Of a DNA stretch of 64,000 nucleotides, positions 1-64,000 are shown in pieces. Both the position numbers and the translations under genes were made by a program. A model generated the notes under the pieces. It made no database searches and was not told the DNA's origin. It was given only the letters and a program-made list of their open reading frames with translations. The DNA comes from Jaminaea rosea (Eukaryota > Basidiomycota > Exobasidiomycetes > Microstromatales), in contig NW_020289977.1 of the NCBI RefSeq assembly GCF_003144245.1, positions 992,001 to 1,056,000 of the forward strand. The letters run 5' to 3'. Within the stretch, counting starts at the first letter, position 1; every line of letters starts with the position of its first letter.

Positions 1-291
1 GAACGTCCGGCTGCTCACCCTTTGGTGCCATGATGGGTGAGTGTCGTTCGCGGTGATATCGAGTGAAGAGAAGGAAGACAAGTTCTCGTGTGCCGTACCT
101 TTCCACACCTTCGTGGCCTTTCGAGGTGCGAGGCAAGCGCTCGCACGACGCTCAGTCCGCCATCGGCCGGGGCGTCGTCTCGTTTTGGGCGGCAAGGGAC
201 AAGTGGAGTCGAACGAGGCGCATCCTGCAGAGCCAACGGAAAGAAAGGTTGCCTTCGCACTTACTACGGCGCAGCCATCGTTCTCGCAGGC
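1..291. other. Upstream region of the RED-like gene
   Basis: These bases precede the RED-like start codon and presumably hold its promoter and 5' leader. Reading frames overlap here on both strands, but none gives a recognisable protein. The open frame of the RED-like gene runs upstream to about position 88 with no family similarity before the ATG at 292. Confidence 0.4.
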
Positions 292-1986
292 ATGGATCAG
301 GAAGCCTTTCGCAGCCTCCTCTCCTCGTCCGGCGCCTCATCCTCGTCTGGCGCGCCGCGAGCAGCCTTTGGGTCTACGCAGAAGCGTCCACGTCCACGTC
401 CGCAGGCCGCTCTCAGTCAGCACGACGACGACGACTATCGCAAGCATCGCCCCTCGCAAGACGCAGATACCAATGTTGAAGACGAGCAACCTAAGCAACG
501 CGGCCCAAAGTGGAACAGCGCCACAGGGGAAGCCTACGTAGATCGCGCTGCTGCCCGGCGCGAAGGGCGCGAACCGGGAGAGGATGACGAGGAAGCGGCG
601 AGCGTACGCGCTTTGCATGAGGAGTGGAGACAGAAGTGGCTAGCGGCTGATACCGAGGAGCAGAGACGGGAGGTCGAGGAGCAGATGGCCTTCCTGGGTG
701 GAGATGCAAAGCATTCCATCTTGGTGAAAGGGCTGGATTATGCGCTTCTTGCGCAGCAGAGGGCCAAGGCTGGCGGTGCAAGAGGGGAAGAGGACGATGA
801 TCTGGAGCAAGCATATGCAGGCGCTAGGCAGTCACCTGGCGAAGCTGAGTCGTCAAAGTCATCAGCATCCTCGGCGAAGCGCTCCCGGCAGGAGATTCTC
901 GATGCCCTGAAGCGGCGCAAGCTTGACCGCGGAGACGCTAGCTCACCACCGCAGCCTCAGCTCAGCGAGGAGCTACGAAAGCAGCGCGAAGCCGAGGAGG
1001 AAAGACAGAGGCATCTTTCCAAATTCAAGCCGATTGGAGCAGGCACGAGTGGCCAGCTGGAGAAGGTCATCATTACAAAGGATGGAAAGAGACTGCGCAA
1101 GAAGGTCAAGAAGCCGGCAGACGGGCCGACAGCAAATGGTGCAAGAGAGCCAGTCAAGCCGGCTGCTACTATCGCTCCATCCAATGCTGCAGTCTCATCT
1201 TCTTCGGCGCCGTCGCCGTCATCACCGTCCTCGAGGCCTGCCGTAGCGACCAAGCCTGCTCCGCCGGCGCCGCTTCCATCCAAGAGGGACTTCGCGCCTC
1301 GTCAGCTGAAGAAAGGCTCCGGTGCTGTCTCCACCTCGGAAACACCCGCAAAGGAGCATGAAAGCGCTCCGGCGTCTGTTGCTGTCAGAGAGAAGAGAGA
1401 TCAGCCTGTGTCGTCCGGAGCAGACGACGTGGACGGTAGCAACCACACACGTCAAAATCAGGCAGACGACCTTGACGAAGAAGAGGAAGACATCTTTGCG
1501 GACGCGGGAAGATGGACTGGGCTGGACGCCGACGACGATGAAGATGACGAGGAGCGGCGGTCCAAAGCTGTGGAGCCGAACGCTCGCGGCAAAGACGCAG
1601 CCGACTTACCCCTTCTGCCTGCTCTCAGCGCTTCAGGCAAGCGCGACTGGTTCGGTGACGGCGAGGAGGAAGAAGACAGGAAGGAGGAGCCAGCAGCCTC
1701 GCTCCAACCTCCGGTTCACGTATCTCCTTCACGCCAGCAGACGCAAACCGACGCAGAACAGCCGAATGCGCCCGAGGCGTCGACAGGTCGCCTCCAAGGT
1801 CTAAGCGATTCTGCCCTCCCTTCGTCCTGGTCGCGGCACCTCCTCGAACAAGAGCGAGAACGTGAGGCTCGTGCTGAAAGGAAGAAGGAGGAAGCGAGAC
1901 GAGAGAGGGTGAATAAGAAGAGGGAAAAGAAACGCGCGGAGAGAGAGGGAGCAGAGGGTGCGCAAGGAGGTGCCGGATCAGAGTAA
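292..1986 (+). CDS. RED-like spliceosomal protein (RED_N domain)
   Basis: Single exon of 564 residues. The N-terminal third matches the RED (IK/SMU-2) family: a segment reading YVDRAAARREG, a helical stretch, then FLGGDAKHS followed by VKGLDYALLAQQRAK, which is the hallmark of the RED N-terminal domain. The rest is low-complexity, rich in Ala/Ser/Pro, with acidic runs and the segment DIFADAGRW, comparable to the DIF segment in animal RED, and a basic coiled-coil-like C-terminus rich in Lys/Arg/Glu. RED works with SMU1 in the spliceosomal B complex, so a nuclear pre-mRNA splicing role is inferred. The ATG at 292 was chosen because it begins the conserved region; the frame is open further upstream without similarity. 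It is convergent with the Mediator gene, with only 36 bp between stop codons, so the 3' UTRs probably overlap. Confidence 0.82.
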   Translation: MDQEAFRSLLSSSGASSSSGAPRAAFGSTQKRPRPRPQAALSQHDDDDYRKHRPSQDADTNVEDEQPKQRGPKWNSATGEAYVDRAAARREGREPGEDDEEAASVRALHEEWRQKWLAADTEEQRREVEEQMAFLGGDAKHSILVKGLDYALLAQQRAKAGGARGEEDDDLEQAYAGARQSPGEAESSKSSASSAKRSRQEILDALKRRKLDRGDASSPPQPQLSEELRKQREAEEERQRHLSKFKPIGAGTSGQLEKVIITKDGKRLRKKVKKPADGPTANGAREPVKPAATIAPSNAAVSSSSAPSPSSPSSRPAVATKPAPPAPLPSKRDFAPRQLKKGSGAVSTSETPAKEHESAPASVAVREKRDQPVSSGADDVDGSNHTRQNQADDLDEEEEDIFADAGRWTGLDADDDEDDEERRSKAVEPNARGKDAADLPLLPALSASGKRDWFGDGEEEEDRKEEPAASLQPPVHVSPSRQQTQTDAEQPNAPEASTGRLQGLSDSALPSSWSRHLLEQEREREARAERKKEEARRERVNKKREKKRAEREGAEGAQGGAGSE

Positions 1987-2022
1987 CGCGCCAGGTTGAT
2001 GCAAATGGTATTCCTCACGTCG

Positions 2023-4578
2023 TCATCCACCTGTCACGCTACGTCGTCGCACACCACGCAGCTCCTCCACCAACAGACCATGCAGTGCTCTTTCCCCCTT
2101 CCCATGCACCTCGACGCCATGCATCGTGACGCCGAGCGACCCGCTGAGGGTGGATCGCCAGGGCAGCTGAACGGATAGATGTGACGGGTACGAGAGGGTC
2201 AGGTGCGCAAGGACAATCTTCCGCGTGGCTGAAGCGGAGGCTCCCTCGCCGTCGCCAAGCTGAGGCTCAGCAGGTACCTCGACTGTTACCGTCGCACTTC
2301 CCCTCAACGAGCGGATAGCTCGTGCGGCCGCGGGCTCACCTGGCCCCTCACCGCTGACCGCCTGGCCGGCCTGGCCCGCAGCTGTTGGGGCATAGAGTAG
2401 ATCCTTCATCCAAACAGCCGCATTGGCGATACTCTGGGCGGGGTGCATTTCGAGCTCTCCTTTCAAGTCCTGCTCATTTTTGCTTCCTGCCGCGGGGGAG
2501 GAAGCGCTGTGCAGTGCCTGCTGAACAACGCTTCGGACGTGGAAGAGGAAGGAGCTGTAGTGCAACAGCGCCACGAGCGGCATGAGGGTAGGCGCATGGA
2601 TCCAGGGGTCGAGACGGGCGCGCTTTTGCGTACTTGACGATTCGGGCTGGCTTGAGGCAGCGCCAGCTTTCTTGCTACCTGCATTCGAAGCTGAAGATGC
2701 TGCGTCTCCGGGGGGCTTGCGAGGTTTGTCCTTCTCCCTCTCCTTCTCAGCTTCTGCTCGGGCGGCGGAGGCTGCTGCTGTTGCTCGTTCTTGGTAGCGG
2801 CGAACAAGACCCAGACGCATGAGGGTGGACATGAGAGAGACGTACGCCGAGCGGGCGGGCTCGGGCTCTCGCGCACTTTCGCCTTCCTCGCTGCCTTCCT
2901 CTTTCGAGGCATCAAAATCGACCATCTCAAGGCGCATAGCAAGCGTACCGTGCCGTTTGAGTCCAGTCTCCAATCTAGACGTCGAAGCAGCAGCATTCCC
3001 CGCCAGCCTCACAAGCACCGAGTCGTCCGAGCTCTCGCAGCTCACCACCCCTTGCGATGCCAGCAAGCGCGCTTCGGCGGCTACGTCCTCGAAGAGCTCC
3101 CGGTCGACGAGCTCGCGCTGTGCTTGTCGCAATTGAGCGTCGATGCTACCTTGCACTTCGTTGTCCTCAGCATCGTCTTCTGGGAGCGTGGAGGCGGAGC
3201 GACTGAGCACCTTTCCCTCAGTGTCAAGCGTGACCAGCGAGACTTTGAAGCGCTTCGCGACCCGCGAAGAGAAAGTGAGCTTGACGGCCGATGACGTTGG
3301 CGCCGAAGCGGACGGCTTTGAGTCCTCTGGCTTCTTGACATCTTTCTCCTCGGTCTCGCTATCCTTATCTTCCTTCTCTCCAGCATCTCTGGCAACATAA
3401 GCCAGCCCCCTCCTCGCATATGCCGTCCGCGCCTCAGGCACGGCAAAGCCGATCCAAGCGTCCTGCTCTCCCTCATCCGCCCGTTGCACCTGCGCTTGAT
3501 ATTGCGATCGACCGGGTCGACCTGGCGTGATGCCCCAGCCGCGGGCTTGCGCTTCCCGGAGGGTGGACCAGTGATGGCGGGTCGCAGAGGTCGCCGAGGT
3601 CGAGGTCGAGGCTTCCCCTGCATCGCCTCGCCCATCGTCATCATCCAGAAGCCTTGCTCCTGTTCGCAAGATGTTCACCACGCTCCGCATCGTCTGTCTC
3701 TTTTGTGCAAGAACAAGCTGCGTCTTCCTTGCATATTCGTCCCGCTCTGCCTCGTTGGAGAACTCGAGATTGCCTGCAGGATCTTGTCGCTCTCGCTCTG
3801 CAAAATCCTCGTCATCCTCATCTCCGGGTGCTGCTTGTGATCTTTGCTTTTCCTTGACTTCGATACGCTCAATGGCCGTGAGGGCCACACTCGCTGGCTC
3901 GAGGCCGAATTCGGCTTCTACAGCTGCCGCGCTCCCTGGTGGAGGCCCTTGTGGCTGTTGAGAAGCCTGACCAGGCTGTCCCTTAGCGGGCGTGGCTTTG
4001 CCGCTCTCACTCGCCGTTGAAGAGACTGCGCCAGGTGATGGGGCCCTTGAAGCTGCATTGGACGATGTGGCAGCCTTTGCTGGGTCGAGGTGTCCTTGCT
4101 GAAGGAGCGAAGCGCGTGATCGATGCCCTGCGACGAGGAGGCTGACGAGTGCCTGCGAGGAGTACAGAGATTGTTGGGCGATCTGAAGCCGACCCATCAT
4201 TTCCTCTTTGAGCTGAACAAAATCCTCCATGCTCATCGGTCTGGTGTCTAGCAGGGAGCCAGCGTCCTTGTCTGCCGCCTGTGCGTCGTGCTCGTCGTCA
4301 ACCTTGCTCGCGGCACCCTTGTCGCGGTCCTCTTCCCCATGAGCCCAACCGATCTTGATTGCGCCTCCGACACCATTGGTAGCATCCTGTTCTCCGGTCG
4401 CCTCTGCCTGATCATCATCCTCCTCATCCCGCAGGTCCTTTAGTGAGAACTTGGAAAAGTCGCCCCTCTCGGTCCACAGTCTGTGTAACCGCTGCGACAG
4501 CGGCTGAAGGGCTGCGACATCCTTTGTGGACGGATTTGAGGAAGGAGGCTCCAGCGCAAGCTTCAATGACTGAACCAT
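2023..4578 (-). CDS. Mediator complex subunit 17 (Med17/Srb4-like)
   Basis: Single exon of 851 residues. The N-terminus contains SLKLALEPP, the opening typical of fungal Med17, followed by a SRRLHRLW-like helical region with acidic linkers, then a helix with VSLLVAGHR that resembles the family's LVSLLLS helix. The centre contains WGITPGRPGR and AWIGFAVPEA, and the C-terminal half is predicted folded with disordered Ala/Ser/Lys insertions. Med17 is a head-module scaffold of Mediator that contacts RNA polymerase II and is essential in yeast. The frame stays open to 4746, but the codon there is TTG; the first ATG is at 4578, immediately before the conserved motif, so that start is used. It lies head-to-head with the methyltransferase gene. 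The family call rests on remembered motifs and a profile search would settle it. Confidence 0.7.
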   Translation of the reverse strand: MVQSLKLALEPPSSNPSTKDVAALQPLSQRLHRLWTERGDFSKFSLKDLRDEEDDDQAEATGEQDATNGVGGAIKIGWAHGEEDRDKGAASKVDDEHDAQAADKDAGSLLDTRPMSMEDFVQLKEEMMGRLQIAQQSLYSSQALVSLLVAGHRSRASLLQQGHLDPAKAATSSNAASRAPSPGAVSSTASESGKATPAKGQPGQASQQPQGPPPGSAAAVEAEFGLEPASVALTAIERIEVKEKQRSQAAPGDEDDEDFAERERQDPAGNLEFSNEAERDEYARKTQLVLAQKRQTMRSVVNILRTGARLLDDDDGRGDAGEASTSTSATSATRHHWSTLREAQARGWGITPGRPGRSQYQAQVQRADEGEQDAWIGFAVPEARTAYARRGLAYVARDAGEKEDKDSETEEKDVKKPEDSKPSASAPTSSAVKLTFSSRVAKRFKVSLVTLDTEGKVLSRSASTLPEDDAEDNEVQGSIDAQLRQAQRELVDRELFEDVAAEARLLASQGVVSCESSDDSVLVRLAGNAAASTSRLETGLKRHGTLAMRLEMVDFDASKEEGSEEGESAREPEPARSAYVSLMSTLMRLGLVRRYQERATAAASAARAEAEKEREKDKPRKPPGDAASSASNAGSKKAGAASSQPESSSTQKRARLDPWIHAPTLMPLVALLHYSSFLFHVRSVVQQALHSASSPAAGSKNEQDLKGELEMHPAQSIANAAVWMKDLLYAPTAAGQAGQAVSGEGPGEPAAARAIRSLRGSATVTVEVPAEPQLGDGEGASASATRKIVLAHLTLSYPSHLSVQLPWRSTLSGSLGVTMHGVEVHGKGERALHGLLVEELRGVRRRSVTGG

Positions 4579-4756
4579 GAGCTGCAATGAAGCAGTCAGT
4601 AGTCGCCTAGAGGTCGAGTGGAGAAGGAGGGAAGCTCCATCGATTGCTTCGACGGAACTGGACTCGACGTCGCGTCCAGTCGAGGTCGACTCTCCCCTTC
4701 CGTTTGCTCTCTGGACTTCCTTCAGTTCTTCCTTTCCTCTCCTCAACCAGCCTCAG
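4579..4756. promoter_or_regulatory. Short divergent promoter, Med17 / NTM1
   Basis: Only 178 bp separate the Med17 start codon (minus strand) from the N-terminal methyltransferase start codon (plus strand). The interval must contain both 5' leaders and promoter elements. No TATA box or CCAAT motif stands out. Any claim of co-regulation is inference. Confidence 0.5.
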
Positions 4757-5823
4757 ATGCGCAAGAAGCAGCCCGCGCAACCAACTGTACCCGATGTGGT
4801 ACGCGGGATAGACTACTGGAAGACGGTACCAGCAACAGTGGATGGTGTTCTTGGCGGCTTTGGAACAGGAACCCTGCCTCGCGTCGATGCCCTTGGATCA
4901 CGGTCCTTCCTCCTCTCCGTCCTGCCGAGATTGAGCGCTGTCCCGCCTGTGACGGATGACCCGGTCGAGTGGCAAAAGAGGAAAATGGAACAGAGGGGTG
5001 GAAAGGGGAAGACTGTGACGAGGGCGCTAGATTGTGGTGCTGGGGTAGGAAGGGTCACCGAGACGGTGTTGCTCAGAGTAGTGGATGAGGTCCATGTGAC
5101 CGAGCCAGTTGAGCATGTAAGCAAACACTGCGAGTCGTGATCTTATTGACCGCATTCGCTGATCGGTTCTCCTTATCACCCTCTCAGTTCCTGGCAGAAG
5201 CGGCCCGCCTCTCCTCAAGCTGGCAATCTCTTACCCTTCCTCCTTCCAAGCAGCCCTTCCACGCTCGCAAGGCTGCTCACTTTCACTTGAGCACGCTTCA
5301 GGCCCTCGACCCGGCAAGGCCGTGGAGTTCAGCTGATGGGGGCATTTACGTGGCAGACCAGGGCGAGAGTAAGGCACAGGGAAGCTCGTCAGCCAAGAGG
5401 GTCAAGACGGACGACGCCGGCCCGAGCAGCGCCCGCCGATTGCCCCCAACGTACAGCCCGTCGGAGGAAGGCCAGTCGGCAGAACCACCCTCACCACCAC
5501 CCGAGCCCCTCCAATACGACGTAGTGTGGTGCCAATGGATGCTGCAGCACCTTTCGGACCCGGATCTTCTCGCCTTTTTCGCCCGCGCTAAAGCGAGTTT
5601 GGTACCAGAGGACGGGGTCATCGTGGTGAAAGAGAATGTATGCCCTGAGATGGAAGATGGCAGCGAGAGGGTTTGGTGGGATGAAGAGGACAAGAGTATC
5701 ACTCGATCCACTCAGGCGTATGAAAGAGTGTTTAGGGAGGCAGGACTGACGACCATTAGGGCTGAGACGCAGATGGGATTCCCGCAGGAGCTCTATGCGG
5801 TGAAGATGTGGGCACTGCGGTAA
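4757..5823 (+). CDS. N-terminal Xaa-Pro-Lys protein N-methyltransferase (NTM1/Tae1-like)
   Basis: Two exons: 4757-5116 and 5188-5823, with a 71 bp intron; 331 residues. Exon 1 has the family signature GIDYW near residue 17, GVLGGFG and DALGSRSFL, then the SAM-binding stretch ALDCGAGVGRVT with acidic residue after VHVTEP. Exon 2 has VVWCQWMLQHLSDPD, matching the NTMT IWIQWVIGHL block, then VIVVKENV and a C-terminal FPQELYAVKMWALR. These enzymes methylate the alpha-amino group of proteins beginning Xaa-Pro-Lys after Met removal, for example ribosomal proteins. The splice junction keeps phase 0. Between the core strands there is an unusual Ser/Pro/Glu-rich insertion of about 60 residues not present in compact family members. 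Confidence 0.88.
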
Positions 5824-5907
5824 CGCCATGGCAACTTGTGTACTCTACAAGCCTCAGGATACAGCAAACAATCAATAGAGAAAGACTGCTCTCGCCGCGC
5901 CTCGCGA

Positions 5908-7746
5908 TCACTCCCCTCGCAGCGCCCTCCTCTCCAGCTCCTCCCACGTAGGCAGGAAGCGCCTCCAGCAGTCGGTCCTCGCCTCATCAGGCTCAGCAGC
6001 CAATTTCACCTTCTGCCCTCCTTGCTCTGCTGCTTCGCCCTCCTTGCGCGCCTCTTCCACACACACATCAAAGGCCACCCTCTCCCTGCCAGGCTTCGTT
6101 GCTCTTTCCCACGCCCACCTAGCCTTCAGCGCCGCACCGACGCTGCATGCGTTGCCCTGCTGCTGCGGACGGACGACGGGGCAGGCTAGCACGTCGGCCA
6201 TCGTTTCCAGGAGGGTCTGGTTGGAGGAGGCCCCACCTGTTGCGTGGATGCGGACCAGCCCACCTTCGTTGTCACCGCCGGCGTTCTCGTGGAGAATGGC
6301 ACCGACGCGACTCTTGAAAGAGAGTAGCTGCGAGCTGATTATCGAGTGGGGATGCGTCGCTCCGGGTGCCTCGAATTCTTCCGCACTACTCCACTGACTG
6401 TCCTTGCTTGATGTGTAGAGGTGCACACCCTTGGCATTAGGTGGAATAATCTCCTCCTTGAACCAGTAGAAGCCCATATGCTGCGGTGCGCTACCCCTCG
6501 CAGGCCAAGCCGACCTCACAGCCCTATCAAACTCCTGCCAGGACGAAGCGCAGTACTTGTCCCTGACTGCTTCGCGAGCCAAGCTACCGTTCTTGTACAC
6601 CAGCATGTTGAAGTATCGGCTGGACGTCTCGACCACCTCCCCCTGCTCGCCCTCTCCGCTCTCGCTAGCATTCCTTCCTGCCACCCTAGCTGGATGGTAA
6701 AACACATGGAAAGCTTCAGAAGGCTCGAAGGACGGCGCGGGGATGAGCAGAGTGTCTGAAGTGCCCAGCGATACCATTGCCTCTCGTGGTGCGAGGGCGA
6801 GGGACAGCAAGGTGGCCGGATTGTCGCCTGTAGCGGGGCAGACAAGACAGTCTGGCGAGAAGTTGAGCTTCTCCTGCCACCAGCGGCCAATACGCCCTAC
6901 GATTCGGCCGCCATCCGATTCGACCGCGCCTAGCTTGCGAGCGAGCTCGTCCGCCGCAGCTGCATCGTCGCCGGCGACAAGCTCGAGAAGCGGGCGACTC
7001 CAACCTCTCTTCGGCGTGGAGAGGTCCCAAAGATTCATGCCGCAGGCATCACTCTCGTCTATCCCCTTGATCTCCTCTCCGTCCTGCCCATCTCCTCCTG
7101 CACACAGCAGCGTAGTGACCATCGAGCTCACCAGCCCAATGCGTTCTGTCTGCTCATACGCTTCCGGCTCCTCCCGCCTCCATCTCATGATCTGCGGGCC
7201 AGTAAAGCGCTCGTATGCCTTTGACCCTGTAATCTTCGCCAGGGCGGTCGGTCCCCCAAGATGCGCTTCAAAGGCTTTGCACTCTGCTGTCGTAGAGGAG
7301 TCCTGCCAATTTGGGATCACGGCACGAGAGAAGGCCTGTGAACCAAGCTGATCCACAAGCCTTTTGCTGCCGTTTACAGAGCGCAGCATTTCGGGAGCTC
7401 TTCGCGACCAGTACACGCTGGCGTGCTGTTGCCCAGCAGCGCTGACTGCCTTGACTCTCTGTGTTGGCCAGCCGGCGGCCAAGATCTTCTCTGCCAGGAG
7501 GTCGAGCGACTCAACCGCCATCAAAGCAGGGCTATGGATCTCGCCTGACCCGGCCGAGCCGGTCAGGACCCCGCCGCTGGTCTTGTAGTGGGGAAGGTCC
7601 CGGTCGAAGTTGATTGCGAGCTCGGAGAGGAGCTCGAGGCTGGATGACAGGAGCGAGGCCTTGGTGCTTTGTGTCGAGACGTCGATGCCCAGGAATAGGG
7701 GTTCATTCGAGTCTGGTGACAATGATTTTGTGGTCGAAGAATCCAT
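5908..7746 (-). CDS. D-xylulokinase (FGGY carbohydrate kinase)
   Basis: Single exon of 612 residues. Both FGGY kinase lobes are visible: GIDVSTQSTKASLL near the N-terminus (phosphate loop), AAGQQHASVYW and NWQDSSTTAEC as in eukaryotic xylulokinases, ERFTGPQIMRW, then ESDACGMNLWDL around the catalytic Asp. The C-terminal lobe has VCPATGDNPATLLSLAL, VSLGTSDTLLIP and HATGGASSNQTLLE. The enzyme phosphorylates D-xylulose with ATP to xylulose-5-phosphate, feeding pentose sugars into the pentose phosphate pathway in the cytosol. The length fits fungal Xks1/Xyl3. It lies downstream of the Bud4-like gene on the same strand but about 500 bp away, so it is a separate gene. It is convergent with the methyltransferase gene, 84 bp between stop codons. 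Confidence 0.93.
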   Translation of the reverse strand: MDSSTTKSLSPDSNEPLFLGIDVSTQSTKASLLSSSLELLSELAINFDRDLPHYKTSGGVLTGSAGSGEIHSPALMAVESLDLLAEKILAAGWPTQRVKAVSAAGQQHASVYWSRRAPEMLRSVNGSKRLVDQLGSQAFSRAVIPNWQDSSTTAECKAFEAHLGGPTALAKITGSKAYERFTGPQIMRWRREEPEAYEQTERIGLVSSMVTTLLCAGGDGQDGEEIKGIDESDACGMNLWDLSTPKRGWSRPLLELVAGDDAAAADELARKLGAVESDGGRIVGRIGRWWQEKLNFSPDCLVCPATGDNPATLLSLALAPREAMVSLGTSDTLLIPAPSFEPSEAFHVFYHPARVAGRNASESGEGEQGEVVETSSRYFNMLVYKNGSLAREAVRDKYCASSWQEFDRAVRSAWPARGSAPQHMGFYWFKEEIIPPNAKGVHLYTSSKDSQWSSAEEFEAPGATHPHSIISSQLLSFKSRVGAILHENAGGDNEGGLVRIHATGGASSNQTLLETMADVLACPVVRPQQQGNACSVGAALKARWAWERATKPGRERVAFDVCVEEARKEGEAAEQGGQKVKLAAEPDEARTDCWRRFLPTWEELERRALRGE

Positions 7747-8243
7747 CTTGATGCTGCGATGCTGATGGTCGAAAGGGAAGGAGAAAGCAGGCGGACGAGC
7801 GACTGCTTGATATTCTTGAGCGGCCTCGGGGATCTCCGCTCGGTCATCTCATCTCGTCTCAATCAACCGGACGCGCATGGGCCAAGCTGATTTTTCTTCT
7901 CGGTCTGGCTCAGCCACGCGCACCCCCCAACCACATCACCTCTCATCATATGCTCGCAACGAGATTGAATTTCTCTGCGATAGGATCGGACCGAATGACA
8001 AGAAACGCGAAGGGCCACTTTGAGAAATCGAGAGACTACAACGTGCGCAACTGGAACGAGACAACGAGAAGAGACGAGGCTACGAGATGGTGAGAAGAGG
8101 AGAGGATGGTCGGGGTGGATGCGTTTCCGCAAGAGTTAATATACGGTGTGTGTGGAAGTCGAAGAGGTGAAGGGGAAGGAAATGTTCAAGAGGATTTGAT
8201 GAAATCGAAGTAGAGTGTCCACAACTTGGACCAGCTCAGCAGC
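7747..8243. other. Intergenic region, xylulokinase promoter side
   Basis: About 500 bp hold the xylulokinase promoter and the 3' UTR of the Bud4-like gene, both on the minus strand. An AT-rich patch TTAATATA occurs near 8135. No coding frame here has protein-like content. Confidence 0.4.
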
Positions 8244-11200
8244 TCAAACGCGACGCTGCGGCTGCTGCCCAAAGGCAACGCTCTGCTTCCTCACAGGCGT
8301 GAACAGCTCCGATTGCGGGCGCATAGGCATGTTCGGCCTCGCGGCGCTGCCAGGAGTGCCCAAGGCCATAGCTGAGCGTTGTTGCTGCATAGGCGTGGAG
8401 GAGTTGAAGATCTGCCCTGGCCGGAGGATGCCAGCAGGGACCCCACCGCCGGCGCCGAGGGTCTTGGGCACAGGAGTGGTTGGTGCACGTCGAGGCGTGG
8501 CGCTTGATGGGACTGTACTTGGCAGAGGAGAGCGAGCCAAGCCATCCGCCGTGCTTGGAAGTGGCTTGCGACGCACTGGGCTTGCAGAGCGGGCGGGCGG
8601 GGGTATAGCGGGCTCCTCGGTCACCGTGGGCGGGACCTTGTTGTTGGCAAAGAGCTTGCCGTTCGAGCCGCTCGGACCCAAAGCGCTAGCACCGCTGTTA
8701 GATGAGCTGGTGCTCGGAGCCGCAGACGTCGTCGTGAGCTGGCTGCTTTGGCGACTCATTGCTGTGGTCGAAGCAGAGCTGCTACCGCTTGCAGACGGGG
8801 CATTCTTCCTTGCCTCGACGCCCCGCACAATATCCCACGCCACCTGCGCCCACATGGGCGCCTGCCCCCTCTGACTCTCAATCATAGCCTTGAGCTCCTT
8901 GACCCAGAGCTTGCGCTCCTCGTCCGTGTCCGCGAAGAAGGAGATGACCTCTCCATCCGCAAATGTGACCCGGAAAGAGTTCGGCACATGATAAGACTCG
9001 TCCGGCTCCTCGTCCGCGTTCCACTTTGCAGCCATGCTCTTGCGCGAGGCCATCTTGCCATCTTGGCCCTTGAGCAGGCTCGGGTCATACGGGTCCCAGG
9101 ACTCGTCGATCGATTTGGCTTTGCTGATGTCGATCTTGACTGTGGGTCGCTTGGTGACATCGTTGTAGCAGATCAGGAAGGATCCCTGCGCCTTGACGGG
9201 GCGTCGTCGCCACGTTCTGCAGTCACCACCCTGCTGTGTGAGGATGCCGGAGAGACGAGGCTCGGATTGCCACTGGGCCGCCTCCATGCCGAGCAGACAC
9301 TCGCGCAAGTTCTCGGGGAGGAGCTTCTTAGGCACGCTGGGCATGGGAGGGAGGTAGAAGAGCTTGAGACGGAGGTGGCCGCGCGCTCGGCTGAGATTGC
9401 GCGAGAAGTCCGCATGGCGACGAGAGTTGATCGAGGCGTGCCCTGAGATGCTCGAGACAGGGTCTGCTACGCCGTGCACGGGAAGGTCGACAACGAGGGC
9501 CTTGCCCAAGCATTTGGCTGCGACCGTCTCGAAGACGAGGTCCACGCGACCGAAGGCACCCTCGCGGTTGGTGAAGGCGGCCATGGATGATTGGCCATTC
9601 TGCTGCTCGTCGCCGTGGTCATGGTACTTGCCCTTCTTCGGGCTGCGGAGCAAGCGGCTCATGAAGCTCTTGGTGATGCTGCCGGTCTTGCTCTTCTCCT
9701 TCGTTGGGCTGGCCGAGCGCGGATCCTCCTGCTGCACAAACAGGGTGAGGCTGAACTCGAGATTCTTGTGCTGGATGAGCTCGAACTCTTGGCCAATTGG
9801 ATTGCAGGCCGACCCGAGCTCGCTCAATCCAGTCTTGACGACGTGCAAGCCGTTGTCGAGAATGCAGAAGAACTTGGTGGGGACCGCGGGGACGGGCAGA
9901 TTGGCGGGCAGGAACGAGTCGACCATGACGAAAACTTTGCCTGCTGCCTTCTTGGGATTCTCGTTGGCGCGGTAGGCGCGCATCTCCTCGGCGTACTCAT
10001 TGATGTCAGAGGGGCGGCGTAGCTTCCTCCATGCCTTGCCAGCATCAACGTCGCCTGCTGTGGTGGAATGCGAGATCTTCTCCTCGGACGCGGCAGCGAA
10101 GGCCCCACGATCCTTGACCTTATAGGGCGAATCGCCGTCTCGGAAGATGCGGCTGATGTCGCGGCACAAGCCGTTGCCAAAGCCCTCGTCAACTGCCTTC
10201 TGTACAGTGTGGTCAAGCATGAGCTTGCTCTTGTGCAGGTCCTCCTGGATGCTGGCGCGGTCAGAGGGAAGCGACTCCATCTCCTCCATCTCCTCGTCCG
10301 CGTCAGGCATGCGAGCGCTCTCGGCGTCATTTGCTCCGGACGCTGCCGCCGCCGCTCGTGCGGCTCGAGCGTGAGTGACGCCCGCGTCTCCTGTGCTCAT
10401 GCTGCGCTTTCTTCGCCCCTTGTTCTTGCTTCGACGACGCGCGATGATCTGCTCGGCGTGCTGCTCCGGCGTGATGGCTGGAGGAAGCGGGCCAAGGTTC
10501 GAGTGCGTGCTGAGAGCAGGGCTTGGCGGTGCGGCAACGACCTGTTCCGAGCTCGACGAAGGCAGAGCCAGATGAGCAGGTGCCCCTTCGCGCTTGATGC
10601 CTTGAGCCTGCGAGGACCCAGCGGCCGGCGATGGGTGAGGGTTGAACCAGGGCGACTCTGCATTGGCCGAGTCGTCTGCCGCGACAGGCTCGGTCGTCAA
10701 GGCGAGCGCGCCTCCAATACGATCAAGAGGGCTGATATCGCCGACCTTGTGCTCCTCAACGGGGCTTGGCGTCGGCTGCGGCTTTGACTCGTACATCGAT
10801 GGCTCTGGACGAGAAGAGGCCAACTCGGGGTGACTGGACGGTCCGCGAACCACGGCAGCTGGTGCAGATGGTCGACCCTTGTTGAGCTCCGTCTGAGTGC
10901 GGGAGATGGGCATAGAGACGTCGGCAGCTTCCTGTGAGCGCTGAGGCAGCGCGTCTTGGTGCTTCTGCTCTGCCTCTGCCTGAGCCTTCTTCTCCTTCGC
11001 GACGCGCTCCAGCACAGCGTCGCGCGAGATGTGAGGTCGCCCGCCTGGACGACGTTGCTGAGGGACCTCGGGCGGAGGCGTGGGGGTGTTGGACGAGCTC
11101 GATGGGGCGACGATCTCTGCTTGCTGGGAGACATCACCTCCAAAGTCAGGCAAAGCCTTTGAGTCGAACATGATTGGGCTCCAGTTAGGCAGCGTCGGCA

Positions 11201-12629
11201 GACTACGGTCTTCAGCTGGCTTGGGAAGGTTTAGCTGTTTTTCCACGGCGGTTTCCTCTACTGCCCCGCGCTGCTGTGTTCGAGGAGTTGCGCCCCTTCT
11301 GACGGGCTTCTCTTGTTGCTGAGCAGGAGGCGGCGACTCCTCGAGAGGCGGAGTGGTGAGGATGTCGGCTTGCAGCAGCTCGTCGACCATGCTGTCGACG
11401 CGATGAAGGCCCCCGAGGCTAAGGTAGCTGCCATCCTTTGCCGTCTCATCGGCTGCGGTAGCCCACGTCTTGTCGTACGAGGCGTCCCCTTCTCCTCCAA
11501 GCTGAGCTCCTGCAGACCTCTCGGGGCTCGAAGGCAGGGATGCCTCGGACGAGGACATCTCGCGCGAGTCTGCGGAGGAGAGTGAGAGGATGTCGTGCTC
11601 TCGCATCTCTGGGCTGCTTGCTGACTCGCTAGGGCTGCCATTCATGACGGTGAGCTGCTGACGCTGGCTGTTAAAGTAGGCTCGGTCGGCCTCAGCTTGG
11701 CTACCGTATCGCTCCTCAGATTGCAGCGAGCCGTTGCTATTTCCGCTGCGAAGGCTCTGTCCGTCGAAGCTGCTCTCCTTGTCAAATTCTTGCACGTCGG
11801 GCTCCTCGTCGAAGGTGACCGTCTTGCGTCGCTCTTGCTTGACAGCTGCCTCCTCGCTGGCTTTGGTCGGCGAGCCTGATGACGACATCTGGCGAGGACC
11901 GTGAAGTCGGTTGGAGGTCAGGTTGCTGCGTCCGGAGGGAGTGCCGCTTGCAGGCGAGCGAGCTGGACCGCGAGGAGTTGAGAAGAGCTCGGCCCGAGGC
12001 GACTGAGGAGGCGTAGTGGGCGGCTCTGCTGCTGCAAAGGAAAGAGGACGAGTCTGTTGTGAAGTAGAAGCGCCGTCTGGCGAATGAGGGCCGCTGCCGG
12101 ACTTGAAGGGGCTGTTGGTGACGTAATTGCTCTTTGTGAGCATGCTGTATGCTTGGCTCTTGCGAGGAGGAACAGCGCTAGCATGAGCATTCTCTTGGCC
12201 AGCAAGACTGCTCAGCTCTTCCCTCGAGCTCCTGCTCGGCATGAAGGCTGCGCGTTGGCGTTGCTGCTCGACGCCGATGCCAAGCCCAACTCCCATTCTG
12301 CTAGGAGCAGGCGATGCTCCGCGTCCAATGCCAGCGCTTGGTCTGGTCGGCGAAGCAGGGCTGCTGCTACCTGCCCCACTGCTGCTGGTACCTGGCTGCT
12401 TGAAGATGCTATTGGATACGAGGCCATGGCTGCGAAGAGCCTTGGGGTCAAAGTTGCGGCTCGGGCTGGCCGTGGGGCTCATCATGTCGCCAGCTTCAGA
12501 CGAAGAAGGAGGAGGGCTGAAGAAGTCGCGTTTGTGTTGTCGCTGCGGAGACCAGCCATTGGTAGCTGCGCCCAAGATGGCAGCACGGCTTGCGTCGGGG
12601 GACGAAGGGGGTGAGGAAGTGTACGACAT
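8244..12629 (-). CDS. Bud4/Mid2-type anillin-family protein with PH domain
   Basis: Intronless, 1461 residues. The first 850 or so residues are disordered, rich in Ser/Pro, with many SP and SSSP sites suggestive of kinase regulation. From about residue 895 a C2/anillin-homology-like region begins (VFVMVDSFLPANLP, then KFFCILDNGLHVV, IGQEFELIQ and LEFSLTLFV), which aligns with fungal Bud4 and fission yeast Mid2. A PH domain follows at about 1120-1250 (LSGILTQQGGDCRTWRRR, FADTDEERKLWVKELKAMI). Proteins of this family bind septins and mark the bud neck or division site, acting in cytokinesis and axial budding. The C-terminal 200 residues are again disordered. Its 3' end faces the xylulokinase promoter; its promoter side holds a (GAGC)5 repeat. 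Confidence 0.82.
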   Translation of the reverse strand: MSYTSSPPSSPDASRAAILGAATNGWSPQRQHKRDFFSPPPSSSEAGDMMSPTASPSRNFDPKALRSHGLVSNSIFKQPGTSSSGAGSSSPASPTRPSAGIGRGASPAPSRMGVGLGIGVEQQRQRAAFMPSRSSREELSSLAGQENAHASAVPPRKSQAYSMLTKSNYVTNSPFKSGSGPHSPDGASTSQQTRPLSFAAAEPPTTPPQSPRAELFSTPRGPARSPASGTPSGRSNLTSNRLHGPRQMSSSGSPTKASEEAAVKQERRKTVTFDEEPDVQEFDKESSFDGQSLRSGNSNGSLQSEERYGSQAEADRAYFNSQRQQLTVMNGSPSESASSPEMREHDILSLSSADSREMSSSEASLPSSPERSAGAQLGGEGDASYDKTWATAADETAKDGSYLSLGGLHRVDSMVDELLQADILTTPPLEESPPPAQQQEKPVRRGATPRTQQRGAVEETAVEKQLNLPKPAEDRSLPTLPNWSPIMFDSKALPDFGGDVSQQAEIVAPSSSSNTPTPPPEVPQQRRPGGRPHISRDAVLERVAKEKKAQAEAEQKHQDALPQRSQEAADVSMPISRTQTELNKGRPSAPAAVVRGPSSHPELASSRPEPSMYESKPQPTPSPVEEHKVGDISPLDRIGGALALTTEPVAADDSANAESPWFNPHPSPAAGSSQAQGIKREGAPAHLALPSSSSEQVVAAPPSPALSTHSNLGPLPPAITPEQHAEQIIARRRSKNKGRRKRSMSTGDAGVTHARAARAAAAASGANDAESARMPDADEEMEEMESLPSDRASIQEDLHKSKLMLDHTVQKAVDEGFGNGLCRDISRIFRDGDSPYKVKDRGAFAAASEEKISHSTTAGDVDAGKAWRKLRRPSDINEYAEEMRAYRANENPKKAAGKVFVMVDSFLPANLPVPAVPTKFFCILDNGLHVVKTGLSELGSACNPIGQEFELIQHKNLEFSLTLFVQQEDPRSASPTKEKSKTGSITKSFMSRLLRSPKKGKYHDHGDEQQNGQSSMAAFTNREGAFGRVDLVFETVAAKCLGKALVVDLPVHGVADPVSSISGHASINSRRHADFSRNLSRARGHLRLKLFYLPPMPSVPKKLLPENLRECLLGMEAAQWQSEPRLSGILTQQGGDCRTWRRRPVKAQGSFLICYNDVTKRPTVKIDISKAKSIDESWDPYDPSLLKGQDGKMASRKSMAAKWNADEEPDESYHVPNSFRVTFADGEVISFFADTDEERKLWVKELKAMIESQRGQAPMWAQVAWDIVRGVEARKNAPSASGSSSASTTAMSRQSSQLTTTSAAPSTSSSNSGASALGPSGSNGKLFANNKVPPTVTEEPAIPPPARSASPVRRKPLPSTADGLARSPLPSTVPSSATPRRAPTTPVPKTLGAGGGVPAGILRPGQIFNSSTPMQQQRSAMALGTPGSAARPNMPMRPQSELFTPVRKQSVAFGQQPQRRV

Positions 12630-13199
12630 CCCGCCGCAACGACGACTCGTACGGTTCTGGGTAGGGATTGAGTCGTGTGGTAACGAGTGGATGAGCGTAG
12701 GTAGATGGTGGTTGTGGTAGTAACGATGGTAAGAGCGGCTGCGTGAACAGCTGCAAAAGCAAGCAAGCCTGAGGTTCTGGTCGCCGTCTGGGTGCGTGCG
12801 AGCGAGCGAGCGAGCGAGCCGGTGTCAGGTTGAGTAGAGTGGAGTTTACATCGTCTGAGCGGCGGAGGCCCAATTCAAAAGCACAACCAACACACAGGCG
12901 ATGGCGGGGCGGGCGCAGGGAGAGAGAGCCTGAGCCTGAGCGGAGCGGGGCGCGTCGACGCGATCTGAGTCGGGTCAGCTCAAGTCAGAAAATCAACACT
13001 GGCGTGCAGCAGATGAGTGAACTACCGAGCGAGCAAGGGACCCTGGCTCAACTCGTACAACGTGAAGGGCAAAGACAAAGGCGACGACGGGGCAATACGA
13101 CATCGAGACCAGGCTGGACCCGGCGCTGGGCTCGTGAGACACCAATTGCATTACATTGTTCGTCATTGTTGCGCTTTCGTCGCGTTTGCCACGTCAATA
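12630..13199. other. Intergenic region between flippase 3' end and Bud4-like promoter
   Basis: About 570 bp. The part next to 12630 should carry the promoter of the Bud4-like gene and includes a perfect GAGC tandem repeat. The rest is likely 3' UTR of the flippase. Short open frames occur but none looks coding. Confidence 0.4.
12799..12818. repeat. (GAGC)5 short tandem repeat
   Basis: Five consecutive GAGC tetranucleotide units lie roughly 170-190 bp upstream of the Bud4-like start codon. It is a plain microsatellite in a promoter or 5' leader; no function can be inferred. Confidence 0.75.
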
Positions 13200-16100
13200 T
13201 CAATCATGACCACCAAGTCCGTCTGGCTTGGGCCGCGTCGTATCATACAGTCGAATGAGACGGGCCTCCTCTCCCTGCTCGCCACCGCTGAACGCATAGC
13301 CTCTTGTGCGTCGTATCCTCTGTACGGCCTGCGATGCGATAAAGGGGGCAAGGGAAGGGTGTCAGTCTAGCTTCTTCTGAGACGGCCCGCTTCTGCCACG
13401 CCGCGCACGCAGTACTCACCCTAACTTTGCGCACCGCCTTTTGAAACTCGGACATCCTAGGTCTATGATCCACCAGATTGTACTTCTGGATCTCAGCGGC
13501 AATATGTCGACTCTCCGGCCTCCATGTACGTTGCCAGAACTTCCAAGTGAAGTCTCTTACCAAACACGCCACCGGGACGAGGAGTAGTGAGAACCAGAAG
13601 AGGGGAGAACCGTACACGGCTCCGAGGAGGTGCTCGTACTCCTTTGAGAAGCCGATGGCTGGGGCTACGATCATGTAGACAGCAAGGAAGGCGAGAGTGA
13701 AGGCGAGTGAGCCAGGGATAGCGGCAAATGTGTACTTTGTCCACAAGTCGGAGACCAGCGCCGCTTTGCCCAGTACTGTGGCCAGCACAGCGATGAACAG
13801 GGTCGTCCCCCACACCCAGAGGTCAGGCGTGTACCCCTCCCCACTCTGCAGTGACGTCCAAAAGCTTGCAGTCACAAAGATGTATGCCAGCAAGCTATGG
13901 TAGAAGGCATTGAGCGTCCATCCCCAGAACTTCCGTCGGTTGAAGAAGATCTGACCGTACAGCTGTGGGTAGCGGTCGAGCATTCGGGCACTGAGGTACT
14001 GGTCGAAGATGCCAATGACCAAGGGAGGGAGGACGGTAAAGACTACGTTGTAGAGGGAGAGAGTCCAGGACTCGAAGGGAACTTGACCAGAGAAGGAGGA
14101 CTGGAAGGAAAACCAGAACTGAGTCATGTAGAGGGTAATGTTCTTATAGAAGCCTGGCGAGGGGGCGTACGATGCGGATGAGAGTCAGTCGTGACGTCGA
14201 GATAGACGGCCGAGCTATGCCTTTCGCCGGTACACTCACTGTAGAGAATCATCTTGCTCAACCTTGTGTACGACCACGAGCCGTGTACGAGGAGCAGCTT
14301 GCGCAAGTAGCGGAATTGGGAGATGGCAACATCGGCGCTTCTTGCCGCCTGCAGACCTTCAACACCGCTGATACCCACACCAACGTGTGCAGCCTGAATC
14401 ATGCTGACGTCGTTGGCCCCATCCCCGATGGCTAAAAGCAACGCCTTCTTGTTCTTCTTGACCAGCTTGACGACCAGCGCCTTCTGCAACGGACTGACAC
14501 GGCAGCAGATGACTGCCTTGCACATTAGCGCCAGCTCGAGGAAGCTCTTGCTAATCTCCTTCTCGAGCGCAAAGGTCAGACTCTTGCCGTCTATGATCAG
14601 CGCAAGCTCCTCAATCTCGCCTACGCTGCGCTGGCTCTTGATGGCGTGCAAGCGCCGGTTGAGCACGTCGGCCGTATCGTGTGCATTCTCCTCGTTGACA
14701 ATGACCAAGTTCATGGACTCGGAGATCAGCCGGCAGGAAAGACCAATGTTGATCGCCGTCTCCTGTCGATCGCCTGTGAGGACCCAAACCTTGATGCCGG
14801 CATTCTGGAGCGTGTGAATCGTCTCGGGCACGCCCTCTTGTAGCTTGTCCTCAATGGCAGTCGCGCCCAGGAGGAACATGTTCTGCTCGATGATTTCTGC
14901 AGCCTGGTCCAGCGCTTCGGCGCGCCCACTGATCTGGGCTGCAGCCGACTCGTATACTTTGGCCCACTGGCGGTACTCCTGCTCAGAGACCTCCCTCATC
15001 GCCACACAAAGAGTGCGCAGACCGTCGGTCGCGTAGTCCTCGAGGTGAACGAGCGTCTGCTCCGTGTAAGGCTGATTCTCGCTCAGCCTCGCCATAATGA
15101 CCGTGTCTGCTCCCTTGCAGTAGAGCTTGATCTTGCCGTCAGGGCAGCGCACCACGGTGGACATGCGCTTTCTCGTCGAATTGAACTCGCACACTTGCAG
15201 GATCTCATACTCCTCCTCGACATCACGCACCTCGATGAAGATGGAGCGCGGCTTGCGCGTCGTGAAGCGGTACCCAAGCGACTCGGCGCCAGCTACAAGT
15301 GCTGCTTCGTCTGGGCTGGAGGCTTGGAACTTAATGCGATCGCCGTGACGCTCAGGAATGACGGTGTGACAGACGGCGAGGAGGGTAAGGAACTCGTCGA
15401 TGACGCCGCTACTGCCGTCATCCGGGATGGTGCCACCCATGATGGCTTTGAGCTCGTGCCAAGTACGCTGACCACCGATCTCTCTGCCATCGGGTCCAAT
15501 GTCGCCCGTCCCCTGCTTTGACTCGTCAATAACGTCAGTGTAGGACACGCCTCCGATGGACGCCTGCTTGAACTCCATCTCGTTCCGGGTCAGCGTACCT
15601 GTCTTGTCGGAGAAGATGTAGTCGATCTGTCCAAGCTCCTCGACGAGGCTCGAAGTGCGGCAGAGGGCAGGCGTGTCGGTGGGTGCATAGTACATGTCCA
15701 GATCCGAGTTGATCAGCATGGCCTGCTGGTACTTGATCACCTCGATCGTGACGATGAGCGAGATGGGGATCAAGTTGTTGTAGGCGATGATGAAGGTCAA
15801 AATGTCCTCGACGAAGACGCGAGCCTTGCCCTTGGAGTCTTCGCTGAGGAGCAGGTACCTCATCTCGCCAGCGAAGGCTGTGTTGCGAACGATACTGCCG
15901 ATGGACGAGGCGATGGAGAGAGCGAGGAGCAGGATGAAAAGGAGCAAGATCTGGACATTGACCATCTTCTCGACGGCCGTGATCTTGATGGGCGCCGCTG
16001 TCGCGTTCCTCATGAGCTTCGTCTCGTGACCGGTAAAGACGACGAGACCGTAGCACCAAGGCGTGTTCCTCAGCTGGGCGCCTCGCAGTAAGAGTTGGTC

Positions 16101-17570
16101 CGGACCAAGCGGCACCTTTTTGAACGGGATTCCGCTGAAGCCGGGCGTGCTGCTCGACTGCATGTTCATCGTGGCGTCAAAGGTATAGAGGCTGTTGTTG
16201 GGATGCTCCGAGTTGAGCTGGCCACGAATTGCTGAAGCTGACTGCGGACTCGTCAAGCGGGCCGTGTCTGGGCTTGCCTGCTTGATCTTGAGATTGGTCT
16301 CGCCATCCAAGTTGGCCGTCTCCACGTAGCAAAGTCCCTCTGGCTCAGAGCTGCTTAGCAGTACGAGATCGGCTGGAAAGAAATCGTTGCTCTCGACGCG
16401 GATGATGTCGCCGACGCGAATGTGACGCCATCTTCGCGGCTCAAATTGCCCCGTCGCAGGATTGAGCACCTGAGCAATTCGCCCGTTGAGCTCAGCATCC
16501 GACTGGTGGCGCTTGACGTCCTCCTTGATCTCCTTGAATGCACTGGCCAGTAACACGACGCCCAGGGGCACGATGGTCGTCCATCGGTTCGTGGGCGAAA
16601 CATTTGGGATCTGCTGGATGCAGGCGGTGAAGAGGAAGAAGACGTTCGCGTACTTGGAGAACTGCTCCAGCAGGAACTTGGGTATGAAGGTGAGGATGTT
16701 GAATTTGCTCGTCGAGATGTAATTGTCTCTGAAGCCTCCTTCACGGTCGTTGGTCAGGGGGTCATTGAGGCGAACCACTCTCTCGCCCTCTGGCACCTTG
16801 TTCCTCGCAGCCTTGCCCTTGAGCAGGCCTTGCATGTCTTCCTTTAGATTGCGGTATGACCTCTTCGCGCCGTCAAAGACGCTGTCTGAGGGAAGTGACC
16901 TCGACTGGCCCGCAGCACTTGAAGGCATGAAGCCCTTTGAAGCTGGCCGTCTAGAGCCTGCAGCACCGTCGCGAGCTCCTGATCGACCGCCGCCGCTAGC
17001 GCCCCGGCCCCAACTGTATGAGAGTCCCTCCGGCTGTCCAGGTGAATCTGGATCGTCATCTGCCTCTATACTCTTGAAATTGCTTTCTGCATTTGAGCGA
17101 ACGGCATAGACGTCGTGGAAGGGACCATTGGACGAGCCTGCTGGCGGCATGCCACTCTTTGACAGAGGGCCATCATGGAATGAGGCTTGTGATGCGTCAA
17201 AAGGAGATCGATGATTGATAGAGCCACCCATCGGTTGATGGTCATCGTAAGAGGCTATGGAGGGTGGGTAGCCAGACTTGGACGTCGAGGCTCGTTGTTG
17301 GTAGCTCGGTCGCGAGTAGTTGGACGGGTTGTATCCGTCTTCGCCTCCAAGCAGATCCGCCTCGCCTGCGTCGACGAGGACGTGTGACGATCCTCCTCGC
17401 TGCTGCTGCTGGCTACCAGATGGAGGGAGGCCAAGAGAGTCGGTGCTGGCGAATGGATCAAAGGAATTGGTGCCGTAGGGGCCACGAGAGGCTGCAGGAC
17501 GATGGGAGGCAGTTCCTTCTGGTGGCGGTCTTCCTCCTCCTGCAGTCATGAAGTCATCAAAGTCGTCCAT
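13200..17570 (-). CDS. P4-type ATPase, phospholipid flippase (Drs2-like)
   Basis: Three exons, read on the minus strand: 17570-14240, 14153-13420 and 13328-13200, with introns of 86 and 91 bp; 1397 residues. The first 270 residues are disordered with DPFAS and a Ser/Gly-rich tail, as in Drs2. The catalytic core shows TNRW near TM1-2, VETANLDGETNLKI (actuator), DKTGTLTRNEM with the phosphorylated Asp, FQASSPDEAALV, VLTGDRQETAINI and GDGANDVSMIQ. The last membrane segments and the C-terminal regulatory tail IRKVRAVQRIRRTRGYAFS match yeast Drs2. Drs2 proteins flip phosphatidylserine and phosphatidylethanolamine to the cytosolic leaflet of trans-Golgi membranes, with a Cdc50 partner. The third exon was found by homology: reading through its intron gives a wrong tail. 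Confidence 0.93.
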
Positions 17571-17991
17571 CTTCGGCGATGTATGTCGGTACGAGTGCAG
17601 TCAGTAGGGGACAAGGCTGCGCAGAGGGCTAGCGAGGAGGATTCGAGGACGGAGCTGCGATGCTGCGACGCGGTAGAGGGCGTAGAATGGAGTGGGTAGC
17701 CCCTAGCAGCGCGATGTAGCAAAGCGAGTGAGGACGGCGATGGTCGTCGTCGTCGTCGTCGTCGCAGCGCCGTTGTCGTTGCAGTCGCTGCGAGAGAGGG
17801 TGAATCGTGGCGAATGGTTGGAAGCGACGATTGCACTCTGTGGTCCTCCAAGAGTCGGCCAATCGAGTTGGCGCGCTCGGCCCGTCCGCCTTGGGTGCGC
17901 TTTGCCTCAGAGAGCAGCGCCGCCGGCAGTCCGTCGAGGCACACTTTGAGCCTCACAATCCACCACCCTCAGCAGTAGCAGCAGCATCATC
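17571..17991. promoter_or_regulatory. Divergent promoter, Drs2-like / Tls1-like
   Basis: The 421 bp between the two divergent start codons must carry both promoters. A (GTC)7 trinucleotide run lies at 17743-17763. No TATA or other known element was recognised. Confidence 0.45.
17743..17763. repeat. (GTC)7 trinucleotide repeat
   Basis: Seven perfect GTC units sit in the divergent promoter between the flippase and Tls1-like genes. It is a simple microsatellite. Confidence 0.8.
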
Positions 17992-19225
17992 ATGTCGCCG
18001 CCCCCGCCTCATTCACATCCAGAAGAGGATGAGTCAGGCCCGTCAACGTCCAAAGCACCCGTATTCAAGAAGCGATCGCGTCCGGCAAAGGCAGCTGCCA
18101 TTGTCAAGCCCGCAGGACCCGCCAATGGATCTAGTGGAGAAGCTGCCGAGCACAGTGAAGACGATGAGGACGACGGCGACGAAGAGTGAGCATATGTCGG
18201 GCATCCGACCAAACAGGAATCGTCACTGACCAGCCCATTCAACTCTCCGCTGCAGAGTATCCGTCGCCGACCTCATCGCCCTGCGCAATCTTCAACGAAA
18301 GCCCACGGGCATCGAGCTTGAGAAGCTCAACAAGGGTTTGCGGAAGAAGAAGAAGAAGGCAAAGAAGGAGGGACCCAAGACTGAAGAGGATCGATGGAAG
18401 GAGCAGATGGAAAAGGGAGGGCTAGTCAGACCAGGATCGCTTAAAGCACCAGCAGGCAAGGACGATGATGACGATGAGGAGGAGGGGGGAGCAGCGTCAG
18501 GCAACAAGGCGCGTAACCGCCTGGCTCGACAGGACAACTTTCAAGGAGAGACCAATGCCATTGATGTCGACAAGCACATGATGGCCTACATCGAGGAAGA
18601 GATGCGCAAGCGCCGAGCCGCACTCGGTGAAGGCGGCGACAACGCAGGGGCCGCTGGGGACACCGCCAGCCAAGCTCGCGCCGTCCTCTCCAATCCCGAA
18701 GACGAGCTATACAAAGTAGCAGAGAAATACACGCGACTCCAACAAGAAGCGCGCAATGCTGCCCTTGCAAGCAAGCTCCTCTCCACGCGCTCTCGACCAG
18801 ACGACGAAGAAGGCGAGGGAAGCGTCGGTCTCTCCAGCGCAATGTTGTCTGGCATTCCAGAGGTAGAGCTAGGCATGGATTCGCGCTTGAAGAACATCGA
18901 AGATACGGAAAGGGCGAAGAGGCTCATGCGGGAGGAGAGGGCTCAGCGACCGAGACGCAATGATGAGGAGGGTGAGAGTAGTGAGGCTATGCTGGCCAAG
19001 GCAAGATTCTTCTCGCCGAGGAACCAGACGAGGAGCGATGCGCAGGCGCTAGCGGAGGCGAGGGCTGAAGCTTCGGGCCAGCCGCCGCCTCAGGCGAGCT
19101 CCAGCGGTGGTGGTGCTGGACAGAAGAGGTCGCATTCTGGTGGTGATGATAGGAGGAATATGGCGAGCGATGAGTTGGTGATGCAGCGCTTCAAGAAGCG
19201 GCAGATGAATCAGATGAAGAGATGA
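17992..19225 (+). CDS. Tls1/C9orf78 (HCA59) family spliceosome-associated protein
   Basis: Two exons: 17992-18185 and 18256-19225, with a 70 bp intron; 387 residues. After an acidic disordered N-terminus comes VADLIALRNLQRKPTGI, then a basic KKKKK stretch, FQGETNAIDVDKHMMAYIE, EDELYKV, and the diagnostic block MLSGIPEVELGMDSRLKNI followed by a helix. These match human C9orf78 and fission yeast Tls1 in order. The family binds the Brr2 helicase and spliceosomal C complex and affects splicing choice, in yeast including telomere-related transcripts. The split codon GA|A across the intron restores the frame into the conserved part. It is divergent from the flippase gene. Confidence 0.9.
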
Positions 19226-19338
19226 GGCGGGCTCGAAAGAATGGGAAGCAAGAGAGATGGACGGCGACACGGCGAGAAGGTGAGGTTCATGCGCAATGTC
19301 GCGTTCTTAGCCAGCAAGCCAGCAGCCATTCATCCGTG

Positions 19339-19970
19339 TCATCCTTGGCTCTCTTCAATCTTCTGTTCTCGAGCGAGACGCGCGAGTCAGTAACTCAGAG
19401 ACGGTCAGCAGCTTCAGCAGGTGTCTCGAGAATACATGTGCAGCATGTCAACGCACTCTGATGATGAAGGGCAGCAGAAAGCGGCGCCACTGATCGTAGC
19501 ACTGCGAGGGAGACTTGCTAATTTGTGCGGCCACATCGTTGCACTGAGTCTTCGAAGGGCTACCGAGCATGGCCTTGAAGAGGACTAGCCTCTGCTGCGA
19601 CTGTCAAGGGAGCGGAGGGTGCGGAGCAATTGAGGCGATCTGCTGCTGTAGGCCTTCAGATGTGGTCAAGGGCGCTCACTGTCCAGCTCTTCGCCTTGCC
19701 CGAGCCGGCTTCGCCATTCGAGCTGTTCGATTGCCCCGTCTTGACGCGCTTCTTGCGCTTCTTCTGCGGCGTAGGCTTCCCGGACTCCTCATCCTCCCAG
19801 TCGCTTTCGTCCTTCACCTTCTTGCTCGATCGCGACATGGACTTTTGTGGCTTCTTCGAGGAGGCTCCCACCGCGTCGTTGTCATCGTACTCTTCTCCTT
19901 CGTCGCTCTCATTGTCGTCACTGTAGGCTTGGTTGGAGGGCTCGTACTTGTCAGAGTCAGTCTCACTCAT
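19339..19970 (-). CDS. Small SANT/Myb-like protein, copy A
   Basis: Three exons on the minus strand: 19970-19680, 19600-19457 and 19362-19339, with introns of 79 and 94 bp; 152 residues. The first exon is acidic (DESDEGEEYDDND) with a nuclear-localisation-like KKRKKRVK and ends in KSWT. Exon 2 supplies exactly 48 residues of a SANT/Myb-like repeat (RLVLFKAML, NDVAAQI, QCYDQWRRFLLP), and exon 3 adds KIEESQG. The spacing of Trp, Phe and QW fits a single three-helix SANT fold. A nuclear DNA- or chromatin-binding role is inferred from the fold and the basic patch; the specific function is unknown. It is the first of four related genes sharing intron positions. Confidence 0.72.
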
Positions 19971-20457
19971 GTTGGGATCAGGGATGGATAAAGAGAAGGA
20001 CAGACCATCGTCTCAGCCTGCCTGCTCTGTTTTTGCCAGCTCATCGACGCCCTCCTCAACAACGGCAGCAAATTGCTCCCGTGATGGTGAGCGGCAAGCT
20101 CAGATGCCTGGCACGGCATCTTATCATGCTCAGGTCATGGAGAGGCAGCGAGATGCGTGAGCGAGGAAGAGATTGTTGCAGGGAGAATTGGCGGGCAGGA
20201 TGGACGATGGCGCGACGACCGTGGATCAAAGCTTCATCATGGGGAGATGGACGACGATATTAGACGATGCGACAAGCAGAGCATGGAGGAGAGATTCACG
20301 ATGAAGTGAGGCAGCGAGCGAGCGCAGAACGAGCACGTGAGGTGGTAGAATGTCTGTCGAGCATGTGGCTAATGACATGACGGTGACCGTATCGTCTACT
20401 GGTAGTGCCGAGACGTCCTCGCTCCCTCGAACTTGGGCCCTCGACGCTGCAGACTGC
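19971..20457. other. Spacer between SANT copies A and B
   Basis: About 490 bp lie between the copy A start codon and the last exon of copy B, both on the minus strand. The interval should contain the promoter of copy A. No protein-like frame was seen. Confidence 0.35.
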
Positions 20458-20898
20458 TCACATCTCGTCGATCTTCTGCGGCACGCATGGCACAACGCCG
20501 CGTCAGCTCGTGTCGCATGAACCCAAAGCTGAGGACGCACCTTGAGCAAAGCAGGCAGAAGTTGTTGTCGCCACTGGTCGGAGCATTGCGTAGATGTCCT
20601 GCCAATTTGCTCGGCCACATGGTTACACCGCACCTTTGCTGCACCGTGAAGCATGGCTTGGAAGAGCTGTTTCTTCATCTGAGGCTGGGGAGAGGTGAGG
20701 ACGGGTTGCAAGCATGAGCCGGTGCCCTTGCGCTGGGGGAATAGCAAGACTGCTGCTCACCGTTCAACCACCTGCCTTGCGGGGCGAGCCGTTGCTGCTT
20801 ACAGCCTCTGCCTTGGTAGCGCGCTTGCGTTTCTTGTTGGGCGAGGTCTGCGTGGGAGTCATCTTGGCAGCTTTGACCTCCTTGGCGGGCGTGGCCTT
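20458..20898 (-). pseudogene. Broken SANT/Myb-like gene, copy B
   Basis: Read on the minus strand, recognisable segments are 20898-20761 (KKRKRATK linker), 20684-20541 (48-residue SANT core: LFQAMLHG, NHVAEQIGRTSTQC, DQWRQQLLPALLK) and 20475-20458 (KIDEM then stop). Exon borders and core length equal those of copy A. The codon matching the first SANT tryptophan (TGG in copies A and C) is TGA at 20766-20764, two codons before the donor site, so the protein would end before its domain. No acidic first part beginning with Met was found in frame; the only upstream in-frame ATG is at 20862. The call is pseudogene, unless an unseen splice path skips the stop. The core itself is otherwise intact, suggesting recent inactivation or read-through; that is inference. 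Confidence 0.6.
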
Positions 20899-21294
20899 CT
20901 GTGGCGGGGATGGAAGGATAGACGAGAGAGGGAAGCCATGCGAAGATGGAGCAGGTCTGCCCCCAGAAAGGGAGCAGACCTCGCTTTGTCAAGTCGAGCG
21001 TCCGTTCCTTGATGAGAACGGGAGCGGCACCTCATTGCTGATGAGATAGCGAGCCCGCCCGACCTCATCTCATACCTCGCTTTACGAAGCTGGGACATCG
21101 AAAAGGCGAAGGCAAATGATGGGAAGGAAGGACCACGTAAAAGCCGTCGAGACAAATAATCTGTTTGATTGGGCTGTCGACAGAGTCGCTGAGAATTCAC
21201 ACAGGCGATGCGAGGAGAGCTGAAAAGGTTGCAGCGCACATATGACGAGGTGATGACGGAGGACGAGTGAGGCTGCTCAATGACAGCGGGCAGC
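20899..21294. other. Spacer between SANT copies B and C
   Basis: About 400 bp. A frame starting with MSQLRKAR near 21098 (minus strand) precedes a possible GTATGA donor and could be a remnant first exon of copy B, but the phase does not fit the next segment. Nothing else was recognised. Confidence 0.3.
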
Positions 21295-21834
21295 TCAGCA
21301 GCTGTCCTCGATGAACTACAAGGGGAGTGGAATAACAGCGAGGGGTCAGCGCCTTCCTGCTTCTGCATTGAGATCCTCTGAAGCTGGCCACCGAGCGCCG
21401 CACTTGCCTTGATGATCTTCTTCTCCATGGTGTCGCGCCAAATAGCGTAGCACAGCTTCTTAGTCTTGCCCGTCTTCCGAGTGAGCTCGTCCCAGTCTAT
21501 CTCGCTAGGCTGCTTGACGTGATGCTTGAAGACGGCCAACTTGGCTTCTTTCTACGCGACGGGTAGGCGATGAATGTGGCAAGGGTCAGCCTGGTGATTT
21601 TGAGGTTTGGTGGCCGGCTCTGCCCTTGGTCTGCGTACTGGCCGTCCAGACACCATTTCCGGTCGTGGGCTTTCGCTTGCTCGACGAGGATGAAGCAACG
21701 CCGTAGTCATCCTCTTCGTCGTTGACAGGCTTGCGTTTCTTACCTCTGGGCGATGGTGAGCTCTTGACATCTGGCTTCTTATCCTCATGCGAGACACCGT
21801 CGCGCTCGTTGTCGATGTACTCGGTGTCTGACAT
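21295..21834 (-). CDS. Small SANT/Myb-like protein, copy C
   Basis: Three exons on the minus strand: 21834-21639, 21547-21408 and 21315-21295, with introns of 91 and 92 bp; 118 residues. It starts MSDTEYIDNE, similar to MSETDSDKYE of copy A, has the basic KKRKP patch, and ends exon 1 at GVWTA. The SANT-like core (KLAVFKHHV, EIDWDELTRKTGKTKK, CYAIWRDTM) again spans 48 residues after WT, and the last exon reads FIEDSC. The second intron uses a GC donor (GCAAGT) with a normal AG acceptor. The first splice junction was placed to give AKAKLAVF, which restores the same spacing as copy A; a TAG three to four bases upstream is an alternative acceptor. Nuclear role inferred only from the fold. Confidence 0.65.
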
Positions 21835-22166
21835 GTTTGTGTTCGTATGTGATGCGAGCAAGTCTTGTAGGAGATGAGGAGGTTGAGAGTCACTTGAAGG
21901 CGTCGGCCCTTGACCAGATTGGAAGGAGGCTGTGAGAGCGGCAAGTGATTGGGATGGAGCAGCTGCTTCATTGAGCTCTCGGGCGGCCCGTTTCGTTTGG
22001 AGACCAGGGCCAGGGTTCTGGTGAGGGGCGAGCGGACGTTGGCTGCCCTCATCGAGCTCACCGCCGAGCTGAAGATTGGCTAGGTCATTTCCCCGCCAAC
22101 CTCCTGCGCCTGACACCACAGGACTGCGAGTGAAGTTGCAGGCACACCTGACCTCTGCCTTCCAAC
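21835..22166. promoter_or_regulatory. Divergent promoter between SANT copies C and D
   Basis: The 332 bp separate the start codons of copies C (minus) and D (plus). The frame of copy C is open upstream across most of it but contains no ATG, so it is treated as non-coding. Confidence 0.4.
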
Positions 22167-22616
22167 ATGGTCCCGAAGACTTCCGTGAAAAGTGAAGCTA
22201 CCCTGAGTCACGGCAGCAAGAGAAAGAAGCGGGACGAGGACGAGGATGAATTTGATGGGGATAAGGATGGGCCTCACTCCTTCACAGTGAGTCTGATCCC
22301 AGCGCTTGGGCTCACGTGAGCCGAAAGAGTAGAACCTGACGCTCTCTGCCGCCCTTCAACGTGCATAGCCCGAAGAGGACCTAGTCATCTTCGACAATCA
22401 ACACAACCTCGATGCGGCTGCTCAGATCCTGGGCCTCAAGGTGGACCAGATCAGGCGTCGTTGGAAGAAGCGTCTGTTGCCCAAGATCCGCGCGGTGAGT
22501 CCAGCGCGAAGCACGAGGAGCCATCATCGTAGGACGACTACCCGCAGCGATGCTGATTCTTTGCTTTGCTGTTCCTGGCATTGCAGGCCATTGCTGCCGG
22601 GACGGTGCAGGGTTGA
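22167..22616 (+). CDS. Small SANT/Myb-like protein, copy D
   Basis: Three exons: 22167-22286, 22369-22494 and 22587-22616, with introns of 82 and 92 bp; 91 residues. The basic/acidic linker (SKRKKRDEDEDE) ends in HSFT, where other copies have a tryptophan before Thr. Exon 2 gives a shortened SANT core of 42 residues (PEEDLVIFDN, AAAQILGLKVDQIRRRWKKR, LLPKIRA), and exon 3 reads AIAAGTVQG. Exon order, splice points around Thr and after the third helix, and the LLP motif match copies A and B, although this copy is on the opposite strand. Function unknown; a DNA-binding role is inferred from the helix-turn-helix-like core and basic residues. Confidence 0.65.
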
Positions 22617-22782
22617 TAGCTGAGGAGCCAAGTCGAGACGCGAGGTTGCAGCGGACAGAGGCTGCGAGGCGAGTGGAGGGCGAAGGCGGACTGAGAGGTT
22701 GATGCAGCTCCATTTGTACATCCATCCATCCATTCTATCCTATCATTTTCATCTCCATTGCGACTCGAGCGTCTGAGTGTAG

Positions 22783-24294
22783 ATGTCTACTAGGCGCAGC
22801 GCTCGAGCTGCTGCCGTGGCGTCAAAGCGCATAATAGCCGCCAGCCCCAGCGATGATGAGGCGGACGAAGCGGCCAGCGCGTCGAGCTCAGCAGCTTCGA
22901 TGTCCTCCGAGGGAGACGCGACGGAGGATGAATGGCAGCCAGAGAGACGTGGCAAGGGAAAGAGGCAGATGTCAAGCGACTCAGAAGAAGATGAAGAGGC
23001 AGGCAAGGAGCTCGGCGAGTCCAAGCCGAAGGCTGCCAAGGCTCAGCAATCAGCAAAGGGCAAGCGACTGCGCCGAGGAAAGAGCTCAGCACGGCCTGCC
23101 CGTGCATCGACGTCTGCGTCTGCCGACCTGGACGGAGACGATGTCGATTACGACGACGAGATGGACGAAGAGATGGAGCGCGAGGTCATGACCAAGCAAG
23201 CCGCGGATGCATGGGCTCAGGTGCGGGCGAAGAAGAAGGCCAAGCAGACAGGCGAGCCTACATCCAACGGCGAGAATGCCGAGCCTTCATCCTCCTCAAC
23301 TGCAGCATCAGCGGCAGCGTTGCCCAGCGCAGCTGTCACATCCTCCTCAAGGCCATCAACTGGCGGCAAAAGCAAATCCCTCAACTCGTGGCTTGGTCTA
23401 CCATCTCTCCCCAACCCCACCTCACCAATATCCGCGCGGGTGATGGACCGCGACTCCCTCTTCATCGGCTTCGTCTACCCAATTACTTCCTCAAGCCCTG
23501 CTGCGTTGGCGCGCATCCTGGACCACCTGTCCAACGAGGTACACCCCTCACTCCCCTCAAACATTTTCCCCACTGCCTTCTCTCACTTGGACCCGAGGAG
23601 AAGAGGTAGCTCGCACGATGTACAAGCATGGCGATGTTTAGCGCTCAAACGCGGCCGTGACGGGTTGGGCGGGCCGAACGACTATGGTCTAGAGGAAGGA
23701 AGCGACGATGATGGGGAGCGCTGGGGTGGAGATCGAGTGCTGAAAGCCATGCGCGAAGTAGGTGCGGTGGATCTGCTAGTCGTGGTCAGCAGGTGGTACG
23801 GTGGCACCAATCTGGGACCGGTGCGCTTCGATCATATGAGGACGTGCGCGAGGGAGGCTTTGAAGGCACATATGGATGAGGAGGCGCTTGGACCGTTGAG
23901 AGAGGAGTTGAGTGGATTAGACGGGGAGATTGCGCGCTTGCGAGGGCAGGGAGCTGCAACAGCTGCCTCGTATGCGGACCTGGACGATCTTGATAAAGCG
24001 CAGCGCCTTGTGACGGCCAAGAAGAAGACGGTCGAGCTGTTGGCCAAGCGCAAGGCAGCAGCATCGGCGCCGACCAAGCCAGTCTCACCGCAGGCTTCTC
24101 ATGATGAAGCGCTGTCGAGCCAAGGGCCGGATCAGGCTGTCATTACCCCTCAGAAGGCCACTGCGACCAGAGAGGGGCCTGAAAAAAGCGACGCTCATGA
24201 TACCTCAGAAGTGGCGCACGCAGCTCATGAAGGACGAGACGGCGGCGATGTCGGAGGACAAGATGTCTTGGCCGGATGGGACGATCTAGCCTGA
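22783..24294 (+). CDS. IMPACT-domain (UPF0029) protein
   Basis: Single exon of 503 residues. The first 210 residues are charged and disordered, with acidic and Lys-rich stretches. An Impact_N domain occupies about residues 215-365: RVMDRDSLFIGFV, ARILDHL, DDGERWGGDRVL, and the highly characteristic VVVSRWYGGTNLGPVRFDHM. The remaining region is a Lys/Ala-rich possible coiled coil and a disordered tail ending AGWDDLA. Classical Yih1/IMPACT proteins carry an RWD domain before this domain and restrain the Gcn2 kinase; no RWD is visible here, so that role should not be assumed. Its 3' end converges on the chitin deacetylase gene. Confidence 0.85.
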   Translation: MSTRRSARAAAVASKRIIAASPSDDEADEAASASSSAASMSSEGDATEDEWQPERRGKGKRQMSSDSEEDEEAGKELGESKPKAAKAQQSAKGKRLRRGKSSARPARASTSASADLDGDDVDYDDEMDEEMEREVMTKQAADAWAQVRAKKKAKQTGEPTSNGENAEPSSSSTAASAAALPSAAVTSSSRPSTGGKSKSLNSWLGLPSLPNPTSPISARVMDRDSLFIGFVYPITSSSPAALARILDHLSNEVHPSLPSNIFPTAFSHLDPRRRGSSHDVQAWRCLALKRGRDGLGGPNDYGLEEGSDDDGERWGGDRVLKAMREVGAVDLLVVVSRWYGGTNLGPVRFDHMRTCAREALKAHMDEEALGPLREELSGLDGEIARLRGQGAATAASYADLDDLDKAQRLVTAKKKTVELLAKRKAAASAPTKPVSPQASHDEALSSQGPDQAVITPQKATATREGPEKSDAHDTSEVAHAAHEGRDGGDVGGQDVLAGWDDLA

Positions 24295-24593
24295 GTGAAG
24301 ACGGAAAATGATCAGCCCTGCATACCAATCAGCCCGAGCCTTGCCTTTGTCTGAGGTGTGTGAGGACAAGCCATGGGATGCGTCAGTCGTCAAAAGGGTG
24401 ATGTCACAGAGAGTCCATTGATTGAGTGTGCGAGAAATCAAGGGAGCGAGCCCAATTCTACAATTACGGATGCAGCGATGGTGAGGAACGGGGATGGCGC
24501 GAAGCAATGCAGGAGTAGAGCACGTAGGACGAATCCGAAAGGCGAAAACGGTGCGCAAGTGCGCAAACAGAGCCTGCTGTTGCGCCTCTCTCT

Positions 24594-26110
24594 CTATGCA
24601 AGAACAGCAGCGCCACCCATGACGACAGCGCCGATGAAGGCAAAGGCTGGGACGGCGAGGCCAGCAGCGCCGCTCGAGCCGGATGACGACGAGCCAGAGC
24701 TCGCGGCCTGGGCTGCGTTGGACTCGGACGCTGACGTGGGAGAGCCAGCAGCTTCCACGGCCGACGATCCACCGCCGTTCATGGGAGAGTAGGCGGCGTT
24801 GGAAATGGAGATGGCCGAAGGGGAGGGAACGCCCGAAGGCTCGATATTGCCCTTGACGTAATCCTTGAAGACAGGGTAGGTAATGTCCTCGGCGTACGGG
24901 TTGGTCCAGTTCATGCATGCCGTCAGGGGAACAACGTTGTTGAAGGCTTTGCTGATGTTCGGGTACTGCTCCATGGCGATGTCCATGGTGTCGCCGTTGA
25001 TCTCGTGGGTAAGGACGATGTTGCCGATCGTCTTCGATACATTGGCGATGATGGTGGCGTAGTTGTTCTCGATTGCGGATCGGGGCTTGTTTCCTTCCGG
25101 CTCGACCTGCCAGTCAGTCGTGTCCGCGGACCAAAGGATGGACTTAAGGCCAAGACCAGTAGCAATGGCACGTACACGGTCGTCAATGTCACCGTAGGGA
25201 GGACGCCAGCAGTCGACGGTGATGCCCATGACATCTTTGATCGCCTGTCGTCATGAACCAGTCGAGGCGGCAGCGAGAAGGATGGCGCGTACGAGTGAGA
25301 GGCGAAGGTAGAGGGCGAGAAGGGAAGGTCCTGTCAGTAGGAGCTCACTCTCTCAACGGCAGCATCGCGCGAACTGACCTTGGACGAGTAGTAGAGCTCA
25401 GCGAAGACTTGGTCGTCGGTGAGAGCAGTCATGTAAGGGTGCGAGAAAGTGTGCGAGCAGATGTGGTGGCCGTCGACAAGACCGCGTTGAGCCTGGAGGG
25501 GCCAGTCGAGTACGTTGGACCCAATGTAGAACATGGTCGCCTTTTGCTTCTTCTCAAGGAGGTAGTCATAGAAAGCGTTGTGCGAACAGTTGGGGCCGTC
25601 ATCGAACGTCAGGCCCCATGTAGAAGGCTCGTCACAGATAGTAATATCTGCGGGAAGCCCATCGTGCTTGGGAACATCACACTTCTGGCCGGCTTCGCCG
25701 AAAGTCCACCAACAGTCCGGGTCGCTCGAGTCGTAGTGAACGCTGGTGAAATCACCAGCGCGCGTTCCCTTTGGCGAGATGCCAGAAGGGATCGACTTCT
25801 TGATCGTGTTGAAGAGGTTCTGTGCGGTGGTGTCGTTAGATGGGATGGTTGCCGTCTGCCAGATGGTCGGGTAGTTGGGGATAATGGCGGCGACTTCGGG
25901 CACGTTATAGTAAGTGCACTGTCCCTTGGCGCTCTTGATCTGGCCCTCGGACTCTTCGGTTGGCGTGCTAGCAGCACGCTTCTTGTGCATCATACCGAGG
26001 TTGCGGCGGTTGGGAAGGTCGTGGCCACTTTGACCAGGCCCGCACGCAATGGCGGACGAGGCAAAGGTGACAACGGCAGCTGCCGTCGAAGCGGCGGTGA
26101 AGAAATGCAT
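24594..26110 (-). CDS. Chitin deacetylase, secreted, probably GPI-anchored
   Basis: Two exons on the minus strand: 26110-25379 and 25244-24594, with a 134 bp intron; 460 residues. It begins with a signal peptide (hydrophobic to about residue 22, IACG). The NodB polysaccharide deacetylase domain shows all five motifs: TFDDGP at residue 158 with the catalytic base and metal Asp, HTFSHP for metal His residues, RPPYGD, ADTTDW and IVLTHEI. A Ser/Gly/Ala-rich stretch and a final hydrophobic segment (VPAFAFIGAVVMGGAAVLA) indicate GPI anchoring. It deacetylates chitin to chitosan at the cell wall. The splice junction SSK|AIKDVMGIT fits the family. Many Asn-X-Ser/Thr sites are present. Confidence 0.93.
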
Positions 26111-27757
26111 GTCGATGAGTGAGAGCTCGAGTCGATTCTAGATGATGTGAATGAGGTGTTCGTTAGATGAGAAGATGGTGAGGAGAAAGAGTGTGAGTGA
26201 GCGCGTTGATGTCGCACGACTTAAAAGAAGAGGCGTGTGGAAAGAGCGGGCGGGATGAATGGGAATAGGAGGAAAAGATGAAAGGAGCGAAAAGAGCAAA
26301 GAGCACCAGGCTGTCCTTGCTGGCTTTTCAGAGTCGGGGTCCTTGCAATGACGGATGAGATCTGAGGGGGAGGAGAGGGCAGAGGCGCGTGTCGAACGAG
26401 CTCGAGCAACAATGGATCGGCGAGGGATGGGCCAGGGGGTGGCAGAGTTGAGCGCGAAGCGGACCGCTGCCGCGGCGCCCCCCTACCGTGCCGCGCCGGC
26501 GGCCGCTGTGCCACTGCGAAAGCCATTTCTGCCGGCCGCCGGTGCAGATCAAGCGCAACCTTCTGTTGCTATGAGCGGCAACGGCGGAACGGCAACAGAG
26601 GAGCAGCGCCTTCAATCGTACGTGAGGCTCTAGCGAGAAGTCCAAAACATCAAGCGTCGGACTACCGCCGGCGGATCGCGTCGCTGGCCAATCTTCGCTG
26701 TTGTGATTGATGATGCATCTGCGCTGATGCCGTCCGATCTGATGGAGCAGCAAGAGGGCAGTCGTTCCAAAGACACCGAAGGCAGTCTGACCCTACCCTC
26801 CGATATTGATTGTTCAAAGCATGGCGGCCGTGGTGGCATGCTTCCTGCCAGCATGAGTGAGCTTGCGACAAGCTTGCCGTTCTTGCATATCCGCGACAGC
26901 GTGGCAGCGTGTCTGGCCGGGGCAGCGAGGCATTGAGAAACAAAGCGAGCACCATCCTGCCCCGCCGGCACGGCAGGCGAGCCATGGAAGTACGAGGACA
27001 TCGGCGTCTTGTCCCATCCGCCGGAATGAGTAGCTGAATCTCCTTCTTTTAGCACATGAGAATGGCAACGCCTGCCAGGCAGGCCAGCAAGCACTCGGTC
27101 ATAACGAAGTACGAGCTCCGAAGATGGGGCCGAGTGTGAGGGCGCGTCGGCGAGAAAGGATGCGACAGCATCGTAATGGCACGGGATCGAAAGCGGCAAG
27201 CCGCGTCTGGTGAGGAGGGGCGTGGCAGCACGCACTCATGGAGATTGTGGAAGAGACAATGCTCAAATTGGAAACAATCCGCGGAATGGCCTCCTTCCTG
27301 GGGAAGATGCAGCACGAGCTCTGAGGACGCCTTGCGACGACTGGTGTTGCAGACCCGTGAGCGAGCTACGCACGAAGGTCATTGAGACGAATGAGCCAAG
27401 TCAAGCCATTTGTCTGAAAGCCGTTCCTCTCAAAGGCTGATGGAGACATGCTCGGCGCTCGGAGTCAGCCATGATATTGACGCTATTATTGAATCTTCAT
27501 CCTCTGTCTCACAATCAAGACCCTGGCGAAGGAGCCACAGCGCACCATCAAGCCGCCGGCGGCCGTCCGTGCGTGCGCGGCTGAACCGATGTGGTGGCGT
27601 CGACGATGCTTGGGCAGCCGTGGCTACCGCCTTCTCCTCTCCTGGGTCACGCTCTCAACAAACTCTCGGATCGCATGAAGTCAGATGAAATTATAACCAG
27701 AGTCACGACTGAACAGAAGCAGTAAACAAAGACGCTCCACGTCGTCACGACGCGCGC
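26111..27757. other. 1.6 kb stretch without a convincing gene
   Basis: This gap holds the chitin deacetylase promoter at its left end and the SDH1 3' region at its right end. Plus-strand frames give protein-like pieces: an Ala-rich frame from the ATG at 26412 to about 26630, VVIDDASALMPSD near 26700, and EETMLKLETIRGMASFL near 27250. They lie in different frames separated by stops. A good acceptor-like pyrimidine tract ends at 27052. I could not join them into a gene with consistent splice sites. It may be an unrecognised multi-exon gene, a decayed gene, or chance open frames in GC-rich DNA. Confidence 0.35.
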
Positions 27758-29806
27758 TTAGTACGTCCTCTTGAAGGGGGGCACCGTCTTGCACTCGTTC
27801 TCGTCGAGCGTGTTCATCACCACCGCACGGTAGCCCAGCTTGACCGGGTCCTTCTCGAGGTTCTGCCAAGAAAGGGTATGCTTCATCCATCCGTCCGGAC
27901 CCTCAGTTCCGTCCATCCTGTCCGGGTAGTCCTCGCGAGCGTGGGCACCACGGGACTCCTTGCGCGCCGCAGCGGATGTGACAGTCTGGATGGCACAGGT
28001 GAGCATGTTGCGCAGCTCGAGACCCTCGACCATGTCCGTGTTCCAGATCATGGAACGGTCTCGTACCGAGACGTCTTGCCAGGTCGACTGGACCTTCTTC
28101 ATCTTTTCACAGCCTTCGTCGAGGGACTTTTGCGTGCGGAAGACGGCAGCGTCGCTCTGCATTGTGCGTTGCATGTCGTTACGGATCTGAGCGACAGTCT
28201 TGTTGCCCGTCGAGTTGCGGAGCCAGTCGAGGTCGTTGATGGATTGAGCACCTTGGTCGCCCTTGAGCTCGCGGTGCGGCTTGCCGGGGGAGAGGTTCTC
28301 CTTGATGTGGTTGGCGCACGCACGGCCAAAGACGACGATGTCGAGGAGAGAGTTGGCGCCGAGACGGTTGGCACCGTGGACGGAGACACAGGCCGCCTCA
28401 CCAGCAGCGTAGAGGCCGGGGACTACCTCGTCCTTGCCGTCGGCAGTCTGGCGCAGTACCTCGCCGGTGTAGCGGGTTGGGATACCGCCCATGTTGTAGT
28501 GGACGGTGGGGAGGACGGGAATGGGCTCCTTCGTGACGTCGACACCGGCAAAGATGGCGGCCGTCTCGGAAATACCGGGGAGGCGCTCGTGGAGAACCTC
28601 GGGGGGAAGGTGGGAGAGTTGGAGGAAGATGTGGTCCTTCTCAGGGCCAACACCACGTCCCTCGCGGATCTCAATGGTCATCGAACGAGAGACGACGTCA
28701 CGCGAGGCCAGATCCTTGGCAGTGGGAGCATATCGCTCCATGAAGCGCTCACCCTCCGAGTTGAGGAGGTAACCGCCCTCACCACGCGAGCCCTCAGTGA
28801 TGAGGCAGCCAGCGCCGTAGATACCGGTGGGGTGGAACTGGACGAACTCGAGGTCCTGGAGCGGGAGACCAGCGCGCGAGACCATGGCCATACCGTCACC
28901 GGTGCAGGTGTGGGCTGAAGTAGCAGAGAAGTAAGCCTTGCCGTAACCACCGGTGGCGAGAACGGTCTTGTGCGAGCGGAAGCGGTGGATGGTGCCGTCC
29001 TCCTGGTTGAGGGCAATGACACCGACGCACTCGCCGTCCTCCATGATGAGGTCGAGGGCAAAGTACTCGATGAAGAAGTTGGTGTTGTGGCGGAGTGATT
29101 GACCGTAGAGAGTGTGCAGCATCGCGTGTCCGGTACGGTCGGCGGCAGCGGCGCATCGGTAGGCCTGCCCACCCTTACCGTAGTGAAGCGATTGACCGCC
29201 AAAGGCACGCTGGTAGATCTTGCCCTCCTTGGTACGGGAGAAGGGCAGACCAAAGTGCTCGAGCTCAATGACGGTACGGGGAGCCTCGCGAGTCATGTAG
29301 TGGATAGCGTCCTGGTCACCAAGCCCTGCGATGAAAGATGGACAGATCAGGTCAGTCCCTCGCGCTGTCACTGTATGCCTGCCTCGCCACCCGCTTGATC
29401 ACGTACAGTCGGAACCCTTGACGGTGTCGTACATGTGCCAGCGCCAGTCGTCCTCGGTCATGTTGCCCAACGCGGCATTGATACCACCCTGAGCTGCGAC
29501 AGTGTGAGATCGAGTAGGGAAGAGCTTGGTGATGCAAGCCGTGTTGAGACCAGCCTCTGCGAGACCGAACGCAGCACGCAGACCGGATCCACCAGCACCA
29601 ACGACGACGGCATCGTACTCGTGGTCGATGACTGGGTAGCCCTTTGCTGCATCGAGGGGTGTCGGTGCCTCCTTTGCACGGAGTGGCTGCGATGCAATGA
29701 TCTTGGAGACGGAGCGAGAAGAGGAGAAGCTGCGGGCTGAAGACGTTGCGGGCGCAGCGAGACGTGATGGTCCCGCCACTGAGCGTGACAGGTGACGGAA
29801 GATCAT
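27758..29806 (-). CDS. SDH1: Succinate dehydrogenase flavoprotein subunit, mitochondrial
   Basis: Two exons on the minus strand: 29806-29407 and 29325-27758, with an 81 bp intron; 655 residues. An Arg/Ser-rich presequence precedes the FAD-binding [18 protein letters not shown] and [14 protein letters not shown], whose His (residue 101) carries covalent FAD. The body includes [28 protein letters not shown]-like [35 protein letters not shown] and the C-terminal [13 protein letters not shown] with substrate Arg. The enzyme is the catalytic subunit of respiratory complex II, oxidising succinate to fumarate in the matrix. The junction restores [13 protein letters not shown]. It is head-to-head with cytochrome c1 across 385 bp. 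Confidence 0.96.
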
Positions 29807-30191
29807 GATGGGCGTTCGAGCAAGGTAGTAGGAGATGTGGTACGAGAGGGGAAGAGTGGGAAGGATTAGGCGTTGGTGGTGGTGGCTGGCTCGCTGCTTG
29901 CCGTGTGAGAGAGCTGACAGGGCGGGGTTAGCGGACGCCGGTGCTTGCTAATCCAACGGGCAAACGCGGAGCCAGGCGGGCTGAGGCTGGCCTGATCAAT
30001 CCAAGCCCTCTCATTTTGCCACGAGGCCGCGAGCCAGGCTCAACCTGAGGAGGGCGAGTCCCGAGTCCAAGTCCAAGCAGCGGCAGCAGCAGCGACGGGG
30101 CGAGGCGAGAGAGAGCCGACGACTACCATCTCGCCAGCTTCCATCTCTCCTCACCTCACCTCATCCTCACATCATCTCCGCACACGCCACC
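29807..30191. promoter_or_regulatory. Divergent promoter, SDH1 / CYT1
   Basis: The 385 bp between two respiratory-chain start codons must drive both genes. No canonical CCAAT box (Hap complex site) was found on either strand by eye. TCAATCC near 29996 is similar but not a match. Joint control is inference from geometry and shared pathway. Confidence 0.5.
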
Positions 30192-31521
30192 ATGCTGTCT
30201 CGACTTGGCGTGTCTGCCTTCAGGGCAGCAGCTGCGCCCGCAAAGCAAAGCGTGCGTACTTGGCACAAGGATCAGATGGCTTATTGCTTCTCGCCTTGCC
30301 CGCCTTTCTAATCATCTCGTCTGGCAAAGCAATCAAGACTGACATCCTCTTACTCCCTCCTCGGCGCATACAGACCCGCTCCGCCTCGACACACGCTGCC
30401 TCATCGTCCGCTCAGCCCTTCTGGGCCTCCAAGACGGCTCTGGCTGGTGCGACGGCTCTCACTGCCGGGTCGCTGAGCTGGTACGCCCATCAGTACGGCT
30501 CGATCCCCTTCGTCGACAACCTCCATGCCAACATGGTGGACGAGGGTCTCCACTCGCCAAAGTACCCGTGGAGCCACAACGGCATCTTTGACTCGTTTGA
30601 CCACGCCTCGTGAGTAGGCAGACGGGCCTCTCGCCCTAATTTCTGCAGCTCGGGAGCGTCCACTAACGTTTCGTACCCGCACCTCTCCCCCACAGCATTC
30701 GACGTGGATACCAGGTCTACCGCGAGGTTTGCTCTGCTTGCCACTCGCTCGACCGCATCGCTTGGAGGAATCTCGTCGGTGTTGCCTTCAACGTCGACGA
30801 GGTCAAGGGAATGGCTGAGGAGGTGAGTCCACGCAGCGACTTGAACAACCCTAGCAAAGAATGCAATGCTCACTCATTCGTGCCCTCCCGCACGCCCGTA
30901 CGCACAGGTCGAGTACGAAGATGGACCCAATGACGAGGGCGAGATGTTCCAGCGACCTGGCAAGCTCGCCGACCACCTCCCCGCCCCTTACCCGAACGAG
31001 GAGGCGGCACGAGCTGGTAACAACGGTGGTCTGCCCCCTGACCTTTCACTCATCACCAAGGCTCGTCACGGCGGCGCAGACTACATCTTTGCGCTCCTCA
31101 CCGGCTACACTGACCCCCCGGCTGGCGTTGAGATGCCAGAGGTGAGTGGGGGCGCGTGCCACTCCAAGCGTCCAGCTCGAGAATAAGCAGCTGATCAATA
31201 CCTCTTTCTTCACGTACCCAGGGCATGAACTTCAACCCTTACTTCCCTGGCACCAAGATCGCAATGGCGCGCGTTCTCTACGACGGCCTCGTCGAGTACG
31301 AAGACGGCACCCCTGCCACCACCTCGCAGATGGCAAAGGATGTCGTCACCTTCCTCAACTGGTCATCAGAGCCAGAGCACGACGAGCGCAAGAAGATGGG
31401 AGCACAGGCCATCTGCATGCTTTCCGTCTTGACCTTGCTCAGCATCTACATCAAGAGGATGAAGTGGTCCCCCGTCAAGGCGAGGAAGTTGCTGTACACG
31501 CCGCCCAAGAACGTGCACTAA
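30192..31521 (+). CDS. CYT1: Cytochrome c1, complex III
   Basis: Five exons: 30192-30251, 30374-30609, 30696-30822, 30908-31141 and 31222-31521; introns of 122, 86, 85 and 80 bp; 318 residues. A mitochondrial presequence is followed by a first hydrophobic segment (bipartite sorting). The heme-binding VCSACH follows YQVYRE, then RNLVGV, the acidic [17 protein letters not shown] loop, PPDLSLI, ALLTGY, and the C-terminal anchor [20 protein letters not shown]. The axial Met lies in the [10 protein letters not shown] block, as in the family. The protein passes electrons from the Rieske centre to cytochrome c on the intermembrane-space side of the inner membrane. All junction phases agree. Confidence 0.96.
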
Positions 31522-31982
31522 GCGGATCAGTGTGCGAGGGATGGGATAGGAGCAGGGGCAGGAGGATGAAGTCGTGGATTGAGGAGAGACAGAGAGCTTG
31601 TAGCTGGCAACATCAGCAGCTGTGGCAAAAGGGATGGCCTGAAGCGGCAGAGCATCAGCATTCCGAAGTCCTTGTACCTTGCCCCATAGTGGTTTCGGTC
31701 GTGGCGCCTTGGCCAATCGATGGCATTTCACCCAGATTGCAGGGCCGTATCGAAGCAGTCCCGACGTGATCTCCAGCGCAGCATGTGCGACTTCACCTGA
31801 TCAAAACCCTCGACGACATCGTCTTGTCTGATGCTACCAGAATCCTCGCCGGCTGCCACGCCCCTCTCGCTTAGACCTAACAAGCGCGAACGTGCGCTAC
31901 TCCGAGGGAACCTTTAGACTGCCTCACATCACATGCGCGTCGTTTGTCCTCACCATCTGATGCTCAACCGTGATACAGCAAG
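31522..31982. other. Intergenic region, CYT1 3' end to GH31 promoter
   Basis: About 460 bp, both neighbours on the plus strand. It should contain the CYT1 terminator region and the GH31 promoter. No element or coding frame was recognised. Confidence 0.4.
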
Positions 31983-34953
31983 ATGCCACGAATCGTCAAT
32001 CCCACGGGCTGGTCAGTGCTCAAAGCAGGCAGCGTAAATGGCGGCGGCGGCGATGAGGAGGGCGGCCCGCTCGTGGTACTAGCCGACGCGTCAGGCGAGC
32101 ATCGCCTTTCGATCCATCCGCTCGACTATCGATTGGTGCGCGTGGTTCGGCAGCTTCCTAGCAGACCCCATGGTATCAGGCTGAGGGACGCAACTGGCAT
32201 CAGGTGGGAGAAGCGTGACCATTCCGGTTGGCGAGTTGAGGTGAGATAAGAGTGCTGGTGGAGTGGCTGCGGAGACGCGTTTGATTGACTAGCCATTGCT
32301 TTGCCCCTGCTCTTCGACAGCATGACGCCACGGCCAAGCGCCTCGCAATTCGCAGCCCTGTCCCAAATGGTCTCACTATTACTATCTCCTACACTCTTTA
32401 CCTCCGCTTGGCCTGGCACTTTGGCTCCTCTTCTACGCCCTTCCTGGAAGACTTCAAACGGGCATACCCCTACGACATGATCTCAGGGCGAGTCTACCAC
32501 TACACCTGCAGCGAAGGATACATGCCCACTGACGAACACACAGGTGCGGCGAACTCAGCGACAAAGTACATCTACGGGCTTGGTGAGGCGAAGGGGCCGA
32601 TGAACAAGGTCGGCAAGCGCTATATCATTGACGGTAGGGACAGCCTCGCTGCTGATCCGGAAGAGACGGACCCTTACTACAAGTTGACGCCATTCATTGC
32701 GATATACGATTCGGCCGCCCGATTCTGGCATGGGGTGTACTACAATACGCTCAACCCCTCTATCTTCGACTTGGGCGCAGAACATGACTTCTCGACAGGA
32801 AACTTCCACTCATTCTCTACGGAGCACGGGCCATTGGACTACTACGTGATGCTAGGGTCATCCAGCGAGGAGCAAGCAGTCAAGCCAGACCTCTCAGGCA
32901 TTGTCAGCCAGCTTGCTCATCTTGTCACGCCCCAACCTCCCTCACGAGCCTCAAGCTCGACAGCGCAGCAATGGCGCGCCTCCCCCAACCTCCCTCCCCT
33001 CAGTCAATTCGGCTACCTCGCCAGCTCCCTCACACTTTCGGAGCGTCAGGATGCTCAAGCGGCAGTAGTGGAGTATGTGCGCGAGGCCCGCGCCAAGCAC
33101 TTCGCCATCGATGGCATGCATCTCTCTAGCGGGTACTGTCAAGACCCACAAACGGGAGAGAGGCAGTACTTCCAGTGGAATGAGAAGCGCTACCCCGATC
33201 CCAAGGGGATGGCCGATCAGCTGGAACGAGGCAATGAGTGCGGATTGATCATCAACGTGAAGCCGTGGCTGCTTGAGTCGCACCCTCTTTACGAGCAAAT
33301 GGCGAAGCGGGATGCCTTCGTGCGGGCAGCGCCTGATGCTCAGGCTGATCGCGGACGAGCAGGTCCGCAAGGTCAGTCGAGGACGTGGCATTGGAGCACT
33401 AGCATGGGCCAGACGGGCAGGGGAAGCTACTTTGACTTCTCGTCGCAGGCGGGAAGTGATGCATGGAAGGAACTGCTGCGGATGGGTGTGGTGGAGAAGG
33501 GAATATCTGGAGTCTGGATTGACAACAACGAGATGTCCACACTGGTAGATGATGCAGATGAAATGAATGGAGAGAGGAGCTTTTGGTCGTTGGAAGGAGA
33601 TGGTGCAGACGAGGATGAGGTGATCCAACGCATGGCCGGTTGGAGCGGCACGACGCCACTAGGAGCGTGGGGACGGGCAACACTCACGATGGGCATGGCA
33701 AAGGCGACGTACGAGGCCCTACTCGCTGCAGCGCCCGACCGCCGTCCAACGATCGTAACACGTAGCGCAGTACCTGGCATGCAAGCCTTTGCTGGGGCTA
33801 CTTGGAGCGGCGACAACAGCACGACATGGCAGGCACTCAAGTGCAGCACGAAGCTCACTCTTTCGTACGGCATCTCCTTTGGCATTGGCCTGTACGGGCA
33901 CGACATTGGTGGCTTCGCGGGAGGCCACTCACCGAGCGCTGATTTGCTCATTAGGTGGTGCCAGCAGGCGGCATGGCACACGAGATTTACTGTGCACAGT
34001 CAGTAGCGGGTATGACCAGCTGCAGTAGCAACCTTCGAAGCTCACGCTGAATCCGCTTTCCCTTCGCCCCTCTTCAGGCTGGAAGCAGATCTCGACGACC
34101 TTATGGATGTTCGACGAGGCGACGACGAATCACTTACGCTCGATTCTCGACTGGCGTTACCAGCTCATTCCGACACTCTACTCACTCTACGTCACCGACT
34201 ACTGGATGCGAGGCTGGCCCGTACTGCGGCCCCTGCTGTGGTATCACACGAGCGATCGCGGCACGCTGGAGGAGGATGAGCAGTTTCTCGTCGGCAGCCA
34301 CATCCTTGTAGCACCGGTGCTCGAGGCAGGGGCGAAGGACGTGACGTTCAACCTGCCCAATGTGCTCGACGCTAGTGACGAAGAGGTCTGGTGGTATGAT
34401 GTGATGGGAAGCAGCTGGATTGAGCCGTCAGCGAAAGATGTGACCGGGCGAGACGTGACGCTGGGTGAGTGCCAGGGGCCGCAGCTTCCGTGTGCACGAT
34501 GCTGACCACTCCTGCTCGCCAGCCTGCCCGCCGGGCTCTCCGCACAGTCCATTCCTCGTCCGTGCTGGCGGCACGCTGGTGACAGCGCCATCAGGCATGA
34601 CCTCCGTGCTTAAGCCAGCCACTTCGCGCTGCATCCGCCATGTTGCCATCTTCCCGGCTCCTGAGCCAGCATCGAGCGGCAAGCGCGGCAGCTTCGCCAT
34701 CATTGAGGACGACGGCATCTCTAATGCAGCGACTCATCGCGGGGAGATGACTGAGATTGAGATCAGATGGGAAGTAGTGAGCGCAGATGTGGTCCGAGTG
34801 GGCTATCAAGTGGGCTACCGAGGCTACCGAGGCGAGTGGCATCTCATGGTGAGCCTGCCGCAGGGCGACAAGCGACGGCTGATGGCTGCAGAGGGGCTGA
34901 AAGCAACGCAGGATTGTCAAGGGAACTTGCACTTCGACGTCGTTGTCTCTTGA
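31983..34953 (+). CDS. Glycoside hydrolase family 31 (alpha-glucosidase-like)
   Basis: Four exons: 31983-32240, 32321-33998, 34078-34464 and 34523-34953; introns of 80, 79 and 58 bp; 917 residues. The GH31 barrel is marked by IDGMHLSSGY, QWNEKRYPDPKGM, the nucleophile motif GVWIDNNEMS (Asp near residue 486), ATWSGDNSTTW with the acid/base Asp near 583, and GHDIGGFAGGHS. C-terminal beta domains follow (LVAPVLEAGAKDV, FLVRAGGTLV). The subgroup with HLSSGY is an alpha-glucosidase-like branch; the substrate cannot be fixed from sequence, and alpha-xyloside or other alpha-linked sugars are possible. No signal peptide is visible, so an intracellular enzyme is likely. Junctions were set by reading phase and family continuity. 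Confidence 0.86.
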
Positions 34954-35282
34954 TTGCCATGGATGCTAATGGACACCATCGGCGCGGAGCCTCTTGCTCA
35001 TGTTCGATGTTCGATGACCTTGCTCGGCTGCGGCGCTGAGTGACTCAAAATTTTGCGCGCGTTCCGTCCCGTCGCCCTGCCTGGCCCTGGCAGACCGCCC
35101 TCGGTGCCACGCGAGCGGGACGTCTCGAGAGGGCCTGGCCTCGCAGCAGCGACGGCGGGGCGGACGAGCGGCAGGGAGAACTCGAGCGAGGCAAGCCAAG
35201 CCTGGATGGAGACCTTCGACTGCGAGTTGAGCCTCTCTTCCTCATCCCCATCACCCTCCTCCCTCCTCCTCTTATAGCAACA
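34954..35282. other. Promoter and 5' leader of the eL33 gene
   Basis: About 330 bp between the GH31 stop and the ribosomal protein start. The last 40 bases before the ATG are rich in C and T (tccctcctcctctt), a common feature of ribosomal protein 5' leaders. The rest is unremarkable. Confidence 0.45.
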
Positions 35283-36102
35283 ATGACTCGTCTTTACGCC
35301 AAGGGCCGTATCATGGGCCACCAGCGCGGCAAGCACGTCTCGCACCCGCGAACGTCGCTCATCAAGATCGACAACGTCGACTCGCCCCAGGACGCCCAGT
35401 TCTACCTTGGTAAGGTGAGCATCTGCGGAGGTCAGGTTCGATGAAGATGTGTCAAAGAATGGCGAGAGGGAGGAAGGGGACGAAACGCTCGATGGATAGA
35501 CGGGATAAAGGAGTGGCGGGATAAGACATCAGATCATGGAGGCGGAGGTCACCTTGCAGCAGAGGAGAGGCAAGGTGGAAGGAGATGCTCGAAGATGGCG
35601 CCTCTACGAGAGGAAGGGAGAAAGGCTGCCAAGACGTCGCATCCTTTTGCTCAGTATGGCGATGGGCAAAGTCAGCCATCGATTCATGATGAGAAGTCGA
35701 TGGGCATTGGCAGGATGGAGCTGAAAGCGCATGCTGGAGAAGAGACGGGAGGGCGTGGGCCGACGACCAAGCTGCAACCACCTGTTACTACCGAACGCAC
35801 GAGCTCACACCTTCTCCTCCCTCCTTCCCCTCTTTCAGCGCATTGCATACGTCTACAAGGCTCCCACCGACCGCAAGGGCTCCAAGGTCCGCGTCATTTG
35901 GGGTCGCGTCACCCGCGCACACGGCAACTCGGGCGTCGTTCGCTCCAAGTTCCGTACCAACATCCCCCCCAAGGCTTTCGGTGCCAGCGTTCGCGTGATG
36001 CTGTACCCCAGCAACAGTGAGTGCGGCGCGCGAGTGAACAGCGACATGCGATCCCTTTGCTGATCACCGTCTTCCCCCTTTCCCTCCTGCCCTCCAGTCT
36101 AA
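35283..36102 (+). CDS. RPL33: 60S ribosomal protein eL33 (L33/L35A)
   Basis: Three exons: 35283-35414, 35839-36016 and 36098-36102; introns of 424 and 81 bp; 104 residues. Family landmarks are [26 protein letters not shown]-like [56 protein letters not shown] and [10 protein letters not shown] at the end. The last exon contributes only TC plus the TAA stop, completing the Ile codon that ends nearly all eL33 proteins. The protein is a component of the cytosolic large ribosomal subunit. The first intron is several times longer than others in the window, a common trait of ribosomal protein genes. Confidence 0.94.
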
Positions 36103-36951
36103 GCGCTCGTCGACAAACGACCGCCTAGACTCCTCGCTCGCTCCCAGCCTCCTCTTCTCTTTGTACACTCATACGACGCAGCATCATCTTCTCACCTCAC
36201 CAACTGGCAGAACCAATCCGTCCACGAGAGGGTGGAGTTCTCAGTTTGGTAGGCGATCTACTACTTTGCCCCTCTCTGCAGGGTGCACCCAATGACAAGG
36301 AGCATCGATTCCCATCAGGGTCGATGTTGATTGTGCAGACAAGATGAAGCGGGTGAAGATTCGAGGAAGATTGAGATGGTCGATGCAGCAGCGACGACAT
36401 CACTCGTTGGCCAACCCCCTCCGCACCAAGCTACCCCGTCCGTCCTCTTCCCCATTCACCCCTCACCCCTCACCAGTCATCCCTCATTGCCTTTCCATTC
36501 CTCCCCTTCCTTCCCCTCCATTTCCCTTTCCTATCGCCAAGATTTATCTTGTCCTTGACCGCCTTCACCATGGGCTCGCGACATAAACGACTTGGCTAGA
36601 TGAAGCAACGCCTGTGAGAAGCTGCTTCGACTGCCGCCCGTTGGGTAGAGCCTCCAAGTCGAGCGCGGTGGTTATTATAAAGTTTTGGCCAACACTCTAT
36701 GCTCCCCCTGTGCTGACGTCCTGCACAGACGAATTGATCATGATTCATCAATACCATCGTCTTTGAGCGATGTTAGGACTGTTCACACGTGATGTGTGCG
36801 GTGAGAGGGCCGAGCGGAAGAGGGAGGCGGGCGTCGAGGCTTCTCTCACTTTGTCGCCTCGCCCGTCCGTCCGCCCGCCCGACTGTCCGCCTGAGCCTCC
36901 GTCTTGTCATCTTCTCGTCGTGTCGTCGCCCAAACTACCACTCAGCGCAGC
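36103..36951. other. Intergenic region upstream of mitochondrial uL2
   Basis: About 850 bp. The left part is the 3' region of the eL33 gene. A pyrimidine-rich tract spans about 36440-36535, and a TATAAAG sequence lies at 36676-36682, some 270 bp before the uL2 start codon. No gene is recognised. Confidence 0.4.
36676..36682 (+). promoter_or_regulatory. Possible TATA box upstream of mitochondrial uL2
   Basis: The sequence TATAAAG sits in an AT-rich patch 270 bp before the start codon at 36952. Position and sequence are compatible with a TATA element if the 5' leader is long; there is no other support. Confidence 0.25.
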
Positions 36952-38522
36952 ATGACATCGCTGCTGGCCCAGCGAGCTTCCTCGCTGAGGGGCCTCTGGT
37001 CTATGGCGACGAGCACGTCAGCAGCAGCAGCCTCATCATCGTCAACAGCATCAGCATCAGCGGCGGCGTCTGCACCATCGTCGATGGCGAGGTTGCATCG
37101 CAATCCCTCCTCTCTGCGCTCAATGACCACCACTTCCATTCGTAGAGGTCTTGGCGGCAGCCTGAGCTCTCACTCGCTCTCAGTCGTAGAGACTCCTTCT
37201 CCCCCTCCATCATCAGCAGCTGCAGCCCACCAATGGCGTCCTCCCTCCATGGCTAGTCGCAAAGAACGTCGCCAAGTGAAGAAGAAGGCCCAGAAGAACG
37301 CAAAGAAGGCGAAGAAGGAGAACACACTGGCAGCGCAGATGGGCCTGAAGCAGGAGACTGTCTCGCCTTTTGTGAGAGTGGATAGGCAATTCAAGACCTT
37401 CAAGCCTCTCACGCCTTCCTTGCGTTGGGTGAGGTACAACTTGAACCCGCATTTGCACAAGGGTAGCCCGGAGCGTGAGTACGAGGGGCAGCGAGATGAT
37501 TCTTTTCAGAGCAGATATTGATTTGCGTATCATCGCTCTCTTCTCCAGGCTCGCTCACTCGCGCTAAGCGCAGCACGGGCGGTCGCAACCATCACGGCCA
37601 TGTGACGGTCCGTGGGCGCGGCGGCGGGGTACGACGTCGGATTCGTCTAGTAGACTTCTATCGCTGGGAGGCTGGCTCCCAAGAAGTGGTCCGAATCGAG
37701 TACGACCCTGGCCGCTCAGCACATATTGCCCTTGTTAAGCACAAGGAGACGGGCAAGCAGAGCTACATTCTGGCTCCTGAAGGATTGCGAGCAGGGGACA
37801 CAGTCGAGAGCTACCGTACCAACGATGCTGTAGGCGGGTCGGGGGCTGAGGGATCCGTTTCGGCACTTGACTTGGGTATCTTCAGGACCAAGGCTATTCG
37901 AGCAGGCAACGTTCTGCCGCTGCACTTGATCCCCATCGGCACCATGATCCACGCCATCTCCCTCATGCCCAACGGCCCCGCCAAGCTGGTGCGCAGTGCA
38001 GGCTCATCGGGACAGCTCATTGCCTTTACAAACCGCTCGAAGGCGCAGAAGACGCCGCTCGGAGAGGGAAGCTCAGCGAATGAGAACACGGAGGAGGACG
38101 AGGCTGCGGCCACGGCGGCGGCAGCAGCAGAGGGCGAAGCAGAAAATGGGGCAACCAACTCAGCGATGGTGACCACCTCTCACGCCCAAGTCAAGCTTCA
38201 GTCGGGTGAAGTTCGCCTCGTCCCTGTCAACTGCTGTGCCGCCATTGGCCGCGTATCCAACATCGACCACCAGCACGTCCGTCTGGGCAAGGCAGGCCGC
38301 TCACGCTGGCTCGGCCGTCGTCCCAAGGTTCGTGGTGTGGCGATGAACAAGGTGGATCACCCGCATGGTGGTGGTCGTGGTAAGAGCAAGTCGAACTTGC
38401 ATCCGAGAAGCAAGTGGGGTGTCTTGCAGGGCAAGAGGACGAGGAAGCCCGGTGGGAAGAAGGGGAACAAGATGGTCGTCAGGGAGAGGCCCAGGGGCAG
38501 GGCCAGTAAGACGAGGGCTTGA
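36952..38522 (+). CDS. RML2: Mitochondrial large ribosomal subunit protein uL2m
   Basis: Two exons: 36952-37474 and 37549-38522, with a 74 bp intron; 498 residues. A long Ser/Ala-rich mitochondrial presequence and a Lys-rich block precede the uL2 fold, which begins KTFKPLTPSLRWV. Core motifs are RSTGGRNHHGHVTVRGRGGG, RLVDFYRW, VVRIEYDPGRSAHIALV, GDTVES, GNVLPLHLIPIGTMIHAI, SAGSSGQLIA, SGEVRLVPVNCCAAIG, RSRWLGRRPKVRGVAMN and DHPHGGGRGKS, which lies near the peptidyl transferase centre. About 45 Ala/Glu-rich residues interrupt the fold between GQLIA and AQVKLQSGE. The codon split C|GC at the junction gives SPERSLTRAKRSTGGR, restoring the family sequence. Confidence 0.92.
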
Positions 38523-39544
38523 GTGAGGGTGTTCAGGAGGTAGACAGGTGGGGCAAAACTTCATGTTGTGCGGACATCATGCAATCTCATCATGACGGTG
38601 TCCCATTCGCACCGTGTTCAGCGTGGTCTTGACCCTGATGAGCTGTCTCAGCCACAGTTCCTTCGGCAGGGTCAGGACACCTTTCTTTCCATCTCGTCCC
38701 TTGATTCTCTGCTGATTGCTGATAGCACGAAGAAGAAGCTGCCCTCCTTTGATGAAACTCTATCTCGTTCGTTTCCATGCGTCGCGATAGTCAGCTCCCA
38801 AGGCCACGGACGCGCCCTTCGCTCGGCCGTATCGTCGACTCTTGATGCACTCAGGTCGCATGGCAAGGGGCACTGACTCTCTCTCCCCTCTCTGCAAGCA
38901 TCCGCCGCTCTGCAACCCTCGAACAGCTACCATCTTGGTGTGCGAGTGTGGCGACGAGGGGGGCTACGATATGCGGGCCGTGGTCTCTTCGCGTTGGGGA
39001 ATGGGTCACGGCTCCACTCCACTCGATTTGCTCGCGGCACTGGCTCAAAAATCGCTCGAAGCCACCCCACACTCCGTAGTTCTGCCGCCTTGCCGCCCTG
39101 GCTGGCTGCTGCCTCCCTCGGGGCGCGGCAACGGCGGCGAGCGGGCAATAGAGTGTTGGGTCGTCGAGTCCGCGTCGTCGAGTCCGCCTTGGAGCCAGCC
39201 AGGTGGTGCTGAGTTGCTTGACTGCTTCTCATCATCCTCCCTCATCCTCTCAATTGCGAGTCGAGGCTACTGTTCCTCCTACTACCCTTCTCGCCAGCTT
39301 CTGCCTCAACACCATCACCAAGAACCGCGCCTCGACCTCTATAGACGCCGTTGGTCCCAGCCACTCGGCCCTGAACCCTTCTCCCGTGCCTCTCGGTTAA
39401 GCCCCATAAATTCGAGGCGATCTGAGAGCAACACCACACGACCCAGCGCACCCCACCCCACCATCAACCTCGACCATCCTTTTCTCTCCTCCTCACGACC
39501 CAATCGCGATCTCGTTGTGAAGACGAGTTGCGACAAAAGTCATC
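38523..39544. promoter_or_regulatory. Upstream region of acetyl-CoA carboxylase
   Basis: About 1 kb between the uL2m stop and the ACC1 start codon. The right half (39230-39520) is rich in C and T and poor in G, as for a highly expressed gene's leader. Several ATG codons occur and upstream open frames are possible. No protein-like frame or known binding site was recognised. Confidence 0.4.
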
Positions 39545-42500
39545 ATGGCACCCGTAGCGACTAGCAGCAACGGCAACGCCGCCGACGGCGAAGGCATGGG
39601 CCCGACTGGCATGACTGCCTCGCCTTCGTACGAGTTCAAGATTCAGGTCAGTTGAGCGCGGTGCGGGGCTGGCGCTTACATGGTAGGGCACAATGCTGAC
39701 ATGTTATGCCCCCTCCTCTCCCCCTGCGTGCCACAGCGAGGCAAGCCTGAGACGTCGTCGTCGGCGCACTTCCTTGGCGTCAACGCCTCAGGCGAGTCCG
39801 AGGGAAGCGGCGCCATCACGCCTCCTCACTCCGTCGTTGTCAGCCATGAGAAAGTCCAGCACTTCTTTGGTGAGCTTGCGTGCGGCTATAGAGAGCTGAG
39901 CAAGCCGTAGCTGACCATCTCTGCCTCCCTGTCTTCTGTGGCTCACCAGGCGGCAACGTCCTTGATTCGGCACCTCCTGGTCCCGTGACTGACTTTGTGC
40001 GCAAGCAAGGCGGCCACACTGTCATTACCAAGGTCCTCATCTGCAACAACGGTATCGCCGCCGTTAAAGAGATCCGCTCCATCCGCAAGTGGGCCTACGA
40101 GACATTCGGAGATGAGCGCGCCATCGAGTTCACCGTCATGGCCACACCCGAGGACCTCAAGGTCAACGCCGACTACATTCGCATGGCCGAGCAGTACGTC
40201 GAGGTGCCCGGAGGTTCCAACAACAACAACTACGCCAATGTCGACCTCATCGTAGACATTGCTGAGCGAGCCGGCGTACACGCAGTCTGGGCCGGATGGG
40301 GTCATGCCTCTGAGAATCCCCGTCTGCCAGAGTCTCTGGCTGCCTCGCCTCAGAAGATCGTCTTCATTGGTCCTCCTGGTTCAGCGATGCGATCCCTCGG
40401 TGACAAGATTTCGTCAACCATCGTCGCCCAGCATGCAGACGTACCTTGCATGCCTTGGTCGGGAACCGGCATCACTGAGACGATGATGAGCGAGCAGGGA
40501 TTCCTCACCGTCTCCGACGACGTCTACCAGCAGGCGTGCATTCATTCAGCTGAGGAGGGACTCGAAAAGGCTCAGAAGATTGGTTTCCCCGTCATGATCA
40601 AGGCCTCCGAGGGTGGTGGTGGAAAGGGTGAGCACGCGTGTCGCGAGATGGTAAGGTCACTCTGCTGACGCCCCCTCTCTACTGCTCCGCACCTCCGCCA
40701 GGTATCCGCATGTGCAAGAGCGCCGACGAGTTCAAGCAGCTCTACAATGCTGCCCTCGGCGAAGTTCCCGGCTCGCCCATCTTCGTCATGAAGCTCGCAG
40801 GCAAGGCTCGCCATCTCGAGGTCCAGCTCCTCGCAGACCAGTACGGCAACGCCATCAGCATCTTCGGTCGTGACTGCTCCGTCCAGCGTCGTCACCAGAA
40901 GATCATCGAGGAAGCTCCCGTCACCATTGCGCCTGAGCAAGCTCGCGATGACATGGAGAAGGCAGCCGTACGTCTTGCCAAGCTTGTGGGCTATGTCTCA
41001 GCCGGTACCGTAGAGTGGCTCTACTCTCCCGACTCGGGCGACTTTGCCTTCCTCGAGCTCAACCCTCGTCTCCAGGTCGAGCATCCTACCACCGAGATGG
41101 TGTCTGGAGTCAACATTCCCGCCGCCCAGCTGCAAGTCGCGATGGGTATTCCTCTCAACCGCATCCGCGACATCCGCACGCTCTACGGCATGGACCCCCG
41201 CGGCTCTGACCCCATTGACTTCGACTTTGTCGACCCCGAGTCGCACAAGAAGCAGCGCAAGCCTCAGCCCAAGGGTCACGTCGTCGCTTGCCGTATCACC
41301 GCCGAGAACCCGGACACCGGCTTCAAGCCGGGAATGGGAGCCCTCACTGAGCTCACTTTCCGTTCCTCCGACTCCGTCTGGGGCTACTTCTCAGTCCAAG
41401 CCTCTGGTGGTCTTCACGAGTTTGCAGACTCGCAGTTCGGTCACTTGTTCGCGTACTCGCCCTCTTCGCGTGACGAAGCGCGCAAGAACATGATCATCTC
41501 GCTCAAGGAGCTCTCCATTCGCGGTGACTTCCGTACCACTGTCGAGTACCTCATCCGACTTCTCGAGACGCCCACCTTCATCGGCAACAGCCTCAACACT
41601 GGCTGGCTCGACCGTCTCATCGTTGAGCGCTTCGCCGCCGAGAGGCCTCCTCGCGACTTGGCCGTCGTTGCTGGTGCAGCTGTCCACGCTCATCTCCGTG
41701 CCAGCGAGTGCGAAGACAACTACAGGCGCATCCTCAGCAAGGGTCAGGTTCCTCCTCGTACCACACTGCAGTCAGTCTTCACCAACATCGAGTTCATTCA
41801 CGAGAACGTCAAGTACTCCTTCACGGCTTCGCGCGCTTCCAAGTCGACGTGGTCGCTCTTCCTCAACGGCGTCCGCATCCTCGTCTCGCTGCGCCAGCTG
41901 GCCGATGGTGGTCTCCTCATGACTATGGGCGGAGGCAAATCTCATCCCGTCTACTTCCAGCAAGAAGTCGGCTCAATGCGCCTTAGCATTGACGCTAGGA
42001 CCTGCATCATTGAGGAGGAGAACGACCCTACGCAGATCACAGCCCCCTCACCCGGCAAGCTGCAGCGTCTCCTCGTCGACAGCGGCGACCACGTCAACGC
42101 CGGCGACGTCCTCGCTGAGATTGAGGTCATGAAGATGTACCTGCCCCTCATCGCCGCAGAAGACGCCATCGTCTCATGGGTCAAGTCGCCCGGTACCAGC
42201 ATTGCTCAGGGCGATGTCCTCGGTATTCTAGCCCTCGACGATCCCAGCAAGGTGCAGCACGCCAAGCCTTTCAGCGGTCAGCTCCCCGACTTTGGCATGC
42301 CCGTCATTGTCGGCCAGAAGCCCGAACAGCGCTACGCCCACGCCCTTGAGGTCCTCACCGATGTCCTCGAAGGATTCGACCAGAGTTTCACCATGCATGC
42401 CGCCCTGGCTCAGCTCGACCAGCTTCTTCGCGACCCTGCTCTTCCCTTCGGCCAGTCTCAGCGCATTCTGTCGGCCCTTTCCAGCCGTATGCCCGCCAAG

Positions 42501-45500
42501 CTCGAGGAGACCGTCCGATCCCACCTCGACGCCGCCTCCAAGCGTGGCGGTGAGTTCCCTGCCTCCCGCATCCGCAAGGTAGTCGAGTCTTTCCTCCGCG
42601 AGAGCGTTGACGTAGCTGTGCGTGGCCAGGTCGAGACCACGCTCGCCCCCTTCACCGACCTTCTGGACAGCTACGCCGGTGGCCTCCAGGCTCACGAGGC
42701 TGCAGCCCTCGCCGCACTCCTCGAGCAGTACTACGCCGTCGAGTCGAGGTTCACCGGCGAGGCCGACATCGTCCTCGAGCTGCGCAAGGAGGCAGAAGAC
42801 GATCTCTCCAAGGTCGTCGCACAAGTCCACTCTCACCTCGGACTCTCACGCAAGAATGGCCTTGTCCTCGCCATTCTGGACAAGTACGTCGCCAAGACGC
42901 CATACCTCACTCGCGGCGCCGAGGGCTCCAAGATGCTTGAGGTCTTGAACAAGCTCGCCACCCTCGAGGGCAAGGCCGTCGCTCCCGTCGCCCTCAAGGC
43001 TCGTGAGGTGGCCATTGCCGCTCACCTGCCCAGCCTCGAGGACCGCAAGGCGCAGATGGAGGGCATCCTCAAGGCCTCGGTATCGTTCAGCAAGTACGGT
43101 GACGACGAGGAGTACCACACGCCCAACGTCAATGTCCTTCGCGAGCTCGCCGACTCGCAGTATTCCGTCTACGACGTCCTGCACTCCTTCTGGGGCTCGC
43201 GCAAGCCTGCCATCGCCTTTGCCGCATTGGTCACTTACGTCCTGCGTGCCTACCGCGCCTACGATCTCGTGCACTTTGACTACGCCGTTGAGGACTTCAG
43301 CGCCGAAGATCGAGCCGTCCTCCGCTGGCAATTCCAGCTCGCCAATGCTGGTGAGCCTGCGGCTGAGCGTAAGGCCTCGGAGACGGACCTCGAAGCTCTC
43401 AAGAAGAAGAACAATGCCGTGCCCGAAGTTCGCGAGGGTCTCATGACTAGCTGTGGCATCATTTCGGATCTCTCTGACGTCCTGCCCAAGGTCTGCCGCA
43501 CCTTCAAGGGCGCTAAGCCCTCGCATCCCGTCAACGTCATCAACATCGCCATCACAGATGACGCGGAGGTCAACGACTCGCAGGCTCGCGACGCTTTCGT
43601 CTCATACACTAACAAGTTCGCCAAGAACATTGAGGCTGCCGGCGTGCGCCGAGTTACCTTCCTCCAGTGCCAGCCTGGCCAATACCCGTGGTTCACGACG
43701 CTGCGCCGCTCCGAGGACGGCAAGTGGGAGGAGGAGCGTGCTATCCGCAACATCGAGCCCGCTCTCGCCTACCAGCTCGAGCTCAGCCGTCTTGTCAAGA
43801 ACTTCGAGATCGTGCCCGTGCCCATCACCTCGTCCGCCATCCACCTCTACTACGCTCGTAGCCGCCAGAACCCTTCGGACATGCGCTTCTTCGTTCGTGC
43901 ACTCATTCGTCCGGGGCGCATCACCAGCGGCAACGCGACCGACTTCCTTGTTGCTAGCACCGACAAGATGCTCTCCGATGTCCTTGACATGCTGGAGGTC
44001 GCTGAGGGTCGCCCCGACATGCGTGGGTCGGACGACAACCACATCTTCCTGTCCTTCCTTTACGACCTTCCCGACGAAGTCGAGTTCGAGAAGGTGTCGG
44101 AAACTCTTGCTGGCTTCGTCGAGCGTCACGGTCCTCGCCTCTTCCGCCTGCGCGTCACCAACGCCGAGATCCGTCTCGTCCTCACTCGCAAGGACGGTTC
44201 GAGGATGCCCCTGCGCTTCTTCATCTTCAACGAGACTGGCTTCCAGGTTCGTTTCGAGGGCTACCAGGAGCACGTCAACGACTCTGGCCGCACCAACCTC
44301 AAGTGCCTCTTTGGCTCTGGCCGCCTCAATGGCGAGAACGCCACCTTTGCCTACGAGCCCCGCGTCGCGCTCCAGACTCGCCGTGCTCGCGCTCACGCTC
44401 TGCAGACGACCTTCTGCCACGACCTCGTCGCCGTCTTCCGCGAGGCCCTGCGTGCATCTTGGAAGGGCGTCCCTGCTGCCCCTGAGGACCCGCTCTCGGC
44501 CGTCTCTGAGCTTGTTCTCGACGAGGAGGAGGACAACCTGCGAGAGACTCAGCGACCGGCCGGCACCAACAAGATTGGCATGGTCGCCTGGCTGATCACC
44601 GCCAAGACTCCCGAATACCCCGAGGGACGCCAGCTCGTCATCATCGCCAACGACGTCACAATTCAGGCTGGTTCCTTCGGTCCCGCAGAGGACCGCTTCT
44701 TTGCTGCTGCCTCGAAGCTTGCTCGTCAGCGCAAGATCCCTCGTCTCTACGTTTCTGCCAACTCGGGTGCTCGCATCGGTCTCGCTACGGAGCCTCTGGA
44801 CCTCTTCCAGGTCAAATTCGTCAACAATGATCCGACCAAGGGCTTCGAGTACCTCTACCTCGACGACGCGGGCATGGAGAAGCTCAACGCCAAGGGAGCC
44901 GCGGCTAGCGTCGTTACCGAGGCTACGGTGGCGACTGACGGTAAGCGTCACCACGTCATCACCGACGTCATTGGACTGCAGCAGGGACTCGGTGTCGAGT
45001 GTCTCTCCGGCTCTGGTCTCATTGCCGGCGAGACGTCGCGTGCCACGCAGGAGATCTTCACCACTACCATCGTCACCGGTCGCTCCGTCGGTATCGGTGC
45101 CTACCTCGCTCGTCTCGGTGAGCGTGTCATCCAGGTCGAGGGGTCGCCCATGATCCTCACGGGCTACCAGGCCCTCAACAAGCTGCTTGGTCGCGAAGTC
45201 TACACCAGCAACCTGCAGCTCGGTGGCCCTCAGATCATGTACCGCAATGGCGTCTCGCACCTGACTGCCGCAGACGACCTGGCCGCCATGAAGAGCTTCG
45301 TACGCTGGCTGTCATACGTTCCGTCGGCTCGCCATGCCGCCCTGCCTCTGAGCCTCAACAACCAAGACGGGTGGGATCGTCCCGTCGGCTACACTCCTCC
45401 CAAGGGCCCCTACGACCCACGCCACCTCCTCGATGGCACCCTCGCCGAAGACGGCAAGACGTGGCTCAGCGGTATTTTCGATAAGGGGTCGTGGCAGGAG

Positions 45501-46526
45501 ACCCTCGCTGGCTGGGCTACCTCCGTCGTCGTCGGTCGAGCCCGCCTCGGTGGTATCCCCACGGGTGTCATCGCCGTCGAGACTCGCACGCTCGAGCGCG
45601 TCGTGCCTGCGGACCCGGCTAACCCCAACTCGAACGAGCAGCGCATCATGGAGGCTGGCCAGGTCTGGTACCCCAACTCGGCACACAAGACGGCACAGGC
45701 CATTGCTGACATCAACCGTGAGGGCTTGCCGCTTATGATTCTGGCCAATTGGCGTGGTTTCTCTGGTGGACAGGAGGACATGTTCCAGCAGATCCTCAAG
45801 TTCGGCAGCATGATCGTGGACAATTTGGTCAACTTCAAGCAACCTGTGTTCGTCTACCTGCCCCCTGGCGCCGAGCTGCGCGGTGGTGCTTGGGTCGTCA
45901 TCGACCGCACGATCAACGAGAACGGCATGATGGAGATGTACGCCGACCCCACCTCCCGCGGCGGTGTGCTCGAGCCCGAGGGAATCGTCAGCGTCAAGTA
46001 TCGCCACGACAAGCAACGCGAGACGATGCTGCGACTCGACTCACGCTATGCCGAGCTCGTCAAGAGCGGCGACAAGCAGGCCAGCGCTGCTCGAGAAAAG
46101 GAGCTTTCCCCCATCTTCAACGCCATTGCGGTCGCCTACGCCGACCTGCACGACAAGACGGGCCGAATGGCAGCGATGGGCGTCATCCGCCAGGCAGTAC
46201 CTTGGAGCGAGTCGCGTCGCTACTTCTACCAGAGGCTGCGTCGTCGCCTTGTAGAGGAGAAGAGCATGGAGCTCATCATGCAGGCAAGGCCTGGATGGTC
46301 CAGCGTCGAGGCTCGCACTTTCCTCGAGTCGGTCATTCAGGTCGGGCTCGAGGATGTGGAGGATGGAGACATGGCAGGCTTGATTGAGCAGAAGCAGGCT
46401 GCCCTTGTAGAGGCGCTCGAGGGCTTGAAGAGGGATGCTGCGTTGGCGCAGATTAACGCCTTGGCTGCTGGATTGGATGAGGGCACGAAGCAGAGAGTGT
46501 TGGCTGCCCTTCAGCAGCAGCAGTAA
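39545..46526 (+). CDS. ACC1: Acetyl-CoA carboxylase, multidomain
   Basis: Four exons: 39545-39646, 39737-39869, 39950-40627 and 40702-46526; introns of 90, 80 and 74 bp; 2245 residues. Biotin carboxylase comes first ([29 protein letters not shown] across the last junction, [16 protein letters not shown]). The biotin carrier motif EVMKM follows, with the biotinyl Lys near residue 782. A long central region leads to the carboxyltransferase halves ([36 protein letters not shown]). The enzyme converts acetyl-CoA to malonyl-CoA, the first committed step of fatty acid synthesis, in the cytosol. Length matches fungal ACC (about 2230). Coding bias is strong, creating long antisense frames that are not genes. 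Confidence 0.97.
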
Positions 46527-46876
46527 GTGGAGAGGAGGAGGTAACTTCAAATGACTCGAAAACATAGACTATCCAAGTGATGTGATGTGGCCCTTTCAGA
46601 TCGCTCCAATCTCTCTTTCAGTTTACTTAGCGACAACAACGAATTCATCGATCTATACTTCGTTGTGCCTTTGAAGTGATGAAGGCGTTGAAGACTCGAG
46701 GAGGAGGGGGCAACGCTTGGTCATCGAGCTTGGCTGAGCTCGAAGGCGGACTGAGGACACAAGGCCCGAGCGGACTCGACTTGCAAGCCCCTCGCGCTGC
46801 GCTCGGTTGCTGCGTGCACTCATCCCATTCATTGTCTCAGTCTCGTCACCTCGTCGAAGCATCATCAGCAGCAGCC
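46527..46876. other. Intergenic region, ACC1 to ABC transporter
   Basis: About 350 bp. The transporter frame is open from an ATG at 46679, but the residues encoded before 46877 show no transporter character, so they are treated as leader. Confidence 0.35.
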
Positions 46877-49800
46877 ATGGAGGCCTCAACGGCCTTGCAG
46901 TCATGGCTGGAGCTGCTCCGTCTCGCCCAGCCCGTGTCGCTCATCTTGATAGTCCTCTGCTTCGCCCTAGCCATCGATCCTTCCTCCTCCGAAGGACCAC
47001 GGCGGCGACGCTCCAACCTCTTGGGGCTAAGCCTCGCAGCTCTCGCGCTTACCTTCTTGGCGTCAGGCATCCTACTAGTCGTCAGAGCCGTCGTGCCTGA
47101 TAAGACATGGACCCCCGCTCTGCAGAGGTGGCATAATGTGGAGTACCAGTCCCTCCTGGGCCTTGTGGGGATCGGCTCACTGCCTGTGCTTCTTGCATGG
47201 CAGCAGAGGCAGCATGGTCCAGGAGTTTATAGCATCGGAGCTGTCTGGTGGGCAGCGACGCTTGGTGGAGTATCGGATGTCGCCATGCTGGCCGCGTATG
47301 CGCTGGACATCGGCAGCGACGCTGCGCAGTGGAAGGAGTTGACTCCGTGGACGTGGGCGCAGCTGGGCATTCAGATGGGGAGGGTCTTAGTGTTCTGGCC
47401 GATTCTCGTCGTTCTTGCGAGCATCTCGGCAAACGAGCGCGAGACTACTGAGCCGTCGCCGGCCGCTACAGATAATCGGCTGGCCAGCAATGCCGCGAGC
47501 GCTTCTGCTGCGGGCGAGTCCACGGCTCTCCTCTCTGCGACGCGTGCCCAGCCAGCAGACTATGGAGGAACCACGTCTGCAGGACCTTCGTCGAATGGCA
47601 CGTCGACGCCAAACAAGTCGAGTGCTGCAAATAAGAATTCGACGGCGCCATCGGCGGCTTCAGCTGCCAATGCTTCCATGGGCCTCAGCATGGCCTCAGC
47701 GCCCCCTCCGCCAACATTCCGCGTCTTCTTTAGCCGCATCCTCATGCTCTTTCCCTACCTCTGGCCTTCCAAGAGCCCACTCCTCCAGCTTCTGGCCTTA
47801 TGCTGCGTCGGTCTGCTCCTCATCGGCCGCCTAGTCAACATTGCCGTCCCCATCGTACTAGGCAAGATAGTCGACCGCCTTGCCTCGACAGAGAGCGGTG
47901 GTACAGCATCGACGAGCTTGAGTATCTGGTGGCTCATCGGCGGCTATGCCCTTCTCAAGTGTCTGCAGGGCTCTGGCGGTCTCCTCACCGTGGCGCAGAA
48001 CTTTGCCTGGCTTCCTCTCCAGCAATACTCCGACAGATCCATGTCCCTCATGGCCTTCAGACATCTCTTGGACCTCTCCATGGCCTTCCACACCAAGCGC
48101 AAGACGGGAGAGGTACTGCGTATCCTTGATAGGGGGAGCTCGATAAACAGCTTCTTTCAATACCTCGTCTTCCAGATCGCGCCCATCTTCTTCGACATCG
48201 CGATCGCTACCGTATTCCTCTCGGTCACCTTTGGTCCGCAGGTCGGGCTGCTCCTCTTTGCCATCATGACAGTCTACACGGCCATCTCCGTCAAGATGAC
48301 GACGTGGCGTACAACGTTGAGGCGAGACGCAAACAACAAGGACTCTGTCTCGCGAGCGATTCACACCGACGTGCTCCTCAACTGGGAGACGGTAAAATCC
48401 TACAACAACGAAAGCTACGAAGCCGAGCGGTATCGCCTTGCCTTTATCGACTACCAAGGCGCAGAGTGGAAGGTCAGCGCGAGTCTCAACGCGTTGAACT
48501 TGGTGCAAAACCTTGTCCTTTCGGTCGGCACGCTCCTCATGCTCTTCGTCGTGGCCTACGATGTCACAAATGGCTATGCGACGAGCAGCGACTTTGTCGT
48601 CTTCATCTCCTACCTGGCGCAGATCTATACGCCACTCAATATGCTGTCCACCCTCTACCGCGTCATTCAGACTTCGCTCGTCGATACGGACAAGCTGATT
48701 GCGCTCCTTCAAGAGGAGAAGGACGTCAAGGATATCCCAGGCGCAACGGATCTCGAAGTCAAGCAGGGAGTCGTCGAGTTTCGCGACGTACGCTTCAGCT
48801 ACGACGGAAAAGTCGATGCGCTCAAGTCCCTCTCCTTCACCATGAAGCCCAAATCACGCGTTGCCCTCGTTGGTGAGAGCGGCGCTGGAAAATCCTCAGT
48901 CCTCAAGCTCCTGTATCGCTTCTACGATCCCTCCTCGGGCCAGATCCTGATAGACGGACAGGATATTCGAACAGTCACGCAAGCTAGCCTGCGCAAAGCC
49001 ATTGGAGTCGTGCCACAGGAAGCGGGACTGCTGAACACTTCGATCCGCACCAACATTGGATACGGTCGTACGGAGCCGCCTGCGACGGACGAGGAAGTCG
49101 AGGCTGCTGCAGCCGCCGCCCAGATCCTGGATAAGATTCAAGCCTTCCCCGAAGGAATGGACACTGTAGTCGGTGAGCGCGGTGTGCGTCTCTCGGGTGG
49201 CGAGAAACAGCGGGTCGCCATCGCCCGTACCTTCCTAAAGGCCCCGCCCATCTTGCTTCTCGATGAAGCGACCAGCGCCTTGGACTCGCAGACGGAGCGT
49301 CATCTCCAGGTGGCATTGCAGACGCTCATGGAGGGCAAGACCAGTCTGACCATTGCGCATCGGTTGAGTACGATTGTCAATTCGGATCAGATCATCGTGC
49401 TTTCGGCTGGCGGGGTAGTGGAGAGCGGAACGCATGAGGAGTTGGTGGCCGTGGTGGGGGGCAGATACGCCGCTATGTGGGCGGCGCAGGTCGAGACGGA
49501 TAGGGAGAGGGCGGACAAGGAGCGCGAGAACGAGCATGCTGGGGAGGAGGCGAAGAAGGCTGATACTGAGGAGTTGAAGGGCAGCGAAGATACTGCGAAC
49601 AACGGCAAGGCCAAGGCTCCGGTCGAGGCAAACGCAGCCGCACAAGCGTCAGCAGCCGAGGGAGACGAGGATAATGACACTGCGGCAACCTCGTCACCTC
49701 CCGCTCCCGGCATGCTAGGCGTCGTCTCGCCTTCGCAACTCGACTCCGACGCGATGGCGAACGCGGTCTCGCCGACGTCCACCCCTGCACTACCACCTCC

Positions 49801-50335
49801 GCCAGCGGCAGTCGAGGCCGCACAGGAGACTGAGGCAGAGGCGATGCCCGCAGTAGTGGATGAGGTCAAGGCGCAGAAGCAAGAGGAGAAGGAGCTCGAA
49901 AGCAACGATCGACTGGCATTCGGTGTGGATGCGCCAGCTGTCTCCACCAGCACGTCGGGTACTGCGCCTCCCTCTCGTCCGCGCACGAGCAGCGGCGTCG
50001 CCGCCGGAGACGCCGCTTCAATTGCGCCTTCGACCACCTCGTCTTCTGGCGCTGCGGGTGGAGGCAAGATGCGCACCCGTATCGCCTCGTTGATGAGACG
50101 TACGACGAGTAGCAGCGGTGGGAGATCAAGAGAGGGAAGCCTGGTGGCTAGCGCAGGAGACTTGCCGAGCCCAGGATCGCGACCATCTTCATCGGGCGGC
50201 GTAGCTGGACAGCAGCCGCAGGGCACGAGTGGTACCGCGACTGAGACAGGCAGGCCAAGCAGTGGTGTCGCTGGCGCCAGTGGTGGTAACGGCAGCAGCG
50301 CTAAGAAGAAGAACAAAAAGAAGGGGAAGAAGTGA
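46877..50335 (+). CDS. ABC transporter, ABCB6/HMT1-like half transporter
   Basis: Single exon of 1152 residues from the ATG at 46877, which has a strong context (gcagccATGG) and directly precedes the membrane region; an ATG at 46679 in the same frame would add 66 residues. An N-terminal membrane domain of several helices (to about residue 190) is followed by a linker, six-helix ABC transmembrane domain (about 280-600) and one ATPase domain (about 630-868): Walker A GESGAGKSS, Q-loop VVPQE, signature LSGGEKQRVAIAR, Walker B ILLLDEATSALD and switch IAHRLST. The layout matches HMT1/ABCB6, which export phytochelatin-metal or porphyrin substrates into vacuoles or organelles. The substrate here is unproven. 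A disordered tail of about 285 residues ends KKKNKKKGKK. Confidence 0.88.
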   Translation: MEASTALQSWLELLRLAQPVSLILIVLCFALAIDPSSSEGPRRRRSNLLGLSLAALALTFLASGILLVVRAVVPDKTWTPALQRWHNVEYQSLLGLVGIGSLPVLLAWQQRQHGPGVYSIGAVWWAATLGGVSDVAMLAAYALDIGSDAAQWKELTPWTWAQLGIQMGRVLVFWPILVVLASISANERETTEPSPAATDNRLASNAASASAAGESTALLSATRAQPADYGGTTSAGPSSNGTSTPNKSSAANKNSTAPSAASAANASMGLSMASAPPPPTFRVFFSRILMLFPYLWPSKSPLLQLLALCCVGLLLIGRLVNIAVPIVLGKIVDRLASTESGGTASTSLSIWWLIGGYALLKCLQGSGGLLTVAQNFAWLPLQQYSDRSMSLMAFRHLLDLSMAFHTKRKTGEVLRILDRGSSINSFFQYLVFQIAPIFFDIAIATVFLSVTFGPQVGLLLFAIMTVYTAISVKMTTWRTTLRRDANNKDSVSRAIHTDVLLNWETVKSYNNESYEAERYRLAFIDYQGAEWKVSASLNALNLVQNLVLSVGTLLMLFVVAYDVTNGYATSSDFVVFISYLAQIYTPLNMLSTLYRVIQTSLVDTDKLIALLQEEKDVKDIPGATDLEVKQGVVEFRDVRFSYDGKVDALKSLSFTMKPKSRVALVGESGAGKSSVLKLLYRFYDPSSGQILIDGQDIRTVTQASLRKAIGVVPQEAGLLNTSIRTNIGYGRTEPPATDEEVEAAAAAAQILDKIQAFPEGMDTVVGERGVRLSGGEKQRVAIARTFLKAPPILLLDEATSALDSQTERHLQVALQTLMEGKTSLTIAHRLSTIVNSDQIIVLSAGGVVESGTHEELVAVVGGRYAAMWAAQVETDRERADKERENEHAGEEAKKADTEELKGSEDTANNGKAKAPVEANAAAQASAAEGDEDNDTAATSSPPAPGMLGVVSPSQLDSDAMANAVSPTSTPALPPPPAAVEAAQETEAEAMPAVVDEVKAQKQEEKELESNDRLAFGVDAPAVSTSTSGTAPPSRPRTSSGVAAGDAASIAPSTTSSSGAAGGGKMRTRIASLMRRTTSSSGGRSREGSLVASAGDLPSPGSRPSSSGGVAGQQPQGTSGTATETGRPSSGVAGASGGNGSSAKKKNKKKGKK

Positions 50336-51045
50336 TTCGTGCGGTAGGCCATCAGCTGGAACGGGGGAGTACGGACCAGCGATCTATCCCTTGTACATGA
50401 GCACAAGCACAGCTTGCGAGAATGAATGGACATTGATTGTGGACTGATTCTGAAGTCGTTGTGAGACGGGGGCTTCGACGCTCGAAATGAAGTATCATAG
50501 GTGCGGGGGGGAGGGGCTGTCGTCCGACTCACCTCGCGGCTCGCGGCTGGTCCCCCGCCCAATCCACCCGGCCATGCGACGGGTTTGGTCCGTCTCGATG
50601 CGCGAGACGGAGTGGACGGACGACATCGCGCCTCGACTCATTCGACCCTGCCATCCAATCCGCGCTACGATCAACAGACTCATCTTGTCGTCGTCCAAAA
50701 AGCCGCTCGTTCCAGCTGCAAAGCAAAGCGCTCTCGCACACCAGTCACGCGACATCGCGAAGACCTCCACGAGAGCCGCACCAAAGCGCAAAGGCCGACG
50801 CGACTCGCAGACCTTTCCCCAGCTGACGACCGACGGCCCACGAGAAAGTCTGTTGTGGACGCGACGTGAAGGTTGCTCTAAGTGGTACGGACCCTTAGCG
50901 CCGCGCAAGAAACGTCTCTGCTACGCGACTCGTGCGAAGGGTCTTTGCAGCCGCAGACGATTTCCGAAATTGGTGACAGCGCCAGGATTGAAGGCAACAC
51001 GAAGCATTCGGCGTCAGAATCTACGTCAACGAGAACAACACTATA
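50336..51045. other. Intergenic region, ABC transporter to RCC2-PHD gene
   Basis: About 710 bp. A basic frame of about 200 codons crosses it (50487-51101) but has no family resemblance, is rich in Arg, and ends inside the next gene's first intron, so it is taken as chance. No other element was recognised. Confidence 0.4.
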
Positions 51046-53191
51046 ATGGCCGTCGATGCCGATGCTGCCGGAGCGGGGGGGAGCCAGTGGGGTCGAAGTG
51101 AGTAGGACCAAGGCAGCAATGCTCCGTGAGAGGCCAATGCCGATGCGATGGTCGTTGATCAAGACTGTCATGCCACTTCCCGCTCACAGTCTTGATTGCT
51201 GGAGGGACAGACTGGCCTAATCTTGGGAGGAAGAAGGGAGCGGGAGAGCAGCCGTGAGTACCCTCCCCAGCAATCAAGAGCATTGGAGCTGCGGTCAATC
51301 AGTTCCTCCAGCTGACTTGCTTCTTTGCCAATATTGACGCCGCACAGAGCCTCACCTGATCTCCCAATGCCTCACATCCTCCGAGAAGTTGCCAACTTTC
51401 AATTCACCAAGATCTTCTCGGGACACAGCGCATGCCACGCCGTCTTTGTCACGGTGCAGGGCGACGCATTCGTCTACGGGCGCAATGAGAAGGGGCAATG
51501 CGGTCAGTACCGCGCTTGATCACCAATCCCTATTGTCCATTCTCACGTCGTACGACATCACCTCTTGCCCGCGCGCCTGCAGGCCTACCCATCTCCCCGC
51601 TCGAAGGCCAGCAAGGCGGCATCTCAGTAGACAGTCCCACCCACCTTTCCCGTTCGCGCAACTTCCTTCCCGCCCTCGACTCCTCCCCCAAAGGCGACAT
51701 AATCCACGCCGCATGCTCACGCTCGCACACGCTCCTCGTCACTCGCTCCGGTCAAGTCTACGCTTCAGGGTCAAACGCCAACTCACAGATCGCCCTGCCT
51801 CGCTCAGGCGACACACAGATCTTCACGCGCATCGAAGGGGCACCATGGTCTAAAGGATCCGACCCTGTGATCCAGGTTGCGGCAGGGTTGACTTTCAGCC
51901 TCTTCCTCACCGCCTCTGGCAAAGTCTACGCGTGCGGTTCAATGGAGAAGGGTCAGCTAGGCAACGGGCGCACCGGAGAACACTTTGTCAGCGGTAATCG
52001 TATGGCTTTCGCTGAAGAGTCTACCCCCACACAAGTCAAAGCCGGTGGGCTGGGCGAGAAGCACATTGTGGCTATCTCATGTGGACAGCAGCACTCCATT
52101 TGCCTCGACAAGGACGGCTTCTGCTACGTGTGGGGATTCGCAGGGTATGGCCGTTTGGGGCTAGGAGACGCACAGGATCGCTATGCCCCTGCTTTGGTGC
52201 CGCATTTTGCAAGGGAGAATGTGGCCTCCCGTGCAGCGGACATTGTGGCTGGTCCGACCAGTACAGTGGTCATCGACAATTCAGCGACCTACTACCTCGC
52301 AGGCAAATGGAAGACGAGTGGTGATGGTGGATCAGGACAGGGATGGACCTCCTTCCGGTACATGCAGTCGCTGATGGGCTGCAAAGTCCGCAAAGCCGCT
52401 CTGGGTGGGGTGACCTTGTTCGCTATTGCGGACGAGACGGATCCTGGCCTGCATGGGAAGGAGGCGACGATGAATGTCGCGTGGGGGCAGAGTGCTGGAA
52501 ATGGGGAACTTGGCCTTGGAGAGGGCAAGCCGAGGAGCGCTACGCTGCCCATCAGATGTGAGACGTTGGACGGTGTGGGGTTGATCGATGTTGCCGCAGG
52601 ACAGAACACCACCTTTTGTGAGCGAAGAGAGCGGCGCGACCTGAGGAGATCATACAATGCTAACCACCAGCTGCCCCTCAATCGCCCACAGTCCTCGCCC
52701 GCCCATCAGGATCAGTCTATTCGGACTTGCCCCGTTTCCCATTCGCAGTCGACTCCTCCTCGGAGGTCTGCATGGGCTGCTCGAAAGACGACCCAAGCAA
52801 AGCCGACTCCCTTCTCGAGTGCGACAAGTGCGAGGACGCCTGGCATCTCGGCTGTCTCACGCCTCCGCTTGAGGCCGTACCAGACGGAGAATGGTTCTGC
52901 CCGCGCTGCATCAAAGAGGCGGAGGATGTCGCGAGTGGTGGCGCCAGCAACGGGAGCGCTGATCGGGGTCAAGAATCAGATGAGGAGGGGGAGCCTGCCG
53001 CGAGTGGACGTGGGCGTGGACGCGGACGTGGCAGGGGACGTGGGAGAGGCGCTGCCAGCGGCGTCAAGAGAAAGGCCAGTGATGACGGAGACGACGATGA
53101 CGGCGATGATGAGCACGTCGCAAGCCGCGGCAGAGGCAGGGGCCGTGGACGCGGGCGCGGGGGAGGGCGAGGCAGGGCAAAGAAGGCATAA
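51046..53191 (+). CDS. RCC2-like propeller protein fused to a PHD finger
   Basis: Five exons: 51046-51097, 51190-51253, 51348-51502, 51583-52617 and 52692-53191; introns of 92, 94, 80 and 74 bp; 601 residues. The N-terminus [15 protein letters not shown] and the following [42 protein letters not shown] and [16 protein letters not shown] are RCC1-type repeats closest to RCC2/TD-60. After the last blade ([20 protein letters not shown]) comes a PHD finger with [23 protein letters not shown] and WFCPRC, in the C4HC3 pattern, then an acidic linker and a Gly/Arg-rich tail of GRGRG units. PHD fingers read histone H3 tails and RCC1 proteins bind chromatin or small GTPases, so a chromatin role is inferred. 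Reading phase agrees at every junction. Confidence 0.83.
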
Positions 53192-53287
53192 AGCTGCCGA
53201 AGTTAGGATCAAGAGTCACTCAAGCGGGCCAGCTGTTTAAATCTGTCGGGCTCCTTGCGCCCATTTCACCGTTGTCCATGCATCTAA

Positions 53288-54457
53288 TCATAATGGCTTT
53301 ATTCCGAGCAACCCGCGGAAGTACTCAAAGAGGACCAGTGAGATGGTCGTATGTGTTCCCAGCCTTGCCCAGCACATCCCGAAGCCTTTCCATAACGCCA
53401 AGGGACCTTCCGTTCGGAGGAGGCTGTTGAGGAGGGTAAGGGCTGATTCGTGCGAGGCAGAGTCGGCCGCAACGTTCATTACGCGGACCTTGATTACGTC
53501 TACTGGGCTTGAGGCTAGGGAGCATACGAGGCCCTACGCGATCAGTAAGAGGATGGTGTAAGTGTCACGAGAGTATGTCAATGCCCTACGCGCGCTACTG
53601 ACCGCAACCATGCTCGCAGCAACATGCAATCTTCCTCCCTCCCCCCAGCCCAAGTGCCCCTTCAGCCACCACTTTGTCTGATCATACGTTCCCACCTGGC
53701 TAGCAGTCAATATTCCCGCCCTAGCCACATTCGGCCCCACACCGCGCCACAGCCCCTTAATGCCACCTTCCTCCCTGTACACCTGTACGAATCCCCTCAA
53801 CGTACTGCGGTAGGGTGGGGCATGCCCCATGGCCGGATCACGGACGGCTTGCATGCGTACTTTCATTAGATCTGTGGGGCTTGACAGGAGGCAGCCAATT
53901 GTTCCCGAGGAGACGCCAGCGAGGAGCTTGAGGGCGAAGGAGGACTCGGGCAGGTGCAATGTTGACGTGTAGAGGCGCTTGAAGGGCTCGTACCCGCCCA
54001 TCCGGATCGTGCCATACGTGGCTGATTGGCGCGTGGGTACGAAAGGGTCAGTCAGTCGGTGAGACAGAAAGTAGTCGCAATACTTGGGAGACGCGATCTT
54101 ACCCTCCCGCAAACAAGCAGCCGTCACCCCTGCCCACAACCCTTTGACTCCCTCGGTACCCAGCATACCCCTTGCCACGCTGAGGAAATTGGCCCTCTCC
54201 TTCTCGAGCAAGAGCTGTTGGCGCAGCTTGACGACGTCGAACGGATTTGTGGAGGTCGCTGATATCATGTTCGCTAGCCCTGCGGAGGCATATGTCGCAG
54301 ATGTGACGTAGGCGGAAGGACGGCTGACGTGGACCGCAGATGCGCCCAGCTTGTCTGTAGCATGAGGGCGTAGCTGCACATTGGACGCAGCGCTTTCCTC
54401 CTCAGCGAGGACGGTTTTTGGACTCTGTGGTGAGCCTTTCCCATCCCTCGAAACCAT
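53288..54457 (-). CDS. Mitochondrial carrier (SLC25), UCP/dicarboxylate-like
   Basis: Three exons on the minus strand: 54457-54103, 54021-53603 and 53533-53288; introns of 81 and 69 bp; 339 residues. Three carrier repeats are visible, each with the signature: NPFDVVKLR, SPTDLMKVR and SPVDVIKVR, with matrix-helix glycine motifs such as GVKGLWAG, GIKGLWRGVGPNVARA and GPLALWKGFGMCWAR. The junction REATYGTIRMGGYEPFK is characteristic of the uncoupling protein, dicarboxylate and oxoglutarate subgroup. It sits in the inner mitochondrial membrane exchanging small anions; the substrate is not determinable here. About 50 disordered residues precede the first repeat, longer than usual. The neighbouring RCC2-PHD gene is convergent, with 96 bp between stop codons. 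Confidence 0.9.
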
Positions 54458-54981
54458 TCTTGACGACGATTGAGCGACACTGTGGGCTTCTGTCTTGGTC
54501 TGAGACGAGTCGATGGAAGCTCAATCTGAATCGACGCGTTCGAAATGCGGGGTACGGGGTAAGGGTCTTGCTCAACTCCGCGCCTTACGGGCGGCGTGCA
54601 ATCGCCGAGACGAAGCAGGCCGGTCGCCGGGGAGGCAAGCGGCAAGCATCCTCAGTACCTTCTTTCATTGAATGCCATAAATCGCACCCGAAGTGATTCT
54701 CGTCTCGAAGAGATGGTACCTCGCGCCACTGCTCGCAACACCGTGGCGGCTTCTTGCCCTGTTGCTCTCAGAGCTCGGGGGGGGGGCGCCTTCAGACCAC
54801 GTGGCGCTGGTCCGTGCTCGTAAGCTCGCATTAGACCCTGCATTCTCGGCCTCGCCGTTGTCCGTTGCCTGTCGGTTGTTGAGTTCTTCCTGCGCATCAA
54901 AGCTTCTCGAGGACGGCCAGCTCTGCCTTCTTTCCGTCTCTCCCATCCAAACTCCATCCACTCAATCATCCATCTGCAAGC
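54458..54981. promoter_or_regulatory. Divergent promoter, mitochondrial carrier / O-methyltransferase
   Basis: About 524 bp separate the two divergent starts. A run of about ten G residues lies near 54780. No known element or coding frame was recognised. Confidence 0.4.
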
Positions 54982-55929
54982 ATGTCAGGACACGTCGACA
55001 TCCCCGCCGAGACACCTCTCCTTTCGGCCAGCAAGCTAGTCTCGTCGGCCCTCTCCAAGCTGCAGCAGGGCCAATCGACAGACCCTTCAGCCCTCAAACA
55101 GCTCCAGCTCGCCCTCTCCATCCTGACGTCCCTCGACCCTTACCTCGACACCCACTCTTCACCCGCTTCGCCAGCCCTCTCTTCCCTCCTCAAAGCCACC
55201 CTCGAGGAAGACTGGACAGCGCGTCACAAGGAGGGCAAGACGACGTTCCCCATGGCGGCAGGCTGGTCGGCTGGAGCATACGAGGGAAACTTTGTCGCTC
55301 ACGTCGCCAGGTCCATTGGCGCTAAGAGGGTACTGGAAGTAGGCATGTTCACCGGTACGACTACTCTTGCTGTGGTTGAGCGACTGCCGCCTGCTAAAGA
55401 AGGCGGAAAGATTGTAGCTTTGGAACTGGACGCTTGGTTGGGGGACTTTGTGAAGCCACACTTTGAGAGAGCGGGGTGCGCCGACAAGTTCGAACTGGTC
55501 ACGGGGCCAGCAAAGCAGTCGTTGGATGAATTGACAAAGCGCGGCGAGGAGCCATTCGACTTGGTCTTCATTGATGCGGATAAGACGGGGTACGAGGGGT
55601 ACTTTAAGCAGATTATGGATGGGGGCCTGCTGAGGAAGGGCGGTGTCTTCTTGGTGGACAACACGCTCTACAGTGAGTATAATTGCCTACTGCTGCAGTA
55701 GCGGCCATGTTGCGTCTGTACTGACTTCTTCGTCGCTCGATCAGAGGGCGCCCCGCTCCTCTCAAAGCAGTCAGACCGCAAGGACCTCTACGGCTCGGTG
55801 GATGGCATCGCGGAGGACAACGCTGAGGCCCTCGTCCGCTTCAACGACATCGTTGCAAAGGATGATCGATGCGAGGTCACCTTGCTGCCCGTCCGCGATG
55901 GGCTGACGTGGATCAATAGAGTAGCTTGA
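54982..55929 (+). CDS. SAM-dependent O-methyltransferase (caffeoyl-CoA OMT family)
   Basis: Two exons: 54982-55672 and 55745-55929, with a 72 bp intron; 291 residues. Family motifs are VLEVGMFTGTTTLAVVERLP (SAM-binding loop; here slightly abbreviated to the core GMFTG), a following acidic residue in IVALELD, FDLVFIDADKTGYEGYF with metal-binding Asp, GGVFLVDNTLY with the Asn partner, and a C-terminal TLLPVRDGLTW. These match class I, metal-dependent catechol-type methyltransferases. Fungal members act on various catechols or unknown small molecules; the substrate is open. The junction LY|KGAPLL restores the family sequence. No signal peptide; likely cytosolic. Confidence 0.9.
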
Positions 55930-56089
55930 GGTCTTCAGCCGATGGGCAGGGATGAAGGAAAGAATAGGAAGCAAGCAGGCAGACAGCGAAAATTAAGGTA
56001 GTATCGGGCAAGCATAGAAGCAAATAGATGAATGATGACCAAGTCGCATAGCACCGCTACACTGAGAAGACTGAGCTTCAGGGTCCTGC

Positions 56090-59000
56090 TTAGAACGCGA
56101 CTTCCTCCACACGCCCCTCGACCGCTACCTGCCCGTCATCCGAGCTCCCATCGAGTTCGAGCGTCTCGTCCTGCTGCTCCGCCTCCTCATCCTGCTGCGC
56201 ACGATCCGCTCCGTTAGCGCTCTGCTGGTCGGCTGCGTCCTCGAAATTCCGCAACTCGCTAGCCTTGAGATACACCTCATCCCTCAACTCCCGATCGAAT
56301 CGATCAAGATGCATGGCCATGAGCCTCATCACCAGCCAAGCCAATACCGCCGCGAGCACCACCAGTCGACCGAGCTGGAGTGCCTCTATCTCCCTTTCTC
56401 GCGAGGCACCCTTGCCAGTGATGTTCGCCACGATCAGCAGTGGCAACACGATCGCAGCAAGGCTCGCCACCACAATGGGCAAGACAAGGTCGCGCGTAGC
56501 AGGCCAAGCCCGTATCCTCTTCCAACCACGTCGGCGCAGCTCTTGAACGGCTTGCGCCTGTCGATTGGCAGGTAGATAGTCGGCGACGCCGTACACGAAG
56601 AGCTCCTGAGCCAGGAGACCCATGGCCCACGCAAAAGGAAGGCACGTCTGATTTTTGTCGAGTGTGCTTTGAGGGCGGAGAGGTGACACGATGACTTGGT
56701 CGAGGACGATTCCAAGGAGTGAGGGTGTGAAGACGCCAAGAGCCAATGTGAGCCAGACGGCGGCGAAGGAGCGCCGAAGAAAGCGACGTGCGATTCGGAG
56801 ACGTGCGACGTGAGTCTGACCTCGTCGTCTGACTGCCGCAATCCCCTTGTAAGCCCAGCGAGCCCCGACGAAGGGGAGGCAGAGAAATGTGCAGCCTACA
56901 GCGAGGGCGTAGCCATCATGCTGCCCCTCATTGATGATTCGCCTGCCCAGCACCAACGCACCAAGCAAGGCGTGCACCACGATGGAGAACGTGAGCCAGT
57001 TGAGAAAGAGCAAGCCATAGACTCTTCGCCCGAAATGCGTGGGGAGACGCATGGTCACATACTTGGCCTTGGGCTCCGGCATGGATTCGATACGAGCCTC
57101 TTGTTCGCGCAGGGCCTCCTTGCCACGTTCACTGATTGGCTCCCCTGTTGCCTCATCGATACGGATGAGCAGTGGGGAACCAGGCACGGAGTTGTCGCTT
57201 GCTGGGATGCGAGCGAGGAAGGTGTCGCCTGCAGCGGCCGCACCGGCGCCATCATCCTCGTCGCCGAAGAGGTAGCCGCTGAGTCGCAGCGCATCCCCTG
57301 CCGCTCGCCACCACTTACGCGATGCCCAAGCGGCTGCATCCTCTAAATTCTCCGGGTTGCCAGCCGGCACCAAGAGCAAGATGCACATCAAGTCATACGG
57401 CGCCCAAGAATGGTGCGGAAACCTCAAGGGCAGGACTCGCTCGCCCCAGGCCCACCAAGCGAGCTGGACATTCCACCCCACGAGCGCCAGGATCAGGCAC
57501 CCATACATGATCCCCGACGTGCCAATCTTGCGGAGCTGCTGCCAGCCCTTGCGCTCGAGAATCTCCTTGATAGGCTGGAACTCCGGATCTTCCGGATCGC
57601 GTATCCAGCTCAATACCCCCGGTCTCACAAAGGAGCGGACGTGGCTCATATACAGGCCGAACCTGAACATCCAGAGGGTGCCTATCGCCCAGCGTATGAA
57701 GGTGAAGCTGAATGGGTGGTTTAAAGGGGCGAGCAGGGCGGAGTGTAGCGTGACGCCGCGGAGGGGAAGCGTGCAGAGATCAAGCACGAGGGCGCATCCG
57801 ATCGGGAAGACGACGATCTCGATGGCGAGGAAGATGAGTACCTTGATCACTATCAGGACTTGAGTGACGCCATCTCGGAGCCACCAAGATGGGCGTTGCG
57901 AGGATGGCTGATGGCGACGCATGACGTCTTCCCCGATGAGACGAAGGGCGAGGAGGGCAATCCACCAGAAGTGGCCGAGCCCGACGCAGAGGGAGCGATG
58001 TCCGACTGAGCCGTCTGTGGAGACGAGACGTTCCTCGATTGGTTGGATCACTTCGACTGGCAGGGCGCGAATCCGGTCAACAAAGGCGCTGGTGGCTGAT
58101 GAGAAAGGCGTAGGCGTGGCGTGGGGCGCAGTGGTTGAAGCGGGTGAGGTCCGAACTAGCGCGAGGAATCCTTCCCAGGCTTGAAGCGCCGATGTCACTG
58201 CTGCGCTCTGCCGCGTACCTGCTCTAGTGACCCCCTTTCCTATGACTACGTTGATCGCAGCATCAAAGACTGGATCCGTAACGAAACGTATGAGCCTGAC
58301 GGGCGCAGTGACCACATCGATGAAACCTTTGCCCAGGCCAAAGACGCGCCCCAGGAAGTAGGGCATTGCCACCCCGACGACGATGCAGAAGGTGCAAAGG
58401 GCCATGACGATGGAGACGTTTGCCAGGAGATGGACCGGGTCACCACGGAAGCCAATGGCCTCGAGCATGCCCTCCATCTCACCTTCGAGGTCCGCCGCAT
58501 CTGCTGCAGCGGCGATTGCTTCTGCTTCGGCGGCGGCAGCAGCAGCTGCATCGGGGGCGGGTCCAGCAGCAGCGTTGCCATTTGGTGGTGCGGCAGGAGC
58601 TGCTGCTTGTGCTTGACCTTGGACCGCAGCGAGTGCTTGATGGACATCGGCAGGGTTGGGGCCGGCGAGGAGGAGCTCATGCTCATTGACGGGAGGAGGG
58701 GGAGGAGGATCGTCCCAATGATCTTCTGCATCGAAGTCCATAGCTTGGTTCATGACATCCATGCGCTGATTGCGGTAAGCGTCATCTGCTGTCGCTTGAG
58801 CGAGCAGGTCATCCCAGGGTATATCCGTTGGTGGGGGAGGGGGAATGACAGGCTCCGCATGCTGTCCAGTCTCGGTATCGATACCATCTGCCTCTCGAAC
58901 GGGCTGCCGTTCCCGATTGGCGCGCCCGTCAGGCCCGAGAAAAGCAGCCAGTCTCGCTTGTCGTAGTCGCACGACGTCTGGCTCCTCTCCCAGTGGATTT

Positions 59001-60424
59001 GCGTCCCATCCCCGCTCCGCCTCGCGCTCGCCCATCCGCAGAATGGCGAGGTTAGGATTCTCTGCGTTCCCTACCTCGTCCAATTCTGTGCGCATCCTCT
59101 GCACCTCCTCGAGGTTCGCGCGAGCACGCTGCAGTTCGTCTCGAAGGCGCTGCAGTCTTTCGTGATTTGCTGCTGGAGCCTGCGCTGGCCTCTCCTGCTC
59201 GGGCTCAGGCTCTGGTATTTGCGCCGGCATCTGCATGACGATCCATTCCCGCGTGAACCACGCCGACAGGACGAGGACGATGATGATGCATGTCAGGACC
59301 TGCCCGAGGAAGATGTCGTGGATCAGGCTGGCCGTCTCTGCTCTGAGAGCCCAGTCGAGTAGCAGCGAGATGCCGCCTCCGAGCCCTGCCCAAGGGGTGG
59401 CATAGAGGCCAAAGGAGATGACGCCGCCAATGAGAGCTTGACCCGAAACTGTGAGAGCGAGGCCGGGTGCGCCGAGTGATGGTGGTGGAGGTAGAGCGGT
59501 TGGGCTAGGTGCTGCGGGCGCTGAGAACGAGAGTGGATTGCTGGCGGACATTACGGCGCTCGTCACGTTGGTCCACGTCGATGACCCTCCTCCTGCCGCG
59601 GTGATGAGAAGATCAGTCGTCCAGAATGCTGCTCTGAAGAAATTGATGTGCGCCCAGGGTACAAATGCGAGCCAGATGGCTACGACGACGAAACAGCGTG
59701 CCACGAGCAGGGCGACCTGACCCGCCTTCTTTGTCATGAAGGCTGCCTGTATGCGGCGCGGCACATGGTAGGGCATGTCTTCCGAGTAGATCTTGTGGAA
59801 AGTGAATGGGTGGTCACATAACTCGCATTTGTCTTTGCGAGAGTGTGACAGCCAATCCTTGAGGCTGCGCATGAGCAGGTCAGGGAGGAGGTCAGATAAG
59901 GAAATGAGAGGCCGGTGGCGGTGGACAGCGGCGACTCACCAATCTTGGTGGGTGTAGCGGATCGAGCCTGTACACTTGCAGGGATGAAAGAGGGGCTGAT
60001 CTTCTTCTGGACCACACCGGCATATCCTGCAGACTTTCTCTTCCTCTTCTTCAGTCTCCGCCTCCTTCAATTGCTGTTCCTCCGGCCGTTTCCCTTCCCT
60101 TGTGTCTATCGGTGGTTCCGTGGCCTTGAGCTTGCCGTGCCTGTCGATGTTGTTGTTGCTGAATGAGCCCAGTCCTCGGCTGGTGGGAGGTCGTATCCTC
60201 TGCAAGCTGTTCTCGTGGCTTTGCCTGCGGCTGACAGGCTTTGGACCCTCTGCATCATCGAGGGGCGGAGTCGTGTGATCCGCCGAAGAGAGAGACGAGG
60301 TCCGCTCATGGTAGTTTGAAGGTCCTGCCTCGGGCTGTGACTCTTCCTCCTTCCCATCGCCATAGCTACCACTGCTCTCGTGATGCTCGGAATGCGGCGA
60401 CCATGTCCCGTTCCAGATGTCCAT
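56090..60424 (-). CDS. ER membrane RING-CH ubiquitin ligase Doa10/MARCH6-like
   Basis: Two exons on the minus strand: 60424-59940 and 59864-56090, with a 75 bp intron; 1419 residues. The RING-CH finger begins at residue 132 ([26 protein letters not shown]) and continues across the splice junction as [19 protein letters not shown], the expected C4HC3 order. Many membrane segments follow, as in Doa10 (about 14 in yeast), with disordered loops rich in Pro and acidic residues around residues 380-480. Doa10 works with Ubc6/Ubc7 to ubiquitinate misfolded or degron-bearing proteins at the ER and inner nuclear membrane. The ATG at 60424 is used. The N-terminal leader of 130 residues is longer than in yeast Doa10. 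Acceptor choice was fixed by the QDCL motif. Confidence 0.92.
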
Positions 60425-60878
60425 TGCGAGGGGGGAATGGAGTGGTACTGAGGGCAAGTGGTCGACCTCACAAGCTGCTCTCACTTACTCGCTCTCAACA
60501 CGCTCCACTCCCATCATCCCCGCCGTGCCTTGCCTTGCCTTGCCATTGTCTGGCCGTCCGTCCGCTCCCCGTCTTTCCGCTCCGGTCTGAAACCAGGACG
60601 CCCGTCAGACGCCCCGCCCCGCCTCGATGGAATCGCGTGGCTGGTGTTGCGTGTTGGGCCGAGCAAGACGAGACGTAAAGCACGGCCGCTCAGTCGACTG
60701 GCTGGCGTGGGTCGAGTCCTCGACTCGGCCCAAGCGCGCCTCGATGGGCCTTGCATCTCTCGACTCGACCATCCTCAACATCACAGACGACTTAACGACT
60801 GCTATCATCAAAGGGCTCGCCACCCGCTACACGACACTCTCCTCGACGACTCGACATATCACGTAGCTGACTCAATCA
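60425..60878. promoter_or_regulatory. Divergent promoter, Doa10-like / tropomyosin
   Basis: The 454 bp contain both promoters and 5' leaders. A short TGCCT tandem (three units and a partial one) lies at 60526-60544. No canonical element was recognised. Confidence 0.4.
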
Positions 60879-61727
60879 TGGTGCGTGCACGATGAGAGAG
60901 GTAGTTAGGCTGCATTGGCTCAGACTAACCCCTGTTCAATTCGCCCTCCGCTCGACGTTGACAGGACCGTATCAAGGAGGTAGGTGTTGCGAGCGCGAGC
61001 AAGTGGCGGTAATAGCAAGGGTGGCGCGACGACACCGATGCTGGTGGCATCACCACCTATCAGGAACATTGATAGCCAACGTTGCCCTTGTCGTACACGA
61101 CTATGCAGCACAGCCAGCTGATCACCAGCTGATCACTGTCACCTCTTCGTCCAACACCCTCACAGAAACTCAACTCCCTTCGCGTTGAAGCCGACGCCGC
61201 AATCGAGCGAGCTGAAGCAGCCGAGGCGAACAACAAGCGCCTGGAGCACGAGCTCCTCCAAAAGGAGCAGGAGAACGCATCACTCCAGCACAAGCTCCAG
61301 ATCGCAGAGGGCGACCTCGAGAAGTCCGAGGCCAAGCTTCACGAGCACAAGAACGCCTCAGAGGAACACCAATCCAGCCGAGACACTGCTGACAACCTGT
61401 CGAGGAAGATTGCGCTTCTGGAGGAGGAGCTGGACACTGCAGAGAAGAACCTGAGGGAGACAACGGAGAAGTGAGTATCGCGAGATCCTTGAGCGGAGCT
61501 TTCCGAAGGCCGAGTCGATAAGCTGACGCCGTACCTCCCTGTACCTACGTCCCTCCTACCACAGGCTGCGCCAAGTGGACGTCAAGGCCGAGCACTTCGA
61601 GCGCCAAGTCGCGCGTGTGGAGCAGGAGCGTGACGGGTGGGAAAAGAAGTACGAGGAGGCAGAGCAGAAGTACATCGCCTCTAAGAAGGAGCTCGACGAG
61701 GTCGTCCTCCAGATGGAGAGCCTCTAA
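60879..61727 (+). CDS. Tropomyosin
   Basis: Four coding exons: 60879-60881 (ATG only), 60965-60979, 61166-61470 and 61565-61727; introns of 83, 186 and 94 bp; 161 residues, the same length as fission yeast Cdc8. The start MDRIKEKLNSLR, the heptad coiled coil through the whole chain, IALLEEELDTAEKNLRETTEK and the junction LRQVDVKAEHFERQVARVE match fungal tropomyosins. The protein polymerises head to tail along formin-made actin filaments, supporting actin cables and the contractile ring. The N-terminal model with two tiny exons was needed because the third exon has no in-frame Met; each junction has GT/AG borders and correct phase. Confidence 0.93.
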
Positions 61728-61925
61728 GCGCACGAGAGATGGATGGACGCTAGGCGGTAGGCTCTGGATTGTTGGACACCATTACAACAACGCAGCGATT
61801 ATTTCCGATCCTCTACGACGACTATGCCTAAGGCTTGCCTGTATTTCCCTGCTCCGCGATATAAGCCTCTCACTGCACCGCATTCTAACGTCACGTCACG
61901 TCTTGTCAGGTCTAGCCGCGTCGCT

Positions 61926-64000
61926 CTAGGCTACTGCGAGCCCGCCCCAGCCATCAGCCGCATCCTGGCCATCCTCCTCGTCTGCCCTCTGCCTCTCCCA
62001 CCTCCTTCGTCCTTCATGCGCCGCGAAGCCCAAGCCGGCGATGACCACTAGCAAAGTCAGATCCCCAAGCCCCAGACTCGTAGTCTTGAATACCCCCTGC
62101 AGTGGTGGGAAGTACACAAGCAGCAGCTGACTGACCAAGCTGACGCTTACAGTAAGAGTAAGCATTCTGTTCCCCGTGAGGGTGGTGGTAAGCCCACGAT
62201 TCTGCACAGCGGAAGTGAGGTCGAGGAAGACGAAGGCGGTGAAAGTCATAGTCTGATCGCGTTCGTCCGCGAAGCCGTCGTCCGTAAGCTCCGCGACGTA
62301 GATGTAGAGCGTGCCGAGGACGATGATTGTCGCCGAGAACAGCACGCGCATCAACACCCTGCGTGTGAGTACGGGCGCATCCTTTCTCCTCGGCCTGCGA
62401 CGCATCACCACCGCCCTGTCCACTGGATCCACTCCGAGCGATTGTGATGGAGGCCCATCCATTAGAATGTTGATGAAGAGGATCTGCATAGGGTTCAAGG
62501 GAAGCTTGAGCCCCGCCGCCGTTGACAGAGTGATGAGACTCAGTGCCGCCACTGCCGTTGAGAGCTGGAATGCTAGGAAGTTCTGAATGTTGTAGAAGAT
62601 GCCCTTGCCCTCTTCTACTGCTGGAAGGATTGTGGCAAAGTTGTCGTCTACGAGGATGACGTCGCTTGCCTCTTTGGCCACGTCACTGCCCCCGCGGCCG
62701 AGGGCAATGCCGATGTCTGCTAGCTTGAGGGCAGGCGCATCATTGACTCCGTCTCCTGTCATGGCGACTACGTGCCCGTTCGACTGGAGAGCGCGGACGA
62801 TGCTCATCTTGTGGCGCGGGGTGGTGCGAGCGAAGACGGAGACACGGTCGATGCTCTCTTGGAGCTGGCGCTCTGACATCGAGTCAATCTGCGAGCCAAG
62901 CATGGATGCACCTCCGTCAATGCCTACTTGACGCGCTATAGCGTTTGCGGTGGGCTCGGCGTCGCCTGTGATCATGATGATCTGGATACCGGAGCGACGA
63001 AGCTCTGCTATTGATTCTCTGACGCCCTGGCGAGGAGGATCTTGTACGGCTTGCAATCCACAGAAGGTGGTACCTACGGCGCAGGCCAGAACACGTAGCC
63101 CTCGCTTGGCCATCTCATCTGCTGCACGGCGAATCTCAGCAGTTTGAGCATGAGGCGCTCGTTCTAAGACGGCCTCAACTGCTCCCTTTGTGTAAGTCGT
63201 GCTGCCTTGCCCAATGTTGGCTGCTGAAGGCGGGACGGTCAGGGTACCAGTGACTGACATCCACTTTGTCTCTGAGCTGAAGGGCATTTCGGCCGTCCGT
63301 GTAAAAGAGCCGCGCGCATCGTGCCTTACCACGCTGGCCATTGCTACGTCTGTTGCTTGGCCCACGTATTCGCCCTTCTCATCTCGACGCGCGTTGTTGC
63401 AGAGATTGCCAACGAGGAGTGTACGAGCGAGGGAAGGCGAGGGGGAGTCGGGCAGCTCCTTGGCATCGATCTTGCCGTCCTCTAGTGTCCAGAGCTCGCA
63501 GACGGTCATCTTGTTCGTCGTCAAGGTGCCCGTCTTGTCCGAGCAGATGACGGAGATGGAGCCTAGTGTCTCAACTGAAGGCAGTCGTTTGACAATGGCC
63601 TTGCGATGCGACATGCGCAGCACGCCCAGCGCCAGAGTGACGGTGACAACGATGGGCAAGCCCTCAGGAATGGCCGCAACAGCGAGAGATACGCCGATGG
63701 TAAACATCTCCAGCGCACCTCTCCTTTGCCAAAGACCCAGCAAGCAAATGACGCCGATGATGGCAAAACTAGCCATGCTGAGCTTCTTTGCCAGGTCGTC
63801 CATGCTCAGCTGCAGCGGCGTACGTTGCTCGACCACCTCGTCCACCATGGCGAAGATGGCGCCAAATTCTGTCTGTGGACCTGTAGCAACTACGACACCT
63901 CGTCCGGAACCTGACTTGACCAGTGTTCCCATGAAAGCCGTATTGTCGCGTTCAGAGATGGAGGTCGAGGGTCCAAGGGCGTCTGTCGTTTTGCGTCTGG
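61926..64000 (-). CDS. PMR1: Pmr1/SPCA-type calcium-transporting P-type ATPase, partial
   Basis: The last 690 residues of the protein lie here; the gene continues past the right edge, so the N-terminus and the first membrane helices are missing. Visible parts are NTAFMGTLVKSGSG in the actuator region, the ion-site helix VAAIPEGLPIVVTVTLALG, the phosphorylation motif ICSDKTGTLTTNKMT, MITGDAEPTANAIARQVG, TGDGVNDAPALKLADIGIA, and the second ion-site helix ILFINILMDGPPSQSLG, as in Golgi Ca/Mn pumps. The pump loads calcium and manganese into the Golgi lumen for glycosylation and secretion. No intron is needed over this stretch. It converges with tropomyosin, 198 bp between stop codons. Confidence 0.94.
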   Translation of the reverse strand, partial: RRKTTDALGPSTSISERDNTAFMGTLVKSGSGRGVVVATGPQTEFGAIFAMVDEVVEQRTPLQLSMDDLAKKLSMASFAIIGVICLLGLWQRRGALEMFTIGVSLAVAAIPEGLPIVVTVTLALGVLRMSHRKAIVKRLPSVETLGSISVICSDKTGTLTTNKMTVCELWTLEDGKIDAKELPDSPSPSLARTLLVGNLCNNARRDEKGEYVGQATDVAMASVVRHDARGSFTRTAEMPFSSETKWMSVTGTLTVPPSAANIGQGSTTYTKGAVEAVLERAPHAQTAEIRRAADEMAKRGLRVLACAVGTTFCGLQAVQDPPRQGVRESIAELRRSGIQIIMITGDAEPTANAIARQVGIDGGASMLGSQIDSMSERQLQESIDRVSVFARTTPRHKMSIVRALQSNGHVVAMTGDGVNDAPALKLADIGIALGRGGSDVAKEASDVILVDDNFATILPAVEEGKGIFYNIQNFLAFQLSTAVAALSLITLSTAAGLKLPLNPMQILFINILMDGPPSQSLGVDPVDRAVVMRRRPRRKDAPVLTRRVLMRVLFSATIIVLGTLYIYVAELTDDGFADERDQTMTFTAFVFLDLTSAVQNRGLTTTLTGNRMLTLTVSVSLVSQLLLVYFPPLQGVFKTTSLGLGDLTLLVVIAGLGFAAHEGRRRWERQRADEEDGQDAADGWGGLAVA

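Follow-up and report, generated by a model that had tools for sequence, protein, structure and literature searches.

Four small gene-like units sit between an ORF with a Hep_59 match and an ORF with a UPF0029 match in the window analyzed here (the whole 64-kb stretch of DNA), which raises the question of whether they are a family of genes and, if so, of what kind. A sequence-only reading had described them as four diverged copies, A to D, of a small SANT/Myb-like gene with one exon plan. We followed this up within the window and in public structure, family, and paper collections. We favor, with moderate confidence, the view that A to D are a local cluster of paralogous genes encoding minimal one-repeat Myb proteins.

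Gene models and splice sites

Copies A, B, and C lie head to tail on the minus strand, and D lies on the plus strand, divergent from C (Table 1). The outer coordinates proposed for the four-copy group, 19339 to 22616, were confirmed. The divergent start codons of C and D are 332 bases apart (21835 to 22166), and this interval may hold a two-way promoter common to both.

Table 1. Exons of copies A to D and the two ORFs flanking the cluster
Feature	Position	Strand	Content	Basis or remark
Hep_59 ORF	18338-19225	+	flank of cluster	Pfam match
Copy A exon 1	19680..19970	-	charged tail with KKRKKR, KSWT at end	translation, composition
Copy A exon 2	19457..19600	-	48-residue putative Myb core	translation, alignment; three predicted helices
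Copy A exon 3	19339..19362	-	tail KIEESQG and stop	acceptor choice
Copy B exon 1 to donor GTGAGC	20761..20862	-	KKRKR linker, in-frame stop at conserved tryptophan position	
Copy B alternative exon 1	20803..20862	-	open frame without tryptophan	donor GTAAGC from 20802
Copy B exon 2	20541..20684	-	48-residue putative Myb core	leave-one-out E 2e-13
Copy B exon 3	20458..20475	-	tail KIDEM and stop	translation, acceptor choice, tail motif
Copy C exon 1	21643..21834	-	KKRK linker, VWT at end	alternative 21639-21834 with donor GTACGC
Copy C exon 2	21408..21551	-	48-residue putative Myb core	translation; three predicted helices
Copy C exon 3	21295..21315	-	tail FIEDSC and stop	behind GC-AG intron (GCAAGT)
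Copy D exon 1	22167..22286	+	KRKKR linker, SFT at end	translation
Copy D exon 2	22369..22494	+	42-residue helix-turn-helix-like core	translation, Pfam, alignment
Copy D exon 3	22587..22616	+	tail AIAAGTVQG and stop	acceptor choice
UPF0029 ORF	22783-24294	+	flank of cluster	Pfam match

At these coordinates, A, C, and D read as open three-exon models with phase 0 junctions. The shared exon plan claimed earlier is canonical in A and D, with phase 0 GT-AG introns (79 and 94 nt in A; 82 and 92 nt in D) and proteins of 152 and 91 residues, but C fits it only with GC donors or an unusual acceptor. At both of the junctions proposed for C, the donors are GC (GCCAGT and GCAAGT). Alternatively, its intron 1 can use the donor GTACGC with the acceptor AAAG (phase 1), leaving the core length unchanged, and this first intron is ambiguous. 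The two introns of C (21548 to 21642 and 21316 to 21407, minus strand) seem to be either two GC-AG introns or one GC-AG intron plus one with an AAAG acceptor. The C protein has 118 residues; counting the WT of exon 1, its tryptophans lie at positions 63, 84, and 102.

The core after WT has the lengths described earlier, 48 residues in A, B, and C and 42 in D, and the four tails were also confirmed. The proposed linker ending, (W/F)T, was found in A, C, and D, but B has a stop codon and a threonine before GTGAGC, where A and C have Trp-Thr and thus the first tryptophan of the domain. The sequence-only reading had not mentioned this stop. In its span (20458 to 20862), B otherwise has the layout of A and the same hexamers at both donors (GTGAGC and GTGCGT). 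With the upstream donor GTAAGC, B would encode 73 residues from the sole in-frame ATG, outside the size range of 91 to 152 residues given for the group and holding for the other three proteins; it may have an extra 5′ exon. Since B could be a pseudogene or a variant without the tryptophan, the "four genes" of the sequence-only reading may be three, with A, C, and D open and B stopped at a key tryptophan.

A CTRAY branch point was present at the expected place in six of the eight introns, the exceptions being intron 1 of A and intron 1 of B, compared with 9.1% of 3401 YAG sites on both strands (binomial P = 1.3e-5); the acceptors were picked by eye, for frame and not for branch points, and this figure is therefore indicative only. 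In the interval 40 to 130 nt downstream of the core, a single YAG acceptor with a branch point occurs in A (the one used for exon 3) and in D, and two occur in B and in C. The tails of A, B, and C have the motif xI[DE][DE] in common, which follows 3 of 3400 YAG sites on both strands, all three being these tails; because the motif was derived from them, the statistic is post hoc. The D tail lacks the motif.

A 34-nt direct repeat with 74% identity (20802 to 20835 in B and 21708 to 21741 in C) surrounds the basic patch of both copies and is perhaps a remnant of the duplication that reaches beyond the core exon. When 1404 six-frame segments of at least 25 residues were scanned with a profile, no further copy in the window was accepted. 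Among the matches listed, the best after A to D (42754 to 42906, minus strand; E = 0.017) and the next (54588 to 54767, minus strand; E = 0.041) were attributed to chance, their better matched stretches being 13 and 16 residues long. The former lies antisense to a 1962-residue ORF, which we take to be acetyl-CoA carboxylase. Elsewhere in the window, an ORF with RCC1 repeats (51498 to 53240, plus strand; PF00415; E = 3.1e-32) overlaps an ORF with a PHD finger in a different frame (52727 to 53191, plus strand; PF00628; E = 3.1e-10); the two may belong to a single RCC1-PHD gene, with an intron between them. An ORF with a match to the Mediator subunit Med17 is found at 2023 to 4746 on the minus strand (PF10156; E = 7.7e-23).

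Identity and fold of the domain

A profile built from WT, core, and tail of the four copies was compared with the PDB. The best match was 1h8a_C (E = 2.6e-10), a value summed over several Myb repeats, with a best single-domain i-E of 0.00073 among three chains listed. Of the 28 chains at E values up to 1, 27 are Myb/SANT proteins, and the control with reversed rows, whose reversal was verified (E values up to 10), retrieved one unrelated chain (E = 7.1) and no Myb. The profile of the four cores without flanks reached Myb at 4.6e-5.

Individually, the copies give much fainter signals. None of the four reached a Pfam cut-off, the best being B with Myb_DNA-bind_6 (18.7 bits versus the required 22.9; E = 0.002); A matched the same family at an E value of 0.11, full-length C had no match at E values up to 5, and D matched best to HTH_28 (E = 0.0029) and HTH_8. 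With domain-only rows, two of the four matched Myb_DNA-bind_6 at E values up to 5 (best, 0.0011). Against the PDB, A alone retrieved Cef1 and CDC5L (E = 0.17 to about 0.2) behind an unrelated acidic-tail match (0.024), the sole match of C was a Myb transforming protein (E = 0.052), and D found Myb3 (E = 0.2) behind two unrelated matches. The top match of D, 8vd6 ("CAP REPEAT"; E = 1.5e-8), was rejected, as it sums five near-identical short repeats with i-E values of about 95 to 140 each. In prokaryote genomes, 293 pattern matches to the A core gave no confirmed relative. For the group, the profile match with its clean reversed control supports the earlier claim of one Myb/SANT repeat per protein, and the domain appears to be a Myb-type repeat that falls below the Pfam cut-off in each copy.

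The three aromatic positions of the repeat read W-W-W in C, W-C-W in A, stop-C-W in B, and F-none-W in D, with spacings of W-x20-W-x17-W in C and W-x20-C-x17-W in A. The third helix carries a net positive charge in every copy (+3, +2, +5, and +8 in A, B, C, and D), which is consistent with DNA binding. The copies had been proposed to be DNA or chromatin binders. Most chains matched by the profile are DNA-binding Myb repeats or Cef1/Cdc5; an ADA2-like chain appears only at an E value of 0.45. Together with the basic helix 3, this makes "DNA binder" the better fit for the predicted proteins, and a histone-binding SANT domain seems less likely.

Structure models of the A and C cores, each from an alignment of four rows, agree with a helical domain. 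Three helices were predicted for the A core without WT (pLDDT of 87.3; range of five models, 61.1 to 87.3) and for the C core (mean pLDDT of 76.6). Foldseek returned no match at an E value of 0.001 or better for either model. For A, the top match was a chain of CASP8-associated protein 2 (E = 0.25; probability, 0.97), accompanied by RAP1 (query TM score, 0.79) and many homeodomains; for C, bacterial sigma region 4 was on top, and none of the best 50 matches listed was named Myb. The fold comparison on its own thus supports a helix-turn-helix without singling out Myb.

Kinship of the copies and rival readings

The cores of A and B are identical at 22/48 residues, those of A and C at 12/48, and those of B and C at 8/48. 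In local core alignments, none of 2000 shuffles reached the scores of A-B (120), A-C (57), A-D (37), or B-D (38), two reached that of B-C (40), and 1092 reached that of C-D (19), which is thus at shuffle level. In global alignments, the C-D score was reached by 4 of 2000 shuffles and those of the other five pairs by none. Leave-one-out profiles (WT, core, and tail) were run against the 1404 six-frame segments plus the spliced copy and recovered A at 8.4e-20, B at 2e-13, and C at 1.3e-5. The unspliced frame of C reached only 0.062, which indicates that the flanking exons supply added signal. D was recovered at an E value of 0.11, behind one unrelated frame matched by chance. With a core-only profile of A and B, C (0.044) and D (0.39) both ranked below a frame matched by chance (0.016); with a core-only profile of A, B, and C, D was at rank 15 (E = 5.3). 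Judged by these comparisons, A and B are certain to be one family, and the membership of C is well supported once WT and tail are included in the spliced model. Membership of D is possible, on grounds of gene structure rather than sequence. The relationship claimed among all four copies is therefore firm for A and B and good for C, but D does not pass the leave-one-out comparison.

D could instead be an unrelated, separate small helix-turn-helix gene that adjoins the A-B-C family by chance, and we regard this as a substantial possibility, if short of probable. Beyond its poor showing with the leave-one-out and A-B-C core profiles, the shuffle-level alignment with C, a core six residues shorter, and best Pfam matches to HTH_28 and HTH_8 and not to Myb all agree with such an origin. 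On the other hand, D resembles the other copies in its phase 0 intron directly after (W/F)T, its tiny exon 3, and its KRKKR linker; its local alignments with A and B exceed all shuffles, and Myb3 is among its five PDB matches. Another rival reading holds that the cluster is largely decaying, in which case A and perhaps C would be working Myb genes beside pseudogenes (B and perhaps D). We think this unlikely, while giving it some weight. B has the stop at the conserved tryptophan, lacks the acidic N-tail in the models tried, and has a third-position G+C content of 0.58 in its core compared with 0.75, 0.81, and 0.76 in A, C, and D, and the introns of C require donors other than GT or an acceptor other than YAG. 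Against decay, the B core is free of frameshifts and stops, the donor hexamers equal those of A, the upstream donor leaves B open, and its exon 1 has a third-position G+C content of 0.71, inside the range of the others (0.62 to 0.78). In a simple Nei-Gojobori count over the 48 core codons, the A-B pair has a dN/dS of 0.29 (dN = 0.41; dS = 1.43), which also argues against decay; the ratio is about 1 for A-C (dN = 0.92; dS = 0.89) and about 0.7 for B-C (dN = 1.18; dS = 1.70). This suggests constraint in A-B only, the A-C and B-C comparisons being near saturation on 48 codons. For B itself, the stop and the low core third-position G+C content fit decay, and the intact core and donors fit function.

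Two further readings seem much less likely. The copies might stem from dead insertions of a PIF/Harbinger-type DNA transposon, as relics of its Myb/SANT accessory genes. The available part of one report describes a separate Myb/SANT DNA-binding gene in Nuwa-type Harbinger elements (PMC12730594), but the Pfam matches of the 15 window ORFs scanned (of 74 ORFs of at least 150 residues) include no transposase, and the intron positions are common to the copies. Moreover, none of the three inverted repeats of at least 16 nt in the interval from 19226 to 22782 (arms of 16 to 21 nt) neatly brackets a gene, the arms being located inside or between genes. We consider a transposon origin very improbable. 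The units might also not be genes at all but chance open frames joined by chosen splice sites; the tiny exons and the noncanonical sites of C do leave freedom of choice. Such a coincidence would have to account for the branch points, the tail motif, the A-B dN/dS, and the Myb profile match with its clean reversed control, and it strikes us as the most far-fetched of the explanations. A cluster of paralogous one-repeat Myb genes is the reading that we carry forward.

Proposed role and described relatives

We propose that the locally duplicated genes would encode small nuclear one-repeat Myb DNA-binding proteins, with B possibly decaying. The linkers consist to 78 to 85% of D, E, K, R, S, T, P, G, N, or Q, and the basic patch described earlier was confirmed in all of them (KKRKKR in A, KKRKR in B, KKRK in C, and KRKKR in D). 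Four or more K/R residues in a row occur in 4/4 linkers compared with 10 of 739 overlapping 40-residue segments of nine long ORFs presumed to be coding (seven with a Pfam match and two unscanned). We take these runs to be nuclear localization patches, in which case each protein would have a disordered N-tail with a nuclear localization patch, followed by a single three-helix repeat whose basic third helix may bind DNA weakly by itself, in dimers, or together with a partner. Weak binding is to be expected of one repeat by itself, so the proteins may dimerize, recruit partners, or act as competitors in the manner of plant R3 MYBs; in the nucleus they may serve as small DNA-binding regulators or compete with larger Myb proteins. 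The positions used for base contacts in c-Myb repeat 2 do not seem to be conserved here, and a c-Myb-like site is therefore not expected. An old local duplication would have been followed by fast divergence of the copies, with inversion of D, if it is a member. In B, the first tryptophan would have been lost, and the copy would now be either in decay or maintained in truncated form via the upstream splice donor. More speculatively, and with little confidence on our part, the cluster could be a fast-evolving mini-Myb family (one repeat plus a nuclear localization tail) under changing selection, e.g., following quickly changing DNA targets such as satellites and mobile elements or competing with full-size Mybs, in which one copy outlives the loss of its first-tryptophan codon via an upstream donor shift.

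The cluster proteins resemble the Myb repeats of c-Myb, Myb3, WER, and Cef1/Cdc5 in a profile match across the whole repeat, a QC..W-type third helix, and, in A and C, the aromatic spacing. They differ in having one repeat each, in falling below Pfam cut-offs, and in the second tryptophan, which is a cysteine in A and B and missing in D. The sequence-only reading recognized no described family with this architecture, but small one-repeat Mybs have already been described. Of the 20 MYBs in the basidiomycete Pleurotus ostreatus, 14 are of the 1R type, the 20 proteins span 87 to 1011 residues, and multi-exon genes start with a phase 0 intron, according to the available part of that report (PMC6073129). 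These 1R MYBs are like the cluster in their single repeat and phase 0 first intron and unlike it in their varied gene structures, and the same part of the source mentions no tandem cluster. The single-repeat R3 MYBs of Arabidopsis, given as 77 to 112 residues in the portion of the source available, likewise consist mostly of one Myb repeat (PMC3986520). Unlike them, the cluster proteins have a charged N-tail and a basic patch, and neither the bHLH-binding signature of plant R3 MYBs, [D/E]Lx2[R/K]x3Lx6Lx3R, nor the WxM motif was found in any of the four; a route via a bHLH partner is therefore not supported. BZcon1 is also a Myb-type protein of a fungus, a SANT/Myb regulator that is, in the available text, much longer (402 residues), two-repeat, and intronless (PMC4132175). 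Among the matches listed in the literature on Myb/SANT in smuts, basidiomycete Mybs, and one-repeat Mybs, there was no description of the A-D cluster, which is weak evidence.

The presence of one-repeat MYBs in a basidiomycete and in Arabidopsis makes the cluster a known kind of gene, here in an unusually small and fast-changing form. Annotation can easily overlook small three-exon genes whose last exons have five to nine codons and whose domains score below Pfam cut-offs; here, exon plan, tail motif, and group profile in combination recover such a family. If expressed, the copies would be a compact case of one-repeat Myb divergence, and copy B would be a case of a stop codon inside a domain beside an alternative donor.
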